NCBI RefSeq assembly: GCF_014202895.1
Contig: NZ_JACHHV010000007.1
Span: forward strand, 1-64,000
Direction of reading: 5' to 3'
Length of the DNA stretch: 64,000 bases
Origin: Lactovum miscens
Lineage (GTDB): Bacteria; Bacillota; Bacilli; Lactobacillales; Streptococcaceae
Part shown: piece by piece, positions 1 to 64,000 of the stretch
Numbering within the stretch: the first letter of the stretch is position 1
Layout of the letters: each line of letters opens with the position of its first letter
Translations under genes and position numbers: made by a program
The notes under the pieces: generated by a model
Told to the model about the DNA's origin: nothing
Databases searched by the model: none
The model's input: only the letters and a program-made list of their open reading frames with translations

Positions 1-138
1 AACTCAATTTTAAAGGTTCTTTTTCTTTTTGTCTTTTTTCTGAAATCAAAAAGCGATCACTCTTTCGAGCTACCGCCAATTATTTTACACTTATAAGAAG
101 TAAGACTCACAGTTTAACAACCCAATCATTCTAAAATC

Positions 139-147
139 TGATAAAAT
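139..147 (+). promoter_or_regulatory. extended -10 promoter of pncB
   Basis: TG at 139-140, one base, then TAAAAT at 142-147 forms an extended -10 element about 65 bases upstream of the pncB start. No convincing -35 lies 17 bases upstream. The rest of 1-212 holds T-rich tracts and nothing I recognise. Confidence 0.4.
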
Positions 148-212
148 AGGGTTAAAATATTATTAGAACGTCAAACTTAAGTTCAACTTGCTTGGCGCTG
201 TATGGAGGACAA

Positions 213-1679
213 ATGCCACATCTTTACCAAGACGATAGTTTAGCTTTGCACACGGATTTGTACCAAATCAATATGATGCAAACCTATTTTGAACTGGGAC
301 GACACCAACGTAACGCAGTTTTCGAAGTTTTTTTTCGAGACATGCCTTTTGACAATGGCTATGCAGTTTTTGCAGGGCTTGAACGTATGGTGGATTATCT
401 GAAAAATCTCGCATTTTCTGAGACAGACATTGCATATTTACGTGAACTTTCTTACCCAGATGCTTTTCTGGATTATTTGAAAAATCTTCGGTTTACGGGA
501 ACTGTCCGTGCAATGCAAGAAGGCCAACTGGTTTTTGCTAATGAACCAATTGTGCAAATTGAAGGTTCATTAGCTGAATGTCAATTGGTCGAAACGGCGA
601 TTTTAAACATTATCAACTTCCAGACATTAATTGCGACCAAAGCTGCCCGGATTAAATCGGTAATTGGAGATGATCCCTTACTTGAATTTGGAACGCGGCG
701 TGCGCAAGAAATGGATGCGGCAATTTGGGGGACACGTGCAGCCATTATCGGAGGAGCTGATGCCACGTCTAACGTTCGTGCGGCCAAAATTTTTGGGCTT
801 AAGGCAAGTGGCACACACGCTCACTCATTAGTACAAAGTTATGGTAACGATTATGAGGCCTTCAAGGCCTACGCAAGCACACATCATGATTGTGTATTTT
901 TGGTTGATACCTACGACACCTTACATTTTGGTGTACCTGCGGCAATAAAGGTGGCACGTGAATTTGGTGACAAGATTGATTTTCAGGGAGTGCGAATTGA
1001 CTCGGGGGACATGGCTTATATTTCTAAGAAAGTTCGTCAACAATTAGATGATGCCGGATTTATGGATGCAAAAATCTATGCATCAAATGATTTGGATGAA
1101 TCCACGATTCTCAGCCTGAAAATGCAAAAAGCAAAGATTGATGTTTGGGGGGTAGGAACAAAACTTATCACGGCTTATGATCAACCTGCTTTGGGTGCTG
1201 TTTATAAACTTGTTTCAATTGAAGATAACAATGGTATCATGCAAGATACCATTAAACTTTCAAGCAATGCTGAGAAAGTTTCAACGCCTGGTAAAAAACA
1301 AGTATGGCGAATTACTAAAAAAGCTGATGGTAAGTCAGAGGGAGATTATGTTGCATTCAGTGACGAAAATCCTGATTTGGATGAGGAAATATATATGTTC
1401 CACCCACTCTATACTTATATCAATAAAAATATTCGAGAATTTAATGCAAAAGCACTTTTAAAGCCAATTTTTGTGAAAGGAAAGTTGACCTATAAATTGC
1501 CTACCTTGCAAGAAATCAAAGATTTTGCAAGAGAAAATTTGAATGAACTTTGGGATGAATATAAACGTGATTTGAATCCTCAGCCTTATCCCGTGGATTT
1601 ATCACAAAAGTTATGGGATCACAAAATGGGGTTAATTTCAGAGTTACGACAAGCAGTGTCAAAGATAAAACTGGATTGA
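213..1679 (+). CDS. pncB: nicotinate phosphoribosyltransferase
   Basis: Predicted to convert nicotinate plus PRPP to nicotinate mononucleotide, the entry step of NAD salvage in the cytoplasm. The 488-residue length and the motifs fit bacterial PncB: an N-terminal HTDLYQINM segment, EFGTRRAQ near residue 157, SGTHAHSL near 199 (active-site His region) and GVRIDSGDM near 258. The ATG at 213 is chosen because GGAGGA lies six bases upstream; an in-frame TTG at 192 would place that ribosome binding site inside the gene. nadE follows 91 bases later in the same direction, so the two form a NAD salvage unit. Function is confident from motifs and the neighbouring gene. Confidence 0.95.
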   Translation: MPHLYQDDSLALHTDLYQINMMQTYFELGRHQRNAVFEVFFRDMPFDNGYAVFAGLERMVDYLKNLAFSETDIAYLRELSYPDAFLDYLKNLRFTGTVRAMQEGQLVFANEPIVQIEGSLAECQLVETAILNIINFQTLIATKAARIKSVIGDDPLLEFGTRRAQEMDAAIWGTRAAIIGGADATSNVRAAKIFGLKASGTHAHSLVQSYGNDYEAFKAYASTHHDCVFLVDTYDTLHFGVPAAIKVAREFGDKIDFQGVRIDSGDMAYISKKVRQQLDDAGFMDAKIYASNDLDESTILSLKMQKAKIDVWGVGTKLITAYDQPALGAVYKLVSIEDNNGIMQDTIKLSSNAEKVSTPGKKQVWRITKKADGKSEGDYVAFSDENPDLDEEIYMFHPLYTYINKNIREFNAKALLKPIFVKGKLTYKLPTLQEIKDFARENLNELWDEYKRDLNPQPYPVDLSQKLWDHKMGLISELRQAVSKIKLD

Positions 1680-1770
1680 ACATTGTCATAGATATGAGCA
1701 AACTTGAATTATTCAGCTGACAAATGGACTATTAACTAGCAAGGATTTATCAAAGAAATTTGGAGAAAGA

Positions 1771-2595
1771 ATGAGCTTACAAGAGCAAATTATTAAGGAA
1801 CTCGGTGTGAAATCCGAGATTGATGTGAAGGCTGAAATCCGTGTATCGATTGACTTTTTGAAAAGTTATTTAAAAAAATATCCTTTCTTGAAGGCTTTTG
1901 TTTTGGGAATTTCAGGTGGCCAAGATTCAAGTCTGACTGGACGTTTGGCTCAGCTTGCAATGGAAGAAATGCGAGATGAAACGGGTGATGTGGCTTATCA
2001 ATTTATAGCTATCAGATTACCTTATGGTGTTCAGGAAGATGAAGTTGATGCGCTACGAGCCCTTGATTTTATTAAGCCTGATAAGAGTTTAACCGTCAAT
2101 ATTAAAACTGCAGTTGATGGGCAAGTTGAAGCTTTGAGATTAGCTGGAATTGAAATTTCCGATTTTAATAAAGGAAATATCAAGGCACGTCAAAGGATGA
2201 TCACACAGTATGCAGTGGCTGGGGAATACAAAGCAGCTGTACTTGGCACTGATCATGCGGCAGAAAATATCACAGGTTTTTTCACAAAGTTTGGGGACGG
2301 CGGGGCTGACTTGTTGCCAATTTTTAGATTGAATAAACGGCAAGGAAAAGCTTTATTGGCAGAATTGAGCGCAGATTCAGCAATTTATGAAAAAATTCCG
2401 ACGGCGGACCTTGAAGATGGTAAACCGGGCTTAGCTGATGAGGTTGCACTAGGTGTGACATATCAGGAGATTGATGATTATACTGAGGGAAAAACTGTTA
2501 CTCCTGAATCTCAAAATAAAATTGAGGCATGGTGGAATAAGACTCAACATAAGCGTCATCTACCAATTACTATTTTTGATGATTTTTGGAAATAA
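1771..2595 (+). CDS. nadE: NH3-dependent NAD+ synthetase
   Basis: Amidates nicotinate adenine dinucleotide to NAD+ with ATP, the last step of the pathway that PncB enters. The 274-residue protein has the P-loop SGGQDSS near residue 48 typical of N-type ATP pyrophosphatases, and [25 protein letters not shown] in the middle, a family hallmark (shown here only for recognition). There is no glutaminase domain, so ammonia is the expected nitrogen donor. GGAGAAAG precedes the ATG. It lies immediately upstream of the prophage insertion; its coding region is intact and untouched by the integration. Confidence 0.95.
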
Positions 2596-2851
2596 AGCAA
2601 TATTATATAATACATTAATCTTTTATACTGTGTTTAAACTTTTGCTACAAATCTTTGTTTTCAATGTGTTGTTTTCTCAGCAAGCCTTATTGTGCAGTTG
2701 AAGGATGTTAAAAACCTTTAGAGAAATTATCCATTTCTTCACTTAAGATTCAATTATATTTGAAAAAATTAATTGTTAACGCAATCATAGAAGGAGAACT
2801 GCTCGCTGGCGACAAAATAAGTTTATTATATCTGTCAGGTTGGCTATATGC
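2596..2851. other. host intergenic stretch left of attL
   Basis: About 256 bases without an intact gene. Plus-strand codons from about 2764 read KKLIVNAIIEGELLAGDKI, which resembles the N-terminus of a GntR-family regulator, but the frame is cut off by the att region and has no start signal. TG at 2849-2850 plus TATAAT at 2852-2857 is the -10 that would have driven the LCP gene before phage insertion. Nothing else is recognisable. Confidence 0.35.
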
Positions 2852-2875
2852 TATAATGTACGAATGGAAAAACAA
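2852..2875. other. attL core (24-bp direct repeat)
   Basis: The 24 bases starting TATAATGTACGAATGG are repeated exactly at 41367-41390. The left copy lies just downstream of host nadE and just before the phage integrase block, the right copy in the 5' end of an LCP gene. The repeat contains a TATAAT box and the ATG plus three following codons of the LCP gene, so it is the crossover region between host and phage. Flanking bases differ (C at 2851 versus G at 41366), which sets the ends. Confidence 0.9.
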
Positions 2876-2920
2876 AAACTGTAGAACATCTGTGTAAGGT
2901 ATTCTACAGTTTTTGTTTTT
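2874..2920. terminator. bidirectional terminator at the prophage left end
   Basis: AAAAACTGTAGAA (2874-2886) pairs perfectly over 13 bases with TTCTACAGTTTTT (2902-2914), loop 15 bases. T-rich tails exist on both strands (TTTTTGTTTTT to the right; the complement of GGAAAAACAAAAA to the left). It would end integrase transcripts and also stop host transcription from entering. The left arm overlaps the last bases of the att core. Confidence 0.8.
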
Positions 2921-2936
2921 CTTATATAACTTAAAA

Positions 2937-2954
2937 GGGGCAAAAAAGGGGCAA
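2937..2954. repeat. left arm-type repeat
   Basis: GGGGCAAAAAAGGGGCAA occurs here, immediately after the integrase stop codon, and again exactly at 41238-41255 near attR. It is itself a tandem of GGGGCAAAA units. Its position on both sides of the att core suggests arm sites for the phage integrase or an accessory factor; this is inference. Confidence 0.5.
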
Positions 2955-2955
2955 T

Positions 2956-4086
2956 TTAATTTAAGTTATCAAGTGCCTCGATCACGCTTTTCTTTGCTTT
3001 TTGGGTTACGTGATTGTAAATTTCAAGCGTCGTCTTTGAATTTGAGTGACCAACTCTTTCCATAATTGCCTTGATTGGAAGATTCAGCTCAGCTAAAAGC
3101 GATACATGTGAGTGTCGGAAAATGTGAGTTGAGAGATTCTTATCTATTTTTAGATTTTTCCCAGCTTTTTTTAAAGCCAAGTTAAAAGCTTGCATTGAAA
3201 TTGGAATCTTAGACGAGTGTGAAATAAAAATATAGTCGTCACCATTAACACTTTTATGATTCAAAGTATCTTTTTTTTTAACCTCTTCAAGTAGCTCAAT
3301 TGCTCTTTTAGAAAGATCAACTGTCCTAAATGATGAACTATTTTTCGGCGATTGTTTAACATGTCTTTCTAAGTTCTTGATATATGGCCCTAATGTTCCT
3401 GTAACCTCTATAGATTTCCCGTTAAAGTTTGACCACTGAAGTGCTTGGAGTTCTCCAAATCGTAACCCCGTTAGATATAGAAACTCTGTAATCAAAGCGT
3501 ACATGATTGAGTTTCTGCTATTAAAATAATTAACGATATCTAGTACTTCATAGCGTTCAAGATAGTCCGCATGCACTTTTTTATCTGAACTTTTCCGTTT
3601 AAGCGTTATTTTTTCAATTGGGTTTGAATCAATATACTCGCGTTCAACAGCATAGTTAAACATATTTGAGAGCATTGCTTTAATTAAATTAGAATAGTTT
3701 AAAGAGTAGGTTCCGAGAGTGTAAATTTTATCGAAAAAATTCAAAAATGCTTGTTTATCTGCTTGCTTAATTAATGTATCTTTATCAATAATTTCGAAGA
3801 CCTTTTTGAAAGAAGTCTTGGCTGAAACAACACTACGAGGTTTCGAAGTTTGCTCATATCTTAACAGCCATTCATTGTATAGCTGCTCTAATGTCATCTT
3901 AGCAAGATTAGAAGTGCTAGTCGAATACTTATCTATTTTCACATTTAATAGTGCTAGCGCTTGTTTCTTTGCTTGTGGTGAATCCTTTTCTAAAGTAACA
4001 GATACTTTCCTTGCTTTATCTGTATATGGGTCAATCACTCGCTCAACGTATTTAAATTTTCCATTTTCTAGCTTTTCAATCCACAT
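2956..4086 (-). CDS. int: phage tyrosine-recombinase integrase
   Basis: Site-specific recombinase that inserts and excises the prophage at the att core next to it. The 376 residues show an N-terminal arm-binding segment, a SAM-like core-binding domain (about 60-165) and the catalytic domain with TGLRFGE (Arg about 209), HIFRHSH (His about 321, Arg about 324), VGHSNSKTT (His about 347) and the nucleophile in EIYNHV (Tyr about 357). All catalytic residues are present, so it looks functional. GAGG precedes the ATG. Transcription runs towards attL and ends at the hairpin at 2874-2914. A broken relative of the promoter region and of an integrase lies at 51820-52636. Confidence 0.95.
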   Translation of the reverse strand: MWIEKLENGKFKYVERVIDPYTDKARKVSVTLEKDSPQAKKQALALLNVKIDKYSTSTSNLAKMTLEQLYNEWLLRYEQTSKPRSVVSAKTSFKKVFEIIDKDTLIKQADKQAFLNFFDKIYTLGTYSLNYSNLIKAMLSNMFNYAVEREYIDSNPIEKITLKRKSSDKKVHADYLERYEVLDIVNYFNSRNSIMYALITEFLYLTGLRFGELQALQWSNFNGKSIEVTGTLGPYIKNLERHVKQSPKNSSSFRTVDLSKRAIELLEEVKKKDTLNHKSVNGDDYIFISHSSKIPISMQAFNLALKKAGKNLKIDKNLSTHIFRHSHVSLLAELNLPIKAIMERVGHSNSKTTLEIYNHVTQKAKKSVIEALDNLN

Positions 4087-4103
4087 ATTTTTACCTCGTT
4101 TTG

Positions 4104-4196
4104 TGATAAAATAAGTACAGTAAAACGCACAGCCATGTGTGTGATACGTACCATTAGGTGAAACCGCTCTCCGTCTCTAAACTGAAGCGGTTTTTA
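4104..4196 (+). ncRNA. candidate small RNA divergent from int
   Basis: TG at 4104-4105 plus TAAAAT at 4107-4112 gives an extended -10 on the plus strand. About seven bases on begins AGTAAAACGCACA, which folds with TGTGTGT, followed by a terminator hairpin AAACCGCT (4161-4168)/AGCGGTTT (4186-4193) and a T5 tract. The predicted RNA is about 77 nt, reads away from int and lies in the int 5' region. The same promoter, stem and terminator recur at 52658-52747 upstream of the dead integrase, with changes that keep the stem paired. Function unknown. Confidence 0.5.
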
Positions 4197-4198
4197 TA

Positions 4199-4876
4199 TT
4201 ACCAATTGCCTTGCTTATACTTTGCATCGACAGAAGTTAACCCATCAATATGTAAAGCTAATGAATCTTTTATTGGATGACCAAGAGGATCTAACACAAA
4301 ATCTATTCCTTCTCGTCTCGCAAGCTTTGCTGCTGGGACAAAATCACTATCACCAGCAATCAGAATAATTTTGTCAACTTGATGTTTTAAACTTAAAGTT
4401 GCTATATCAAGTCCGATACGCATATCTACGCCCTTTTGTTGTACACTAAAAGATAGATTCTTTTGTTTTAAATCTTCTATTTTTATATGACCATTAAATA
4501 AAGCTTTTGTAGTGTCTTTATTTATAGAGTAACCTGCATTACCGTCACTTAGTTCTCCAAATCTTAGCGCAACTTTTCTTTTGTGTGCCAGTTCTTCGAA
4601 GAAGTCTCTTGCCCACTTACTACTCTCTAATTTTAAAAAGTCAACATTTTCATGGGTTAATGGGTTATAGATTACCTTATCACTAGGTTGGCAGTCATAA
4701 TAAAAAATTCGATATAACTCATCATAAGTTTTTATACCATAGTTTTTATCAGATAAGTGTCTATTACAGTAACTATAAAGTTCGTCTGCTCTCCCAGATG
4801 AGCTCTTAGGCCCCATTACTTTATTAGAAACTTTTCTATAAAATCCGCCATCAATTAATATTGCCACTTTTTTCAT
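4199..4876 (-). CDS. NYN-domain (LabA/PIN-like) nuclease
   Basis: A 225-residue protein of the NYN superfamily, PIN-like metal-dependent ribonucleases. Visible hallmarks are the N-terminal ILIDGGF with Asp9, and LIAGDSDFVPAAKLARREG with Asp176 and Asp178, the acidic metal site; VDMRIGLDIATL precedes it. A central basic stretch could contact RNA. No membrane segment or signal peptide. GGAGA sits seven bases before the ATG. It is transcribed with the lysogeny block and is preceded by a strong promoter, a structured leader and a terminator (4891-5014), an arrangement like type III toxin-antitoxin loci. A role in superinfection defence is an inference; the nuclease assignment is good. Confidence 0.8.
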   Translation of the reverse strand: MKKVAILIDGGFYRKVSNKVMGPKSSSGRADELYSYCNRHLSDKNYGIKTYDELYRIFYYDCQPSDKVIYNPLTHENVDFLKLESSKWARDFFEELAHKRKVALRFGELSDGNAGYSINKDTTKALFNGHIKIEDLKQKNLSFSVQQKGVDMRIGLDIATLSLKHQVDKIILIAGDSDFVPAAKLARREGIDFVLDPLGHPIKDSLALHIDGLTSVDAKYKQGNW

Positions 4877-4890
4877 TTTATCTCCATGTA

Positions 4891-4980
4891 TAAAAAAATC
4901 TCTTGACCTTAACTGATCCCATAAAGTGGGGAGTTGACTATCAAGAGATACTTTAACATATTAAGCATACTTTGTATGCT
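4891..4980 (-). ncRNA. candidate leader RNA upstream of the NYN gene
   Basis: The promoter at 4986-5014 should start an RNA near 4980. It begins with a hairpin GCATAC-AAA-GTATGC (4965-4979) and ends in a long stem: outer arms 4898-4906 and 4941-4949 (nine pairs), inner AACT/AGTT and CCCA/TGGG pairs, followed on the minus strand by T7 (4892-4898). The result is a terminated RNA of about 88 nt, with the NYN ribosome binding site only six bases beyond the T tract. It could be an independent RNA, an attenuator, or both. Confidence 0.6.
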
Positions 4981-4985
4981 TTTAT

Positions 4986-5014
4986 ATTCTAACAACTCTT
5001 GATTAATTTGTCAA
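4986..5014 (-). promoter_or_regulatory. consensus promoter for the NYN leader RNA
   Basis: On the minus strand TTGACA (complement of 5009-5014), exactly 17 bases, then TAGAAT (complement of 4986-4991). This is one of the best -35/-10 pairs in the window. It lies downstream of the DUF4177 gene and gives the NYN gene its own transcription start. Confidence 0.75.
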
Positions 5015-5061
5015 ACAAAAAGGTTGATTTTTTTTGCTATTATTCTTTAAATCGTTACTTT

Positions 5062-5097
5062 AAGTAATATCTTGCAACAAAATATTACTTGTTTTTT
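5062..5097 (+). terminator. orphan plus-strand hairpin with T6
   Basis: AAGTAATAT (5062-5070) and ATATTACTT (5082-5090) pair over nine bases, loop 11, followed by G and T6. It is oriented to stop plus-strand transcription although no plus-strand gene is nearby. TGCTATTAT at 5035-5043 is a possible extended -10 for a tiny RNA of about 50 nt. Confidence 0.45.
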
Positions 5098-5156
5098 AAA
5101 AACAACTTATTGGACTAATATTTCATAATTCGTCGTTTCAAATTTAAGCCAATTTT

Positions 5157-5360
5157 TTACATTCTTTCAAAAACTAGTGTAGCTTGGATACGATCACCAC
5201 CACCAAAGCCCTTGCTTCCACTACTTGTCGTTGAAATAGTATGTAATCTATAACCTTGTGCTGCTTGCTTATTCAAGATATCTTCAAGCTCACCAAGATT
5301 TTTTGAGCCTTTTCCGATAAGTTGCTCTTTTAAAACAACTTGTAAAACTTTGTAATCCAT
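5157..5360 (-). CDS. DUF4177-like small protein, copy A
   Basis: A 67-residue soluble protein starting MDYKVLQVV, with the short beta-alpha-beta pattern of DUF4177 proteins (YKV at the start, AAQGYRLHTIS in the middle, ending in a beta strand with ATLVFERM). Function is unknown for the family. It is nearly identical to copy B at 7009-7212; bases 5182-5387 and 7034-7239 are identical over 206 positions including the ribosome binding site AGGAGA. The two copies bracket a Ser-rich membrane protein and a K+ channel. Copy-number retention suggests either recent duplication or gene conversion. Confidence 0.7.
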   Translation of the reverse strand: MDYKVLQVVLKEQLIGKGSKNLGELEDILNKQAAQGYRLHTISTTSSGSKGFGGGDRIQATLVFERM

Positions 5361-5387
5361 TTTTATATCTCCTAAGCTTTTATCGTG
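5182..5387. repeat. 206-bp perfect direct repeat, copy A
   Basis: Identical to 7034-7239. It covers most of the DUF4177 gene and its upstream ribosome binding site. The pair flanks about 1.65 kb carrying two membrane-protein genes, a substrate for RecA-dependent deletion or expansion of that cargo. Confidence 0.9.
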
Positions 5388-5477
5388 AATCCAGTCTGCA
5401 CGTTTTTAACTAAAGTTATAATTTTCAACCCACTTTTCCTCTAAGGCTGCACGGATTTTTAAAATAGAAGTTTTTAT

Positions 5478-6113
5478 CTATGGTTGAGCATACTCATTAC
5501 CTTTTGGTGCGAGTTGGTATCCAGATGTTTCAGCGTCACTTTGGCTCATGTAACCATAATTACCTGGATTAGTAACTTTCGAATAGTACAATCTACTTGT
5601 GCTTTTAGTAAATACCATACCATTTCCAGCTGTTGACCAACCATCACTAATAGTATATGAATTATTTGCAGGATCCGGAGCAGCGGCTGGAGCTGGATCC
5701 GGAGCAACAGTAACAGCGGGTGAAACAGTTGCCGCTACAGGATCTGAGCTAGGAATAGTTGTTGAACTAGGTGCAGGTGCAGAAGAAGTTGAAGATTCTG
5801 ATGATGAGGTACTTGAACTAGCCTCAGAACTTGAACTACTTGAAGAATGCTTAATTTTAGAGCTAGAGCTAGAACTTGATACTTGTGAACTTTTAGCGGA
5901 TGAATTATTTTTCCCATTAATGGTACTAGCATATCCAGAAAATCCAATTATGGAAAGCAAAACAAGTGGAATAATGGCAATAAGCCATAGCTTATTGTTG
6001 GTTTTTCTATAATTAACAATTACTAAATAGACGCCAACTAGACATGTAATTGGGAAAAAAATGATAGCTAAAACCCAAAACCACCACTTTTTATTGATCG
6101 GTGTTTTTTTCAT
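5478..6113 (-). CDS. Ser-rich membrane-anchored surface protein
   Basis: A 211-residue protein with two membrane segments (about 9-30 and 42-60), then a Ser-rich low-complexity linker (about 70-115), an Ala/Pro stretch with repeated APDPA, and a C-terminal globular segment with NSYTISDGWSTAGNGMVF. The layout suggests a small domain displayed outside the cell on a flexible stalk. AAGGAGT precedes the ATG. A clearly related but decayed copy lies at about 52880-53075 beside the second integrase scar, so the gene belongs to the lysogeny block of this phage family. Superinfection exclusion or host surface change is plausible but unproven; no known family name is certain. Confidence 0.65.
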   Translation of the reverse strand: MKKTPINKKWWFWVLAIIFFPITCLVGVYLVIVNYRKTNNKLWLIAIIPLVLLSIIGFSGYASTINGKNNSSAKSSQVSSSSSSSKIKHSSSSSSSEASSSTSSSESSTSSAPAPSSTTIPSSDPVAATVSPAVTVAPDPAPAAAPDPANNSYTISDGWSTAGNGMVFTKSTSRLYYSKVTNPGNYGYMSQSDAETSGYQLAPKGNEYAQP

Positions 6114-6299
6114 AAATTACTCCTTGCCATTTTAGTGGTGGCAAACACATGTTATACATAATCAAGACTATAAAAGCTTTATGCTAATATTTCTCTGATT
6201 ATCACCAAGTAAGATAATTTTATCAAGGTTAAAATTAAAACTACTTAGCTCCTCCTAATTAAGAATAGTTCCTCCTAGCCAACCAAGGATTGGTTGAAT
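6114..6299. other. intergenic segment between Ser-rich and channel genes
   Basis: Holds a hairpin CAACCA-AGGAT-TGGTTG at 6280-6296 next to the channel stop codon, which could stabilise or end the channel mRNA. On the minus strand it also holds two AGGAGG-like sequences about 20 bases apart (6250-6276) with no start codon behind them; these may be remnants of lost small genes. Confidence 0.3.
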
Positions 6300-6911
6300 T
6301 TATTTATTTTTATTTAAACTACGAACAACCGTAGTTGTAATAACACCATTAATATAGCCAATTGTGGCAACTCCTATAATCATTAGAAATATTCCTAATA
6401 TCTTTGTTGACGCATGAGTTGGAGTGATGTCTCCGTATCCAACAGACGTCATTGTCTCAACGAGCCAATAGATGCCATCAATAATAGACTTATGCTCAAT
6501 CTCATCAAATATATATACATTAGCAATAAAGTAAATTAATAAATAAATGGCAAGCTGTTTGATGGTACCTATGCTGAAGAAGTTCTCAACATTTATCTTG
6601 GCTGAAGTTTCTTCAAGTCGTTTTAGCTTGACTAGACGTGAAACTCGAATTAATCGAAATATTTTAAGAATTCCAAAATTTGCCACTGGAATACAAGCAA
6701 TAATATCAAGAGTGAAATGCTTAAAATAATTATTAATTGATTTTTTATCTTCTGAATTTATCCAAATTCCGGTACCTACAACCAAATCAAAGATAAATAC
6801 TCCATATACAGACCAATCTAAAATTCCTGGTAGCTGCTCAAAAAGTGAAATTAAAGCGAGAATAACAACTGAAATGATGTAATAGGGACTATTATAAATT
6901 TTTGTAATCAT
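6300..6911 (-). CDS. prophage-encoded potassium channel (6TM-type)
   Basis: A 203-residue membrane protein with the K+ selectivity filter SVGYGD (about 156-161) in a canonical pore loop MTSVGYGDITP, preceded and followed by pore helices. The N-terminal half has four hydrophobic segments and a positively charged RLIRVSRLVKLKRL stretch (about 85-100) like an S4 voltage sensor, so it is built as a compact voltage-gated-type channel without any cytoplasmic RCK or cyclic-nucleotide domain. It reads with the lysogeny block, between the two DUF4177 copies. K+ channel identity is clear; its job for the phage (membrane-potential effects, superinfection block) is inference. Confidence 0.88.
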   Translation of the reverse strand: MITKIYNSPYYIISVVILALISLFEQLPGILDWSVYGVFIFDLVVGTGIWINSEDKKSINNYFKHFTLDIIACIPVANFGILKIFRLIRVSRLVKLKRLEETSAKINVENFFSIGTIKQLAIYLLIYFIANVYIFDEIEHKSIIDGIYWLVETMTSVGYGDITPTHASTKILGIFLMIIGVATIGYINGVITTTVVRSLNKNK

Positions 6912-7008
6912 GCGACCACCATATCTCTAACAATCTCAAGCGGATTGTGAATGTCATAATCACAAATTCGATGACTATCTTTGAAATAAACTTGAAGCGG
7001 ATTTTTTA

Positions 7009-7212
7009 TTACATTTTTTCAAAGACCATCGTCGCTTGGATACGATCACCACCACCAAAGCCCTTGCTTCCACTACTTGTCGTTGAAATAGTATGTAATC
7101 TATAACCTTGTGCTGCTTGCTTATTCAAGATATCTTCAAGCTCACCAAGATTTTTTGAGCCTTTTCCGATAAGTTGCTCTTTTAAAACAACTTGTAAAAC
7201 TTTGTAATCCAT
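7009..7212 (-). CDS. DUF4177-like small protein, copy B
   Basis: Second 67-residue copy, differing from copy A only near the C-terminus (ATMVFEKM in place of ATLVFERM). It lies between the channel gene and the ImmA-like gene, and has the same ribosome binding site. Being first in the accessory run directly after ImmA-cI, it is probably co-transcribed from the cI promoter. Function unknown. Confidence 0.7.
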   Translation of the reverse strand: MDYKVLQVVLKEQLIGKGSKNLGELEDILNKQAAQGYRLHTISTTSSGSKGFGGGDRIQATMVFEKM

Positions 7213-7239
7213 TTTTATATCTCCTAAGCTTTTATCGTG
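7034..7239. repeat. 206-bp perfect direct repeat, copy B
   Basis: Identical to 5182-5387, same orientation, 1852 bases apart. See copy A. Confidence 0.9.
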
Positions 7240-7258
7240 GATCCTTTCTACACGTTTT

Positions 7259-7651
7259 TTAACTAATTAGTAATTGCTTAAACTCTCGTTCAGCAAGTTC
7301 GTAAAAATTAACATCAAGATTGAAGTATTTAAGGAAACTCTCAATGTTAATCGAATCTGGTTTATTGTCATATGCAGACAAGTAAGCCTCACAACGTTTA
7401 TGAATCATGTATTGGTTAGCTTTAGCTTCCTGAATCATTTTCAAATGCTCGGAGGATAACTTTGTAAGAATATCTTTATTTAAAGCATGAGCGGTTTCAT
7501 GTAAAATAAAGTTAATAGTCTCCTTTTCTGTTAAGTTATCAGATAGGAAAATAATCTTATACTTGTCTATGTAAATGCCAAATTTTTCATCCTCAAAATG
7601 GCACCAAAATATTTTTACTCCTAAAAAATTGAGTAAATCCTTATACGTCAT
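7259..7651 (-). CDS. ImmA/IrrE-type metallopeptidase
   Basis: A 130-residue protein with HETAH at 51-55, the zinc-binding HExxH motif of the ImmA/IrrE (DUF955) family. In ICEBs1 and many Gram-positive phages such proteins cleave the adjacent repressor to trigger induction. The gene overlaps the stop region of the repressor by four bases (ATGA-type coupling), which supports joint synthesis with cI. It is short for the family but the catalytic motif is complete. The repressor cleavage role is inference from family and position. Confidence 0.82.
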   Translation of the reverse strand: MTYKDLLNFLGVKIFWCHFEDEKFGIYIDKYKIIFLSDNLTEKETINFILHETAHALNKDILTKLSSEHLKMIQEAKANQYMIHKRCEAYLSAYDNKPDSINIESFLKYFNLDVNFYELAEREFKQLLIS

Positions 7652-8007
7652 AACATTCCATTCTCCAAAAGTGATTGTAGTTGGTCTTTGACAACTTTTT
7701 TAGCACCTTCTGATAATTTATTTCCTTGCCACGCGACATTACGATCTAAAACATCATCAATTTCAAGAAGTTTATCTTGGCTAACTTTAATTTTTCCATA
7801 GACTAAAGTGTCCATTTCAACATCTAAAACTTTGGCAAGTTGCTCAATTTCTTCAAGTTTTGGAGAATTTATACCACTCTCCCATTTAGATATTGCTGAC
7901 TCTGACTTTCCCATTTTTAAACCGAGCTCTTTTTGAGTAAGTCCTGCTTTTTCTCTGTAGAATTTAACGTTTCTATCAAAAATCATTTTTCTTTGTTCTT
8001 CTGTCAT
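7648..8007 (-). CDS. cI-like repressor (XRE HTH)
   Basis: A 119-residue protein with an N-terminal XRE helix-turn-helix: KAGLTQKELGLKMGKSESAISKWESG at about 17-42 (split for reading: LTQKELGLKMG, then SESAISKWESG). The C-terminal part is short and has no LexA-type Ser/Lys peptidase motif, consistent with inactivation by the partner ImmA-like protease rather than self-cleavage. The -10 TATAAT ends six bases before the ATG and no ribosome binding site is present, so the mRNA should be leaderless. It faces cro across a 256-base control region with paired operators. Confidence 0.88.
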   Translation of the reverse strand: MTEEQRKMIFDRNVKFYREKAGLTQKELGLKMGKSESAISKWESGINSPKLEEIEQLAKVLDVEMDTLVYGKIKVSQDKLLEIDDVLDRNVAWQGNKLSEGAKKVVKDQLQSLLENGML

Positions 8008-8013
8008 GAAATT

Positions 8014-8042
8014 ATTATATTCTTAACTTGATTTATTTGCAA
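8014..8042 (-). promoter_or_regulatory. repressor promoter PL
   Basis: On the minus strand TTGCAA (complement of 8037-8042), 17 bases, TATAAT (complement of 8014-8019). Only six bases separate the -10 from the cI ATG at 8007, so +1 should fall on or next to the start codon. The operator arm 8027-8042 covers the -35 and spacer. Confidence 0.75.
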
Positions 8043-8119
8043 TAAAAAAGTTGCGAAAATATCACTAAAAATAAAATATCTTGATTTTATTGCAACTTTT
8101 GACTTGCGAAAAAATCAAG
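8027..8119. promoter_or_regulatory. paired operator array of the genetic switch
   Basis: Four related 16-base sites of form CTTGATTTTATTGCAA: 8027-8042 (direct), 8051-8066 (inverted, TTGCGAAAATATCACT), 8080-8095 (direct) and 8104-8119 (inverted, TTGCGAAAAAATCAAG). They make two dyads with identical 8-base spacers, one over PL and one over PR. A fifth site is at 8480-8495. These are the likely cI and Cro binding sites. Confidence 0.75.
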
Positions 8120-8127
8120 TTTATGAT
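8099..8127 (+). promoter_or_regulatory. lytic promoter PR
   Basis: TTGACT (8099-8104), 17 bases, TATGAT (8122-8127), reading towards cro. The operator arm at 8104-8119 lies within the spacer, so bound repressor would block it. The leader from about 8134 to cro is about 130 bases. Confidence 0.75.
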
Positions 8128-8263
8128 AACATTAATTCATCAAGCTAAACAGCTTTCTTAGCAAATCGGTAGTTCGACTGCAAATAAGATGACATATAAG
8201 GTTTCTTCGGAGTAAAAGTGCCCTTTGCTAATAACTTGAAATAATAAAGAACCGAGGAATGCG

Positions 8264-8479
8264 ATGAGCAAGACTTACAAGCCTTTAGACGACCTTCTAG
8301 GTGAGTCTGGAATGAAATTTACGACCATTTCAGAACGAATCGGATTAACTTCTAATGCGTTTTACAGGGTTCGCGTGAATCCACGCAAGTTGACTCTTGA
8401 AAAAATCCAGCGTCTAGGATCTGTTACAGGTATAGATCCCGATAGGATTTATCAAGTATCAAAAAATTTTACAGAATAA
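8264..8479 (+). CDS. Cro-like regulator
   Basis: A 71-residue DNA-binding protein, first gene rightwards of the switch. Residues about 15-45 (KFTTISERIGLTSNAFYRVR) form a helix-turn-helix of the XRE/Cro kind, and the C-terminal half resembles short lactococcal phage Cro proteins (LEKIQRLGSVTGIDPDRIYQV). GAGGA precedes the ATG by five bases. Expected to repress PL and commit to lytic growth. A further operator-like site directly follows its stop codon. Confidence 0.75.
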   Translation: MSKTYKPLDDLLGESGMKFTTISERIGLTSNAFYRVRVNPRKLTLEKIQRLGSVTGIDPDRIYQVSKNFTE

Positions 8480-8495
8480 CTTGATATTATCGCAA
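8480..8495. promoter_or_regulatory. fifth operator-like site
   Basis: CTTGATATTATCGCAA starts one base after the cro stop codon and matches the switch operators in 13 of 16 positions or better. It could tie the downstream early genes to the repressor or allow looping between distant operators. Confidence 0.55.
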
Positions 8496-8578
8496 GTTAT
8501 AAAAGATAAATATGATAAACCCAAAAGAACCTAATATCGAATGTACCCAAAAATGAACAATAGAAAGGAAACGAAAAG

Positions 8579-8600
8579 AAGCCCGATTTTTGGGCTTCAA
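8579..8600. terminator. hairpin between cro and the next gene
   Basis: GAAGCCC and GGGCTTC pair over seven bases around a T-rich loop (about 8579-8599). On the plus strand it is followed by A residues, not T, so it is a weak or minus-strand terminator, or a processing or attenuation point. Confidence 0.35.
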
Positions 8601-8644
8601 AAATACGAAAATAATTACATTAAGAATGAAAGGAAGAAAAAACT

Positions 8645-8890
8645 ATGTCAATTAACTTATATGAGCTTAATTCAGACGATTGGGCAAGCGATTCAAGGCT
8701 AGCTGAAACATTCGGTGTAAAGATAGACACCATGCGAAAAAAGGTTAGAGCATTCGAAGCAAACGATCCAGAGCATGTCATTAAGATAGGCAGTCGGCTT
8801 ACATTCGTTCCAGCGTTCATCGCTTGGTCGGAGTACGAAAGGAAATATCGAAATGTATCACGAAAGCCTAAGTTTGAGTTTGAAAAATGA
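8645..8890 (+). CDS. small early DNA-binding protein
   Basis: An 81-residue protein; residues 12-40 (WASDSRLAETFGVKIDTMRKK) look like a helix-turn-helix, followed by a VIKIGSRLTFVPAFIAW segment similar to the wing of excisionase or MerR-like folds. It could be an excisionase or early regulator; I cannot decide which. GAAAGGAAG precedes the ATG. It overlaps the next gene by 38 bases. Confidence 0.55.
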   Translation: MSINLYELNSDDWASDSRLAETFGVKIDTMRKKVRAFEANDPEHVIKIGSRLTFVPAFIAWSEYERKYRNVSRKPKFEFEK

Positions 8891-9209
8891 CAACAAAAAA
8901 AGCACCTCTGCAAAGGCGCTTCAAAAACAACTAGATAAGGATATTTTAACAGAAATGAGAAACATTATCAAATCAGACAAGGACTTCATGAAGAACCTTG
9001 TTAACGAATATGCAGAAAGCCTAATGGCTCACGGTATGACTTATGAATATGCAAAGAATGCAGCTCGACTAAAGTATTGGTACGCATGTGAATTCTATGA
9101 TGGCTTAAAGTATTGGCAGAAGAACAATACCGCTCAACTAAAACAAGACATTCGCCGAATTTTCATGGGCGAACAAAAAATATTAAAACGTGAATTGATA
9201 GGAGCTTAA
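8853..9209 (+). CDS. hypothetical early phage protein
   Basis: A 118-residue, largely helical, charged protein of unknown function (LTEMRNIIKSDKDFMKNLV in the middle, Tyr/Trp-rich YWYACEFYDGLKYWQ). The ATG at 8853 has GAAAGGA nine bases upstream but sits inside the previous gene; TTG codons at 8874 and 8880 are other options. It is directly upstream of the Bet gene, one base apart, so it is part of the recombination operon. Confidence 0.55.
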   Translation: MYHESLSLSLKNDNKKSTSAKALQKQLDKDILTEMRNIIKSDKDFMKNLVNEYAESLMAHGMTYEYAKNAARLKYWYACEFYDGLKYWQKNNTAQLKQDIRRIFMGEQKILKRELIGA

Positions 9210-9210
9210 A

Positions 9211-10008
9211 ATGGCAAATGAAATTGATATTTATGATGCAAAACAGCTAAACACTGCAACAATAAAGAAATTCTTAAAAGGTGGCGGGAATGCTAGTGAC
9301 GAGGAACTTGCAATGCTATTAGCAATTTCTAGAAATCAAAACTTGAATCCATTCATGAAAGAAGTCTACTTTGTTAAATATGGTTCTTCTCCAGCACAAA
9401 TCATAGTGAGCCGTGATGCTTATCGAAAACGTGCGCAAGCTAATCCAAATTATAAGGGGTCAGAAGCAGGTGTGATCGTACTTTCAGAATCAGGCGAAAT
9501 TAAGGAACGAAATGGAGCATTCAAAGCACCTAATGAGGAACTGATTGGTGCTTGGTCAACTGTCTATTTGGCAAATGCGGACATACCTATTCATGTGGCT
9601 ATCTCTTATGATGAGTACGTTCAAATGAAAGACGGTAAACCTAATTCAATGTGGGCAAATAAACCAATGACAATGCTTACTAAAGTTGCAGAATCACAGG
9701 CATTACGCATGGCGTTCCCGAGTGAATTCTCAGGTACGTATGGAGAAGAAGAGTTTGACATTCCAAAAGATGTTACGCCTACAGATGACGATCGTTACAA
9801 TCGTATGGAAGAAATTAAGAAAAATCTTTCAAATGCTAAAACACTTAAAGATTTAAATGATTTTCATAAAAGCTTAACAAAGCAAGAAAAATCTACTTAC
9901 GATTCTCGATTCGAAGATGCAAGAGAAAGAATATTGAAAAGCTCAGAAGTTCTAAGTGGAGAAGTTATTGATTCAGATTCTGATGTTCTTAATGTGGAGG
10001 ACTTCTAA
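9211..10008 (+). CDS. bet: RecT/Bet family single-strand annealing protein
   Basis: A 265-residue phage recombinase. The core NLNPFMKEVYFVKYGSS, IVSRDAYRKRAQANP and the GAWSTVYLAN / MTMLTKVAESQALRMAFP motifs are typical of the Bet (lambda Red beta) branch of RecT proteins. It anneals complementary single strands during phage recombination and replication. GGAG sits eight bases before the ATG. DUF1351 and SSB genes follow with overlaps, the usual lactococcal phage order; no separate exonuclease gene is seen next to it. Confidence 0.9.
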   Translation: MANEIDIYDAKQLNTATIKKFLKGGGNASDEELAMLLAISRNQNLNPFMKEVYFVKYGSSPAQIIVSRDAYRKRAQANPNYKGSEAGVIVLSESGEIKERNGAFKAPNEELIGAWSTVYLANADIPIHVAISYDEYVQMKDGKPNSMWANKPMTMLTKVAESQALRMAFPSEFSGTYGEEEFDIPKDVTPTDDDRYNRMEEIKKNLSNAKTLKDLNDFHKSLTKQEKSTYDSRFEDARERILKSSEVLSGEVIDSDSDVLNVEDF

Positions 10009-11003
10009 TGCAAGAAATAGCAGTGAATTATATTGCAGCAAAGATTGATGTTGTTGACCGTGAAAGTTTTGAAAAACAGATAAATGAAATAGTCAAACGA
10101 TACAAAGGTTACCAAGTATCAGTCGAATCAATCAAAGATGATAAGGCTACTCGAGCAACGCTCAATAAGTTAATTAAACAAATCAGCGATCGACGAATTG
10201 AAATTAAAAATGAATTTAATATACCACTTAAAGATTTTGAATCATGGGTAAAAAAAGCAACTGATCCGCTTGAAAAAGTAGTTGAATCAATTAATTCGGG
10301 AGTGAAAGAAGTTGAAGAAAATATTCGACAACTTTTGACAGGTATTATCCGCGCTCAATTTGAGATTGCTACGAAAGATACACAGATTGACCCTAGAATC
10401 TTTGAAATAAACATACCAACGCTTTGTAAGTCAAGCTATTTTAATAGTTTAAACGAGCCAAAACAAGCCTTATTGGATGAAATCAAAGTGTTAGTTGACC
10501 GCGAAAAAGCAAACATGGCACGTTTAGAATCAGATAAAAATACAATTACTAGTTTTGCCTTTGATAATAACTTACCTGATACGCCATATCTGACAATGCT
10601 TGATCAGGGTGAAGAACTAAACTTCATTCTTGAAATTTTGCAAAAGGATATCAAGGCTGAAAAAGCTAAGAAGGAATCAGAGGAAAAGAGAGCAGTTGAA
10701 GAGGCAAAGCGAAAAGCTGAACTGTTAGCAGAACAAGAACGAGAATATGTAACAAAACAGCTTGAATCTGAAATGGGAATGGTTCCAGAAGAATCCGAAA
10801 ATGATGTAAAAAATGCCGAATTCAAAGAAATTGTACCTGAAAACGACCCAATCGTTTCAAAAAGTATTGAAAAATACCATTGCACAATTGACATCATTTT
10901 CGATTCAATTGAAGAAAAAAATCGGTGGAAAGAAGTAATGGTCGCAAATGGTTTTGGAGACTTCCATGCCTTGAAATTTGAGAAGGTACAGGTAACTGAA
11001 TGA
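10008..11003 (+). CDS. DUF1351 family protein
   Basis: A 331-residue, highly charged, mostly coiled-coil protein (long Lys/Glu helices at about 215-255) with the N-terminal pattern of DUF1351 phage proteins ([19 protein letters not shown]). It begins on the last base of the Bet stop codon region (TAATG) and ends in a four-base overlap with ssb, indicating translational coupling. In many Gram-positive phages this family sits between the annealing protein and SSB; its biochemical role is not established. Confidence 0.75.
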
Positions 11004-11437
11004 TTAATAATGTAACGCTCGTTGGACGATTAGTAAGAGATCCAGAGCTTAAATACACAGCTTCTAATATCGCTAACACAAAAGTAACACTTGCGGTTAA
11101 CCGAAGATTCAAAAATGCGACAGGTGAACGTGAAGCTGACTTTATCAATCTTGTTTTGTGGAAGCAGAACGCTGAAAACTTTGCGAATTGGATGCATAAG
11201 GGTGGACTTGTCGGAATAGTCGGATCTATCCAGACTCGAAATTATGAGAACCAGCAAGGTCAAAGAGTTTACGTGACAGAGGTACTCGTAGATCACTTTC
11301 AAAGCCTTGAAAGTCGTCCTGAAAATCAATCTAATCAACAACATCCTAGGCAACCAGCACCAGTACAAAGTCGACAGGAAAATCCATTTTCAAACAGTAA
11401 GCCTATGGATATCTCAGATGACGAGCTTCCCTTCTAA
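11000..11437 (+). CDS. ssb: single-stranded DNA-binding protein
   Basis: A 145-residue SSB: OB fold with [16 protein letters not shown] at the start, [17 protein letters not shown] in the middle, a Gln/Pro-rich linker, and the acidic tip DISDDELPF that recruits partner proteins. Overlaps DUF1351 by four bases. Serves phage replication and recombination with Bet. Confidence 0.95.
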
Positions 11438-11458
11438 TAATTTTTGATAGGAGAAAAT

Positions 11459-11746
11459 ATGAATTACCAAAAATATAAAGAAATAATTTCTACACACAAT
11501 AACTATGCACAGCCAATTATCTGCCTTATTCACCTGACAGCTCATGAGAAAACAAGTGCTTATGAATTAAGAGAACTATATGGATTCCTTGACCCAGCAA
11601 AGCAGATAAGCATTTTGAAGACTGCTTATGGGATCAAAATTTATAAACACAATATTCAAGTGGTAAACCGTTTTGGACGTAAGGTACATACAAAGGAATA
11701 CTCACTTGAGCAACTTGATGGATTCACGGAGGACATAAATGGTTAG
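11459..11746 (+). CDS. hypothetical small replication-region protein
   Basis: A 95-residue basic protein. The ATG at 11459 has AGGAG seven bases upstream; an in-frame TTG at 11444 lies before that site and is less likely. The middle (SAYELRELYGFLDPAKQISILKTAYGI) resembles a winged-helix or HTH segment, and similar small proteins sit before replisome organizers in related phages. It overlaps the next gene by eight bases. No function can be assigned. Confidence 0.6.
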   Translation: MNYQKYKEIISTHNNYAQPIICLIHLTAHEKTSAYELRELYGFLDPAKQISILKTAYGIKIYKHNIQVVNRFGRKVHTKEYSLEQLDGFTEDING

Positions 11747-12662
11747 GCCTGAAAAAATTGGCCTTGACTATTTCCCGCTTGATGTTGATATATTTGATGA
11801 CGAAAAGATAGAAGCTATTGCTGGGGAGTTTGGCTCAAAAGGTGAAATTGTAGTTGTAAAGCTGCTGTGCGCGATTTATAAAAAAGGATATTTCGTACAG
11901 TGGAGTGATTTAACACAAGCTCAACTTTTAAAGCGACTCCCAGATATTACAGATGAATTGCTAAAAAAGATAGTGAACCGCTTGGTTAAATGGGAGTTCT
12001 TTGATAAGGACCTGTTTGACTCGGAGAACGTACTAACAAGTTTGCATATTCAAGCTAATTTTTTCGAAGCAACAAAGAGAAGAAAAACACCAAGACCGAC
12101 TCAATATATCATTAATGTTAACAATAATTCAGTTAATGTTAACAATAACCACGCTACAACTGGGGTTAATGTCAACATTAGTACACAAAGTAAAGTAAAG
12201 AAAAGTAAAGTAAATAAAAGTAAAGAGAAAGAAGAAGAACCTTTAAAAACAAACTCGCTCTTTTCAAATTATTTTGACTTATTTACTTCTCTTTCGAAAA
12301 AAAATCTAAGTAAAAGAGCAATGGCTACGCAAGAGTTTTTGAAGCTCCCTAGCTTTGATCAAAACTTTGCAGTAACAGGAGCTAGAAATTATTTGACTTG
12401 GTACTTGAAATCAAATCCTGATGATGTAGACGGTACGTATAGTATTAATGCTTACCAGTTTATTAAAGAGATGGAATTCAAAAATTATCAGACAATACCC
12501 GAGATTAAGAAAAAAAAGACCGGCTACGATTCTGCACGTGAGAAAGTGATACCAGTACCTGAATGGTCAAATCCAGACTATGCTGAAGAGGCAACAGATG
12601 AAGAAGTAGCAGAATTTAAGCGTCAACTTGAAGCGCTAGGAGATAAAAATGAAAGCAAATAA
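11739..12662 (+). CDS. phage replisome organizer
   Basis: A 307-residue initiator. The N-terminus (GLDYFPLDVDIFDDEKIEAI) is the Lin1244/Lin1753-type (DUF4373) domain found in phage replication initiators, with an LLxxIYxxGYF pattern next. The middle is a Lys/Ser/Asn-rich linker coded by iterons and AGTAAA repeats that likely form the phage origin inside the gene. The C-terminal third (about 165-260) is a helical domain that could contact host primosome proteins. The gene precedes RusA-like and nuclease-like genes, as in lactococcal P335 phages. Confidence 0.82.
   Translation: MVRPEKIGLDYFPLDVDIFDDEKIEAIAGEFGSKGEIVVVKLLCAIYKKGYFVQWSDLTQAQLLKRLPDITDELLKKIVNRLVKWEFFDKDLFDSENVLTSLHIQANFFEATKRRKTPRPTQYIINVNNNSVNVNNNHATTGVNVNISTQSKVKKSKVNKSKEKEEEPLKTNSLFSNYFDLFTSLSKKNLSKRAMATQEFLKLPSFDQNFAVTGARNYLTWYLKSNPDDVDGTYSINAYQFIKEMEFKNYQTIPEIKKKKTGYDSAREKVIPVPEWSNPDYAEEATDEEVAEFKRQLEALGDKNESK
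12111..12236. repeat. probable phage replication origin (iterons)
   Basis: Three copies of TTAATGTTAACA-type repeats at 12111-12127, 12132-12148 and 12165-12180 (the third with TGTCAACA, itself a dyad TAATGT/ACATTA), followed by five AGTAAA repeats at about 12188-12232. They lie inside the replisome organizer gene. Known P335 phages carry their origin within this gene, so this is the likely binding site of its product. Confidence 0.65.
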
Positions 12663-12954
12663 AAAAATCACAGGTGAATTTACACAAGGATACCCCGAGG
12701 CTGTCCGTCCGATGGCCGAGTGGCTGATGGATAATGACTTTGCGTTTAAAGTAGACGGCCTTAAATTTACCGTCGCAAACATGTCAGATACTACTTTCGA
12801 TAAAGTTTACTCAAAAGGTAAGGAATTTGACAATTCTGCAAGTCCACAAATGGATTTATTTGAACAATCTGAACCAAAGGACGTTACACCAGAACTAGAA
12901 TTACTTGAAACTTCTGACGATACGATTGATGGAGATTTTGAGGAGGTCGAATGA
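12649..12954 (+). CDS. hypothetical acidic phage protein
   Basis: A 101-residue protein with a short folded N-terminus (YPEAVRPMAEWLMDNDFAFKV) and a very acidic C-terminus including QMDLFEQ, which looks like a sliding-clamp (beta) binding peptide QxxLF. It starts 14 bases inside the replisome organizer gene and overlaps the next gene by four bases. A replication accessory that docks on the host clamp is a reasonable but untested guess. Confidence 0.6.
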   Translation: MKANKKITGEFTQGYPEAVRPMAEWLMDNDFAFKVDGLKFTVANMSDTTFDKVYSKGKEFDNSASPQMDLFEQSEPKDVTPELELLETSDDTIDGDFEEVE

Positions 12955-13421
12955 ATAGACCTGATATTACAAAAAGTCTGAGTGATCTTGTGAGGACTAG
13001 GTTGAAAAATACATGCAACTTTTGGGCAGAAGAAGTGAATTTAGATTATTCAACTAAAAGAGTTGATTTTGTTGGGTTTTCTGCAAGAAATGGTGTATTT
13101 GCAAGAGTTTCAGAAATTGAACATGGGGCTTTTGATTTTTATGAAGTAAAAAGTTCCATGAATGATTTTAATTCAGGACACGGAAAAAATTGGGAAGGTG
13201 ATCGTAACTACCTTGTTTGTGAGAGAGAATTAGCAGATGAACTTTACTCAAAAATGCTTTTACCACAAAATACAGAAGTCCTTTGTCCTAACAAGCCTCG
13301 TACAGCTCTGGTTACAGCTTACAAAGATTATCAATCATCAAAACGAACAAAAGCAGCAAGTGAGATCCTTTGGAATATGATATGCGCTAGAAGTAGTAAC
13401 AAGATTGAGGTGGTCAAGTGA
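12951..13421 (+). CDS. nuclease-like protein (PD-(D/E)XK type pattern)
   Basis: A 156-residue protein with RVDFVGFSARNG near residue 38 and FDFYEVKSSMNDF near 64, giving the D...EVK spacing of a restriction-endonuclease-like active site, followed by a basic helix. It lies between the replication genes and RusA with four-base overlaps on both sides. The pattern supports a DNA nuclease; homology was not searched, so the call is moderate. Confidence 0.6.
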   Translation: MNRPDITKSLSDLVRTRLKNTCNFWAEEVNLDYSTKRVDFVGFSARNGVFARVSEIEHGAFDFYEVKSSMNDFNSGHGKNWEGDRNYLVCERELADELYSKMLLPQNTEVLCPNKPRTALVTAYKDYQSSKRTKAASEILWNMICARSSNKIEVVK

Positions 13422-13864
13422 AATTTACTTTTAAGCTCTACCGTGCGACAAGCAAATCGAAGGACGTGCCAAGAAGCCAAAAACTAATTCTTAACTCAAA
13501 CGACCGCATGCACTTTCATCAAAAAGCTCAAATCGTATCAAAGGTAAGGCAGATAGCAAAGCACGAAGTAGAAAATACTATTTTGCTAGATCTTGGAGAC
13601 AAAACTAAAAATATAAATGTAAAAAATCACTTTAGCGAGAATAATCCATGCGGAGTAACGTTAACAGTTTTCACCCCAACGAAGCGCAGAAGTGATCCAG
13701 ATAACTTGCAGCCTACACTAAAGGCAATCATGGACGGATTTACAGAAGCGAAATTATGGACGGATGATAATCACGATGTCGTGAAGTACACAAAATATCA
13801 ATTTGGTGGGTTATCTGAAACTAAAGCATACCGACTTGAAGTAGATGTAGAGGAAATAAACTAA
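13418..13864 (+). CDS. rusA: RusA family Holliday junction resolvase
   Basis: A 148-residue protein with the RusA signature RRSDPDNLQPTLKAIMDG near residue 92, then LWTDDNHDVV, supplying the conserved acidic metal ligands. Resolves four-way junctions made during phage recombination and replication. Overlaps the upstream gene by four bases. Normal length for the family. Confidence 0.88.
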   Translation: MKFTFKLYRATSKSKDVPRSQKLILNSNDRMHFHQKAQIVSKVRQIAKHEVENTILLDLGDKTKNINVKNHFSENNPCGVTLTVFTPTKRRSDPDNLQPTLKAIMDGFTEAKLWTDDNHDVVKYTKYQFGGLSETKAYRLEVDVEEIN

Positions 13865-13874
13865 GGAGAGCGAA

Positions 13875-13931
13875 ATGGATTTTGCAAAAAATAAAGCCCT
13901 ACAGCTAAATGAAGAGCTGAAGGACTTGTAA
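13875..13931 (+). CDS. 18-codon ORF, probably a truncated gene
   Basis: ATG at 13875 with AAGGAGAG at proper spacing encodes MDFAKNKALQLNEELKDL and stops. The strong ribosome binding site and helical start look like the beginning of a normal early phage gene. It ends just where the oppositely oriented gene at 13940-14209 begins, so it is best read as the stub left by that insertion, though a genuine micro-peptide cannot be excluded. Confidence 0.4.
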   Translation: MDFAKNKALQLNEELKDL

Positions 13932-13939
13932 GCTAAAAA

Positions 13940-14209
13940 TTAAAATCTTGGCAATCTTAGTAGATTATCTTGCGTAGTAAAATTTTTGACGGTACGAATG
14001 AATGGAGCGCGATTTGTTGGATGGACTGACTCAACATTTGCCCTTATTCCATAGGTATTTGTGTAGTAATATTCCATATGACCATCAATATATTTTACTA
14101 CTTGTGGGACAGTTTCAACCGTTCCGTCTTCAAGTTTTACTTTTTCAATTTTTTCAGTTGAAGTAGCATTGTGATCAATTAAATGAATATGTGTAATTCT
14201 GTATGACAT
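13940..14209 (-). CDS. DUF3892-like protein
   Basis: An 89-residue protein with MSYRITHIHL at the start and a YIDGHMEYYYT segment, matching the short DUF3892 family of unknown function. It is the only minus-strand gene inside the early region. It has its own promoter (14297-14325) and AAAGGAAA ahead of the ATG. With the divergent XRE gene it makes an accessory insert of about 0.6 kb. Confidence 0.65.
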   Translation of the reverse strand: MSYRITHIHLIDHNATSTEKIEKVKLEDGTVETVPQVVKYIDGHMEYYYTNTYGIRANVESVHPTNRAPFIRTVKNFTTQDNLLRLPRF

Positions 14210-14296
14210 ACTTTTTCCTTTCTAATTTATTTCAATAGTCTCAGAGCTTGATCGTTTGCGAATCTGGGTTAAGGGGTGAGTCGCTTTGATAAGAAC

Positions 14297-14325
14297 ATAA
14301 TATCATAAAGTGTCTAGATAGTCAA
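14297..14325 (-). promoter_or_regulatory. promoter of the DUF3892-like gene
   Basis: TTGACT (complement of 14320-14325), 17 bases, TATTAT (complement of 14297-14302). The surrounding sequence has repeated ATAGTC/GACTAT words (14316-14345), which probably form an operator for the divergent XRE protein. Confidence 0.6.
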
Positions 14326-14380
14326 GAGGATAGTACTATATATAGTCAAAATTAATTTAATCAGTAAAGGAAAGCACAAC

Positions 14381-14566
14381 ATGTGGTCAAAAATTGAAAA
14401 AATAATAAAAGCTAAGAATATAAGCGTTTACCAGTTAGCTAAAATGACAGGAATTAGTCGTCAGGCATTATCTCAGATGAAGCTAAAAGAAATAAAAAAT
14501 CCTAGTTTTGACAAAATGGTTAAAATTGCAGACGCACTAGATGTAAGTCTAGATGAGTTTAGATGA
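14381..14566 (+). CDS. small XRE-family HTH regulator
   Basis: A 61-residue single-domain repressor: ISVYQLAKMTGISRQALSQM at about 14-33 is the helix-turn-helix, ending LDVSLDEFR as in many XRE proteins. AAAGGAAAG precedes the ATG. Divergent from the DUF3892-like gene across a 171-base region with repeated ATAGTC words, so it likely controls both directions. Confidence 0.8.
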   Translation: MWSKIEKIIKAKNISVYQLAKMTGISRQALSQMKLKEIKNPSFDKMVKIADALDVSLDEFR

Positions 14567-14581
14567 AAAAGGAGAAACAAA

Positions 14582-14824
14582 ATGGATAAAGAATTTAATG
14601 ACTTTGTAAAAAATGAAATAGCTTTTAGACTTAGCTGTAAACCAGAACATGTTTATACAGTATGGCAATGCAAGACATTGCAAAACATCAAGGGGCTGTT
14701 TTCAAGTGATGTAGAATCTGCAAAAGGATTATATTTTGAAGCGACTTACAACGGAGATAAAGAAGAACTTTATCTTGATATGTATTCAAAAGTTAGCAAT
14801 GAAGCAATTGAAGTAACTTTTTAA
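14582..14824 (+). CDS. hypothetical small acidic protein
   Basis: An 80-residue protein following the XRE gene by 15 bases with AGGAGA before the ATG. It contains RLSCKPEHVYTVWQCKTLQNIKG split around two Cys residues and an acidic C-terminus; it may be a DUF6275-like phage protein but I am not certain. Co-transcribed with the XRE gene. Confidence 0.5.
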   Translation: MDKEFNDFVKNEIAFRLSCKPEHVYTVWQCKTLQNIKGLFSSDVESAKGLYFEATYNGDKEELYLDMYSKVSNEAIEVTF

Positions 14825-14835
14825 GATTTAATACA

Positions 14836-15060
14836 TCTCGGTGCTCGCGCGGAAATCGAGTTAAATGACTGATCGAGCATGACTCAACCAGCACAGCCGA
14901 GACAGCGCACAGTAAATAGTCAGGCAGGAAGAGCCTAAATCTATCCAAAAGGTCAGTTTAGACCAAATGACTATTTACTGTATTTAAAAAAGGGAAGCCA
15001 GAAAGTGAATCATTTGAAGAGGTCATCAAATGACAGATAAAGATAAAGTCATCTTTAAAT
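14836..15060 (+). ncRNA. densely structured non-coding region
   Basis: No gene, but stacked stems. First, TCTCGG (14836-14841)/CCGAGA (14897-14902) enclosing TGCTCG (14842-14847)/CGAGCA (14874-14879). Second, a perfect 13-bp stem CAGTAAATAGTCA (14910-14922)/TGACTATTTACTG (14968-14980) enclosing two hairpins, GGC/GCC (14923-14935) and GGTC/GACC (14951-14964), a three-way junction. Third, TCATTTG/CAAATGA (15010-15032), then AAAGAT/ATCTTT near 15038-15056. No T tract follows, so these are not terminators. A folded RNA between early and late modules is likely; function unknown. Confidence 0.5.
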
Positions 15061-15125
15061 AACAAAAAAACTCCGATGTGCTCGAAGTTGTCCTAACTCT
15101 ATTTTAGCACATAGGAGGTGCATTT

Positions 15126-15527
15126 GTGGCAAGTAAAATTGACATTTTACTCGAAAATTATTTTTTAGGAAACATACAAAAATGGATAGATGCACGTATC
15201 CACCAGATAACATACAAAGAAAAAATGGATAATCTTGGAATCAAATCTCAATCGACTGGAATATCACCTCAAGAGTCTCAACTAATGGCTAAAGAAGAGT
15301 TGGAGAAAAAGATAAATAGTGATGTTGATATTATGAGATGGCGTGATCAGATCTATTGGATTGAGTATTGGTTACCGAGTTATCCAGACGTTGAAAGGAT
15401 ATATCGAACGTATTATTCTAAACAAGAGAAATACTTAGGTGTCTCATTAGATCTTGATATGAGCGAGCGTTCAGTTTACTCACGTCGCAGTCTCTTCAAG
15501 GAGACTCTGTGCCAGTGGATTAGGTGA
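15126..15527 (+). CDS. ArpU/DUF1492-like late transcription regulator
   Basis: A 133-residue protein with a helical N-terminus, SPQESQLMAKEEL in the middle and a C-terminal sigma-like helix-turn-helix, LDLDMSERSVYSRRSLFKETLCQWI. This matches the ArpU/DUF1492 regulators that switch on late phage genes. Start is GTG at 15126 with a near-perfect AGGAGGTG upstream, no ATG being suitable. It lies at the early/late border, just before the packaging genes, as expected for its role. Confidence 0.8.
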   Translation: MASKIDILLENYFLGNIQKWIDARIHQITYKEKMDNLGIKSQSTGISPQESQLMAKEELEKKINSDVDIMRWRDQIYWIEYWLPSYPDVERIYRTYYSKQEKYLGVSLDLDMSERSVYSRRSLFKETLCQWIR

Positions 15528-15639
15528 AATGCTCCCCGATTTTGTGCAGTTTTTGTGCAGTTTTGTTTCCGATTGTTTGCCGATTCTTTGCAGTTTTTAA
15601 GCAGAAAAGATTGGTACACTATTAACATGGATTAATTTA

Positions 15640-15672
15640 AAAAGCGTTTGTCACTGACAGGCGCTTTTCTTG
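15640..15672 (+). terminator. terminator after the late regulator
   Basis: A 13-bp stem AAAAGCGTTTGTC (15640-15652)/GACAGGCGCTTTT (15656-15668) with loop ACT and two G-T pairs, followed by TTTTCTTGTT. Marks the end of the early transcript. Upstream 15541-15605 has repeated TTTGTGCAG/TTTGCAG words, possibly late-promoter or regulator sites. Confidence 0.75.
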
Positions 15673-15725
15673 TTGGTGTGGCGAATGAAGTCCATTAAAT
15701 GCAGAGAGGGATGCAGCCAATATAT

Positions 15726-15796
15726 AGGAGTTTAGATCAACGGTAGATCAACAGTCTCCAAAACTGTTAATGCAGGTTCGAATCCTGTGATTCCTG
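15726..15796 (+). tRNA. tRNA-Trp (anticodon CCA), phage-borne
   Basis: A full cloverleaf: acceptor AGGAGTT (15726-15732) with GATTCCT (15789-15795), D stem GATC/GATC, anticodon stem ACAGT/ACTGT with loop CTCCAAA (anticodon CCA at 15758-15760), T stem GCAGG/CCTGT with TTCGAAT, discriminator G at 15796, right for Trp. CCA is not encoded. It sits between the late regulator and HNH gene. Confidence 0.85.
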
Positions 15797-15797
15797 T

Positions 15798-15893
15798 TGG
15801 GACGTTGGACAGAAATATTTATACATTCAGCACATTTAGATGTGGCGGAAACTTATTAATTTGATCTTACGAGTTCGATTCTCGTAGTCCCAT
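15798..15893 (+). other. tRNA-like remnant
   Basis: TGGGAC (15798-15803) pairs with GTCCCA (15887-15892), and next to it lies an intact T arm ACGAG-TTCGATT-CTCGT (15869-15885). The 65 bases between do not give clean D and anticodon arms, though CACA/TGTG near 15831-15844 could be a decayed anticodon stem. Reads as a degraded second phage tRNA. Confidence 0.45.
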
Positions 15894-15924
15894 TAGTTTA
15901 GAAGTTTAGAAAGTGAGGTGTCTC

Positions 15925-16431
15925 ATGCCAATGACTGGCAGATGTCGTGAACCAAATTGTCACAATCTGGTTATTAGGCCACTCCACTATTGCAATACCC
16001 ATGCTGATAAAGAAGTGGCATATCAAGAGAGTAGGCAACGGTGGGCGAATCAAGACAATAGTAAACGATATAAAGATTACGACAGGAAACGCAATGAAGA
16101 TCCGTTGAAATCTGAACAACATAAGTTCTACCAGACAAAGCAATGGAAGTCATTAAGACGTGTCGCAATCGCTCGTGACAATGGTCTGTGTCAGTACTGT
16201 CTCTCACGAGGTAGGGTAAGGACAGGTAAGATAGTAGATCACATCGTGCCTTACGAGATACAACCATCTAATCGATCTAACTTAGACAACTTAGCATACT
16301 GTTGCAGCTACTGCCACAAACATAAGACTGAATGGGAACAGATTTATTATGGCACGGGATTTGGGAACAAACATAAGGATGTCGTTTTAGTTAGAAAAGT
16401 TAGTGACATCCCTGACTTAAAAACGCCCTGA
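15925..16431 (+). CDS. HNH endonuclease (packaging-associated)
   Basis: A 168-residue HNH protein with N-terminal zinc ligands (CREPNCHN, HYCNTHAD), a second pair CQYC, the HNH core IVDHIVPYEI with LDNLAYCCSYCHKHKT. Phages of this type need the HNH protein next to terminase for cos cleavage. The ATG at 15925 is chosen with GAGGTG upstream; a GTG at 15913 also fits the frame. Its position just before terS supports a cos-packaging role. Confidence 0.85.
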   Translation: MPMTGRCREPNCHNLVIRPLHYCNTHADKEVAYQESRQRWANQDNSKRYKDYDRKRNEDPLKSEQHKFYQTKQWKSLRRVAIARDNGLCQYCLSRGRVRTGKIVDHIVPYEIQPSNRSNLDNLAYCCSYCHKHKTEWEQIYYGTGFGNKHKDVVLVRKVSDIPDLKTP

Positions 16432-16555
16432 TATTTTGCACCCCCGGGTTACTAATACTATGGAGAAACCACGCACATAAGGGTCATCTTACGAAAGACT
16501 TCATTTTTTTATTTTTTTTACTAGGGGGGGTACCCCAAAACAGGAAAGGAGAGCT
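16432..16555. other. candidate cos region
   Basis: Between HNH and terS lie GC-rich blocks unusual here: CACCCCCGGG near 16439-16448, CACGCACATAAGGG near 16472, and a perfect palindrome GGGGTACCCC at 16527-16536 after a T/A tract. In related cos phages the cohesive end lies next to the HNH and terminase genes. The exact cut cannot be read from sequence. Confidence 0.3.
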
Positions 16556-17008
16556 ATGACTAAAAAAATGTTTAAAGATATCAACGACGGGCATTTAAGC
16601 TATCAGCCTCCAGACCACCTTGGTAGGAAAGCAAAAGCGATTTGGCGTAAAGTTGTCCTTTTTTTAGAAACACAAAAACCAATTGAGCGAATAGATCAGA
16701 CACTGGTTGAAATGTATTGTACTCAATATGAAATCTATCGAAATTCTTATGAACACATAAAAGAGCATGGCGAAGTTCAAGCAATGTATAAACCTATTCA
16801 AGATATGACTGGAAAAATAATTGATAAGTCCTTCCAAGGATATAAACGAAATCCAATGACTCAAATTTACTCTGACTCAATTAAGAATCTGGCAAAGATT
16901 GGATCTGAACTGGGCTTGTCTCCTAAATCACGTTCGGAATTAATGGGATTGAATGTTCAAGAAGACAATGAAGAAGATGATGGAATGGGTGCGTTCTTTG
17001 ATGACTAA
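16556..17008 (+). CDS. terS: terminase small subunit (P27 family)
   Basis: A 150-residue DNA-recognition subunit: PDHLGRKAKAIWRKVV at the start and the helical middle IDQTLVEMYCTQYEIYR are typical of P27-type small terminases; acidic C-terminal tail. GGAAAGGAGAG precedes the ATG. Overlaps terL by eight bases. Binds at cos and loads the large subunit. Confidence 0.85.
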   Translation: MTKKMFKDINDGHLSYQPPDHLGRKAKAIWRKVVLFLETQKPIERIDQTLVEMYCTQYEIYRNSYEHIKEHGEVQAMYKPIQDMTGKIIDKSFQGYKRNPMTQIYSDSIKNLAKIGSELGLSPKSRSELMGLNVQEDNEEDDGMGAFFDD

Positions 17009-18908
17009 GAAGATTGATTTAACACAAACACATGATGTCTTAGGCGATTATCATTCAATTGACTATTCTGGATTAAAAGAAAAATATCCTGATCCTGGTA
17101 CGAAATATGCTTTTGATGTTTTAGATGAAAAAATAGTGACTGGATATTTAATGAAGCTTGCTTGCTTCAGGCATTTACAAGATTTGAAACGAATAGGCAG
17201 CAGTGATTTCCCATATGACTATTCATTAAAACATGTTAAGCGTTTAATGATGTTTGCTAAAATGTCTCCAAACGTAGACACGATGGAGCCGACAAAATTA
17301 ATGCCATGGCAAGAGTTTATGCTCTCATCATTAATTGGTTGGCGAAACAAAGAAGGCAGTAAACGATTCGGCCGTGCGGTTATTTCAGTTGGTCGTGGTC
17401 AAGGTAAAACGTATATGCTAGCCATATTAATGGCTTACTCATATTTTGTAGAAAGTCGTGGTTTAAGTAACCAGGACTTTTTGGTTTCTTCTATTAATGC
17501 CAAACAAACTGGTAAGCTTTACGGCTATTTAAAATCAATGATCAATGTGATTCAAACAATAAATCCATGGAAAAAAATAGCAGATAAGAATGATTTGAGT
17601 TTGCAAGCCGATAAGATCATTATGCGAAACACAAACAATGTGATTCGACCTATTTCTTATGAGTCTGGCCAATACGATTCTTACCATTTCACAACCGCTA
17701 TTTTTGATGAAATCGGAGAAATTAAAAGCCGAGAAAAGATATCTAAGATTGTTTCTGGTCAAGTCAAAGTGCCTAACCGACAGTTCATTCAGATTTCAAC
17801 TGCTTATCCAGACCCTACAGTGCCTTTTCACGAAGATGAAAGAATGTTACAGCAGGCAATGGAACAAGATTGGAATAGAGATGCAGATACTTACCTTTGC
17901 TTAATCTGGTCAAATGACAGCCTTGATGAAACTTATAAGCCTGAAACGTGGGTAAAATCAAACCCATTATTAGACTTGCCAACTGAACATGACAATCTCA
18001 TGCAGGGGTTGCTTGATAAACGAGATACCGATTCAATGACGGGTGCGATTGCAGACTTTCAATGTAAAAATCTTAATATGTGGCTGTCTTCGGATGTAGA
18101 TAGTTATTTGAATCTTGCAGACGTAGAGCGTGCAGTCATACCAGAATTCAAAAAATATGGTCGGAAAGTATACATTGGCATTGATTATTCAATGTTTTCT
18201 GATAACACAGCGATTTCTTCTGTTTTTCCCTATCTGGATGAAGAAGAAAAGCCAAAATGGCACGTTGAAGAACATTCATTTATTCCGTGGCAGGCAGCAG
18301 GCTCTATTGAAGCTAAGGAAAAGCAAGACGGAATAAACTACCGGGAACTTGAAAAGCAAGATTTTTGTACGATTACAAGTCATCCACAAGGCTTGATTAA
18401 TGATGATGAAGTCTATGAATGGATAGTTAACTATATTGAAGATAATAACCTTGATGTGATTTTCTTTGGTTATGATGCCATGGGAATTACAAAAGTGATT
18501 CAAATGCTTTTAAACAATACCGGATTCAATTTGAATCCAATCCGGCAACGGACAAGCGAGTTAAAAGACCCCACGAAGTTTTTACAGAAAATATTTGTTG
18601 AAAGCACAATTAGCCGACTGGATGATCCAATCATGGAAAAAGCATTGCTACACGCTGTTTTAAGAGAAGACTCAATCGGAATCCAAGTAGATAAGCGTAA
18701 AGCAACCTTAAAAATAGATGTAGTTGATGCGATTATTGATGCACTGTATCAAGGCATGAATCATTTTGAGGACTATGGCATGGCAAATGACAAGAGTTGG
18801 CAAGTTGAACATATGACACCGCAAGAAGTTTTGGACTGGTTTAAGAACCAAGAATCAGGGCTTACAGATGAAATAGATGAAGAGGACTGGAACGATGAAG
18901 ATTTTTAG
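17001..18908 (+). CDS. terL: terminase large subunit
   Basis: A 635-residue packaging ATPase/nuclease. Walker A VGRGQGKT at about 130-137, Walker B AIFDEIGE at about 234, then a C-terminal nuclease domain with IGIDYSMFSDNTA near 395 and DAIIDALYQG near the end. The ATG at 17001 overlaps terS (ATGACTAA); an upstream in-frame ATG at 16953 lacks a ribosome binding site. Terminase_1-like, HK97-type packaging. Confidence 0.92.
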   Translation: MTKKIDLTQTHDVLGDYHSIDYSGLKEKYPDPGTKYAFDVLDEKIVTGYLMKLACFRHLQDLKRIGSSDFPYDYSLKHVKRLMMFAKMSPNVDTMEPTKLMPWQEFMLSSLIGWRNKEGSKRFGRAVISVGRGQGKTYMLAILMAYSYFVESRGLSNQDFLVSSINAKQTGKLYGYLKSMINVIQTINPWKKIADKNDLSLQADKIIMRNTNNVIRPISYESGQYDSYHFTTAIFDEIGEIKSREKISKIVSGQVKVPNRQFIQISTAYPDPTVPFHEDERMLQQAMEQDWNRDADTYLCLIWSNDSLDETYKPETWVKSNPLLDLPTEHDNLMQGLLDKRDTDSMTGAIADFQCKNLNMWLSSDVDSYLNLADVERAVIPEFKKYGRKVYIGIDYSMFSDNTAISSVFPYLDEEEKPKWHVEEHSFIPWQAAGSIEAKEKQDGINYRELEKQDFCTITSHPQGLINDDEVYEWIVNYIEDNNLDVIFFGYDAMGITKVIQMLLNNTGFNLNPIRQRTSELKDPTKFLQKIFVESTISRLDDPIMEKALLHAVLREDSIGIQVDKRKATLKIDVVDAIIDALYQGMNHFEDYGMANDKSWQVEHMTPQEVLDWFKNQESGLTDEIDEEDWNDEDF

Positions 18909-19086
18909 GAACTTGTTTTCCTTAGTTTGGCAAGTATTTGATGTACTGATGTTTATTGCCTTTGCAATCACAATATCAATCACAATGTTTAAGTGGAATG
19001 CAACGGCAGGTGGAATCACTCTATCTGTTGTTTTTATTTTGGCTGGGATAATCTCAGAATTTATAGGTAAAAAAGGAGGTGATTAA
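18895..19086 (+). CDS. DUF1056-like small membrane protein
   Basis: A 63-residue protein with two hydrophobic helices (about 8-28 and 36-54) and a basic end. The ATG at 18895 lies inside the terL end. Small DUF1056 proteins occupy this position between terL and portal in lactococcal phages; function unknown. GGAGGT at its 3' end is the portal ribosome binding site. Confidence 0.65.
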   Translation: MKIFRNLFSLVWQVFDVLMFIAFAITISITMFKWNATAGGITLSVVFILAGIISEFIGKKGGD

Positions 19087-19088
19087 GT

Positions 19089-20315
19089 TTGCCAATATTT
19101 AATTTTGCTGAACTCAGCAAAAATGACATCGTCAATCAAACAGGTGATCCGCCACTTGGATCAATGGATAGTTTTTTCCCAGACGGGAACGATGCATTAA
19201 TCATGGATAGTTTTCTGGGAAGTAATCAGTGGGTGTCTGCAAGGGCGGCCTTAAAAAATCCTGACTTGTTCTCAATTATTAACTTAATGTCGAATGATCT
19301 CGCAAATGTCATGTTGAAAGCAGATAAGAGCAAAGCCCAAGGTATCATCGATCATCCAAGCACGAATGCAAGCTATCATGGCTTTTGGCAATCTGTATGG
19401 GCGCAACTCCTTATAGGCGGCGAAGCATTTGCCTACAGGTGGAGAAACGCAAACGGAAACGACGTGAAGTGGGAGTATTTAAGACCTTCGCAAGTCAGTA
19501 CATTCTACTTTGAGTACGAAAATGGCATGTATTACAACATAACATTTGAGGATCCAAAGATACCGCCTCTCTTTCAAGTCCCACAATCAGACATTTTGCA
19601 TTTCAGATTATTCTCGATTGACGGAGGAAGAACTGGAATGAGTCCCCTCATTTCAATGAATGATACTTTATCAATCAAACGTGAATCAAATCGATTAACG
19701 ATGAGTTCACTTCGGAATGCGATGAATGCAAATGGTGTTTTGAAAGTCCAAAACGGTGGATTGCTTGACGATAAAACGAAGGCAGCTCGCTCTCGTAGAT
19801 TCATGAAGACGGTTAGAAATAGCAATGGCGGCCCATTGGTGCTTGACGATCTTGAAACCTATACGCCTTTAGAAATTAAAACGAATGTTGCTCAATTGCT
19901 CAGCCAAACAGATTGGACTTCTAAGCAGTTTGCAAAAGTATATGGCATTCCAGATACCTATGTTGGTGGTCAAGGTGATCAACAAAGCTCGCTCGATCAA
20001 ATCAAAGGATTATATGCGCATGCATTGAAACGTTACCTGAGTGCTGTAGTGAGCGAATTAGAATACAAGCAAGGTACGAAGATTACAACAGATATGCGAC
20101 AAGTCGTTGACCCACTTGGTGAATCAATGATGACCTCTATTGCAAATCTTGTAAGATATGGCACTTTAGCCCAGAATCAAGGGCTTTTTGTTTTGCAGAA
20201 AGCAGGGTTTGTCGAAAATGATTTACCCGAACCTAAAAATATGAACCCTGTCATCACAAACGTGAAGGGAACAGATTTAAATGAAGTTTCAACACCACTG
20301 AAGGGAGGTGATTAG
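19089..20315 (+). CDS. portal protein (HK97 family)
   Basis: A 408-residue portal subunit forming the dodecameric DNA entry ring. Family features include a FSIINLMSNDLANV segment, ILHFRLFSIDGGRTGMSPL and the C-terminal YGIPDTYVGG. Start is TTG at 19089 behind AAAGGAGGT; no nearby ATG fits. Followed by the protease and capsid genes in standard order. Confidence 0.9.
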   Translation: MPIFNFAELSKNDIVNQTGDPPLGSMDSFFPDGNDALIMDSFLGSNQWVSARAALKNPDLFSIINLMSNDLANVMLKADKSKAQGIIDHPSTNASYHGFWQSVWAQLLIGGEAFAYRWRNANGNDVKWEYLRPSQVSTFYFEYENGMYYNITFEDPKIPPLFQVPQSDILHFRLFSIDGGRTGMSPLISMNDTLSIKRESNRLTMSSLRNAMNANGVLKVQNGGLLDDKTKAARSRRFMKTVRNSNGGPLVLDDLETYTPLEIKTNVAQLLSQTDWTSKQFAKVYGIPDTYVGGQGDQQSSLDQIKGLYAHALKRYLSAVVSELEYKQGTKITTDMRQVVDPLGESMMTSIANLVRYGTLAQNQGLFVLQKAGFVENDLPEPKNMNPVITNVKGTDLNEVSTPLKGGD

Positions 20316-20343
20316 ATGACTAATCTTAGAAAGGAGGTAATAA

Positions 20344-21174
20344 ATGACGATTGTAATTGACGTCAAAGGCGACATCGTTGACAACGACACTGCAAATTAT
20401 TTTGAGATGATCAACAATGAATTAGGAATCTCTCTTGATTATTGCAGCCCATCGAAAATTAATAAAGCCTTGTTATCCGATGATGACGAAGTCGAACTTA
20501 ATATCGCTTCAAACGGTGGGGAAGTGTTTGCGGCAAGTGAGATTTACACAGTTTTACGCTCCTCACACAAAAATATTATTGCAAATATTCAAGGGTTAGC
20601 CGCTTCGGCAGCTTCTGTCATAGCAATGGCTGGCGACACAGTTAATATTTCTCCGACCGCACAAATCATGATTCATAAAGCTCTGAGTAACTCGGTCGGG
20701 AATGCGGATGACTTTGAACACGAAGCCAGTGTATTGAATGGAGTGGATCAATCTATTGCAGCAGCTTACGAGTTGAAAACTGGGATGAGTGAGACAGAGA
20801 TTTTACAGTTAATGTCAAATTCGACTTGGATGAATGCTAAAACCGCGGTTGACAAAGGCTTCGCAGATAACATCATGACTTTTTCGGAAGTATCTCCAGT
20901 AATAATGAACTCATTAAGCGCAATTCCTACTAAAAAATCAATGAATAAATTTATTGATTTGATTAAAAATCAAAAAGTTAAAAATAAAGCAACATGTTCT
21001 AATTGTGGATCTTCTGCAGATCCAGTCACTTGTCCGGAGTGTGGTAACGATACTTGTTGTCCAGACTGTGGATACTGCTCAGATTGTGGAAAAACCACAA
21101 TGAATAAAAAAACTAACAAAGCCGATTTACGTTCCCGTAAGTTGGCTATTTTATTAGACCAAAAAGGAGAATAA
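20344..21174 (+). CDS. ClpP-like prohead protease with Cys-rich tail
   Basis: A 276-residue serine protease. The ClpP core (about 1-195) shows LNIASNGGEVFAA, IQGLAASAASVIAMAGD with the catalytic Ser near residue 89, and IMIHKALS with the His near 114. It matures the procapsid by cutting scaffold and capsid. Unusually, residues about 218-248 add eight or more Cys in CxxC pairs (CSNC, CPEC, CCPDC, CSDC), a zinc-ribbon-like extension that ordinary phage ClpP proteins lack. AGGAGGT precedes the ATG. Confidence 0.85.
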   Translation: MTIVIDVKGDIVDNDTANYFEMINNELGISLDYCSPSKINKALLSDDDEVELNIASNGGEVFAASEIYTVLRSSHKNIIANIQGLAASAASVIAMAGDTVNISPTAQIMIHKALSNSVGNADDFEHEASVLNGVDQSIAAAYELKTGMSETEILQLMSNSTWMNAKTAVDKGFADNIMTFSEVSPVIMNSLSAIPTKKSMNKFIDLIKNQKVKNKATCSNCGSSADPVTCPECGNDTCCPDCGYCSDCGKTTMNKKTNKADLRSRKLAILLDQKGE

Positions 21175-21178
21175 AAAA

Positions 21179-22414
21179 ATGGGAATCAAACTTACCCTCA
21201 ACCAACTTAACGATGCATGGATTGCATCAGGAAACAAAGTCACTGACCTGAACGACCAAATTAATATGTCGCTCAATGATGACAAATTCTCAGCCGAATC
21301 AATGACTGAACTTAAAAATCAACGTGATAATGAAAAGTCACGTCGTGATGCACTACATGAACAGCTTATCGAATCGCAAGCTGAACAAGTCATTAATATG
21401 CGTGATGAAGATGTTAAGCCACTGGATAAAAAAGAAAAAGGCTTGAAAGCTAAATTTGTTTCTGATTTCGTCGCAATGGTGACTGATCCAATGGGCTTCC
21501 GTCTGAAAAATGCTGTTGGCTCTGCCGATATGGGTACTGGTACTGATTCAGGCGCTGGGCTTACAATTCCTCAAGATCTTCGCTACGAAATCAACCAATT
21601 GGTTCGCCAATACGATTCATTGCAAAAGTATGTACGTGTTGAAAATGTAACGACTCAATCCGGATCACGTGTTTACGAAAAATGGGCTGACGTTTTGCCA
21701 CTAACTATGCTTGACGATGAATCAACATCTATTCCAGATCTTGATAATCCAAAATTGCAGGTTATTAAATACCTTATTAAGCGTTATGCAGGTATCATCA
21801 CAGCAACTAATTCACTTTTGAAAGATACTGCTGATAACATTCTTGCTTGGTTGACTTCTTGGGTGGCTAAAAAAGTAGTAGTGACTCGTAACCAAGCAAT
21901 TATTGCAGTAATGGATGCAGCGCCTACTAAACCAACACTTACCAAGTTTGATGACATCATCACCATGATCAATACGGCTGTTGACCCAGCTGTTATTGCA
22001 ACATCAAGTTTAATGACTAACCAATCAGGCTTGAATCAACTTTCACTAGTTAAAACAGCAGTCGGTAAGTATTTACTTGAACCAGACCCAACACAACCAA
22101 ATACTTACTTAATTAAGGGTAAAAAGATCATCGTAGTAGCAGATCGTTGGTTGCCAAGCAAAGGAACTGTTAATGTCCCTGTTTATCCACTCTACTATGG
22201 CGATTTGAGCCAAGCAGTTACTTTATTTGACCGTGAAGACATGCAACTCACAACGACTAACGTTGGTGCAGGTGCGTTCGAAAGCGATACTACAAAGATT
22301 CGTGTCATTGATCGTTTCGATGTTAAAGCAACTGATTCTGATGCTTTCGTGGCTGGATCATTCGCTAAGATTGCAGACCAAGTAGGTAACGTTATATCTA
22401 CACCAGCTTCTTAA
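21179..22414 (+). CDS. major capsid protein (HK97 fold)
   Basis: A 411-residue HK97-type capsid precursor. Residues about 1-105 are a charged helical delta domain expected to be removed by the protease (MTELKNQRDNEKSRRDAL), and the mature part begins near the GAGLTIPQDLRYEI segment, with a conserved IVVADRWLPS and a C-terminal FDREDMQLTTT. Four bases after the protease stop. Structural core of the head. Confidence 0.92.
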   Translation: MGIKLTLNQLNDAWIASGNKVTDLNDQINMSLNDDKFSAESMTELKNQRDNEKSRRDALHEQLIESQAEQVINMRDEDVKPLDKKEKGLKAKFVSDFVAMVTDPMGFRLKNAVGSADMGTGTDSGAGLTIPQDLRYEINQLVRQYDSLQKYVRVENVTTQSGSRVYEKWADVLPLTMLDDESTSIPDLDNPKLQVIKYLIKRYAGIITATNSLLKDTADNILAWLTSWVAKKVVVTRNQAIIAVMDAAPTKPTLTKFDDIITMINTAVDPAVIATSSLMTNQSGLNQLSLVKTAVGKYLLEPDPTQPNTYLIKGKKIIVVADRWLPSKGTVNVPVYPLYYGDLSQAVTLFDREDMQLTTTNVGAGAFESDTTKIRVIDRFDVKATDSDAFVAGSFAKIADQVGNVISTPAS

Positions 22415-22446
22415 TAGACTGATAGAAAAAATAGAGGAGGGATAGA

Positions 22447-22776
22447 ATGAGCGTTGCACTTGATGATTTGAAAGAGCAACTTAGAGTAGATGGAACTGAT
22501 GATGATACGTCGTTACAGGCATATCTTGATGCTTCAAAATCTTGGATACAGAATGCAGTCACTTCAGACAGTGCAGACGTTCTTTTCTTTTCTGAATCGA
22601 ATGTTCAGCCACTGTCTAATATCGCAGTCGTTAGCTTGGCAATGGAAATGTGGGCGAATCGCTCACTCTCTATGCCTTTATCAACCGTTACAGATATGAT
22701 GATTGGACAAATGCGCGGCCTGTATTCAGCTTGGAAAGAGGCTCAAGAAGAACTAGCTTCTACAACTAGCGCTTAG
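22447..22776 (+). CDS. head-tail connector (gp6-like)
   Basis: A 109-residue helical protein with the opening VALDDLKEQLRVDGTDDDTSL typical of phage gp6-like DNA-packaging connectors, which bind beneath the portal. GGAGGG precedes the ATG. First of the connector cluster after the capsid. Confidence 0.85.
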   Translation: MSVALDDLKEQLRVDGTDDDTSLQAYLDASKSWIQNAVTSDSADVLFFSESNVQPLSNIAVVSLAMEMWANRSLSMPLSTVTDMMIGQMRGLYSAWKEAQEELASTTSA

Positions 22777-22784
22777 GAGGATAA

Positions 22785-23132
22785 ATGGCAAATAAATATA
22801 GTCCAAATGATCTAAATAGGCGCTGTAAAATTGGTTCATTCAAGACTACTAAAACAAAGTCTGGAGGGAGTAAACAAGAATTAGACACGGATAACGCATT
22901 AACTGTTTGGTACGGTGCGAAGACTCGAAGTTTAGTACTTCAACTTGGGCTGTCAACAGAAGCAAAAGATGATTTTGAAATCGTTGTGAGGCACAATACC
23001 CAATATATTGATATGGGGGCTGTAATGATAGGTACTGATTTGTACGAAATCATCAATGTTTCGCCAGATGATTCAGCAAAATTGGTTACGTATGATTTCA
23101 TCACTTTAAGGAAAGTCACGAAAGGAACATAA
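22785..23132 (+). CDS. head-tail adaptor / head closure protein
   Basis: A 115-residue beta-rich protein (DLNRRCKIGSF, YIDMGAVMIGTDLYEIINV) like SPP1 gp16-type head-tail joining proteins. Position between connector and DUF806 supports this. AGGAGG before the ATG. Confidence 0.78.
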   Translation: MANKYSPNDLNRRCKIGSFKTTKTKSGGSKQELDTDNALTVWYGAKTRSLVLQLGLSTEAKDDFEIVVRHNTQYIDMGAVMIGTDLYEIINVSPDDSAKLVTYDFITLRKVTKGT

Positions 23133-23134
23133 TT

Positions 23135-23524
23135 TTGAAAAGACCAACAGAAATTGTTCAAGGATTAATAGAATCAAGTGGCTTTGCTTTTGATGAGATC
23201 TATGAAAACTCAATTCCGCCCGAAAATAGAGATGCTTCAAACGTCACCCAAATTTTACTCACTGAAAGTGAGGATATGCCATCAGATTATGGAAATTCAA
23301 ACTTTGTGAGGTTTAATTACGGCGTTTACATTCAAATATTTTATTCGGTGGAGACTGAAGTAGATACGATTTCGTCTGAACTTTCTCTCATGCAGTTTCT
23401 TGAAAGTAAAGGGTGGCTCGTCACTCAATCGAAACCAAGAATGGAGGACCCAGACACGCACCAGATAATTAAGAACTTGACCGTTCAAAAATCAATGACA
23501 CTCAGCGAGATAGCAAATAGCTAA
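23135..23524 (+). CDS. DUF806-like tail completion protein
   Basis: A 129-residue protein with the DUF806 pattern (EIVQGLIESSGFAFDEIYENSIP; GVYIQIFYSVE). In related phages it links head and tail. Start is TTG at 23135 with AAAGGA upstream. An HK97 gp10-like gene, normally just before it, is instead at 24825. Confidence 0.7.
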   Translation: MKRPTEIVQGLIESSGFAFDEIYENSIPPENRDASNVTQILLTESEDMPSDYGNSNFVRFNYGVYIQIFYSVETEVDTISSELSLMQFLESKGWLVTQSKPRMEDPDTHQIIKNLTVQKSMTLSEIANS

Positions 23525-23556
23525 CTCGTTTTTTAATACAAAAGGAGATACAAAAA

Positions 23557-24153
23557 ATGGCAGTAGTAGGTTTAAAACAAGTTACTCTTGCGTTGCTTGA
23601 TGACACAGGAGCAATTTTAGCAGGGACGTCTGGTCTTTCCACAAACGGAACGTTCCCGATCACAAATGATATGCTCGGTACTAAAACCGCAAATATCACA
23701 AATATTTCAAGCGCACCAACACTGATTTATGGAAATGACGGACAAGTTGATGCTTCAATCGCAAAGGGAACACCTTCCGTAGCGTTTGATTTCAATAATC
23801 TTCCAGCAGCAGTCAAAAATAAAGTGCTTGGTCGTGTGAATGACTCTAAAGGTGGGTACACACAAGGCAAAGTGCCAAAAATTGCAGTCTTGATTCAAAC
23901 AACTGAAATTGGCACGCTTGATGCGCAATACATTGGATTTGCAGCAGGCAAGATGAATGAAACTGCGTTGAACTTGCAGACAAATACGGCTACTGAAGTT
24001 CGTGTAGATGATGCATTAACATTCACTGCTTTCTCAGTTTCTAAATGGGGCGGACAAGCTATCAAATTCTTTGATGGCGGAGATGCTCAATTTACTGAAG
24101 CAACAATGATGTCAGATGTATTTACTGGTTACACTGTTCCATCAGCTGGATAA
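23557..24153 (+). CDS. major tail protein
   Basis: A 198-residue tail tube subunit of the phi13 type: MAVVGLKQVTLALLDDTGAI at the start, KGTPSVAFDFNNLP in the middle and a GYTVP end. AAAGGAGA precedes the ATG. Placed directly before the tail chaperones as in all siphophages. Confidence 0.85.
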   Translation: MAVVGLKQVTLALLDDTGAILAGTSGLSTNGTFPITNDMLGTKTANITNISSAPTLIYGNDGQVDASIAKGTPSVAFDFNNLPAAVKNKVLGRVNDSKGGYTQGKVPKIAVLIQTTEIGTLDAQYIGFAAGKMNETALNLQTNTATEVRVDDALTFTAFSVSKWGGQAIKFFDGGDAQFTEATMMSDVFTGYTVPSAG

Positions 24154-24162
24154 AAAATAGTT

Positions 24163-24202
24163 AGGAATGAAGGCGAAAGGTGGTTCGATTCCACCTATTC
24201 CT
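24163..24202 (+). other. tRNA minihelix (acceptor plus T arm)
   Basis: AGGAATG (24163-24169) pairs with TATTCCT (24196-24202) as a seven-pair acceptor; GGTGG (24079+100=24179-24183), loop TTCGATT, CCACC (24191-24195) is a perfect T arm. Only nine bases lie where the D and anticodon arms should be. It sits in the 86-base gap between the tail tube and tail chaperone genes. Confidence 0.6.
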
Positions 24203-24239
24203 TTTCAAAAAATAAAATAGAGTTTTTAAGGAGACTACC

Positions 24240-24641
24240 ATGAAATTAACTGTACCAGAGCTTAGAAAAGAAGCGTTTGAAATTACTACTTCAATCAAAA
24301 ACATTAAGAAAATGCACAATTATCAATTAGAATTAGCAAAGTTTGATGATGATCTTTCGAAAGAACAAGGAAAAGATTTTGCAGAGTTAACCAAAGCAAA
24401 TGCTATTAATATGATCCACTACCTTGAAAGTTCAGAAGCCTTTATCAAAGAACAACTCGGATTGACAGAAAAAGAAGTTGAAAAACTTGAAGAATTTGGA
24501 CGTGCAGAATTTGACAGATTAACAAATAAAATCATTCTTATTTTCCAAGGTTATGATGAAAGCTTTATCGATAGAGTCTTTAAGGAAGAGGATGGTGCAA
24601 AAGACGGCGAAAAAAAAGAACAAGCGCTGGCGAAAGGATAA
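24240..24641 (+). CDS. tail assembly chaperone (gpG-like)
   Basis: A 133-residue acidic, helical protein in the gpG position, helping the tape measure fold before tube assembly. TAAGGAGA precedes the ATG. Near its end (24611-24617) lies A AAA AAA in the X XXY YYZ register, allowing a -1 shift into the gpT frame, which ends at 24823. Unshifted translation gives this protein; shifted translation gives gpGT of about 194 residues. Confidence 0.82.
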   Translation: MKLTVPELRKEAFEITTSIKNIKKMHNYQLELAKFDDDLSKEQGKDFAELTKANAINMIHYLESSEAFIKEQLGLTEKEVEKLEEFGRAEFDRLTNKIILIFQGYDESFIDRVFKEEDGAKDGEKKEQALAKG

Positions 24642-24823
24642 TCTATCATAACAATCAACTGATTGATTTAAGATTGTTTGAGCAAGATGTCATTAAGAAC
24701 TGGAATTGGACATTGAAAGAAGTTGATGATCAAGACTATTATGAACTCATGGACGTATTCAATGCCGATGCAAACAAGAAAATGGCATCATTTACCAATA
24801 TCAAAGAAATGTTCGGGCAATAA
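24617..24823 (+). CDS. gpT part of the frameshifted tail chaperone
   Basis: The -1 frame after the slippery site reads RTSAGERIIYHNNQLIDLR and continues through DVIKNWNWTLKEVDDQDYY to a stop at 24821-24823, 68 codons with no good start of its own. This is the usual gpT extension, made only as a fusion with gpG and binding the tail tube subunit. Confidence 0.75.
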   Translation, partial: RTSAGERIIYHNNQLIDLRLFEQDVIKNWNWTLKEVDDQDYYELMDVFNADANKKMASFTNIKEMFGQ

Positions 24824-24824
24824 T

Positions 24825-25298
24825 ATGGAATTTGAAGAATTATTAAATAATTTTGTTAATAATGTAGAAGAAATTAGCACTAATTTATCTATTGAAGACC
24901 AGATTAGCATTACTAAAGCTGAAGCATTGGTCTATATGACAGCGCTGGAAGAATATATCAAAGACTCCCATTACAGAGTTAGATCAACTGGAGAAGACCC
25001 ACATCTAGCAGATAGTATTATGATGAAAGGTACTAATATCAACGGCATTAAGGACGGCTCTTACATCGTTGGATTTGACACGTTAAAAGCCTATATCGCA
25101 CGTTTTATTAATGATGGTACAAAGTTCCCACAGTTCACTAAAGTGTCTCACAGAGAGTACAAGAACCCTGGAGAAGTAGCAATCACAGCAGACCATTTCA
25201 TGGATAAATTATATGTTGATGATGTAGTTAGAACGGCAATGATGGAAGCAGGAGCTTTAGAATATCAGAAGATTGTTGCAAAAAGATTTGAACAATGA
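24825..25298 (+). CDS. HK97 gp10-like tail completion protein
   Basis: A 157-residue protein with the gp10 pattern: a long helical N-terminus, HLADSIMMKGTNINGIKDG, DTLKAYIARFINDGTKFP and DHFMDKLYVDD. Such proteins complete the tail end that meets the head. The ATG at 24825 follows the gpT stop by one base and lacks a clear ribosome binding site, suggesting coupling. The location after the chaperones, not before the tube gene, is unusual. Confidence 0.7.
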   Translation: MEFEELLNNFVNNVEEISTNLSIEDQISITKAEALVYMTALEEYIKDSHYRVRSTGEDPHLADSIMMKGTNINGIKDGSYIVGFDTLKAYIARFINDGTKFPQFTKVSHREYKNPGEVAITADHFMDKLYVDDVVRTAMMEAGALEYQKIVAKRFEQ

Positions 25299-25329
25299 AA
25301 TAATACTCGTAAATTAGTGCAATTAAGAA

Positions 25330-25335
25330 TATAAT
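25330..25335 (+). promoter_or_regulatory. perfect -10 ahead of the accessory cassette
   Basis: TATAAT at 25330-25335, about 36 bases before the DUF4236 gene, with only a weak -35 match (TCGTAA) 17 bases upstream. It may give the cassette expression independent of the late operon. Confidence 0.4.
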
Positions 25336-25370
25336 TACTTCATAAAAAATATTTGTGGGGTAGTTATATT

Positions 25371-26105
25371 ATGGGATTACGCATTAGGAAAAGTATTCCA
25401 ATAGGTAAAACTGGAGTTAAAATAAATTTTAGTAAAAGCGGAGTTGGAGCAAGCGCTGGTGTAAAAGGAATTAGAGCAACAAAATTAACAAATGGTAGAA
25501 CTAGAACTACTTTTTCATTACCTGAAACAGGAATTACTTATGTTAAAGACTCAAGCACAAATCATCAACCTGAAAAAAATGTAGAAAATATTGGCAAACC
25601 ATTTAAATCAATTGATACTACTATTTTAAGTAATGGCTCAAATGGATTTCAAAATGCTTTGAATAATTTAAATACAGAGTTAAATAATTTAGAGGACATG
25701 TATAGGGAATCTGGGTATTCAGAAAAAGAAGTAAATGATATGATGATTCAAGAAAATAAAAAAATAAATGAAAGGGATGGAATTACATCCCAAAAGAGGT
25801 TTTATAAAAAGGCTACAGGATGGCAAGTTATTACTTTAATTATTCTATTTCCAGCATCTATCATATTTTCTGCGTTATTAGGAACGATTTTTATTCCTTA
25901 TGATGAAATTGAAGATTATTCTCCCCTATTATTTTTAGCAGTTTTATTTTCTTCTATCATTTTCTGGATTATTTATGCTACTTTTTTTAGTAAAAAAATT
26001 AAGGTTATTGACAGAATCAGTAAAAATAATAAAGTAATGAAAAGAGTAGATTTTTATAAACTATTAAAAAATGAATTTATTTATGAAAACTATAGTTTAA
26101 AATGA
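25371..26105 (+). CDS. DUF4236 membrane protein (accessory)
   Basis: A 244-residue protein. Residues 1-55 match DUF4236: GLRIRKSIPIGKTGVKINFS, GVGASAGVKGIRATK, with a FSLPETGITY end. A charged helical middle follows, then two hydrophobic helices (about 158-180 and 188-210) and a basic C-terminus. Its base composition is more AT-rich than the tail genes. It opens a three-gene cassette inserted between the tail chaperone region and the tape measure gene. Function unknown. Confidence 0.7.
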   Translation: MGLRIRKSIPIGKTGVKINFSKSGVGASAGVKGIRATKLTNGRTRTTFSLPETGITYVKDSSTNHQPEKNVENIGKPFKSIDTTILSNGSNGFQNALNNLNTELNNLEDMYRESGYSEKEVNDMMIQENKKINERDGITSQKRFYKKATGWQVITLIILFPASIIFSALLGTIFIPYDEIEDYSPLLFLAVLFSSIIFWIIYATFFSKKIKVIDRISKNNKVMKRVDFYKLLKNEFIYENYSLK

Positions 26106-26113
26106 GATAAAGT

Positions 26114-26142
26114 TTGCAAGCGAATACAATTAAGCTTATAAT
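26114..26142 (+). promoter_or_regulatory. promoter of the lipoprotein genes
   Basis: TTGCAA (26114-26119), 17 bases, TATAAT (26137-26142), about 35 bases before the GTG at 26177. Good enough to let a lysogen express the lipoproteins without the late regulator. Confidence 0.7.
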
Positions 26143-26176
26143 TTCCTTAAATAAAACAATTTTAGGAGATTGGCTT

Positions 26177-26860
26177 GTGAAAAAATTTTTACTTATTGCG
26201 GTTGCAATGATGTCTATTGGAGTATTAAGTGCTTGCGGGAATTCAAGTGCTTCTAGTTCTTCAAATACATCAAAATCAACATCTTCTCATGATTCTAATT
26301 ATTATTATAATCAAGAAAAAGATTCTTTAAAAAATTTAAAAACTTTGGTAGAAAATGGAGCTCTTAGCAATTCTGATGCAAAACAGGATTTTGAAAAAGA
26401 ACAAGCTACTGATGCCAAGAATGGCTATGCTTCAAGTCTAAAGTGGACTGATGTATCTACAGATGGAGACACTAGTTCTTCTGATTCTTCATCTAATTCA
26501 AATATAGGAACAATAGGCACAACATTTAAAGATTCATCTGACGTTTCATATACTGTGACAGCAATTACACCCAACTCTCCAAATGTGTCTCTTGAAGATG
26601 CAAATTCTGGTGAAACTGCTTTAGAGGTAGATGTCACTGTAGTTAATAACGGCAGCAGTGTAGCAGATTTTAATGCAACAAGATTTGATGCATATGATTC
26701 TCAAGGTAATACTCTAAATTTAGACTCAGCAACGTATGGAAATGATGTTCCAGATACAATACCTCCTACTATAACTGCAAAGATAGAAATATTTTTTGAT
26801 AATAGTGGAACTGGTCCTTATAAAATAACTTTAAATAATGTTGTTTGGTCTAGCCAATAA
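26177..26860 (+). CDS. lipoprotein with DUF4352-like domain, copy 1
   Basis: A 227-residue predicted lipoprotein. Start is GTG at 26177 with TAGGAGA upstream; then a signal peptide VKKFLLIAVAMMSIG and lipobox LSAC, a Ser-rich spacer, a helical segment, and a beta-rich domain (about 115-227) with FKDSSDVSYTVTAI and TALEVDVTVVNNGSS, as in DUF4352 immunity-type folds. It would be anchored outside the cell membrane. Related to the next gene. A role in blocking superinfecting phage DNA entry, as known for other phage lipoproteins, is inference. Confidence 0.75.
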   Translation: MKKFLLIAVAMMSIGVLSACGNSSASSSSNTSKSTSSHDSNYYYNQEKDSLKNLKTLVENGALSNSDAKQDFEKEQATDAKNGYASSLKWTDVSTDGDTSSSDSSSNSNIGTIGTTFKDSSDVSYTVTAITPNSPNVSLEDANSGETALEVDVTVVNNGSSVADFNATRFDAYDSQGNTLNLDSATYGNDVPDTIPPTITAKIEIFFDNSGTGPYKITLNNVVWSSQ

Positions 26861-26902
26861 TATTTAAGCTAGTTAAATTAAACTAATTTAGGAGATTATT
26901 TA

Positions 26903-27496
26903 GTGAAGAAAATATCATTAATTGGAGTTATTATATTATCAATCAGTTTGCTAACAGCTTGTGGTAATTCTACTGTTAAAAAATCTGATTCATCAAAAAT
27001 CAGTTCAATAAGTTCAAAATCATCATCATCAGAATCTGTATCATCAAGTAGCTCAGACATACCAGTGCAAAGTAGCTCAGATGTTCCCGTATCAAGTAGC
27101 ATTCAACCAGTAGATACAGGTGATCAATTAGCTTTTGGAAATATTACGCCATTTAAAAATCCTAATAGTGGAAATGTAATTAATGGAATGGGATTTACAG
27201 TTACAAATATCATACCCGACTCTAAAAAAGTAGATGATTTAGACCATATGGTTGAAGTTGATATTGAAATAGGAAATAACTCACAACTTACACCATTTTT
27301 TAATTTTGTTGATGGAATTAAAGTAACATCTTCAAGTGGAACTAAACTTATATTTGACAGTGGGAGTGATAATGTAATGGGTGGTGTTGTAAATGTAGAC
27401 TCAGGAACAAATGATTACCAGGTATATTATGAAAATAACAGTGGAAGTTCTGGCCCATTTAAGGTGAAATATGGTAACTTATATTGGTCTAACTAA
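26903..27496 (+). CDS. lipoprotein with DUF4352-like domain, copy 2
   Basis: A 197-residue predicted lipoprotein: GTG start with TAGGAGA, signal peptide KKISLIGVIILSISL, lipobox LTAC, a Ser-rich stalk with SSSDIPVQSSSDVPV repeats, then a DUF4352-like domain (MGFTVTNIIPDSKKV, MVEVDIEIGNNS). Both ends match copy 1 in plan, including a shared KY/NLYW or NNVVW ending and upstream TTTAGGAGATT, so the pair arose by tandem duplication and then diverged. A terminator follows. Confidence 0.75.
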   Translation: MKKISLIGVIILSISLLTACGNSTVKKSDSSKISSISSKSSSSESVSSSSSDIPVQSSSDVPVSSSIQPVDTGDQLAFGNITPFKNPNSGNVINGMGFTVTNIIPDSKKVDDLDHMVEVDIEIGNNSQLTPFFNFVDGIKVTSSSGTKLIFDSGSDNVMGGVVNVDSGTNDYQVYYENNSGSSGPFKVKYGNLYWSN

Positions 27497-27518
27497 CATA
27501 AAAAATGAATAATTAAAA

Positions 27519-27546
27519 ACGTCTAAAAACATTTAGGCGTTTTTTC
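27519..27546 (+). terminator. terminator closing the lipoprotein cassette
   Basis: ACGTCTAAA (27519-27527)/TTTAGGCGT (27532-27540), nine pairs with one G-T, then T5. A terminator inside a late operon, just before the tape measure gene, marks an autonomous accessory cassette. Confidence 0.8.
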
Positions 27547-27570
27547 TATGCCTTGAAAGGAGGTTAAAAT

Positions 27571-30500
27571 TTGCCAACAATTAGCAAAAATAGCTCAATC
27601 ACACAGCCAATCGGTATTGATGCAACGCAAGCAGTCAGAAGTATCACGGAGTTAAAGTCAGCTGTTAAAGATGCAACAAACGAATGGAAAATCAATGAAG
27701 CTCAATTAAAGGCTTCTGGTAACTCTTTAGGCGCTGCCGAAGCTAAATATACAGGGCTTACATCTGCAGTTAAGGCTCAAAAAGATGTAATTGCAGAGCT
27801 TAAAACCGAACTTTCAACGCTCGACACAAAACGTGGCACAGAAGCAGGAGAAGCTTCATGGCAAAAGCTAAATAAGCAACTTAGCTCAGCTGAACGTACG
27901 CTTGGATCATATACGAATCAGATGAACAAGGCTGAGACAGCCTTCTATCGTCAAAAGTCTGGTATTGATGAGCTAAGTAACTCATTAAAAGTAAATAATG
28001 ACCTGACTAAGTCACAGGTAGATTTACTTTCAGCACAAAGAAATAAAGTAGGTGCTGCAAAAGCTGAACTTTCAGGGCTTAATACTTCTTACGAAAAGCA
28101 ACAAACTTTACTGTCTGCTCAGGTTGCAGAACTAAAGCGCCTTGAAACTGCTGAGGGAACAAGCTCCACTGCAATAGCAGAGCAAAAAGCAAAGGTCAAT
28201 GAAGCCGGAACAGCTTTAATCGGATATCGTAACAAGATTCTAGAAGCAGATTTAGCGGTTACTAAAATGCACCCTTTCAACGATAAAAATATCCTTGGAA
28301 GTGGTCTAAATACTCTTTACCAAACATCGGAAAAAGTAACAACTGCAATGTCAGCAGGATTCGAGAAAGTGAGGCAATCAGCAATGATGGCCTCTTTTGG
28401 TATTGCAGCCATTGGTGCAGTTGCAATTAAAGGCGCTCAAGATGCCTCGGCTCTTCAGAATCAATATAAAACAACGTTTAACTTACTAGTTACTGGTGGT
28501 GAGCAAGCAGCTGAAGCTCAAAAAAATGTTAACAAAATGCAGTCCGAAGGTGCTGATTTATCTGTCAAATATGGTAAAACACAGAAAGAAATTGCAGATG
28601 GATATCAAGAATTAGTTAAAAGAGGCTATTCAAGCGCTCAAGCGTTAGGCGCTTTGCCAACAATGCTTCAAGCCTCAGTCGCTTCTGGTGATGATTTTAC
28701 AGATGTTGTTCATAATTCAACAGCAGCGCTTGAAAGTTTTGGTAAAAAGGCAACTGATGTTACCGGCATGACTAAAAATACCAAAGAAGTCGTCAATGAA
28801 ATGGCTTATGCAGCTGATATGACTGCTACAGACTTCTCAAGTTTAGGTATAGCGATGGAATACGTTGGCGCTACAGCTCATCAAAATAAGCTGAGTCTCT
28901 CTGAAACTGCATCGGCAATTGGTATTCTTTCAAATAACGGTCTTGAAGCAGATAAAGCAGGTACCGGACTTAGAAAAGTGATGGTTTCATTACAATCTCC
29001 AACAAATGACGCTGCAATCGCATTATCAAGTATTGGCTTAAGCACTAAAGATTTCGTTGACCAAAGCGGAAAAATGAAATCAATGACTGATATTTTTGGG
29101 CTGTTGAATCAACATACCGAAAAACTTAGTTCATTCGAGCAAGGACAAATCTTCCACGCTCTGTTTGGTACTACTGGTCAACAGGCAGGCTCAATTCTTT
29201 CAGCTAATGTAAAACAATTAGGCGAATTAAACGATAAAGTTAAAGAAGCTGCAGATGGTCAAGGATATGTTGTTAGGCTTGCAAACAAAAATATGCAGTC
29301 TACTCAAAATGAATTAAAACAATTTAAAGCAGCTGGCGAAGCTGCTTTAATTATGATTGGTCAAAGATCCTTACCCGCCTTAACTGATGCCGCCACTTCG
29401 ATGGCTAAAGCATTTAATTCAAAAGAAGGAAAACAAGGGCTTGAAGATATCGCCGATTTGATTGCAAATATCTTCCAAGGCACTGTTGATATCGTTAAAT
29501 TCATTGGAGCGCATAAGCAAGAAGTTATTACTATTGGTGAGATATTCGCTGGGATTTGGGCGGTTAATAAAATTGGTGATGCATTGATCATGGTCAAGAA
29601 AATCAACAATGAGCTTAAAATCATGTCAGGGTATAATGCTCTTTCAAATGCATTAGCAGGTAGACCAGTGTCGGTTGCTACAGCTGTTGAAAAAGAAGCT
29701 ACTACTGATGTTGTAGCTGAAAGTGAAACAATTGCCAGCACTGCTACTAAAACTAGTATTGCTTCTAATGCTTTGAGCAAAGTAACTTCATTAATTCCTA
29801 AAATTTTAGGATTAGTTGGGAGTACGACTGGAAGTACAGTACTATCTGGTGGAGTCAATGCAGGCATTGAGTTAATGAGTAAAGATAACTCAGAGCAAAA
29901 GGCTGGTGGTGTTCTTGGCTCACTGAGTGGAGCAGCTGCAGGCGCAGCAATTGGATCATTCTTCGCTCCTGGGATTGGAACCGCAATTGGTGCCGCACTC
30001 GGAGGGATTAACGGATCTAAGATTGGTAAAGCTTTTAATAAAGAAATTTCAGATATGATAAAAGATGCAAGTCTGAAATCTGAGGGTTATGCCCCTACGC
30101 ATGAAAATGCTGGGCCAACTCAGGCAGCCAAAGACGTTACAAAGCAAAATACAAGTTTCCAAAACGCTGTTAATACGAGTGCAATAATTGATAACTCTAA
30201 AAATAGTAATATTGATGCAGTGGCTAACACAACAACGACTGCCTATGCAAAAATGGGAAAAGGCCTTGATGAATTTTATTCTAATCAGGAAAAAGATTCT
30301 AATAAGCAAATCCAAACCCTTTTGAAAAACGGTGCTATCACTCAAGAACAGGCAGATAATCTACTTGCACGCCAAAAAAATGGCGATAAAATGCAAAGAG
30401 AGAGTCAGCAAAAGACTTTGGATAGCATGCAGTCTAATAGTACTAACTACTTTAAGACAGTTAAAGTAGCGAATGATAAGTATAACTCTGATTCACAAGC

Positions 30501-32484
30501 AGCTGAAAAGTCACATGCTCAAAAGATTAAAGATATTCAGTCCGGCAATACAGATGCCTTAAAATTAATTGAACAAAGATATGGTAAAAATTCTACTGAA
30601 TATCGCCAAGCTAAAAATCAAGAGCTTCAAAATGAAGATGATACATATCATAAATCAAATGAAGCATCAGAAAAGGCTCACTTAGCGACTCTTAAAAAAC
30701 TCCAAGAAGATTATGCCAAAAAGACTACTAAGGACGAAGATAAATTCAATCAAGAGCTTTCGGTTTCTACAAAAATTGCGCAAAATAAACAAAAAGATTT
30801 ACTTGAAGAAGTCAAAAAATCTAAGAGCAAACTTAATGCAAAGCAACTACAAGACGTTGTTGAAAAATCAAATAGTGAATATCAAGCTGTTGTAGACAGT
30901 GCTAAAAAGGCAAAAGACGGATCAATTAAGTCAGCAAATGAGAAATATCAAAAAACTGTAGAAGCGGCAGATAAAGAACGTGCTGAAAATACATCAATTA
31001 CTAAAGATCAGTACGATAAAATGATTTCAAAAGCCAAGGATGCACGTGACAGTACTGTCAAAACAGCCAAAGACGGATACACTCAAACTACTCAAATGGC
31101 TGGTAAAGATAGAGACGATACGGTTACTGCAGCAACTGATAAAGCTGATAAGTATGTTAAGGCGGCAGCTAAACAAGCAGGTGAATCAACGAAAGAATAT
31201 GCTAAAGGATTCGCCGATACTGATAATTTCTACAATATGTTTATTGATGGAATTAATAATGTACTTAACTTTATTAGCAAACCATTTGGTCAAAAATGGG
31301 GATCAATTAAACATGTAGACGTGCCAAAATACGCAACTGGTACACGAGGCTTGCCAACTAACGAAATGGCACTAGTTGGTGAAGAGGGATTTGAACTTGC
31401 TCACGATCAAAATAGAGGTATCTTCCCAGTTGGTTTACAAGGTCCTGAAGTTAGACCCTTGCAAGCAGGCACCTCAATTCTTCCCCACTCCATGTCTAAA
31501 AAATTCTTGGAAATGACTGCTGATTTGCCAAAGCATAAGGACGGTGTATCGGGATTTCTTACAGATGTATGGGATACCATTAGCAACGGTCCGGAAAAAG
31601 TAATTAACGACACTTATAATTCGCTTGGGATAGGTAAGATAATTGATTCAATGCCTTACTCACTATCAAAAGTGGCGAGTGGTTCAGGGGATATATTAAA
31701 AGATGACTTAACTAAATTTGCTAAGTCATTTTTTGATAAAGCCGAATCAGAGGGGACACAAAATGCACCTTCTGGATCTGGTGTACAACGTTGGAAAGAT
31801 CAAGTTAAAGAAGCACTTAAAGCAAACGGCTTAAGTACTTCAGACAGCATGGTGAGTAAAGTCCTTCGCCAAATCGCTACCGAATCAGGGGGTAATCCAA
31901 GTGCAGTCCAACATGGCTATACGGATGCCAATACGATTTCTGGAGACCTTGCAAAAGGACTCATGCAGACCATTTCATCAACCTTTAATGCTTATAAATT
32001 CCCAGGGCATGGAAATATTTTTAATGGCTATGATAACTTACTTGCTGCACTTGCTTACGCTAAAGCGAGATACGGTTCAAACCTCTCTTACTTAGGACAG
32101 GGGCATGGCTATGAAAACGGTGGGATTGTTGCAAATCATGGATTTGTTGAAGTCGCAGAAGGTAATAAAGCAGAAATGATTATTCCCCTTGACCCGCAAA
32201 AAAAGTCAAGGGCGACACAACTCTTAAATCAAGCAACAAAGACAATTAAAGGCAATGAAAGTTCATCAAATAATGATATTGCTTCAGCATTGAATCAAGC
32301 AGTTACATTGCTTTCAAGCTTGCTAGGGATCAATCAACAACAATTAACATCGCTGAATAATCAGCCACCCGTCAGAGCGCTAGTTGACGGACAAAGTTTT
32401 GCAAAAGGATTAGTTCCATATATGCAAACAGCGACTACAGATTTTCAAGCACGACAAAGTAGATTAGGGGGTAATAAAGCATAA
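27571..32484 (+). CDS. tape measure protein with lytic transglycosylase domain
   Basis: A 1637-residue protein that sets tail length and fills the tube. N-terminal coiled coil (about 10-220), a TP901-type tape measure core with FGTTGQQAGSIL near 525, Ala/Gly-rich membrane-active helices near 780-830, long Lys-rich coils (about 900-1210) and a C-terminal lytic transglycosylase domain near 1420-1530 (QIATESGGNPSA with the catalytic Glu, AKGLMQTISSTF). Start is TTG at 27571 behind AAAGGAGGT. At about 4.9 kb it predicts a tail around 245 nm if the usual 0.15 nm per residue holds. Confidence 0.92.
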   Translation: MPTISKNSSITQPIGIDATQAVRSITELKSAVKDATNEWKINEAQLKASGNSLGAAEAKYTGLTSAVKAQKDVIAELKTELSTLDTKRGTEAGEASWQKLNKQLSSAERTLGSYTNQMNKAETAFYRQKSGIDELSNSLKVNNDLTKSQVDLLSAQRNKVGAAKAELSGLNTSYEKQQTLLSAQVAELKRLETAEGTSSTAIAEQKAKVNEAGTALIGYRNKILEADLAVTKMHPFNDKNILGSGLNTLYQTSEKVTTAMSAGFEKVRQSAMMASFGIAAIGAVAIKGAQDASALQNQYKTTFNLLVTGGEQAAEAQKNVNKMQSEGADLSVKYGKTQKEIADGYQELVKRGYSSAQALGALPTMLQASVASGDDFTDVVHNSTAALESFGKKATDVTGMTKNTKEVVNEMAYAADMTATDFSSLGIAMEYVGATAHQNKLSLSETASAIGILSNNGLEADKAGTGLRKVMVSLQSPTNDAAIALSSIGLSTKDFVDQSGKMKSMTDIFGLLNQHTEKLSSFEQGQIFHALFGTTGQQAGSILSANVKQLGELNDKVKEAADGQGYVVRLANKNMQSTQNELKQFKAAGEAALIMIGQRSLPALTDAATSMAKAFNSKEGKQGLEDIADLIANIFQGTVDIVKFIGAHKQEVITIGEIFAGIWAVNKIGDALIMVKKINNELKIMSGYNALSNALAGRPVSVATAVEKEATTDVVAESETIASTATKTSIASNALSKVTSLIPKILGLVGSTTGSTVLSGGVNAGIELMSKDNSEQKAGGVLGSLSGAAAGAAIGSFFAPGIGTAIGAALGGINGSKIGKAFNKEISDMIKDASLKSEGYAPTHENAGPTQAAKDVTKQNTSFQNAVNTSAIIDNSKNSNIDAVANTTTTAYAKMGKGLDEFYSNQEKDSNKQIQTLLKNGAITQEQADNLLARQKNGDKMQRESQQKTLDSMQSNSTNYFKTVKVANDKYNSDSQAAEKSHAQKIKDIQSGNTDALKLIEQRYGKNSTEYRQAKNQELQNEDDTYHKSNEASEKAHLATLKKLQEDYAKKTTKDEDKFNQELSVSTKIAQNKQKDLLEEVKKSKSKLNAKQLQDVVEKSNSEYQAVVDSAKKAKDGSIKSANEKYQKTVEAADKERAENTSITKDQYDKMISKAKDARDSTVKTAKDGYTQTTQMAGKDRDDTVTAATDKADKYVKAAAKQAGESTKEYAKGFADTDNFYNMFIDGINNVLNFISKPFGQKWGSIKHVDVPKYATGTRGLPTNEMALVGEEGFELAHDQNRGIFPVGLQGPEVRPLQAGTSILPHSMSKKFLEMTADLPKHKDGVSGFLTDVWDTISNGPEKVINDTYNSLGIGKIIDSMPYSLSKVASGSGDILKDDLTKFAKSFFDKAESEGTQNAPSGSGVQRWKDQVKEALKANGLSTSDSMVSKVLRQIATESGGNPSAVQHGYTDANTISGDLAKGLMQTISSTFNAYKFPGHGNIFNGYDNLLAALAYAKARYGSNLSYLGQGHGYENGGIVANHGFVEVAEGNKAEMIIPLDPQKKSRATQLLNQATKTIKGNESSSNNDIASALNQAVTLLSSLLGINQQQLTSLNNQPPVRALVDGQSFAKGLVPYMQTATTDFQARQSRLGGNKA

Positions 32485-34028
32485 TGGCTTTTTCAATTAA
32501 ATTTAATGAAATTGAACTATCTGATATTGTTGATGGCTTTACCTCTATCCAACGAGATACAGGTGGAGGATTTACCACTAACTTACAGTCTTCGAATGGT
32601 GCACCTCAAACGACCCGATACGGTCAAGATTTTCTATTCAATACAGTCAATACTAAAACGATCACGGTGAATTATGTTCTCCATGGGAATTTATCAGACT
32701 GGACGTTAAAGAGAAATCGGATTGCTTCAATTCTGAACGTTACAACGCCCTCTCCATTGATCTTTGGAGATGAGCCAAACAAAGTCTGGTACGCAGTTGC
32801 TGACGGAAATCAGACACTGGCTGAAGACCTTACCACAATGACAGCTACCGGGGTGCTTACATTCTTGGTACCGTCTGGGATATCCGAATCAACTTATACT
32901 CAAACGCTTAATTCTGAAAATTCTGGCGGAGAAAATGGAACCATTACAAAAAATAGTGATGGTTCTTATAGTGCTTTGATAAATAATCAGGGCTCACTTG
33001 AAACATTTCCTACTGTCAAAATAAAGTTCCCTTCTGACAATGGCTATGTTGGAATAGTTGGTCAAAGTGGACTGATCGAAGTTGGAAATAAAGAAGAAGC
33101 AGACACTCAAAGTTATCTTTACAACGAAAAAATGTTAGATGCTTCTGGAAGTACACTGTTTTCAAAACTCACACAAGCTTCGATTACACAAAGCCCAGCT
33201 AACAATGGCGTTGCTTTAAACGGAACTTTAAAATATGACGGTGATGGTATACGCCTTGGAAATTATGGAACTGGATCCAGTTATCATGGCGGTGTACTTA
33301 AATTTGATGTCCCAACCGATTTGAGCGGCCATAAAGGCGCTAAAAACTGGTACTCATGGTTTAATATCTTTTTCTGGGCGCAGGCTTTTGGTCAAACAGG
33401 TATTATTCAGCTTTGGTACATGGATAAAAATGATGTACCAATCATCATGAATGAAGTTGTGAAATCTGATATGTCTGGCAATACTGCTTACTGGAAAGGC
33501 TGGGTTGCAGATGGAAAAGGTGGAATTAGGTTAATTACGCAGGCTTCATTTCAAGCAAACAACGCTGAATCTAATCAATCGTCCCCTAACGCTATGTATT
33601 GGCAAGGTGGGGGCGCACAAGATCTATTAAAAAATGGCGCTAATATCGGGTTTTATTGGTATGGCAGGCATAATTTCTATGTTCCTGAAATTGAAAATAT
33701 GGAAGTTGATCATATCTATGTTGACTTAGGCGCTTATAGTAACAAGTCAATGGTAAGTAATATTTCACTTCGGAAACTAACTTTTGAAGAACAGAACGAA
33801 ACTTTATATAAAGATGTTCCTAATAAATTTTCTGCTAATTCAGAACTTAACATCGATATGAATAATGGAAAGATCATTAAAGACAGTCTTCCAACAAATA
33901 ACTTATTTGTTTTAGGCTCGAAGTTCTTTTCACTCCCACCAGGACAAAGCGAGCTAAAGATTATTCCTTCCAGTTGGTTTACAGGAGATCTTGATATAGA
34001 AGTAACATGGATTGAGAGGAACCTATAA
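32484..34028 (+). CDS. distal tail protein (Dit), enlarged
   Basis: A 514-residue Dit, hub of the baseplate. Residues 1-135 match the Dit ring domain (FSIKFNEIELSDIVDGF, RNRIASILNV), and residues about 440-514 the rest, but about 250 extra residues with GNYGTGSSYHGGVLKF and NWYSWFNIFFWAQAFGQ are inserted, a beta-sandwich carbohydrate-binding-like module. Such 'evolved Dit' proteins assist host binding. Overlaps the tape measure stop and the next start. Confidence 0.82.
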   Translation: MAFSIKFNEIELSDIVDGFTSIQRDTGGGFTTNLQSSNGAPQTTRYGQDFLFNTVNTKTITVNYVLHGNLSDWTLKRNRIASILNVTTPSPLIFGDEPNKVWYAVADGNQTLAEDLTTMTATGVLTFLVPSGISESTYTQTLNSENSGGENGTITKNSDGSYSALINNQGSLETFPTVKIKFPSDNGYVGIVGQSGLIEVGNKEEADTQSYLYNEKMLDASGSTLFSKLTQASITQSPANNGVALNGTLKYDGDGIRLGNYGTGSSYHGGVLKFDVPTDLSGHKGAKNWYSWFNIFFWAQAFGQTGIIQLWYMDKNDVPIIMNEVVKSDMSGNTAYWKGWVADGKGGIRLITQASFQANNAESNQSSPNAMYWQGGGAQDLLKNGANIGFYWYGRHNFYVPEIENMEVDHIYVDLGAYSNKSMVSNISLRKLTFEEQNETLYKDVPNKFSANSELNIDMNNGKIIKDSLPTNNLFVLGSKFFSLPPGQSELKIIPSSWFTGDLDIEVTWIERNL

Positions 34029-35818
34029 TGCAATTGAATATCCATGGAACTAATTTGAAAATTGTTGGATTTATTGACAATGATATTCCAGGGTTGCCTT
34101 CATTTTTTAATGATAACTTCCATACTTATCTCGCTGAAGGCGCCGCAACCTTTGATTTTACAGTCAACAAATTTAAAAAAGGTGTCTTACAAGATTATTG
34201 CCAATATCTTAATGAGCAATCTTACATTAGTCTTAATTACAACAGTAGAGATTATTTATTTTACGTGGCGAATTTAATTGATAACGATCAGTTTATCACT
34301 TTATCTTGCGAATCATTGAATCTTGAAATGATCAACGAAAACGTGAATCCGTTCACTTCAACGACCGCTCAAACGATTGAGTGGTACATTGCTTCAATGG
34401 GTATCTTATCCTATGCAAAAATCACTTTAGGGATTAATGAATTATCAAGTTTGACTAAAACATTAAGCTATGACAGTCAAGATACGAAGCTTGCTCGATT
34501 GCTTGCTTTAGTTGGTGATTTTGGCGGTGAGTTTGAATTCATTACAGCTTTAAATAGTGATGGCACTCTTCAGAGTATTACGCTCAATCTTTATCGAGCA
34601 AATGACGGAAATCAAATCCAAGGAGTAGGGAAAAAGCGTGATGATGTCACGCTTTTTTATGGCAAAAATGTTGTTGGGATAGAACGACAGGTTGATAAAA
34701 CGCAGATTTTTAACGCAACAACCGTAACTGATTCTAACGATGCAGTCAATTGGAACGCCTCTGCTTGGTCGGTTAACAATGCGAACGGCCAAGAGGAATT
34801 CTATAAGAGAGCTGGAAGTGATACAGCTTATGCACCACTTTCGAATGTAATGTATCCATCTCAAACCTCTTCTGATTCCTCAGATACATGGATCAGAAAA
34901 GACCTTTCGGCTAGTGCAACGAGCGCGGATGATCTCTGGGCTTATGCGCTTAGTCAGTTTAAACTTTATGCTTATGCAATTGTTACATATGTAGTAACCG
35001 CAAGTAGCAAGCTCCTGTCTGAAACTGTAGGCAATGGAACACCTCTCGCGATTGGTGACACGATAATTATTCAGGACGATAATTTCCCAAGTGGTTTGAT
35101 CTTATCTGCTCGAGTGTCTGAAATGCAAATTAGTTTTTCAAATCCAGCGAATAACGTTATTACTTTTTCTAATTTTACGAAACTTCAAAGTCAAGTTTCA
35201 GACGATTTAATAAGTCAAATGAATGCTTTGGTCGACGCAGCCACTCCTTATCGTTGTGAGGTCTGGACGACAAACGGAACAAGCTTTAAAAATGGTACTG
35301 GCTCAACAGAGTTACAAGCGCATGTCTTTAAAGGTTCTGATGTTACTGAGGTAACCCCTGATACTATTCAGTGGATCGCAGATGGTACGCCTATCAGTTC
35401 TGGAAATGGCGGTAACTCACCTAATTTAACAGTCAATGCAAGTGAGATATTTCAAAAATCAGTGATCAGTTATCAAGCAACTTTTGGAACTAGAACTTAC
35501 AACAGCCCTGATATCACAATGCTTGATGTTTCAGACGGTACAAGTCCAATCAATCTAGTTATTGAATCGAGCAATGGTTACCAGTTTAAAAATAATATCA
35601 TCAATACTGTTTTAACTGCAAGGCTTTATCAAGATAACAACGAAATTGATACTGATGGGACTGAATTTGTCTATGTATGGACAAAAATTAATGCAGATGG
35701 CGCGGTTGATACTACTTGGAATTTACAACATCAAGCAGGGTCAAAATCAATCACAATCACTAATAGCGATTTACAACAAAGGGCAACATTTGATTGTGTT
35801 GCAACCTCACTATTTTAA
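34028..35818 (+). CDS. tail-associated hub protein (Tal-like)
   Basis: A 596-residue protein. Residues 1-390 resemble the gp27-like tail hub (FHTYLAEGAATFDFTVNKF, NLIDNDQFITLSCE, GDFGGEFEFI), and the last 200 residues carry two Ig-like beta modules with SFKNGTGSTELQAHVF and QFKNNIINTVLTARLYQ. No lysozyme or peptidase domain is visible at the C-terminus, so wall digestion probably relies on the tape measure domain. Overlaps Dit by one base. Confidence 0.8.
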   Translation: MQLNIHGTNLKIVGFIDNDIPGLPSFFNDNFHTYLAEGAATFDFTVNKFKKGVLQDYCQYLNEQSYISLNYNSRDYLFYVANLIDNDQFITLSCESLNLEMINENVNPFTSTTAQTIEWYIASMGILSYAKITLGINELSSLTKTLSYDSQDTKLARLLALVGDFGGEFEFITALNSDGTLQSITLNLYRANDGNQIQGVGKKRDDVTLFYGKNVVGIERQVDKTQIFNATTVTDSNDAVNWNASAWSVNNANGQEEFYKRAGSDTAYAPLSNVMYPSQTSSDSSDTWIRKDLSASATSADDLWAYALSQFKLYAYAIVTYVVTASSKLLSETVGNGTPLAIGDTIIIQDDNFPSGLILSARVSEMQISFSNPANNVITFSNFTKLQSQVSDDLISQMNALVDAATPYRCEVWTTNGTSFKNGTGSTELQAHVFKGSDVTEVTPDTIQWIADGTPISSGNGGNSPNLTVNASEIFQKSVISYQATFGTRTYNSPDITMLDVSDGTSPINLVIESSNGYQFKNNIINTVLTARLYQDNNEIDTDGTEFVYVWTKINADGAVDTTWNLQHQAGSKSITITNSDLQQRATFDCVATSLF

Positions 35819-35832
35819 AAAGGAGAAAATAA

Positions 35833-36954
35833 ATGACAATTGTTTCAAGTGGTCAAATAACAATGACAGATTTGACAGATGGAATGCAATTAAATGCTTT
35901 CATCACAGCAAGTGGTGTAACTACGCAAACTTATGATGCAACCGCTCAAACGTGGTCACCCAGTTATGCAACAACAGCTCAAGTGCTTACGCTTAATCTT
36001 ACTAAAGCAGGTAGTGTTACTTCAGTATTAAGTGGATTGTCTGGTGCAATCACATGGACTCGGACAGACGGGACAACGGCAACGACTATTACTTCCACTG
36101 TTACGACAGATACGCAATATCTTGGCGGTACGGGTAACAGCGTTCTAACCACTAAAGTTAACGTTCCTATTGCTAACTCAGCTTCACGGTTTACTGCTTC
36201 GGGTCTTTGGGTAGATCCAATTACTGGACTTAACGTTCCATTTTCAGCAGTGCTTGATTTAACAGTAATGCAACTCGCTAAGTCTGCAATACTTGTTAAT
36301 GTTTATGCAGGGAATGGCGGTGCATTTTACAATAGCCTACCAGCTAGCTTAACAATTAATGCAGATCTTTATAAAGGTGGAGCATTATCTGCAGGAAATA
36401 AACAAATCTTCTTCGGATATGCAGATAGTACTGTCACAACAACAGGTTCAACTGGCTATAATGCGAATCTTGGTCTTGGCTGGCACTTATGTAGCGCATC
36501 TACAACAGGTCAAACCCCTAATGTCGTAGCAGGTACAAATACTACCGCACAGGGAATTCTAACAGTTACACCCACAGTTATTACAAATGCTCAAAGTTTC
36601 AAAGCAGTAATCATTGACGAAGCTGGCGGAACTGCAGGAACTGTAGTCAGTGGTATCACTACACTTTTAGATTATTCAGATCCTATCACTTGCACTATTG
36701 ATAGCACAGCTGGAAGTATATTTAAGAATGGTGCAGGAACTACAACACTTACTTGTCGGGTATTTCAATCAGGTGCAGAGATTGATACAGGTGGAACTAC
36801 TTATACTTATAAATGGTCTCAAAGAGATCAAAACGGAACGTTAAACGCTAACTTTGGCGGTACAGGTGTGCAGTACAAAACTGGTAAAACGATCAGTGTT
36901 GCTGCAACAGATATCACTGTTAAGGCTCAATACACGTGTGAGGTGAATCTATGA
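35833..36954 (+). CDS. baseplate protein with Ig-like modules
   Basis: A 373-residue Thr/Ser-rich beta protein. It opens MTIVSSGQITMTDLTDG, like the receptor-binding protein gene downstream, and ends with a module (IFKNGAGTTTLTCRVFQSG) homologous to those at the Tal end. It is probably a baseplate connector between Tal and the receptor-binding protein. AAGGAGA precedes the ATG; the stop overlaps the next start (ATGA). Confidence 0.65.
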   Translation: MTIVSSGQITMTDLTDGMQLNAFITASGVTTQTYDATAQTWSPSYATTAQVLTLNLTKAGSVTSVLSGLSGAITWTRTDGTTATTITSTVTTDTQYLGGTGNSVLTTKVNVPIANSASRFTASGLWVDPITGLNVPFSAVLDLTVMQLAKSAILVNVYAGNGGAFYNSLPASLTINADLYKGGALSAGNKQIFFGYADSTVTTTGSTGYNANLGLGWHLCSASTTGQTPNVVAGTNTTAQGILTVTPTVITNAQSFKAVIIDEAGGTAGTVVSGITTLLDYSDPITCTIDSTAGSIFKNGAGTTTLTCRVFQSGAEIDTGGTTYTYKWSQRDQNGTLNANFGGTGVQYKTGKTISVAATDITVKAQYTCEVNL

Positions 36955-37130
36955 TGACTAGTAAATTTTATGCAAATATCGAACTGGGCGGAGAGATTAC
37001 ACAAGTAAGTTTTGAAGCTAAAGATGCAAGCGACGTGATCGAGCAGATATGGCGCACTTATGGAATTTCTACTCCTATTATTGAAATATGGGAAGAGGTA
37101 GTAGCAAATGACGATAGTAGCGAGCAATAA
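36951..37130 (+). CDS. 59-residue baseplate-region protein
   Basis: Small acidic protein starting MMTSKFYANIELGGEITQ, with a long helix and a IIEIWEEV strand. It overlaps the upstream gene by four bases and the downstream gene by 23, so it is tightly packed and probably real. Similar short proteins sit between baseplate genes in streptococcal and lactococcal phages; function unknown. Confidence 0.6.
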   Translation: MMTSKFYANIELGGEITQVSFEAKDASDVIEQIWRTYGISTPIIEIWEEVVANDDSSEQ

Positions 37131-38079
37131 CTATACGATCAGTAAGGTTTCTGATGGTTCTCCAGGTTCACCAGGTCCAACTGGTGCGCCTGGTCAAATC
37201 TATCAGCAGACGACAGAGCCAACGACTAAAGTAGTGAATATGCTTTGGCAATATACTGGAACTTCTTCAATCACTGCTAGTGGCGCGACAATAGCGCCTA
37301 GTAACATCTATGTCTGGACTGGAACGACTTGGATACTTTGGTCGATTACAGTTGCTAATTTAATTGCAGATAAACTTTCGTCAATAGTATCTACACTTGG
37401 TGATGTAACTTCTGGTAGTATTACTAACGAAATTAATGTTGGAAGTAATAATGGGGGGAATAATGTATTAGACACAGGAACGGTCGTAGTTGATAACTAT
37501 GGAATCACATTTAATTTTGATCATCTTATCAATTCAATAAAAGATAGTTCACAACAAAATAACTTTGGGACAGATGGAATAATATTATCCAAGTTTGATA
37601 CAAGCGGGTATGTCACTAAATCAATATCTGCAAATGTAAATACGGGTATTGATGTTAATGATGGTAACGGTAATCAAACGGATATAGATAGTTCCTCTTT
37701 TAATATTTTAGATAGCAATAGTAATTCTACAAAAATAACTTCCACAGGAATAACAGTAAAAGGTAAAGATCTTTCTAATACTTATAGTACTTCAGAAATT
37801 GCTGTAGGAACTTGGATAGATGGAAAAACCATTTACAGAAAAACTTTTTCTATAACAGGCATATCAGCTGGAACAAATTATAATCATGGGATTGCTAATA
37901 TTGATCAAATTGTAGAGCTTCATGGATTGTTTAATAATGGGACAACATTTACCATGCTTCCACTTATGGGCTATGCTAGACAGGTTCAAGCTACAAGATC
38001 ACAGTTTCAATTTAATGGCGGAAGTGAAGCAACAGGGGATAAATATACAATCACTATTTCTTACACTAAAACAGTTTAA
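37108..38079 (+). CDS. receptor-binding protein
   Basis: A 323-residue protein: MTIVASNNYTISKVSDG start, a collagen-like GSPGSPGPTGAPGQ turn (about 18-31), a helical neck (LIADKLSSIVSTLGD), a beta shaft with NGGN and TDIDSSS turns, and a C-terminal head (about 225-323) with GTWIDGKTIYRKTFSI, the type of head seen in lactococcal receptor-binding proteins that bind cell-wall polysaccharide. It is last in the tail module, as expected. AAGAGGT precedes the ATG. Confidence 0.78.
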   Translation: MTIVASNNYTISKVSDGSPGSPGPTGAPGQIYQQTTEPTTKVVNMLWQYTGTSSITASGATIAPSNIYVWTGTTWILWSITVANLIADKLSSIVSTLGDVTSGSITNEINVGSNNGGNNVLDTGTVVVDNYGITFNFDHLINSIKDSSQQNNFGTDGIILSKFDTSGYVTKSISANVNTGIDVNDGNGNQTDIDSSSFNILDSNSNSTKITSTGITVKGKDLSNTYSTSEIAVGTWIDGKTIYRKTFSITGISAGTNYNHGIANIDQIVELHGLFNNGTTFTMLPLMGYARQVQATRSQFQFNGGSEATGDKYTITISYTKTV

Positions 38080-38107
38080 AAAAAAAATAAAAAAGGACAA
38101 AACAAAA

Positions 38108-38425
38108 ATGGAAAAATCAATTGATTTAATCGTAGTACTTTGGAATACAGGCGTAATTAGCGCTATCGCAATCTGGGCTATCCGTCTACTGCAGGCACAC
38201 ACTAAAAACCAACGACTAAAAGTACTTGAAAGTTATGCAGGACAGGCAGTATCAGACGTCAAGGATCCAGCAAACGTAACTGATGATGAAATGCAGGTTG
38301 CAACGATCAAGCTTATTAGTCTGATCAATCAAAGTGGGTTAAAACTTAAAGTTCCCGAAGATCAAGCACAAGCATTGCTCAAAGGCGCGGTTAATGGCTT
38401 GAAATCATTGCTCAAAGTAGCTTAG
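38108..38425 (+). CDS. holin (LLH-like)
   Basis: A 105-residue protein with one N-terminal transmembrane helix (about 6-28) and a soluble helical tail ending GAVNGLKSLLKVA, the plan of LL-H family holins. It starts at ATG 38108 after AAAAGGA. Would form the membrane lesion releasing endolysin at lysis. Confidence 0.75.
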   Translation: MEKSIDLIVVLWNTGVISAIAIWAIRLLQAHTKNQRLKVLESYAGQAVSDVKDPANVTDDEMQVATIKLISLINQSGLKLKVPEDQAQALLKGAVNGLKSLLKVA

Positions 38426-38432
38426 AAATCGG

Positions 38433-38759
38433 GTGAGTATGAATGACTGGACAAGTAAGTTGCAACTCATTGGCTTAATATTTACTGTTATTGGAGGAAC
38501 GTTCGGAGGGTTTGCAATAATCCTCCGAATGCTTAAAGGCTACATTTTAAATGATTTCAACAATACAATGGAAAAGCTTGATATGACTATGCAAGAATTA
38601 AGAAATGATTTAACAGAATCTCGTATTGAACGTAAAGAAAATGATAAAAAGCTCTTTGATATTTCAGATGTTCATACTAAAGAAATTTACGCTATTAAAG
38701 GTCGTGTACAAACCCTTGAAGTCGTAAATCATATTGGAAAAGGAGAAAAATATGACTAA
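38433..38759 (+). CDS. membrane-anchored coiled-coil lysis accessory
   Basis: A 108-residue protein with one transmembrane helix (about 10-32) then a coiled coil (MEKLDMTMQELRNDLTE). Start may be GTG at 38433 or ATG at 38439. The reverse order of XhlA-type proteins, but a similar size and place beside holin; could be a second holin or antiholin. Confidence 0.55.
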   Translation: MSMNDWTSKLQLIGLIFTVIGGTFGGFAIILRMLKGYILNDFNNTMEKLDMTMQELRNDLTESRIERKENDKKLFDISDVHTKEIYAIKGRVQTLEVVNHIGKGEKYD

Positions 38760-38919
38760 AAATATAAATGAAAATATTTTTAAGTTTCATGATCCAATAA
38801 AATTTTCAGATAGGCAAAAAGTGAGTATACCTGTGAAACAATCAGATGAGCTAAATGTAGACTATATTAGCATCAATGGGAATATCAAGAAGCTCGAAAG
38901 AATAGAAGGAGAATCATAA
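38752..38919 (+). CDS. small hypothetical lysis-module protein
   Basis: A 55-residue charged protein starting MTKNINENIFKFHDPIK. AAAGGAGA precedes the ATG by seven bases. It overlaps both neighbours slightly, and its stop (TAA at 38917-38919) shares a base with the endolysin ATG, so it is translationally coupled. Unknown function. Confidence 0.5.
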   Translation: MTKNINENIFKFHDPIKFSDRQKVSIPVKQSDELNVDYISINGNIKKLERIEGES

Positions 38920-40007
38920 TGGCTTTAAACGGAATCGACATCTCGAGTTGGCAGGCAGGAATAGACTTATCAAAAGTACCCGCTGACTTCGTGATCATCA
39001 AGGCGACAGAGGGAACGAATTACGTTAACCCTGACTTCAAACGTGCTGCAGACCAAACTATAGCAAGTGGTAAACTTCTCGGTATTTACCACTTTGCAGG
39101 TGGTGGAAACCCACAGCAAGAAGCAGACTACTTTATTAATGCTGTAAAACCGTACATAGGTAAAGCTGCACTCTTTCTAGATTTTGAAGCAGGCGCAATC
39201 AACGCTTGGGGTGCAAATGGAGCGAAGCAGTGGCTTGATTACGTGGCGAGTAAGACGGGAGTTAATCCAATCCTCTACACGTCTGCTAGTGTAACTCGTC
39301 AGTTTGACTGGACAGAAATTGCTAAAACCTATGGCTTGTGGCGTGCGCAATACTCAGATAATGTACCCGGTGGATATACGGACCCATGGACAGACGGAAA
39401 AGGTCAAGGTGCTTGGCCAGCTGTAGCAATTTACCAGTACGAGAATCTTGGCCAGTTACCTGGTTACGGCGGAAACCTCGACCTTGATCAAGCAAACATG
39501 ACACGTGAAGCGTGGGGGCGATATGCAGCAGTTGGAGGGCAATACGTCGCACCAACTGCGCCAACAGCACCCGCACAACCAGTCAGATCAATCGCAGGTA
39601 AAAGCCTCGAAACGCTCGCTGGAGAAGTTCAAGCCGGTTTATGGGACTCAGGCACTGCACGATCAAATGCACTGGGGCAATATGCAGTGGGAGTACAAGC
39701 CATTGTCAACGAGCGTGCAGGTACAGTTACAGCCCAGCAATCACACGAAACCCTTACCAGTGAAACCCTTGCAGGACACTACGGGAATGGGAATGATCGT
39801 ATGTTCTTGCTTGGCTCTTATTATGATGTGGTCCAAGCGGCTATTAATGGTAAGAAAGTAGTTTCAAGTTCTACATACACCGTAAAAGGTGGGGATAGTT
39901 TAAGTGCAATTGCTGCAGCACTTGGCACCTCAGTAGAACATATAGTTCAAACTAATGGTATTAAAGACCCAAACTTAATTTATCCCGGTCAGGTTTTGGT
40001 CTTTTAA
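38919..40007 (+). CDS. endolysin 1: GH25 muramidase with CW_7 repeats and LysM
   Basis: A 362-residue lysin. GH25 catalytic domain at 1-205 (GIDISSWQAGIDLSKV with Asp6, FLDFEAG near 87 with acid residues, AVAIYQYEN), then two Cpl-7-like (CW_7) wall-binding repeats (about 227-264 and 283-315) and a LysM at 318-362 (YTVKGGDSLSAIAAALGT). Cleaves the glycan N-acetylmuramate linkage. It has no signal peptide, so it needs the holin. CW_7 plus LysM in one lysin is an uncommon mix. Confidence 0.92.
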   Translation: MALNGIDISSWQAGIDLSKVPADFVIIKATEGTNYVNPDFKRAADQTIASGKLLGIYHFAGGGNPQQEADYFINAVKPYIGKAALFLDFEAGAINAWGANGAKQWLDYVASKTGVNPILYTSASVTRQFDWTEIAKTYGLWRAQYSDNVPGGYTDPWTDGKGQGAWPAVAIYQYENLGQLPGYGGNLDLDQANMTREAWGRYAAVGGQYVAPTAPTAPAQPVRSIAGKSLETLAGEVQAGLWDSGTARSNALGQYAVGVQAIVNERAGTVTAQQSHETLTSETLAGHYGNGNDRMFLLGSYYDVVQAAINGKKVVSSSTYTVKGGDSLSAIAAALGTSVEHIVQTNGIKDPNLIYPGQVLVF

Positions 40008-40033
40008 TATATTTAAAAAAGAAGGGGGAAATA

Positions 40034-40759
40034 ATGACAACAAAATCAGATGTCGCTAATTGGGTAACCAATAACACTGGCAAATACTTAGATTTTGATG
40101 GGGCTTACGGAACACAATGCTTTGATCTCATCAATTTTTATGTTAATGATTTATTTAGTAAGGTTGGGGTAATCCAAGCAGCTGGAGGAGCTGCAAAAAA
40201 TATTCCCGACTGGCTTCAATCACATCTTGGATGGGAAAAGTTTTATTGGAGTAATGAATCTGATCTTAAATATGGAGATATTATTACTTGGAATGCTTAC
40301 CCAGGGACAACAAGTCCAGAATTTGGTCATGTAGCAATTTATATTGGTAACAGTCAAAAATTTGAGACAAATGGTGGTACTGGTTCTGGATATGGCTCAG
40401 GAGATAATGCAACAATTAGGACATTGGTCACAGGTGGGGCTTACATGGCGGTAAGGCCACCAATTATAGATGATACAGACAATCCCTCAAACAACACTAA
40501 TAAAAAAGGAGAAACAACAATGCAATGCACATTTACTACAGGAGACGGTACAATTTTCTATTTCAATGGTTATGATAAAATCATTGCTTTAAATAATTTA
40601 GACCAACTTACAATGATTAATGACCTTTACCTTAAAAATAATGGTCAGGCAATGCCTCATTATGCATGGACTCCACAAGCTGCTTGGTACAAACGCCTAG
40701 TTGAAGCAACTGGTGCAAAATGCGTAAGCACAGATGGCACACCTTATGGAATGTATTAA
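40034..40759 (+). CDS. endolysin 2: CHAP domain with C-terminal binding domain
   Basis: A 241-residue lysin. CHAP amidase/endopeptidase domain at about 5-148 with Cys29 in GTQCFDLINF and His99 in EFGHVAIYIG; linker DDTDNPSNNTNKKGET; a C-terminal domain (about 163-241) with TIFYFNGYDKIIALNN. AAGGGGGA precedes the ATG. A second, in-frame ribosome binding site and ATG at 40520 would yield the C-terminal domain alone. It is unusual to find a full second endolysin after GH25; together they would cut glycan and peptide bonds. Confidence 0.85.
   Translation: MTTKSDVANWVTNNTGKYLDFDGAYGTQCFDLINFYVNDLFSKVGVIQAAGGAAKNIPDWLQSHLGWEKFYWSNESDLKYGDIITWNAYPGTTSPEFGHVAIYIGNSQKFETNGGTGSGYGSGDNATIRTLVTGGAYMAVRPPIIDDTDNPSNNTNKKGETTMQCTFTTGDGTIFYFNGYDKIIALNNLDQLTMINDLYLKNNGQAMPHYAWTPQAAWYKRLVEATGAKCVSTDGTPYGMY
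40508..40522 (+). promoter_or_regulatory. internal translation start inside endolysin 2
   Basis: GGAG at 40508-40511, eight bases, ATG at 40520-40522, in frame with the CHAP gene (codon 163). The start falls exactly at the linker/binding-domain border and would produce a 79-residue free binding subunit, as known for enterococcal Lys170 and clostridial CTP1L lysins. Confidence 0.6.
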
Positions 40760-40792
40760 GAAAGAAGGTGAAAACCCTCGTTTTCTATTATT

Positions 40793-40820
40793 AGCCCTGA
40801 CAAAAGTTGGGGCTTTTTTT
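40793..40820 (+). terminator. late-operon terminator
   Basis: AGCCC (40793-40797)/GGGCT (40810-40814) with an extended imperfect stem, then T7. It follows the lysis genes by about 35 bases and ends the late transcript. Confidence 0.75.
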
Positions 40821-40858
40821 AATGCTCTGTTAACATTTTTATTAAAAAAAGGTAAACT

Positions 40859-40884
40859 ATTAACATTGTATGACCAATGTTAAT
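40859..40884. repeat. 10-bp palindrome near the right end
   Basis: ATTAACATTG (40859-40868) and CAATGTTAAT (40875-40884) are perfect inverted arms with a 6-base centre. The AATGTTAA word recalls the origin iterons at 12111-12180. Lies between the late terminator and the last prophage gene; an operator or initiator site is possible. Confidence 0.45.
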
Positions 40885-40913
40885 AGAAGAAGTTTCCGGA
40901 ATAGTAGCTTTTT

Positions 40914-40922
40914 TGCTATAAT
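40914..40922 (+). promoter_or_regulatory. extended -10 promoter of the right-end gene
   Basis: TG at 40914-40915, C, TATAAT at 40917-40922. Independent promoter after the late terminator, 50 bases before the zinc-ribbon gene, so this gene can be expressed in the lysogen. Confidence 0.6.
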
Positions 40923-40974
40923 GACTTAAAATGAACAATAAAAATAAAGTATATTAATAAGGGAGACGCATGGT

Positions 40975-41181
40975 ATGAGCTATTATAATCACATGAACGA
41001 TCAACCGGATAAACGGTTAAAGTGTAGTAGTTGTGGAAAACCATTTAATTACACAATTAGCGATGGATCAATGTCAGGAGAACATGACTGGGCACCTATA
41101 GTTTGCCCTTGGTGTGGCTCTCATAATGGTAAAGTTCATGGAGGAGCTACTATATCTGTATGGACTAGTAAAATTGAATAG
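40975..41181 (+). CDS. zinc-ribbon protein, prophage right end
   Basis: A 68-residue protein with two CxxC pairs, CSSCGKPF and CPWCGSH, about 30 residues apart: a zinc ribbon. GGGAG precedes the ATG. It sits outside the late operon with its own promoter and terminator, the classic position for a lysogenic-conversion gene. Function unknown. Confidence 0.65.
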   Translation: MSYYNHMNDQPDKRLKCSSCGKPFNYTISDGSMSGEHDWAPIVCPWCGSHNGKVHGGATISVWTSKIE

Positions 41182-41213
41182 TTTAGAAACAATAAAAAAA
41201 TAATAGATTAAAA

Positions 41214-41233
41214 GGCCTCTCTTGAGGCTTTTT
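41214..41233 (+). terminator. terminator after the zinc-ribbon gene
   Basis: GCCTC (41215-41219), loop TCTT, GAGGC (41224-41228), then T5. Last phage signal before the attachment region. Confidence 0.7.
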
Positions 41234-41237
41234 AAAG

Positions 41238-41255
41238 GGGGCAAAAAAGGGGCAA
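41238..41255. repeat. right arm-type repeat
   Basis: Exact copy of 2937-2954 (GGGGCAAAAAAGGGGCAA), same orientation. In the circular phage these two sites would lie on either side of attP, 62 and 112 bases from the core. Confidence 0.5.
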
Positions 41256-41363
41256 AAAGAGTAAAAAAGTGAACTTTTATATACTTTTTAAACTATTTTA
41301 ATTGTCATAGATTGCTTGATTTACCTATAATTTGCAACAAATTGCGAAGATATATATCAACCG

Positions 41364-41372
41364 TGGTATAAT
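41364..41372 (+). promoter_or_regulatory. extended -10 of the LCP gene at attR
   Basis: TG (41364-41365), G, TATAAT (41367-41372), then six bases to the ATG at 41379. The predicted +1 falls at the start codon, so the mRNA would be leaderless; no ribosome binding site is present. The TG dinucleotide here is phage-derived, and the host copy at 2849-2857 has the same TGnTATAAT form. Confidence 0.65.
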
Positions 41373-41390
41373 GTACGAATGGAAAAACAA
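41367..41390. other. attR core (24-bp direct repeat)
   Basis: Right copy of the att core. It runs from the -10 of the LCP gene through its first four codons, so integration leaves the LCP coding sequence intact while swapping everything upstream of the -10. Confidence 0.9.
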
Positions 41391-42863
41391 CTTCTAAACA
41401 GGTTGCGATATTTGCGCCAAAATTATGATTATTTGAGCCCACGTGAACTAAAAGAGCTGGCAAATCTAGAGGCAAGATTTGCTGCAGAAGAGAACTTTAG
41501 AACTCCAAGTACATCTCAGCAGCGTTTCAATGACGGGCTGGATGAAGATGAATATCAACCAGGCCAATTTTTAAAACCAGATTATCAGAATTATTATCGT
41601 GGAGATGAAGAAGATTGGGAGGGGATTGACGATTCACCCTATATTGACAATGGGTTTGAGGACTATGAAGATTCTGAGCATAATGAAAATCAAGATGAAC
41701 AATCCACACAAAATAACACCAGACTAAGTAGGCAAAGTTCTAAAAAAGCAGGGTCTTCAAGACGTCAAACTATATCTTCAAAAAACAGTAAGCCAAAGCA
41801 AAAGAAGAAGCACCATTGGATACGTAATATCTTCTTGCTTTTCTTAACAATCCTCCTTGTGTTAATTGGCTTCTTCATTTATGGGTATGCTCAAGGAAGT
41901 AAAGAAGCTGGTGGAGCCGTAAAGACTGAGACCTTTAATGGCCAAAAAACCAGCTCAGGCGCCATAAATATCCTTGTGATGGGAGCTGACCAACGTCCAA
42001 ACCAGTCTTCACAGGTTGCACATACTGATTCTATTATGATCGTTCAGTTTAATGCGAAGGACCATAAAGTTAAAATGTTGAGTATAATGCGTGATACTTT
42101 AGTCAATATTCCTGGCTACAGCAATGGATCAGATGATGACTTGAAGATTAACACAGCATTTACTCTGGGTGAACAAGAGGGTGGAAAAGGACCAGAGTTG
42201 CTCCGTGAAACCATTCAAGCAAATTTTGGTATTAAGTGTCAATACTATGCATTAACTGACTTCTCAAGCTTTGCATCAATCATTGATACCCTTTTCCCCA
42301 GTGGGGTGCCAATTGATGCTCAATTTGGTACAATTGGAGGTCAAACTTACAATGAAGTACCCGTGCCAGATGACCTATCAGCTACTGATGGAATTGTGGC
42401 AAGTGATAAAACCCTGTCTGATGAAGAGGCAACTGCTTATGGATATGATGCAGGTGGCATATTCATGATGATTAAGCAAGGACAGCAGAAGATGGATGGT
42501 CGAACTCTACTAAATTATTCTCGTTTCCGCCATGATGATAATAATGATTTTGGTCGTGTTCAGCGTCAACAACAAGTGATGTCAACTTTAATGTCAAATC
42601 TTAAGAATCCTCTTTCATTATTTACAGGAGCTTCTGCGCTAGGTAAAGCAAAAGCTTTGACTGAGACAAACATTCCGAATAGCTTTTTCCTATTAAATGG
42701 GCCTGGAGCTGTTTTGGATTTCAAGAATGGAACGTCAAAATACTCAGTTCCAGATCCAACTTTAAATGACTGGCAAAATGCATATGACCAGTATTATGGT
42801 CTCGGTTTGGAAATTGATATCCCAACATATAGTCAGAGAATTGAAAATTTTTTTGGAAATTAA
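41379..42863 (+). CDS. LCP-family (LytR-CpsA-Psr) cell wall ligase
   Basis: A 494-residue membrane protein: cytoplasmic N-terminal 145 residues (acidic then basic), one transmembrane helix (about 148-170), and an extracellular LCP domain (about 195-430) with ILVMGADQRPNQSSQVAHTDS split around the key Arg/Asp, VKMLSIMRDTLV, and NYSRFRHDDNNDFGRVQRQ (short form NYSRFRH). LCP enzymes attach polymers such as cell-wall polysaccharide or teichoic acid to peptidoglycan. It is the prophage integration target. This is of interest because the same polysaccharide class is the phage receptor. Confidence 0.88.
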   Translation: MEKQLLNRLRYLRQNYDYLSPRELKELANLEARFAAEENFRTPSTSQQRFNDGLDEDEYQPGQFLKPDYQNYYRGDEEDWEGIDDSPYIDNGFEDYEDSEHNENQDEQSTQNNTRLSRQSSKKAGSSRRQTISSKNSKPKQKKKHHWIRNIFLLFLTILLVLIGFFIYGYAQGSKEAGGAVKTETFNGQKTSSGAINILVMGADQRPNQSSQVAHTDSIMIVQFNAKDHKVKMLSIMRDTLVNIPGYSNGSDDDLKINTAFTLGEQEGGKGPELLRETIQANFGIKCQYYALTDFSSFASIIDTLFPSGVPIDAQFGTIGGQTYNEVPVPDDLSATDGIVASDKTLSDEEATAYGYDAGGIFMMIKQGQQKMDGRTLLNYSRFRHDDNNDFGRVQRQQQVMSTLMSNLKNPLSLFTGASALGKAKALTETNIPNSFFLLNGPGAVLDFKNGTSKYSVPDPTLNDWQNAYDQYYGLGLEIDIPTYSQRIENFFGN

Positions 42864-42884
42864 TGACTTTAAATTTATTTAGTA

Positions 42885-42919
42885 AAAAAGATTGAAATAT
42901 TAATTTTCAGTCTTTTTTT
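42885..42919 (+). terminator. terminator after the LCP gene
   Basis: AAAAAGATTGAAA and TTTTCAGTCTTTTT arms (about 42885-42917) with a short AT loop and T7. Single-gene transcript end. Confidence 0.7.
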
Positions 42920-42971
42920 GACTTAAAAGTACGATTTTGGAAAAATCACAATGAAAGCCCTTACGCTTTTC

Positions 42972-43000
42972 TTGATAAACGGAAATGATTTCAGTATAAT
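42972..43000 (+). promoter_or_regulatory. promoter of msmK
   Basis: TTGATA (42972-42977), 17 bases, TATAAT (42995-43000), 91 bases before the start codon. Confidence 0.7.
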
Positions 43001-43091
43001 TAGGCTATTGTTGAAGTAGTCCTAAAAATTTCAATGATAATACACATAAATAAACCGCCTGGGATGCAGGCAAAGAAAGGAAAATTATAGC

Positions 43092-44228
43092 ATGACTACG
43101 CTTAATTTGGAACACATTTTTAAGAAATACCCTTCTGCCACACAGTACGCAGTTGAAGATTTCAACATTGACATCAAGGACAAGGAATTTATTGTCTTTG
43201 TTGGTCCTTCTGGTTGTGGTAAATCGACGACACTTCGTATGGTTGCTGGACTTGAGGACATTACAGAAGGAACTCTCAGGATTAATGACAAAGTTATGAA
43301 TGATGTCGCTCCAAAAGATCGCGACATTGCTATGGTTTTCCAAAACTACGCTTTGTATCCGCATATGACTGTGTTCGATAACATGGCCTTTGGTCTCAAA
43401 TTAAGGAAGTTTGATAAAGCTGAAATAAAAAGACGTGTTGAAGAAGCAGCTGAGATTCTTGGTTTGACTAATTTACTTGACCGCAAACCGGCTGATTTGT
43501 CTGGCGGTCAACGTCAACGTGTTGCCATGGGACGTGCCATTGTTCGCGATGCTAAAGTTTTCCTAATGGACGAGCCTTTGTCAAACTTGGATGCTAAACT
43601 CCGTGTGTCAATGCGTGCTGAAATTGCTAAGCTCCACCGTCGGATCGGTTCAACTACAATTTATGTTACACACGATCAAACTGAAGCTATGACTTTGGCA
43701 GACCGCATTGTGATTATGTCATCTTCCCCAAATGCAGATAATTCGGGAACTGTAGGGAAAGTAGAACAAATCGGTACACCATCAGAGCTTTATTTGGAAC
43801 CAATAAATAAATTTGTCGCAGGGTTTATCGGTAGCCCAGCTATGAACTTCTTCAAAGTAACTTTTTCTAATGGAAAATTGCAAAATGGAAATGGGCTAGA
43901 TTTGACCCTTCCAGAAGGTCAAAATAAGCTTTTGAAAGCAAAAGGTTACGAAGGTAAAGAAATTACTCTTGGAGTTCGTCCCGAGGATGTTTCAGCAGAT
44001 CCGATTGTTCAAGATACTTTCCCCGAGTCGACAGTTCATGCAGAGGTAGTCGTTTCTGAATTGCTAGGTGCTGAAACAATGCTTTATAGTAGGATTGGAG
44101 AAACAGAATTTGTTTGCCGTGTTGAAGCACGTAATTTCCGTCAACCTGGTGAAAAAGTTGACTTAACTTTCAATTTGAATAAAGCGCATTTTTTTGACCT
44201 TGAGACAGAAATTCGTGTTACTAATTAA
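43092..44228 (+). CDS. msmK: multi-sugar ABC transporter ATPase (MsmK/UgpC type)
   Basis: A 378-residue ATPase energising carbohydrate ABC importers. Walker A GPSGCGKST at about 38-46, Q-loop FQNYALYPHM, signature LSGGQRQRVAMGRA near 137, Walker B VFLMDEPLSNLDAKLR, H-loop THDQTEA, then the C-terminal regulatory OB domain typical of MalK/MsmK (GFIGSPAMNF, GVRPEDV). No permease genes are beside it, fitting a shared ATPase serving several sugar importers. AAAGGAAA precedes the ATG. Confidence 0.92.
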   Translation: MTTLNLEHIFKKYPSATQYAVEDFNIDIKDKEFIVFVGPSGCGKSTTLRMVAGLEDITEGTLRINDKVMNDVAPKDRDIAMVFQNYALYPHMTVFDNMAFGLKLRKFDKAEIKRRVEEAAEILGLTNLLDRKPADLSGGQRQRVAMGRAIVRDAKVFLMDEPLSNLDAKLRVSMRAEIAKLHRRIGSTTIYVTHDQTEAMTLADRIVIMSSSPNADNSGTVGKVEQIGTPSELYLEPINKFVAGFIGSPAMNFFKVTFSNGKLQNGNGLDLTLPEGQNKLLKAKGYEGKEITLGVRPEDVSADPIVQDTFPESTVHAEVVVSELLGAETMLYSRIGETEFVCRVEARNFRQPGEKVDLTFNLNKAHFFDLETEIRVTN

Positions 44229-44238
44229 TTAAAATATC

Positions 44239-44259
44239 AAAGGGCTTATCGCCCTTTTT
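44239..44259 (+). terminator. terminator after msmK
   Basis: AAAGGGC (44239-44245), loop TTATC, GCCCTTT (44251-44257), ending in T5. Confidence 0.85.
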
Positions 44260-44412
44260 CATTTTAAACTATTAATAGCTGTAGTATAATTTGCGTATGA
44301 CAGAATATGAATGAATTCTTAAGATAATTAAATTTGACATGGGTCATTATATAACTAGTAAATTAGTAAGAATAAAATTAAAATATAGTAGATTGCAAAG
44401 GAACATTTAATT

Positions 44413-44691
44413 TTGAGTATACAATTATGTTTTTTATTCCTTTTATTGATATGGAATATCATTGTTTTTATCTTTTATGCTAAAGATAAATGGAGGGCGA
44501 CACATGGGTACTGGCGAATACCTGAGAATGTATTGCTAGTAGAAACCCTTTTAGCTGGAGGATTTGGTGCAATTTTGGCAGGGATGCTTGTTCATCATAA
44601 AACTAGAAAATGGTACTTCTGGCTTTCATGGATTATTGGCTTATTTGTTGATGTTTCACTTATTTATTTGATGCTAAAATATCTAAAATGA
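44413..44691 (+). CDS. DUF1294 membrane protein
   Basis: A 92-residue integral membrane protein with three hydrophobic helices and the family motif YAKDKWRA followed by RIPENVLLVETLLAGGFGA. Start is TTG with AAGGA upstream. Function unknown. Transcribed alone. Confidence 0.8.
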   Translation: MSIQLCFLFLLLIWNIIVFIFYAKDKWRATHGYWRIPENVLLVETLLAGGFGAILAGMLVHHKTRKWYFWLSWIIGLFVDVSLIYLMLKYLK

Positions 44692-44852
44692 GAAAATTAT
44701 AGGGTATTATTAATAAATCTTAAGGTTCAAGAAAGTCGTAAACCTTAAAATGATGTAGAATTAATATAATAAAATGAAGGTAGTGTTGAATCTATGGAGA
44801 TAGTTTAAACGCATACCTATAAATTTGTTAAGCAACTTGGAGGATTTATATC

Positions 44853-45521
44853 ATGATAAAGCTACTTTTGGTCGAGGATGATCTCGCCCTATCAAACTCT
44901 GTTACAGATTTTTTAGAATCTTTTGCGGAAGTAACTCAAACTTTTGACGGTGAAGATGGGCTTTACGAAGCTGAACAAGGGGTTTACGATATGATCTTAC
45001 TTGACTTGATGTTACCTGAGTTGAATGGTTTTGATCTATTAAAGCAACTCCGTGAAAAGGGAGTAAATACTCCTGTTCTAATTATGACAGCCAAAGAAGG
45101 ACTGGATGATAAGATGCGTGGCTTTGAAATAGGGGCTGATGACTACTTGACTAAGCCTTTTTACCTTGATGAGTTGAAGGCTAGGATTATGGCCCAACTA
45201 AAACGTGCAGGTAAGCTGGATGATGATAATATTTTGAACTATGCTGATTTAAGGCTTAACATGGCTAATCAAAATGTGACAATTGGTGATCAACCTGTTG
45301 AACTCTTAGGTAAGGAATTTGACCTTGTAGTTTATTTGCTTCAAAATCAAAACGTCATATTACCTAAAGAGCAAATTTTTGATCGGATTTGGGGCTTTGA
45401 CTCCGATACAACAGTCACAGTGGTTGAAGTATATATGTCCAAAATTCGTAAAAAACTGAAAGATACCGTGTTTGCAAGTAAATTGCAAACCTTGAGGAAC
45501 GTAGGTTATATTCTTAAGTGA
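44853..45521 (+). CDS. ciaR: response regulator CiaR
   Basis: A 222-residue OmpR-family regulator. Phospho-acceptor Asp51 in [10 protein letters not shown], acidic EDD at 8-10, Lys101 in TKPF, and a C-terminal winged helix ([37 protein letters not shown]). The sequence closely recalls streptococcal CiaR, which controls envelope stress and small RNAs. GGAGG precedes the ATG; the start of the kinase gene overlaps the stop. Confidence 0.88.
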
Positions 45522-46906
45522 TAAAGTTGATAAAAATAGAGAAATACTGGGAATTGTTTCGGCAGAAACTTAATAAATTTATAAAAGGGAGTGGTAAAAA
45601 TTTTTCTCGCTTCCTTTTGGCCTTTACTGGTATTTTCTTGGTACTCGCTGCTTTAATAATTCAAACAACTCGGGCTGGAATGTATAGTTCAACTGACAAT
45701 GATTTGCGAAGCAAGGCAATGGATCAGGCAGGACTGATTTATCAAGGGCAGAATTCATTTGCAAATTTTGGAGCACACGCGGCTTTACCTAATGATCAAA
45801 ATAACTCCTATAATAATGTAGTTAGTGATCGTCCTCTTCACAACGCAGGAAATTATGTTGTACTTTATGATCCTTCGGGTGCTGTAATTAACTATGAATC
45901 TGACCCAATGGCAGCCGCGGTTAAAGCAGAGAACCGAAAGGTCGATACAAGTTTTTCAGATGATGTGGGTTCTTACCATTTAGATGGGCAATCTTTCCGG
46001 ACAATTGTTGTCAAATTAGATAGTCTACAAGCCACAAATGGTAGCGTTATTGGCTATATCCAAATTTTCCAAAATGTTAATCAAATTGAAGATAGTCTTA
46101 ATATAATTACCTTTGAAGTTATTATTACAATGATTGCCTTTTGGTTTGTCTCACTGTTTGTTTCAGTCTATTTATCTCGGGTTTCACTAAGACCAGTTGA
46201 AGCTGCATTGGAGCGACAAAAAGCTTTTGTTTCAAATGCTAGTCATGAGCTTCGAACACCGTTAGCAATAATGCAAAATCGTTTGCAATTACTTTTTCAA
46301 AATCCTGACGCGACAATACTTCAAGAGTCTGAAAATATTTCTGCTAGTTTGAATGAAGTGCGAAATATGAGAGTTCTAACCTCCAACTTACTTAATATGG
46401 CTAAATCGGATGGAGCGATTGAGCCTCAGCCTGTTGATACGAACAAGATCTTCTTTGAAGAAGTTTTTGAAAATTATGGTATTTTGTCCCATGAGCGTCA
46501 AAGAACTTTTAATAGTTCAATTAATTTTGGGAAAGATCATCAGGGGGATAATGAGAAATTTAAACTTGATCAAGATCTTTTTAAGCAAGTGATGACGATT
46601 CTATTTGATAATTCAACAAAATACACGGATGAGGGAGGCGAGATTGATATGTCGCTAACTCTTTTCAAGAGCAAGAATGAATTGCAGTTGGTAGTAGCAG
46701 ACAATGGTCTCGGAATTTCTATTGCGGATAAGAAGAAAATATTTGATCGTTTTTTCCGTGTTGATGAAGCTAGAACTCGAGGTAAAGGAGGTCTGGGTCT
46801 TGGGCTCTCTCTTGCAAATGAAATTGTCACGGCTATGAAGGGAAAAATAACAGTAGAAGATAATAAGCCAAAGGGAACAAAATTTATTGTAAAAGTAAAG
46901 ATCTGA
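45518..46906 (+). CDS. ciaH: sensor histidine kinase CiaH
   Basis: A 462-residue kinase paired with CiaR by a four-base overlap. Two transmembrane helices (about 27-48 and 190-213) enclose an extracellular sensor of about 140 residues; then the H box [12 protein letters not shown] with His243, N box FDNSTKYT, and ATP lid [13 protein letters not shown]. Start is GTG-type overlap at 45518 read as initiating Met. A terminator follows at 46916. Confidence 0.88.
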
Positions 46907-46915
46907 TATAATTGG

Positions 46916-46939
46916 AAAGACCACTGAAGGTCTTTTTTT
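46916..46939 (+). terminator. terminator after ciaRH
   Basis: AAAGACC (46916-46922), loop ACTGAA, GGTCTTT (46929-46935), then more T. Confidence 0.85.
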
Positions 46940-47249
46940 AAGATGGAAGCCTATTTTAGATTTAGAGAAGAGGTGTTATCTTTTTAGTTGTAAGAAAATT
47001 TAATGCTTATTGATGGAAAACATGGGGTTTGTATTTAGATTTATTGTCGGGATCGTGCATGTTAACTCTTGCTAAGGAAGTTTACTACAACCATGATTGT
47101 AATTTCTTTAAGATATTTAAAAAGAAAATTGTGATATTGATTGATCATTAAAAAGGAAGTCTCAATTAGGAGTTGAGCTGGACAAGTCTAAGCAGTGTAA
47201 GATATCTCCAATTTTGTAGTAAAATAGAGTGATCAGAAATGAGGAAAAA
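46940..47249. other. intergenic region before the dxs-like gene
   Basis: About 310 bases with no ORF of interest. TG at 47215-47216-like context with TAAAAT near 47220 is a possible promoter close to the gene. Nothing else is recognised. Confidence 0.35.
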
Positions 47250-48995
47250 ATGTTAATTTTAGATAAAGTAAATTCGCCTGAAGATGTGAAGGCTTTAGCT
47301 TTTGAAGAGCTTGAAGGATTGGCTCAGGATATTCGCGATACAATTCTTCATAAGGTTTCAACAGTGGGTGGACATGTGGGGCCAAATCTTGGCGTAGTTG
47401 AAATGACGATAGCTCTGCACCGTGTCTTTGAAAGCCCGAAGGATAAAATTATCTGGGATGTCAGTCATCAAACATATCCCCATAAGATTCTAACGGGCCG
47501 TAAATTTGGATTTATGGAAGGTCATTTTCATGATATCAGTCCTTATAGTAGCCAAGATGAATCTGTTCATGATTTTTTCAAGGTTGGACATACTTCAACT
47601 TCTATCGCCAACGCTTTAGGACTTGCTAAGGCAAGGGATTTGACAGATGGAGAAGGAAATATAATTGCCATCATCGGAGATGGTTCTTTATCAGGAGGAC
47701 TGGCATACGAAGCCCTAAACAACGCTGGTGACTATAAAGGAAATTTGATTATTATCGTCAATGACAACGATATGTCAATTGCTGAAAATCATGGAGGAAT
47801 GTATAGAAACTTACAGGATTTGAGAGAATCTCATGGTTTTGCAGAAGATAATATATTTAGGGCCTTTGGTTTGGAATACTTCTACGTTAAAGAAGGAAAT
47901 GATATTGCAAAGTTAGTTGAAGTATTTGAAAAATTTAAAAATATTAATCACCCAATTTTAATTCATATTAGAACTGAAAAAGGGCATGGTTATTTGCCTG
48001 CAGTTGAAAATAAAGAGGCTTGGCACTTCAAAGGTGCCTTTGATCTTGAGACAGGTAAATTAGCAAGCTTGCAACCGGCTGTTCGTAACTATAATGATGT
48101 GATTCATGAAGTTATGGAGAAAAAAATTGCCGAAGGTTCTCCAATTATTGCTATCAATGGTGGAATTCCTGGAAGCTTTAAATTGAAAGATTTCGCAGCC
48201 AAACATCCAGATCGTTATTATGATGCCGGAATTGCAGAACAATTTACTATCACTTTTGGTGGTGCTGTTGCAGCCGGTGGCGCACGACCAATTATCTTCC
48301 ATAACTCAACTTTCCTCCAAAGAGCTTACGATCAAATGGTGCATGATTTAGCAGCCAATAATGAACCTGCTCTAATTATGTTGCATGGTGGGGTTATTTC
48401 AGACACTGCAATTACCCATCAGGGAACTTTGGCAATGACATGGATTTCTAATATTCCAAATCTGGTTTATTTGGCTCCAACTTCAGAAGAAGAGCTTATT
48501 GCAATGATGAACTGGGCCTTGAGTCAGAACGAACATCCTGTGGTTATCCACCTTCCTGAGCATGGGATTGAACATCGTCCTTCGGCTTTTTCAAGTTTTT
48601 CAGAGACACATTACCAAATAACGAAATATGGGAAAGATGTTGCTCTTTTAGGACTTGGAGGTTTGTTTAGCAACGCAGAAAAAGTATCAAGCCAGCTGGA
48701 TAAGCTTGGAATTACTTCAACTCTAGTAAATCCTCTCCATATTAGCAAACTTGACAAATCAACCCTAAAATCATTGGCAATCACACATAAGGTTCTGGCT
48801 ACTTTTGAGGATGGTATATTAGATGGGGGATTTGGTCAAAAGGTAGCGGGATTCCTTGGAAATTATGAGATCAAGGTATTGAATTTTGGAGCAGATAAGG
48901 AGTTTAATGAAGAAGTTCCAGTTCCAGAATTATATGAACGCTATCATCTTTTGCCTGAATTGGCAGTAAAAGATATCATTGGAGCATTAGCATGA
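47250..48995 (+). CDS. dxs: 1-deoxy-D-xylulose-5-phosphate synthase-like enzyme
   Basis: A 581-residue thiamine-diphosphate enzyme that joins pyruvate and glyceraldehyde 3-phosphate. Visible: the DXS start [21 protein letters not shown], the ThDP motif [36 protein letters not shown] with the catalytic Glu, and a transketolase C domain. It is about 40 residues shorter than usual DXS. The ATG at 47250 follows GAGGA; GTG at 47229 is less likely. In lactococci, isoprenoids come from mevalonate, so a lone dxs may feed thiamine or pyridoxal synthesis or act otherwise. Overlaps yidD by four bases. Confidence 0.85.
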
Positions 48996-49243
48996 AAAGG
49001 TTGTTAACTGCACCTGTAAAAGTTTATCAAAAATTTATTTCACCAGCTATACCACCAAGCTGTCGTTACTATCCAACCTGTTCAAATTATATGATTCAGG
49101 CCATTGAAAAACATGGTGTAAAGGGAGCTTTGATGGGAATTGCAAGGATCCTGCGATGCCATCCTTTTGTGCATGGAGGAATTGATTACGTACCAGATCA
49201 TTTTTCTCTAAGACGAAATCCGAATGAAGATGAAGGACAATAA
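48992..49243 (+). CDS. yidD: membrane protein insertion efficiency factor
   Basis: An 83-residue YidD protein: [37 protein letters not shown] and [14 protein letters not shown] are diagnostic, with three conserved Cys. Aids the Sec/YidC insertion path at the membrane. Overlaps the dxs-like gene (ATGA). A terminator follows at once. Confidence 0.93.
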
Positions 49244-49275
49244 AAAATCTTAGTCAATATTGACTAAGATTTTTT
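49242..49275. terminator. bidirectional terminator
   Basis: A perfect 17-bp inverted repeat with no loop, AAAAAATCTTAGTCAAT (49242-49258) and its complement (49259-49275). T6 on each strand. Ends yidD and the converging hemolysin III gene. Confidence 0.9.
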
Positions 49276-49295
49276 ATTGTTATATTTTGGAAGGT

Positions 49296-49946
49296 TTAAC
49301 CAACATAAAAATAAATTGAGAACCAGATTAGCATTGCAGCTACTAGAACAAAGATATGCCATAAGACATGAGAGAAGAAAAATTTGTAGCGATAAATCAA
49401 GGCACCTACAGTATAAATGACACCACCGGCAACAAGTAGCCAAAAACCAGTAGCTGTCAAAAGGTGGTATAGAGGAAGAAAAGCTAATAAAATCAACCAG
49501 CCCATAACAACATATAATACGGTCGAGAATTTAGGAACTTGCTTAGCTCTAGGTAGAAAAATTGCTGTAAATACAATTCCTAGAATGGCACAAGGCCAAA
49601 CTATAGATAAGATGGTCCAGCCAATCCAGCCATTTAAGGTTATTAAGCAGTAAGGTGTATAAGTTCCAGCAATTAAAAGAAAAATTCCTGCGTGATCAAA
49701 GACTTGGAAAACCTTATGTGCTCTCGAGAAATATAGACTATGATGCAAAGTCGAAAAGAGGAATAGCAAAACTAACATGGCACCATATATTGTAAAGCTT
49801 ACAACCTCTATTGGTGATGAATTGTGGACACCTTTGAGAATAAGAAGGATCATACCAGCTATAGCTAGCCCTGTTGCTATTCCATGTGTTGTTGCATTGA
49901 AAATCTCATTAACGATGAGATAAGTTTTAGAAGTTTGTTTTTTCAT
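49296..49946 (-). CDS. hemolysin III family (TrhA/YqfA) membrane protein
   Basis: A 216-residue protein with seven hydrophobic helices and PAQR-type motifs: [37 protein letters not shown] (core: LHHSLYF, FDHAGI) and HVLWHIFVL. These carry the His/Asp/Ser metal ligands of the family. Role is thought to be membrane homeostasis rather than lysis. Overlaps udk by four bases, so they form an operon. Confidence 0.9.
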
Positions 49947-50584
49947 AATTTTTTAGTTCCCGACTCATTTAAGAAGCTAAATACCTTAGTACGAAGAATG
50001 TCAACTGCGACCTCATTGTCAATCCAATTTGGTACGATGATATTTGCATAGCGCTTTTGTGGTTGGACAAATTGATGATGCATGGGTTTAACTGTTCGAA
50101 GATATTGTTCAAGAACGGAGTCCATGGAACGGCCGCGCTCTTGAATATCTCGGCGGATACGGCGAATCAAACGAATATCATCATCTGTATCGACAAAGAT
50201 TTTAATATCCATCAAGTCGCGTAGTCTTTTATCTTCAAGAACTAGAACGCCTTCCACAATCAATACTTTGGTGGGTTCCTGGATAACTGTTTTGTCTGAT
50301 CGATTTGAAATCTTATAGTCATAAACTGGAACTTGAACTGAATTGCCTTTGAGCAATTCAGTTAGGTGGGTAATTAATAAGTCTGTATCAAACGCTAACG
50401 GATGATCATAGTTGGTTTTGTGCCTCTCTTCAAGTGTCAAATGAGTTTGTTCCTTATAGTATGAATCATGTTGAATCATTCCAACACTCTCATCAGGAAA
50501 GCTATTAAAGATTTCTTCTGCAATTGAAGTTTTTCCTGAAGCAGATCCACCTGTAACACCGATAATAATCATTTTTTCACTCAT
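49943..50584 (-). CDS. udk: uridine kinase
   Basis: A 213-residue kinase that phosphorylates uridine and cytidine in pyrimidine salvage. P-loop [12 protein letters not shown] at about 9-20, [21 protein letters not shown], and [14 protein letters not shown] motifs are standard. Ribosome binding site is weak (TTAACATG context) and the promoter faces leftward from about 50600. Confidence 0.95.
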
Positions 50585-50626
50585 GTTAATATTTTAACAG
50601 ATTTTTTTCAGAAATTTTACTTTGAA

Positions 50627-50635
50627 TGATATAAT
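50627..50635 (+). promoter_or_regulatory. extended -10 for the oxidoreductase gene
   Basis: TG (50627-50628), A, TATAAT (50630-50635), 33 bases before the ATG at 50668. Confidence 0.6.
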
Positions 50636-50667
50636 TATAGACATAACAAGGAGGCTAGGATAAAATA

Positions 50668-51660
50668 ATGTTAAAATTAGGTGTGATTGGGACAAGCTGG
50701 ATTTGTCGCCAATTTATTGATGCGGCTCATGAAACTCAAGAATATGAGTTAAGAGCTGCTTACTCACGTTCAATTGAAAAGGGGCAAGAATTTGTAGCAG
50801 ACTTTTCAAATGTCGTTGTATTTAATGATTTATCAGACTTTGTCAATGATTCTGAAATTGATGTCATTTACATTGCTTCACCAAATTCACTTCATTTTCA
50901 GCAAGCCAAAGCTGCAGTTGAAGCAGGGAAAAACGTCATTGTTGAAAAACCTTGTTTCTCTAATCCAACTGAATTTAAAGAGATTTTTGATCTTGCGGAA
51001 AAGCACGGTGTCTTTGTTTTAGAAGCTGCTCGCCATATTCATGATGAGGCCTTTGCAATTGTTAAAGAATTTTTGTCCAATAAGACTATTTTGGGTGCAA
51101 ATTTGACGTATGCAAAATATTCATCCAAAATGTCGGCTCTCTTGGCTGGGGAATTGCCCAATAAATGGAACCCAAAGTTCTCAGGAGGTATTTTAGCCGA
51201 CTTAGGCGTATACCTTGTTTATTGGTCAATTGGTCAATTTGGTCAACCGCAGGTTGCGAAATATAATGCTCAACTCTTACCTTCAGGTGTTGATGTTTCA
51301 GGTGTTGGACTTCTTAGATATGATACCTTTGATATCAACTTGTTTAATGCTGGAAATCTTAATAGTTACTTGACAAGTGAGGTCTATACGAGTGAAGGAA
51401 CATTGGTTCTGGATAGTGTAGCTGGAACTGAAAATGCAACTTTTATTAAGTTAAATGGAGAAAAGGAAGAATTTACAATCAATCAAATTGAAAATCCTCT
51501 TTATGATGAAGCAAAAGCATTTTCAAATCTTTTAAATAATAATGATCATGACAAATATAGTTTGCTACTAACATTAGCCAAACAAGTAAATGATACTCTC
51601 TTTGAAATGAGAAAAACAGCTGGAATTGTATTTGATGCTGATAAACAAGAAAAAATTTGA
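50668..51660 (+). CDS. Gfo/Idh/MocA family oxidoreductase
   Basis: A 330-residue NAD(P)-dependent dehydrogenase-like protein. Rossmann start LGVIGTSWICRQFIDAA, DVIYIASPNSLHF and the EKP motif (NVIVEKPCFSN) are present; the C-terminal substrate domain holds FSGGILADLGVYLVYW. The substrate cannot be told from sequence. AAGGAGG precedes the ATG. Confidence 0.88.
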   Translation: MLKLGVIGTSWICRQFIDAAHETQEYELRAAYSRSIEKGQEFVADFSNVVVFNDLSDFVNDSEIDVIYIASPNSLHFQQAKAAVEAGKNVIVEKPCFSNPTEFKEIFDLAEKHGVFVLEAARHIHDEAFAIVKEFLSNKTILGANLTYAKYSSKMSALLAGELPNKWNPKFSGGILADLGVYLVYWSIGQFGQPQVAKYNAQLLPSGVDVSGVGLLRYDTFDINLFNAGNLNSYLTSEVYTSEGTLVLDSVAGTENATFIKLNGEKEEFTINQIENPLYDEAKAFSNLLNNNDHDKYSLLLTLAKQVNDTLFEMRKTAGIVFDADKQEKI

Positions 51661-51690
51661 TAGAATAAGGAAGTGTTTTTAATACTTCTG

Positions 51691-51763
51691 GGCTCCTTAG
51701 TTAATTTGGATATAACAAGTTCCTCCTAAGAATTAGTGGCTGGTTCGAATCCGGCAGGGGCCA
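51691..51763 (+). tRNA. tRNA-Arg (anticodon CCT)
   Basis: Acceptor GGCTCCT (51691-51697)/AGGGGCC (51756-51762), D stem GTTA/TAAC, anticodon stem AGTTC/GAATT with loop CTCCTAA (anticodon at 51725-51727), T arm GCTGG-TTCGAAT-CCGGC, discriminator A at 51763. Its 3' end borders the scar of a second prophage; tRNA-Arg(CCU) 3' ends are common phage attachment sites. Confidence 0.9.
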
Positions 51764-51819
51764 TTTTAAAAGCTTTTAACGATTTTACACGATCCTGTAA
51801 AACCTTATATATCAATGTT

Positions 51820-52636
51820 TTAAGATTTAGAGAATCCCACGTAATCATAAAAAATCTTAAAATTATTACCAGACAAATCACATAGAGTCAAAAACTTCTT
51901 TAACTTTATCGCGATTTTTTCTTTGAGCGCTTCAATCTGGTGAGCATAAACTTGGAGTGTAATTGCCAAATCTTTATGGCCTAAAATATTTGAAATAGTA
52001 ATCAATTCTACACCTTTAAAAATCAAATAAGATACAAAAGTATGCCTTAGTGAGTGGATATGAAGTCTTCAACCAGGTAATCGCCTTAATGTTTGAATAA
52101 CTCCGTTCCCTGAAATAATATTGCTATATAGTCTATTTTCATCATTCTTTTCCCAATAAGTCAATTCATAATCTTTCAAAATTTCGACTGTATAATTTGA
52201 AAGTGAGATATCTCGAATTGAGTAATTATTTTTTTGTTTTAACAAATTCATGAGTATAAGTCTGATCATGGATACCAGATTTGACAGCCTCTCGAATTGT
52301 TATACTAAGACCTATTGTTTCTTGTAATTTTTGAGATGGGAATATCACCCAAAATTGATCAATACTGCTAAAGGCTGAGATACATTTTTCCCAGGTTCTA
52401 AGCATTACATGAGCCTCTTTATAAACTTTTGCTCAATTTTCAACAAACTCTCTTAAAGTTTGATTCTTAGCTAATTTTTCTGGGTGTTCGATTCCTAATT
52501 GTAACCTTATTGCTGCTTGCTCAGCTTTCTTCTTAGTTCGAAAGTCTTTACGAACTCTTTGCTTATATTTTCCGTCTTCTGTTTTATATGGAACTCTGAC
52601 TTCCCAACTGGTTTTTAATTTCTGAAATGACACCAT
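51820..52636 (-). pseudogene. decayed phage integrase beside tRNA-Arg
   Basis: A minus-strand tyrosine recombinase broken at several points. Intact pieces: N-terminus MVSFQKLKTSWEVRV (start 52636), a core-binding stretch, then SIRDISLSNYTVEIL, HSLRHTFVSYL with the His/Arg pair, and ILGHKDLAITLQVYAH with the catalytic Tyr. Defects: in-frame TGA in FVEN(stop)AKVYKEAH at 52433, a frameshift in an A7 run near 52250, another TGA near 52070, and loss of the segment holding the first catalytic Arg. Total length about 270 codons against about 380 expected. Confidence 0.85.
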
Positions 52637-52657
52637 ATTGTACCTTCTTTCATTTTC

Positions 52658-52747
52658 TGGTAAAATAGGTGCAGTAAAACGCACAAATGTGTGTGTTTAC
52701 TACCTTTAGTCAAAACCGCTCTTCGTCGCCAAACTGAAGCGGTTTTT
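52658..52747 (+). ncRNA. second copy of the int-divergent small RNA element
   Basis: Matches 4104-4196: TG plus TAAAAT (52661-52666), stem AGTAAA..CGCACA with TGTGTG..TTTACT, terminator arms AACCGCT/AGCGGTT and T5. The stem sequence differs from the intact prophage copy yet still pairs. It sits upstream of the dead integrase just as the first copy sits upstream of the live one. Confidence 0.5.
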
Positions 52748-52749
52748 AT

Positions 52750-53097
52750 TTGTTTAATATTAGAATTATAGTTTTATTCATGGATGGCACACTGATTGCC
52801 TCTTGATGCAGGGTGAGTCCCCTTGTGTGTCCGTTTGACTTCTGCTCGTTTATTTATAGTTATTTGGGTTAGTAACCCTTGAGTAGTATGAATTACTGTC
52901 AGAAACAAATACCATACAGCTTGCAGCTATTGACCATCCATTACAAGTAGTATAGGAATTATCTGTAGCAGTAGTAAAGCGGGTGAAACAGTTTCCGTTA
53001 CTGAATCTGAGCTAGGCGTAGCTGTTGAACTAATCTCAGAACTTGAATCAATTGAAAAAAACTCAATTTAGAGCTAGAGTATGATAGAATATGATAC
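52750..53097. pseudogene. prophage scar with decayed Ser-rich gene
   Basis: About 52880-53075 aligns by eye with the minus-strand Ser-rich gene at 5478-6113: shared words include AAATACCATAC, CTGTTGACCA-like, GGTGAAACAGTT, GATCTGAGCTAGG, GAACTTGAA and TTTAGAGCTAGAG. Frame is lost by substitutions and a missing linker. The rest (52750-52880) has no recognisable content. The scar reaches up to the promoter of the next gene. Confidence 0.65.
53082..53090 (+). promoter_or_regulatory. extended -10 of the glucosaminidase gene
   Basis: TG (53082-53083), A, TAGAAT (53085-53090), then seven bases to the ATG at 53098. Predicted leaderless transcript; no ribosome binding site. Confidence 0.5.
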
Positions 53098-53736
53098 ATG
53101 AAAGACGGCAGGGGAAATCAAAGAAAACAATTAAAAATGAAAGAAGTAAGGCGTAGGAGAAAATTTCTACGCCTATTTTTAATTTTTATCCTTTTATTTC
53201 TTGAACTAATAGTCTCAAAAGGGACCCCAGAATCATATAATTCAGCCTTTTTAGAAAATCAGTTAGAAGTATATAAAGAATATAATTTTATTCGGAAAAT
53301 TGCACCGATGGCCAAAGCCAAACAAAACAACTATGGATTACTTTCAAGCATCACAATTGCCCAAGCTTGCTTAGAATCAGATTTTGGAGAAAGCAGTTTG
53401 GCTTCAAAATATCATAATCTTTTTGGTGTAAAATCCTACTTAGGAGAAAACAGCGTTACTTTAAGTACTAAAGAGTTTCAAAACGGCAAATGGATTACAA
53501 TAAATGGAACTTTTAAAGTTTATAGCAGTTGGGAAGATTCAATTGATGCACACACTCAACTCTTAGTGAACGGGGTTGACTGGGATCCCGTGCATTATTT
53601 AAATGTTCTAGAAACAAACGATTATAAAGTGGCTGCTCAGGATTTGCAGAACGATGGCTATGCGACAGATCCAAATTATGGTAAAAAATTAATTGGACTA
53701 ATTAACGAATATCATCTGTCGGAATATGATTATTAG
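53098..53736 (+). CDS. acmC: membrane-anchored N-acetylglucosaminidase (AcmC-like)
   Basis: A 212-residue peptidoglycan hydrolase. Basic N-terminus, one transmembrane or uncleaved signal segment (about 24-42), then a Glucosaminidase domain: AKQNNYGLLSSITIAQACLESDFG (core SITIAQACLESDFG with the catalytic Glu), LFGVKSYLG, YSSWEDSIDAHTQLL and NDGYATDPNYGKKLI. No LysM repeats, like lactococcal AcmC. Daughter-cell separation or wall turnover is likely. Start at 53098 is preceded by a -10 at once; ATG at 53137 is an alternative without ribosome binding site. Confidence 0.85.
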   Translation: MKDGRGNQRKQLKMKEVRRRRKFLRLFLIFILLFLELIVSKGTPESYNSAFLENQLEVYKEYNFIRKIAPMAKAKQNNYGLLSSITIAQACLESDFGESSLASKYHNLFGVKSYLGENSVTLSTKEFQNGKWITINGTFKVYSSWEDSIDAHTQLLVNGVDWDPVHYLNVLETNDYKVAAQDLQNDGYATDPNYGKKLIGLINEYHLSEYDY

Positions 53737-53835
53737 GATTGAGTTAGCGACGCCACAGATCAGGCTTTGTGGTATAATTACAGAGTAGAATGGCGCTTAC
53801 AAAGCAAGTGCAAGATATAAAGGAGAAACTATTTA

Positions 53836-54816
53836 ATGGAACTTTTTGAATCACTAAAGGTAAAGATTTCAGGTAAAAATTTGAAAATTGTCTTCCCAGA
53901 AGGAACAGATATTCGTATACTTGGTGCAGCTAATCGCTTGAGTGCAGATAAATTGGTGACACCAGTTTTTATTGGTAATATTGAAGAAGTGACAAAAGGC
54001 TTAATCGATCGTGGAATTAATCCCGAAGGTTTTGAAATCTATGATCCGAATAACTGCGTTCGTTTTCCTCAAATGATTGAAACCTTCGTAAGTCTTCGTA
54101 AAGGTAAAGTAACAAAAGAGCAAGCTGAGAATATTCTTAAAGATCCAAACTACTTTGGCACAATGTTGGTTCAAATGGGAATTGCAGATGGAATGGTTTC
54201 TGGTGCCATTCACTCAACAGCCGATACGGTTCGTCCAGCTCTCCAAATTATCAAGACTAAACCAGGCGTTAAATCAGTTTCAGGTGCTTTTGTTATGGTT
54301 CGCGGACGCGATGATAATGAGAAATATCTTTTTGCAGATTGTGCAATTAACATTAAGCCAGATTCTGCGACATTGGCTGACATTGCCGTTGCATCTGCTG
54401 AAACAGCAAAACTTTTCGATATTGAGCCTAAGGTTGCGATGCTTTCATTCTCAACAAAAGGTTCTGGTAAATCAGAAGATGTTGACCGTGTCGTTGAAGC
54501 AACCGCTATTCTTAAAGAAGCACATCCTGAAATTGAAGTTGATGGCGAACTTCAATTTGATGCTGCCTTTGTTCCAGCTGTTGCTCGTCAAAAAGCTCCT
54601 GACAGCCCAGTTGCTGGGAAGGCAACTGTCTTTATCTTTCCTGAAATTCAATCTGGTAACATCGGTTACAAGATTGCTCAACGTCTTGGAAACTTCGAAG
54701 CTCTTGGCCCAATTCTTCAAGGATTGAACAAACCAGTAGCTGATTTATCACGTGGCTGTAACGAAGAAGATGTTTACAAACTCGCTATTATTACAGCTTC
54801 ACAAGCCCTTTTATAA
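53836..54816 (+). CDS. pta: phosphate acetyltransferase
   Basis: A 326-residue enzyme interconverting acetyl-CoA and acetyl phosphate, key to acetate formation. Motifs GAANRLSADKLVTPVFIGN, VSGAIHSTADTVRPALQII and VAMLSFSTKGSG are typical, and the length is the short Gram-positive form. AAAGGAGA precedes the ATG, and TG-G-TATAAT at 53770-53778 is an extended -10 promoter. Codon use is strongly biased, as for a highly expressed gene. Confidence 0.95.
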   Translation: MELFESLKVKISGKNLKIVFPEGTDIRILGAANRLSADKLVTPVFIGNIEEVTKGLIDRGINPEGFEIYDPNNCVRFPQMIETFVSLRKGKVTKEQAENILKDPNYFGTMLVQMGIADGMVSGAIHSTADTVRPALQIIKTKPGVKSVSGAFVMVRGRDDNEKYLFADCAINIKPDSATLADIAVASAETAKLFDIEPKVAMLSFSTKGSGKSEDVDRVVEATAILKEAHPEIEVDGELQFDAAFVPAVARQKAPDSPVAGKATVFIFPEIQSGNIGYKIAQRLGNFEALGPILQGLNKPVADLSRGCNEEDVYKLAIITASQALL

Positions 54817-54938
54817 GTTTGGAAAACCTTCGTTTGCTTTTGCTTAACTTTTCTGAGTAAGCTAGGGAAAAGGGACACTTGTTTTTTCAATACTTTGCGC
54901 TCCTGCTCAATTATTCAATTTGTTAAGAAAGAGGTAAG

Positions 54939-55379
54939 ATGTCAAAACCTAAAATTTTTGCATTGATTGGTAATATTATTCGAACGATTACCTTTGTATT
55001 GGGAGTTTTTTCACTTTTTCAACTCTTTTCTGACAAAAATTACATAACAAGCCAACTGCCTTCAAACATGAACTTGTCAAGTGCTGAAATTGAAGCAGCT
55101 AGATCTTTTGCAGGGACCTTCTCGATTGTGGCTCAACTCATAACCTTGATTGTTTTGATTTTTACATGGATTGCTTATACTAAGATTGACACTCCAAAAG
55201 AAAGAGGCTGGAAGATTTACCTATTGGTGATGGGTATCCTTGGTTGTTTCTCGGTCCTTGGAATTATTGGGAATCCAGTTGAATCAATTTTTTCAACGGC
55301 TGGTGCGATTTGTTTGATTTTAGCTTTTGCCCTAAAGGGACCACATGCGGACGATGAAGAAGAAGTGCCTGTTATTTAA
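54939..55379 (+). CDS. DUF4064-like membrane protein
   Basis: A 146-residue protein with four hydrophobic helices (about 10-30, 55-80, 92-112, 118-136) and an acidic cytoplasmic end. The first loop carries NYITSQLPSNMNLSSAEIEA. Resembles DUF4064-type proteins. Function unknown. AGAGGT precedes the ATG. Confidence 0.65.
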   Translation: MSKPKIFALIGNIIRTITFVLGVFSLFQLFSDKNYITSQLPSNMNLSSAEIEAARSFAGTFSIVAQLITLIVLIFTWIAYTKIDTPKERGWKIYLLVMGILGCFSVLGIIGNPVESIFSTAGAICLILAFALKGPHADDEEEVPVI

Positions 55380-55420
55380 AGTACATAAGTTTTTAAAAAT
55401 TAAAATTAATTTTCTTTAAG

Positions 55421-55446
55421 AAAACCCAAATTTGGGTTTTTGTTTT
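55421..55446. terminator. terminator after the DUF4064-like gene
   Basis: AAAACCCAAATTTGGGTTTT, a perfect 20-base palindrome at 55421-55440, followed by TGTTTT. Confidence 0.8.
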
Positions 55447-55968
55447 AATTGAAAAATTTATAAATAATATGGGTTTTCATAAGAATTTTGAAGCTTATGA
55501 ATTAATTTGGAAGACTTGAATTATACTCTTGTTGTAATAATGGGCATGGTTCTAGCGCACGATAAAAAATTCTTTAGTAGTATTTTACAATTAATGGGGA
55601 TATTTTCGTCGAAACGCACTTACCTGAAATAATAGAAAATATATGATACAACTCCCAAAAGTAGTACTTAATCCAAGTGTTTTTGGGTAGCTGAGTGACT
55701 TAACTTATCGAGCGCGTTTCAAATTATGAAGGGGATGTGGACATTTTCATGTCATAGCCGTTGGTTTTAGAGTTTAAATATTAGTAAAACTTCGATGGCT
55801 GACAAAGGAATGTTGTTTACTGGTATAATTAAGGAAAATGATCGAAAAAAATATATTGAGTTTAGAGAGGTGGTTTTAGTTAACTAGCAATATCATATAT
55901 GAAGATAAAATACACCAAATAAAGTTAACAGCGGATGAAAAAGGCCGAAAAAAAGATAGGAGTATAAA
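55447..55968. other. long intergenic region before the fructokinase gene
   Basis: About 520 bases without a convincing gene. TG-G-TATAAT near 55820-55829 is an extended -10. Just after it a 13-codon ORF (ATG about 55837, MIEKNILSLERWF) has GGA upstream, and a shorter one MKIKYTK follows near 55899; either could be a leader peptide. No known riboswitch or cre site was recognised. Confidence 0.35.
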
Positions 55969-56844
55969 ATGGTTAGATACGGTTCAGTTGAAACTGGTGG
56001 AACGAAGTTTGTCTTGGCAATTGGAGATGAGAATTTCAAGATTATAAAAAAATTACAGATTCCAACAACTACACCAGACGAAACAATCGAAGGAGTGATT
56101 AGATTTTTTAAGGAGAATCCAATTGACTCACTTGGTATTGGTTCTTTTGGACCAATTGATATTAACTTGAATAGCTCAACCTATGGTTATATTACGACAA
56201 CCCCTAAAGCTGGCTGGGCACAGGTTAACTTGCTTAGTCGAGTCAAAGAAGTTCTGAATGTTCCAGTCGCATTCACAACAGATGTTAATGCCGCGGCTTA
56301 TGGAGAAATGATTGCGACAGGGAAACAGTCATTGGTTTATTTTACAATAGGTACTGGCATTGGTGGTGGCGCTGTTCAGGATGGAAAATTTGTGGGTGGC
56401 ATTTCTCATTCTGAGATGGGGCATACTTTTGTGAAAAGACATCCAGATGATTTGGATTTTACAGGTATTTGCCCATTCCACGGAGATTGCTTAGAAGGGC
56501 TAGCGGCAGGACCTTCTATTGAAGCACGTACTGGTATCCGTGGTGAGGACCTTCCGTATGAGAGCCCTGTTTGGGATATAATAGCATACTATATTGCTCA
56601 AATGGCTGTTAATACGACCCTTAACTTTGCCCCAGAGAAGATTGTTTTTGGTGGTGGTGTTATGGCTCAAAGTCACATGATGATTAGAGTTCAAGAGCAG
56701 TTCCTAAAGCTACTTAATGACTATGTCCAAATTCCCGGTCTCATAGATGAATATTTGGTTACACCAAGTATTGAAAATAATGGATCAGCTACGATCGGGG
56801 GCTTTGCAATGGCGAAAGAACTCATAAAGAACTCATATAATTGA
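55969..56844 (+). CDS. scrK: ROK-family fructokinase
   Basis: A 291-residue sugar kinase. ROK motifs: GSVETGGTKFVLAIG (phosphate 1), FTIGTGIGGGAV (phosphate 2), and the zinc/sugar site EMGHTFVKRHPDD with CPFHGDCLEGLAAGPSIEARTG (core CPFHGDCLEG). These match ScrK-type fructokinases. No sucrose PTS or hydrolase gene is adjacent. GGAG precedes the ATG. Confidence 0.88.
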   Translation: MVRYGSVETGGTKFVLAIGDENFKIIKKLQIPTTTPDETIEGVIRFFKENPIDSLGIGSFGPIDINLNSSTYGYITTTPKAGWAQVNLLSRVKEVLNVPVAFTTDVNAAAYGEMIATGKQSLVYFTIGTGIGGGAVQDGKFVGGISHSEMGHTFVKRHPDDLDFTGICPFHGDCLEGLAAGPSIEARTGIRGEDLPYESPVWDIIAYYIAQMAVNTTLNFAPEKIVFGGGVMAQSHMMIRVQEQFLKLLNDYVQIPGLIDEYLVTPSIENNGSATIGGFAMAKELIKNSYN

Positions 56845-56850
56845 GAAGAA

Positions 56851-56889
56851 AAAAACAAGGCTACATTATTTTTGAAAAGCCTTGTTTTT
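56851..56889. terminator. bidirectional terminator between scrK and HAD gene
   Basis: AAAAACAAGGCT (56851-56862) and AGCCTTGTTTTT (56878-56889), 12 pairs, T-rich on both strands. Confidence 0.85.
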
Positions 56890-56895
56890 TTATAA

Positions 56896-57681
56896 TTATA
56901 TAATCTCCCAATGTTTAAAAGCATTAATTATGCCATGATCTGTGTTAGCAGTTGTGACAAAATCGGCAATTTCTTTTAAGCCATGAACAGCATTTCCCAT
57001 GGCAGTTTTGTTGTCACAGGCGCTTAATAAAGCGAAATCGTTGCGCCCATCACCAAAACCGTAACTTGGTCCTTTAATTCCCAAGAGATTTTTAACATGA
57101 GCCACGCCCGTTCCCTTGTTGGTTGAAATATTAGTTACATCAATTGAAGAAGGAGAATTCATATAGAAATTCAACTCAGGTACAGCTTCTTTGTAATAGT
57201 CTTGTTGAGAAAGCTTATCCGTCAAAACCAAAAGCATATTTACCTCATTTTTGAGGTAATAATTAGGCTTTTCGAGTGGTAATGGCATATGAGCATATTC
57301 ATATGCTTTGATGGCATATTTTGTTAATTCAGAAACCCAATAATGTGAATCATCATAAAATGCTATTGCCTCATTGCAAGCTGAAGCCACATCCAGAAGT
57401 TTTGTTATGACTGGAGTTGGTATTTCTTCTTTGTAAATTACTTCACCGTCTAACATTATGAACTGACCATTCATAGAGACTGCGCCATTAATGCCAGAAT
57501 TATTAATAAGATGCTTTAATTCAAATGGACCCCGTCCTGTGGCAACAAATGGTAAAATACCGTTTTCTCGGATTCTTGAGAGAGCCTCAATAACCTCTTG
57601 ATCAAGTTGTGATTTCGAATTTAAAAGAGTACCATCAAGATCGAAAAAAGCCAGCCCCTTGTAGTTTGAATAATCTTTCAT
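56896..57681 (-). CDS. HAD-superfamily Cof-type phosphatase
   Basis: A 261-residue HAD phosphatase. Motif I AFFDLDGTLLNS near residue 10 with the nucleophile Asp, motif II FVATGRGPFE, motif IV YGFGDGRNDFALLSA, and a C2-type cap between. Likely a sugar-phosphate phosphatase. The ATG at 57681 is preceded by AAGGAG at 12 bases; the frame extends 25 codons further upstream to 57756, a less likely start. Confidence 0.85.
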   Translation of the reverse strand: MKDYSNYKGLAFFDLDGTLLNSKSQLDQEVIEALSRIRENGILPFVATGRGPFELKHLINNSGINGAVSMNGQFIMLDGEVIYKEEIPTPVITKLLDVASACNEAIAFYDDSHYWVSELTKYAIKAYEYAHMPLPLEKPNYYLKNEVNMLLVLTDKLSQQDYYKEAVPELNFYMNSPSSIDVTNISTNKGTGVAHVKNLLGIKGPSYGFGDGRNDFALLSACDNKTAMGNAVHGLKEIADFVTTANTDHGIINAFKHWEII

Positions 57682-58317
57682 GGAAATAAATGTCTCCTTA
57701 ATAAATAGACGTTTAAAAGTAATTTTTTGAATATATTTTCTAATCTTATTTTTCATGAATAGATTAAATTTAAAGATTAGAGAGTTAAAATTTTAAAACC
57801 AGTAGGAATTTTCAGTTTAAAAAAGTTGTATTCTTGGTTCACCAATCTTCAAGCTTGATATTTACCTAAAACACATTGATACCAAACATGATGATTGAAA
57901 TGAAAAAATATTTAATTCAATTCCCAAAGAACCTAATTGCGGACCTAGTAAATTTCATTTTATGAACACTGATAGCGGTATGATTGATTTTCCATCCATA
58001 AATCATACATAAAGCCCAAGGGTAAAAAATCCCCATTGTAAAAAGAGTAATAAAAGACACCTAAAAGATTCTAATCAATGAATGATAATATTTCACCAGA
58101 AAAAAAGATTGGCGTCCTCATTTAATTTTGGAACCTAAATTTTTCTTGGGTTTAGGTTAATATTGAATTTCTCCATAACTGTCCTTTCAAGTTGTCATTA
58201 ACTAAAGACCATACTTTGTTCAAATTAATTTTATCATTTTTATAGACATTATAATCTTTGTGTTGCTTCCAGGGGTAAAAAAGTTATTCATGAGATATGA
58301 TATAATACTCATTATAT
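57682..58317. other. long AT-rich intergenic region before ftsK
   Basis: About 630 bases with no intact gene. ACCTAAA/TTTAGGT arms at about 58133-58160 form a hairpin. The minus strand around 57830-58010 reads like broken coding sequence (MYDLWMENQSY then stops) but matches nothing I know. TATAAT at 58301-58306 is the likely ftsK -10, leaving a leader of about five bases. Confidence 0.4.
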
Positions 58318-60813
58318 ATGGTAACATCAAGTAAACGAAACACAAATAGTAGACCTACTAAATCTCGAAAAAAACAAGTTCATAATAAATCTGTAAGCAA
58401 AAAAATACTACTGTATTTGGCAAGCGTTGTTTTTCTATTCTTTGCATACACGCGTTTGGGCTTTTTTGGTATCTTGATCTACAATTTAGTTCGTCTGCTT
58501 GTGGGCTCCACTGCATATGTTGCTTTAACCGTTTATTTAGCTTATCTTATTTTTTCAGTCCTTAAAAGAGATTGGTTTGAGGAACACCATATTATTCCTG
58601 CAATCATTGTTGGCTTTTTAGGTATCGTTCTTTTTTGGCAAGCCATTTTTACAATTAAAGCTAGTTCCGATCTTGCATTCTGGAATATTTTAGCTGATTT
58701 ATCTCACTTTAAAGTAAGTCTCCCTGCTGGAGGTGGTTTTATAGGCTGGCTCTTATATTTTCCATCTAAAGCTTTATTCTCAGCAGTTGGTGTTTATATT
58801 ATTGCTATTATTCTAGTTGTTGCTGCATGCTTGATTGCAGAACCAAAGCTCATTCACAAACTTCGTGATCTTGTGCGCTCCATGCTAGCATCTCATTCTG
58901 AAACTAGAGCAGAAAAGCAAAGGCTCCGTGAAGAATCGAGAATTCTAGCAGAGCAGGAGCTAGTAGAAAATGGCCTCAATGAGCTGGATTTAACCAATGA
59001 TGCTTATCTGGAACATGAAGTTCCAAATGGATTTGATAGAGTAATTGAGGAAAGTGAGGGCACGCAACAGCCAATTGCTACTTCTGGCTATAATTTTGAC
59101 AATTATGATTATTCGGAACCAACGCAAAATCCCATGGGAATGATGACTGATGTGGATGCAGATTGGCAGGATGTTTATGATTCAGTTCCAGAACATTATC
59201 CAGTTAATTTTAATGACAATGAAGTCTCTCATGAAGATGAAGCCATAGATACTGAGCAATTTGAAGAATTGGCGGCAATGAAAAGAGTTCGCCAGAATGC
59301 GCATCAATTTGATCATCCTATAGAGCACCAAGCGTTTTATCAACTTCCAACGACTGATTTGCTGGCCAAGGTTCCGGTTAAGAGTCAAGATCGAGAAAAA
59401 GCTCAAGTTCGGAAAAATATAAAGATTCTTGAAGGAACTTTTAAATCATTTGGTATCAATGCCAGTGTAGAATCTGCTGTTGTTGGCCCTTCAGTTACAA
59501 AATATGAGATAAAATTAGCAACTGGTGTGCGTGTCAATCGAGTAGCAAATTTGTCAGATGATTTGGCACTTGCTCTAGCTGCCAAAGATGTCCGAATTGA
59601 GGCACCTATTCCGGGGAAATCTTTAGTTGGGGTTGAGATTCCTAACCTAGAAATTACAACGATTGGCTTCCGTGAGATGTGGGAGGAAGCAAGGACGAAT
59701 CCATCTAAACTACTAGAAATTCCTCTTGGTAAGGGTCTTGATGGTGAAATCAAAACATTTGACCTAGACCGAATGCCTCACTTACTTATTGCTGGTTCGA
59801 CAGGCTCTGGTAAATCAGTAGCTGTAAATGGTATTATCGCTTCCATTTTGATGAAATCACTACCTTCACAAGTCAAATTTTTGATGGTTGATCCAAAGAT
59901 GGTTGAACTTTCCGTGTATAACGATATTCCACAATTGTTGATTCCAGTGGTTACAAACCCACGTAAAGCAGCACGGGCCTTGCAACGTGTTGTAGATGAA
60001 ATGGAACGTCGGTATGAACTCTTTAGTCATAAAGGTGTGCGTAACATGGAAGGCTATAATCAAAAAATAGAAAGCTTTAATGCTTCATCAGAAGAAAAAG
60101 AAATCCCACTTCCATTCATTGTCGTAATAGTTGACGAGTTAGCTGATTTGATGATGGTTGCTTCAAAAGAAGTTGAAGATGCAATTATTCGCCTAGGACA
60201 GAAGGCACGTGCAGCTGGTATTCATATGATTTTAGCAACTCAGCGTCCATCGGTTGATGTTATATCAGGTTTGATCAAGGCAAATGTTCCTTCTCGTGTT
60301 GCCTTTGCTGTATCTTCTGGAACAGATTCACGTACAATTATTGACCAAAATGGAGCCGAAAAATTATTGGGGCGTGGTGACATGCTTTTCAAACCAATTG
60401 ATGAAAATCACCCTTTACGTTTGCAGGGTGCCTTTCTGTCTGATTCAGATGTTGAAGCTCTTGTTAATTTCATAAAAAATCAATCAGACTCTGAATATGA
60501 TAACGCCTTTGACCCCGGTGAAGATGAAGCAGACAACAATCGATCAGGTTATGCGGGTGTTTCAGCTGGTGACTCAGGCGATCCTCTTTTTGAACAAGCA
60601 AAATCATTTGTGATAACTTCTCAGAAAGCTTCCACTGCTCAACTTCAACGGACTTTGAAGGTTGGTTTTAATCGAGCGACAGATTTGATGAATGAATTAG
60701 AAGCTGCTGGTGTAGTTGGTCCAGCGAAAGGAACAACTCCTCGTAAAGTCCTGATGAATCTTTCAGGTGACTATTCAGGTGATGATAATTATATTGATGA
60801 AGAATTAAACTAA
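58318..60813 (+). CDS. ftsK: DNA translocase FtsK/SpoIIIE
   Basis: An 831-residue septal DNA pump. Four to five transmembrane helices (about 28-185), an acidic linker (about 200-345), the RecA-like motor with Walker A AGSTGSGKSVA at about 491-501, Walker B IVVIVDELADLMMVA, and a C-terminal gamma winged helix (STAQLQRTLKVGFNRA) that reads polar DNA motifs. It clears chromosome DNA from the septum. The -10 is 11 bases before the ATG and there is no ribosome binding site, so the mRNA leader is very short. Confidence 0.93.
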   Translation: MVTSSKRNTNSRPTKSRKKQVHNKSVSKKILLYLASVVFLFFAYTRLGFFGILIYNLVRLLVGSTAYVALTVYLAYLIFSVLKRDWFEEHHIIPAIIVGFLGIVLFWQAIFTIKASSDLAFWNILADLSHFKVSLPAGGGFIGWLLYFPSKALFSAVGVYIIAIILVVAACLIAEPKLIHKLRDLVRSMLASHSETRAEKQRLREESRILAEQELVENGLNELDLTNDAYLEHEVPNGFDRVIEESEGTQQPIATSGYNFDNYDYSEPTQNPMGMMTDVDADWQDVYDSVPEHYPVNFNDNEVSHEDEAIDTEQFEELAAMKRVRQNAHQFDHPIEHQAFYQLPTTDLLAKVPVKSQDREKAQVRKNIKILEGTFKSFGINASVESAVVGPSVTKYEIKLATGVRVNRVANLSDDLALALAAKDVRIEAPIPGKSLVGVEIPNLEITTIGFREMWEEARTNPSKLLEIPLGKGLDGEIKTFDLDRMPHLLIAGSTGSGKSVAVNGIIASILMKSLPSQVKFLMVDPKMVELSVYNDIPQLLIPVVTNPRKAARALQRVVDEMERRYELFSHKGVRNMEGYNQKIESFNASSEEKEIPLPFIVVIVDELADLMMVASKEVEDAIIRLGQKARAAGIHMILATQRPSVDVISGLIKANVPSRVAFAVSSGTDSRTIIDQNGAEKLLGRGDMLFKPIDENHPLRLQGAFLSDSDVEALVNFIKNQSDSEYDNAFDPGEDEADNNRSGYAGVSAGDSGDPLFEQAKSFVITSQKASTAQLQRTLKVGFNRATDLMNELEAAGVVGPAKGTTPRKVLMNLSGDYSGDDNYIDEELN

Positions 60814-61811
60814 TGACTATATTTGACAATTTTGAAAATGCTAAAAAAAATGGGTTACCACAAATTACTGTGATTGCAGGGGAATCTGAAGAATTGGTCT
60901 CGGAAGTACGCGATCAGATTTTAGGATATCTTAAATTTGATACTGCAAACCTAAGTCAGTCATATTTTGATCTATTGGAGGCTGATTCAGACGTTGCCCT
61001 TGAAGAATTGGAAAGTCTTCCCTTCTTTTCTGATCAACGTCTGGTTATTTTCGAGAATTTATTAAATCTCTCAACTGCAAAAAAGTCTGTTTTCAATGAA
61101 AATCAAATGGAGCGTTTTGGTCATTTTTTAGATGTTCCGGTTGAGTCAACTCAGCTGATAATTGTCATTCATGGAAAGCTTGATTCTCGATTGAAAGTAA
61201 CAAAAATGCTAAAAAAGACAGCTCTTATTTTAGAAGCTATACCTTTAAGTCCTCAAGAGTTACAAAATTACTTCATGAAGAATTCAGAATTGAAGCCACG
61301 AGTTCTACTTCGGTTGGCAGAAAAATCAAGCTTCAGCTTTTCAATTATGAAACAAAACCTGGCACTTCTACAGACTTATGCCAATAGTAAAGAAATCCTT
61401 TTGGACGATTTGGAAAGAATAATTCCAAAATCTCTTCAGGAAAATATTTTTGATCTGACTGACTTAGTATTAAAAGGCAGGGCAAACGAGGCACGAAATT
61501 TAGTAACAGATTTAATGAATGCTGGGGAAGATATTGTCAAAATTTTAGCAATTTTGACAAATTCTTACCAACTTTATTATCAGGTAAAAATCTTTCAGAC
61601 TCAAAAAACTCCAGAAAGTCAACAAACTAGTCAACTTAAGATTCACCCTTATCGAGTCAAACTAGCAAATGATTTAGTTAGAAAACTTTCGCGTAAGTAC
61701 TTACGCGAGTCCTTGCTGGCATTGATTAACCTTGATTATGAAATCAAGACGGGTCGAGCTGATAAAGAATTACTCTTTGATGTGGCGCTAATGAAATTGT
61801 CTTTAGCTTGA
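60813..61811 (+). CDS. holA: DNA polymerase III delta subunit
   Basis: A 332-residue clamp-loader subunit: ITVIAGESEELVSEVRDQI at the start, SLPFFSDQRLVIFENLL, IIVIHGKLDSRLKVTKM, and a helical C-terminus ending DKELLFDVALMKL. Opens the sliding clamp for loading. Start shares one base with the ftsK stop (TAATG), indicating coupling. Confidence 0.92.
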   Translation: MTIFDNFENAKKNGLPQITVIAGESEELVSEVRDQILGYLKFDTANLSQSYFDLLEADSDVALEELESLPFFSDQRLVIFENLLNLSTAKKSVFNENQMERFGHFLDVPVESTQLIIVIHGKLDSRLKVTKMLKKTALILEAIPLSPQELQNYFMKNSELKPRVLLRLAEKSSFSFSIMKQNLALLQTYANSKEILLDDLERIIPKSLQENIFDLTDLVLKGRANEARNLVTDLMNAGEDIVKILAILTNSYQLYYQVKIFQTQKTPESQQTSQLKIHPYRVKLANDLVRKLSRKYLRESLLALINLDYEIKTGRADKELLFDVALMKLSLA

Positions 61812-61887
61812 AATTTTGAAGAATTTTTGTTAAGATCTAGTGAAGATTTGCATCTTTTGTAAAAATTGAGGGAATGGAAATAATTAA

Positions 61888-62322
61888 ATGGCAACTTATA
61901 AACTAACGCCTAAAGAAATTTATGAAACAGATTTTAATATTAAGATGCGAGGCTATGACAAAGACCAAGTAGATGAAATGCTTGATTCTGTCATTGTTGA
62001 TTATGAAAATTTCCAAGCCGAAATTTTGCGTCTTCAAGAAGAAAATGAATTTTTAAAAAATCGTGTTGCTGATCTTGAACAACATTCAGGTAACACTGGC
62101 AAGGTTGCTGCACTTGTGGCAGCAACTGCTGAACTTGAACAAACACAGCGTTTCGATCCATTTACACAACAAGGGAATGTTGTGGCCAATATGGGTGGAA
62201 AAACAACTCCTTCTGTTCAGATTAAAGAACCTTCAAACTTTGATTTACTAAAAAGAATCAATCGTTTGGAACGTGCTGTCTTTGGTCCAGATTCTAAATT
62301 TGGCGAAGCGGCGACTAATTAA
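61888..62322 (+). CDS. gpsB: cell-division protein GpsB
   Basis: A 144-residue DivIVA-like protein. The N-terminal lipid-binding domain LTPKEIYETDFNIKMRGYDKDQVDEMLD leads into a coiled coil (NFQAEILRLQEENEFLKNRV; core ILRLQEENEFL) and a short C-terminal helix. Couples septal and peripheral wall synthesis. GGGAATGGAAA precedes the ATG. rnpB follows, the usual gene order in Streptococcaceae. Confidence 0.9.
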   Translation: MATYKLTPKEIYETDFNIKMRGYDKDQVDEMLDSVIVDYENFQAEILRLQEENEFLKNRVADLEQHSGNTGKVAALVAATAELEQTQRFDPFTQQGNVVANMGGKTTPSVQIKEPSNFDLLKRINRLERAVFGPDSKFGEAATN

Positions 62323-62333
62323 TAAAATATATA

Positions 62334-62735
62334 CAGTTTTCGGATAATCGCACGATGTTTAGATATCGTGAGGAAAGTCCAGGCTCGTCCGCACTGCGAT
62401 GTGCGGAGTGATTGTGTCAGACGAATAAATAAGTCTGAGTAGGGCGTCAACCCTAACGGCGGTGAAATGGACTAAGTCTTTTAGATATGCCAAATTAGCT
62501 TTAAAGTGCCATAGAGACGAATCTTTCTGAAAACGGAAAGGCTGGAACGTGGTAAACCCCTCAAGCGAGCAACCCAAACTACGGTCGGGGCATTTGACTA
62601 GCCAAATTGAAGGCGTGGTCGAGCGTGCATTGCACGAGACAGATGATTATCCAGGATGGAAGCATCCGGACAAAACTTGGCTTATAGAAAACTGTTTGAC
62701 GTGGCTGGGGCTTATGCCTCAGCTTTTTATGATAA
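62334..62735 (+). ncRNA. rnpB: RNase P RNA
   Basis: The P1 helix CAGTTTTC (62334-62341)/GAAAACTG (62687-62694) closes an RNA holding the universal P4 parts GAGGAAAGTCC (62370) and ACAAAACTTGGCTTATAG (near 62669, usually ACAGAAUUCGGCUUA or similar), plus GGTGAAATGG and CCCAAACTACGG. Type B (Bacillus-like) layout. It matures tRNA 5' ends with RnpA. A terminator, GCTGGGGC/GCCTCAGC plus T5, lies at 62704-62728. Confidence 0.92.
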
Positions 62736-62856
62736 AGCACTTTATAAAATTATTTTGGTTCCTACAATAACTAGAAATCCTATTAAAAAATTACTCAGAC
62801 CTATCCCCTAATAAGGAAAGTTAATTAAAGATTCAAAAGTTGAGGAAAACAACAAG

Positions 62857-64000
62857 ATGAGAAGGAATTTTAAAATTCAAGCTACTGCATCGGCAGGGCT
62901 CGAGAGTTTAGTAGCGCGTGAATTACGTAACTTAGGTTATGCAGAGTCGGTAAAGATAGACGACAGATCTCGGGTTTTCTTTGAAGGAGAGCCGGCAGAT
63001 ATTGCAAAAGCGAATCTCTGGCTTAGGACTGCTGATCGAGTAAAGATTGTTGTGGGTGAATTTACATCGAAGACTTTTGATGAACTTTTCAACAGTGTTT
63101 TTAACCTTGATTGGCCAGAGTTTTTGCCACTAGGATCAAGCTTTCCGGTAGCTAAGGCCAAGTCAGTTAAATCTCAATTACATAATGAGCCGACTATCCA
63201 GGCAATTACAAAAAAGGCAATAGTCAAGCGACTTCAACAGCATTACCATCGCCCTGAGAGTTTACCCTTAATGGAAAATGGACCAGAATATTCAATTGAA
63301 GTTCTGATAAACAAGGATGAGGTTACGATCCTTTTAGATACGACAGGTGAATCGCTTTTCAAACGAGGTTATAGGACTGAACACGGTGGCGCACCAATTA
63401 AGGAAAATTTGGCTGCAGCAATTATTCTTCTTACGACATGGCCAGCTAATCCGTTGCGTCCTTTTGTAGATCCAACTTGTGGATCAGGGACTTTCTGCAT
63501 AGAAGCAGCAATGATTGCGAAAAATATTGCACCTGGACTCAACCGTACCTTTTCTTTTGAAAAATGGCCATGGTTCATGGAAAATGCAAATTTTGAGGCT
63601 CTAAAAAAAGAGGCTAAGCTGAATGAAAAATCGGATTTAAAACTGGATATTCAGGGTTATGATATTGATGGTAGGATGGTGGAAATCGCTCGTCGAAACA
63701 CGGTTGCGGCAGGCCTTAAGAATGTGATACAATATAAGCAAATGCGCCTTCAAGACTTTAAATCTGATCTTCTTGATGGTGTAATCATTTCTAATCCACC
63801 TTATGGGGAGCGTTTGGGAGACGAAGAACTTGTTCATAAGCTCTATCGGGATATGGGAGAGACATTTAGACCTCTTGATACATGGAGTAAGTATATAATT
63901 ACAGCAGATGAGGCTTTTGAGACATATTTTGAGAACAGAGCAACCAAAAAACGCAAGCTTTATAATGGAGCATTAAAGTCAAATGTTTATCAATTTTTTG
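62857..64000 (+). CDS. THUMP-domain 23S rRNA methyltransferase (RlmL-like), partial
   Basis: At least 381 codons; the end lies beyond the window. N-terminal THUMP domain (about 1-160; IQATASAGLESLVARELRNLGY), then a methyltransferase domain with PFVDPTCGSGTFCIEAA and the catalytic NPPYGERLG motif, the N2-guanine type. In Streptococcaceae this gene follows gpsB-rnpB. Expected to methylate a 23S rRNA guanine. GAGG lies about 12 bases before the ATG. Assigned from motifs and position. Confidence 0.85.
   Translation, partial: MRRNFKIQATASAGLESLVARELRNLGYAESVKIDDRSRVFFEGEPADIAKANLWLRTADRVKIVVGEFTSKTFDELFNSVFNLDWPEFLPLGSSFPVAKAKSVKSQLHNEPTIQAITKKAIVKRLQQHYHRPESLPLMENGPEYSIEVLINKDEVTILLDTTGESLFKRGYRTEHGGAPIKENLAAAIILLTTWPANPLRPFVDPTCGSGTFCIEAAMIAKNIAPGLNRTFSFEKWPWFMENANFEALKKEAKLNEKSDLKLDIQGYDIDGRMVEIARRNTVAAGLKNVIQYKQMRLQDFKSDLLDGVIISNPPYGERLGDEELVHKLYRDMGETFRPLDTWSKYIITADEAFETYFENRATKKRKLYNGALKSNVYQFF

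Follow-up and report, generated by a model that had tools for sequence, protein, structure and literature searches.

A conserved RNA upstream of NYN-domain genes in a Lactovum miscens prophage and in many phyla, probably part of a toxin-antitoxin-like module

The window analysed here, a 64,000-nt stretch of Lactovum miscens DNA (contig NZ_JACHHV010000007.1), carries on its minus strand an intact gene for a 225-aa NYN-domain protein, a predicted nuclease (4199-4876). A repressor/ImmA-like pair (8007-7259) lies on one side of the gene and an integrase (4086-2956) on the other. The interval between repressor and integrase is the usual site of lysogenic conversion genes, and this position fits expression in the lysogen. 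The same lysogenic region holds two nearly identical, duplicate DUF4177 genes of 67 aa, also on the minus strand (5157-5360 and 7009-7212), which flank an ion-channel gene and a gene for a serine-rich membrane protein.

An earlier reading of the sequence alone (the sequence-only reading) had described a consensus promoter, a short RNA of about 88 nt with its own terminator and a ribosome-binding site in front of the nuclease gene. All of these are present, and the observation proved to be larger in scope than was noted. The promoter (4986-5014, minus strand) is of the sigma-70 type and has 11 of 12 consensus bases, with TTGACA at 5014-5009, a 17-nt spacer that contains ATCAAGAG, and TAGAAT at 4991-4986. 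The -10 box places the start of the RNA near 4980, giving a predicted leader of about 89 nt (4980-4892, within a feature drawn at about 4892-4981 on the minus strand), whose fold has a minimum free energy of -27.6 kcal/mol (z = -5.2), with none of 200 dinucleotide shuffles as stable. The leader opens with a hairpin (4963-4981), AAGCAUAC AAA GUAUGCUU, which has 8 bp and not the 6 bp first counted, and a short linker, an interrupted stem and a U7 tract (4898-4892) follow. This stem had been described as branched and is instead a single interrupted helix of P1, an internal loop and P2. It comprises the P1 5' arm AUCUCUUGAU (4940-4949), the internal-loop strand AGUC (AGUA in most relatives) with P2a/P2b and the apical loop (4911-4939), and the P1 3' arm GUCAAGAGAU (4898-4907), which together with the U tract makes the terminator. 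The ribosome-binding site GGAG (4885-4882) stands between the U tract and the gene.

The window protein matches Pfam NYN (PF01936) with E = 6.5e-10 and PHROG 5783, which is annotated as of unknown function, with E 2.3e-84. Asp9, Asp176 and Asp178, previously noted as intact, are invariant in all 167 distinct proteins compared, as are Asp151 and Asp157; Asp61 is nearly so, with one change among the 167. That these acidic residues never change argues for an active nuclease. The AlphaFold2 model of the protein has a pLDDT of 93, and its best structural neighbours among viral models are NYN and LabA-like/DUF88 proteins, at TM-scores of about 0.4. Sequence and profile searches of the PDB with the window protein gave no match, and a Foldseek ranking of PDB structures was set aside because its TM-scores were all low. 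The PADLOC models gave partial matches only, to a generic NYN model (3.9e-05) and to HEC-09 (0.0034).

Homologues, with identities of 36-85%, come from three settings: phages (of Lactococcus, Streptococcus, Dorea, Moraxella, Proteus and E. coli), plasmids (of Xanthomonas, Aeromonas, Thermus, Campylobacter and Salinivibrio), and genomes of Alloscardovia, Corynebacterium, Treponema, Akkermansia, Fibrobacter and many Bacillota. The Thermus and Campylobacter plasmid homologues L016, L017 and L021 adjoin SNF2-helicase or N6-methylase genes, possibly a different setting for the NYN family. A small set of integrase queries found an integrase in 74 of 160 downstream flanks, so that a phage-immunity position is common for these loci; a claim that it is universal would go beyond this evidence.

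Reading the sequences upstream of the homologues without a prior model, we found a common element, mostly 10-90 nt upstream of the start codon. Fifty-six cores align nearly gap-free in the order P1, NAGUA, P2a, C, P2b, a loop with a conserved AU, CGA and the P1 3' arm. The core is thus composed of P1, which doubles as the terminator stem, an AGUA/CGA internal loop, P2a and P2b. In this alignment all 16 core pairs show changes on both sides, paired cells amount to 90.9% as against 70.8% in shuffles, and RNAalifold recovers 14 of the 16 pairs unaided. Since the cores had originally been found through P1 complementarity, we retested P1 with anchors taken from the inner motif only. P1 then pairs at 86.7% of positions, compared with 52.9% (sd 1.6) when partners are permuted between loci; pairing falls to chance at out-of-register offsets, and a U tract is present in 89 of the 90 loci of this set. 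In the P2a/P2b pairs, which played no part in selecting sequences, 67 cells are double changes; shuffles give 22.7, and none of 500 shuffles is as high. A nested structure accounts for the observed covariation. The core is therefore a covarying RNA family with compensatory changes across phyla, the kind of conservation that the sequence-only reading had proposed to look for in the upstream hairpins.

The window core (4893-4951, minus strand) matches the covariance model, R1, with 49.1 bits and E = 5e-13, the window sequence being itself among the 56 from which the model was built. This match is far beyond chance, and there is no other convincing one in the 64-kb window. No Rfam 15 family reached its gathering score at the leader, in the window or in 16 homologous loci, and a scan of the window leader at a relaxed E-value gave chance matches only. 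The 5' hairpin is also enriched in the homologues (85%, versus 31% in shuffles). At the edges of the family, the inner stems of the E. coli and Thermus members differ but are related, and the E. coli, Proteus and Campylobacter members have stems that the model does not match. A comparison of the E. coli and Proteus phages shows one inner pair changed on both sides, from C-G to U-A. The AGUA/GAA loop might form a bulged-G module like that of the 23S sarcin-ricin loop, in which case the RNA would act as a decoy of that target; the loop sequence is compatible with this idea.

With the covariance model at E<0.001, 151 of 174 homologous loci, a set that includes a few near-duplicates, have the RNA immediately before the NYN gene, among them 95 of the 118 loci that had no part in model building. 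This linkage spans many phyla. In the 1.25 Mb covered by these loci the sole match elsewhere at the same threshold is a second copy in locus L161 (4939-4997), which scores better than the first and lies directly before an integrase gene, downstream of the RNA-NYN pair. Full-length family members occur in 5 of 399 genomes of the host phylum, all five with the RNA, which in one of them (G128) was recognised by eye at 20.8 bits. Promoters scoring at least 8.5 of 12 are present in 101 of 141 leaders and in 7 of 141 coding controls. One homologue, L183, has no convincing RNA. Weak model matches in other genomes, at about 17-29 bits, look like ordinary hairpins. The sequence-only reading had staked itself on NYN homologues not turning out to lack a conserved upstream RNA, and the search for such homologues found the RNA conserved across phyla and left that reading standing.

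P1 with its U tract is terminator-like, and one could suppose that an ordinary terminator happens to precede an unrelated gene, the similarity among loci reflecting only the common descent of phage DNA. This is scarcely credible. The compensatory changes at all 16 pairs, and with them the P1 and P2a/P2b covariation tests, contradict it, as does the conservation of unpaired loop bases. The RNA is present in distant phyla, and nine loci of other NYN subfamilies contain no full-size match to it.

When viral sequences were searched with DNA patterns of the RNA core, without regard to the protein, 24 loci were retrieved; 13 have an intact NYN gene, two a broken one and nine none on the record. In the broken cases the NYN gene is frameshifted (L238) or ends after nine codons (L239), and the RNA is intact in both. 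The nine records without NYN anywhere (L224, L225, L228, L230, L231, L233, L234, L241 and L249), some of which are fragments, have orphan cores of 40-79 bits, several with promoter and 5' hairpin kept. The orphans of L224 and L234 sit between repressor and integrase and that of L225 before an integrase; those of L231, L233, L241 and L249 precede scaffold, terminase or HNH/terminase genes. On the phage record L230 there are two RNA copies (6217-6275 and 3846-3905, minus strand), adjoining repeated genes and an Abi_2 gene. One further viral scan with a degenerate pattern gave no match, and blastn with the RNA consensus matched Salinivibrio plasmids only and no phage.

The RNA is likewise found in two bacterial genomes without a family NYN gene. 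In L184 (1485-670, minus strand) it precedes a Schlafen AlbA_2-type gene beside a prophage repressor. The weaker match, L189 (1501-1560, minus strand; 35 bits), is an orphan near CRISPR-like arrays and a RelB/YafQ-like pair. Broken partners also occur outside the viral set. On a Salinivibrio plasmid (L250) an intact RNA accompanies an NYN gene whose product is shortened to 75 aa. Among E. coli genomes, 274 match the E. coli phage locus and 73 of these contain most of it; the partial matches sampled come mostly from O157:H7 and cover about half of the locus, and the single one examined, an O157 prophage (L248), has an intact RNA beside an NYN gene whose product, cut after residue 118, is 129 aa long.

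An antitoxin-toxin pair predicts that the RNA is kept where the NYN gene is lost or broken, and both the orphans and the RNAs next to broken genes speak for an RNA that is useful in its own right, as expected of an antitoxin. The orphan RNAs look like phage-carried antidotes. Some may be remnants of lost NYN genes, and recent decay explains some cases of a retained RNA, as is evident for L239, L250 and L248. The same orphans bear on a reading in which the RNA is a cis-regulatory leader only, which attenuates the NYN mRNA and has no function in trans, the NYN protein perhaps binding or cutting the RNA and so setting its own level. The RNA is indeed a 5' leader, terminator included. Against this reading, which we consider unlikely, stand orphan RNAs with promoters and strong cores on records without NYN, and a conservation of the internal loop across phyla that goes beyond the needs of a terminator. 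The orphans also count against the RNA as an activating cofactor or guide, with the NYN protein inactive alone and an RNA-protein particle acting on phage nucleic acid, since they have no partner nuclease on the record. The tight one-to-one linkage would suit such a particle, as would a variable P1 sequence on a fixed scaffold; P1, however, is fully paired and serves as the terminator, and a spacer-like segment was not found. We regard this as a rather improbable third choice after the cis-only leader.

A further feature of the window lies in the promoter spacer, where ATCAAGAG is an exact reverse complement of a stretch of the P1 5' arm and so resembles the P1 3' arm. Across loci the longest spacer stretch complementary to the P1 5' arm has a mean length of 3.60 nt, versus 2.95 (sd 0.09) with partners permuted, and 24 of 101 loci have a match of at least 5 nt where 5.8 are expected and 14 is the maximum in 300 permutations; these permutations correct for relatedness only in part, and the matched P1 sequences differ among most loci. 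The transcribed 5' region and the DNA upstream of the -35 box show no such excess. The copy falls outside the RNA made from the promoter at 4986-5014. One possible role is in transcripts that read in from further upstream: by competing with the P1 3' arm, the copy would open the terminator and spoil the RNA. Alternatively, the match may be a sign that the RNA controls the promoter. A spacer strand that competes for the P1 5' arm and so could serve as an antiterminator in such incoming transcripts would also suit a leader acting in cis only, and the covariation of the match between loci is a point for the cofactor or guide. A nuclease guided by its RNA, among the functions suggested from the sequence alone, is nevertheless not favoured because, this match excepted, we saw no variable segment that could act as a guide to a recognised target.

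The locus had been likened to type III toxin-antitoxin systems. In ToxIN, CptIN, TenpIN and AbiQ an RNA antitoxin gene and a terminator precede the gene of an RNase toxin (PMC5086642). The window has the same order of promoter, RNA gene, Rho-independent terminator and putative toxin gene, with the difference that the terminator is P1 of the RNA itself. The differences already suspected were borne out: the RNA has no tandem repeats, only one 12-nt direct repeat that is non-tandem, and a ToxN/AbiQ endoRNase fold was not found in the protein, whose only Pfam match is NYN. Type III antitoxin RNAs further fold as H-type pseudoknots and neutralise the toxin by binding it directly; in the present family a nested structure accounts for the covariation. 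With repeats and ToxN fold both absent, the locus would be a variant that functions in the type III manner and not a member of classical type III. The type III-like layout, the non-repeated RNA and the NYN fold of the putative toxin are what stands of the earlier interpretation.

BstA-like prophage defence genes also lie beside the phage repressor and are paired with a linked self-immunity antidote; the BstA antidote, however, is a DNA element, and the BstA protein is unrelated to NYN. The window protein is a clear member of PHROG 5783 and PF01936, and the description of PHROG 5783 includes no RNA partner. An NYN domain in a defence setting is known from the CRISPR-associated NYN RNase of Bacteroides fragilis, a Mn-dependent single-strand RNase of a type III CRISPR locus that is thought to trim crRNA, but no linked leader RNA of the present kind is described there (PMC11346440). 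A close parallel is AbiF/RCd22 of a Clostridioides difficile prophage, in which a promoter, an RNA of about 100 nt and a terminator precede a toxic protein made by read-through; whether supplied in cis or in trans, this RNA neutralises the toxic protein (PMC12373285). Its protein is Abi_2 (PF07751), whereas that of the window is NYN, and its RNA has two copies of the abiF motif (RF03085), to which the window leader has no match.

The best explanation, by analogy with AbiF/RCd22, is that an NYN RNase restrained by its RNA works in the manner of a type III toxin-antitoxin. We rank it before the other two readings because its layout, size and read-through logic match those of AbiF/RCd22 and because escape of phages from ToxIN by RNA mimics, pseudo-ToxI, is known (PMC3475682). 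The promoter would yield mostly a short RNA ending at its own P1 terminator, with occasional read-through giving the mRNA of the RNase. The RNA, folded into the conserved stem with the AGUA/CGA internal loop, would bind the NYN protein and hold it inactive. Should the RNA supply drop, as it could if host transcription is shut off by an infecting phage, the freed RNase would cut phage or cellular RNA and the infection would abort; phages with only the RNA would be safe from the nuclease. The anatomy, conservation, covariation, linkage, invariant catalytic residues and orphan RNAs are the observed basis of the module, and from them we infer its transcription, the RNA-NYN binding, the inhibition, toxicity and trigger, and the defence against phage.

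The locus is thus probably a prophage-borne, toxin-antitoxin-like module of RNA and protein, in which a non-repeated RNA restrains an NYN RNase toxin. More tentatively, and with rather less confidence than we would call probable, we suggest an RNA-inhibited NYN nuclease defence that temperate phages and plasmids carry across phyla. Other phages would hold the bare RNA in their immunity or late regions as an anti-defence antidote in an arms race, and the copy of the P1 arm in the promoter spacer would be an extra control that switches or disables the RNA. The literature searched, which took in few subscription papers and preprints, contained no report of the present RNA or of an RNA antitoxin paired with an NYN toxin, and our results suggest that the RNA and the nuclease it restrains form a pair that is widespread and apparently undescribed. 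Whatever the RNA does, the existence of the family is firmly established. If the proposal is right, natural phage-carried RNA antidotes, of a kind rarely documented, would be on offer, the PHROG 5783 family would gain a function, and an NYN/PIN-like fold and a new RNA family would be added to the few known RNA-protein toxin-antitoxins.
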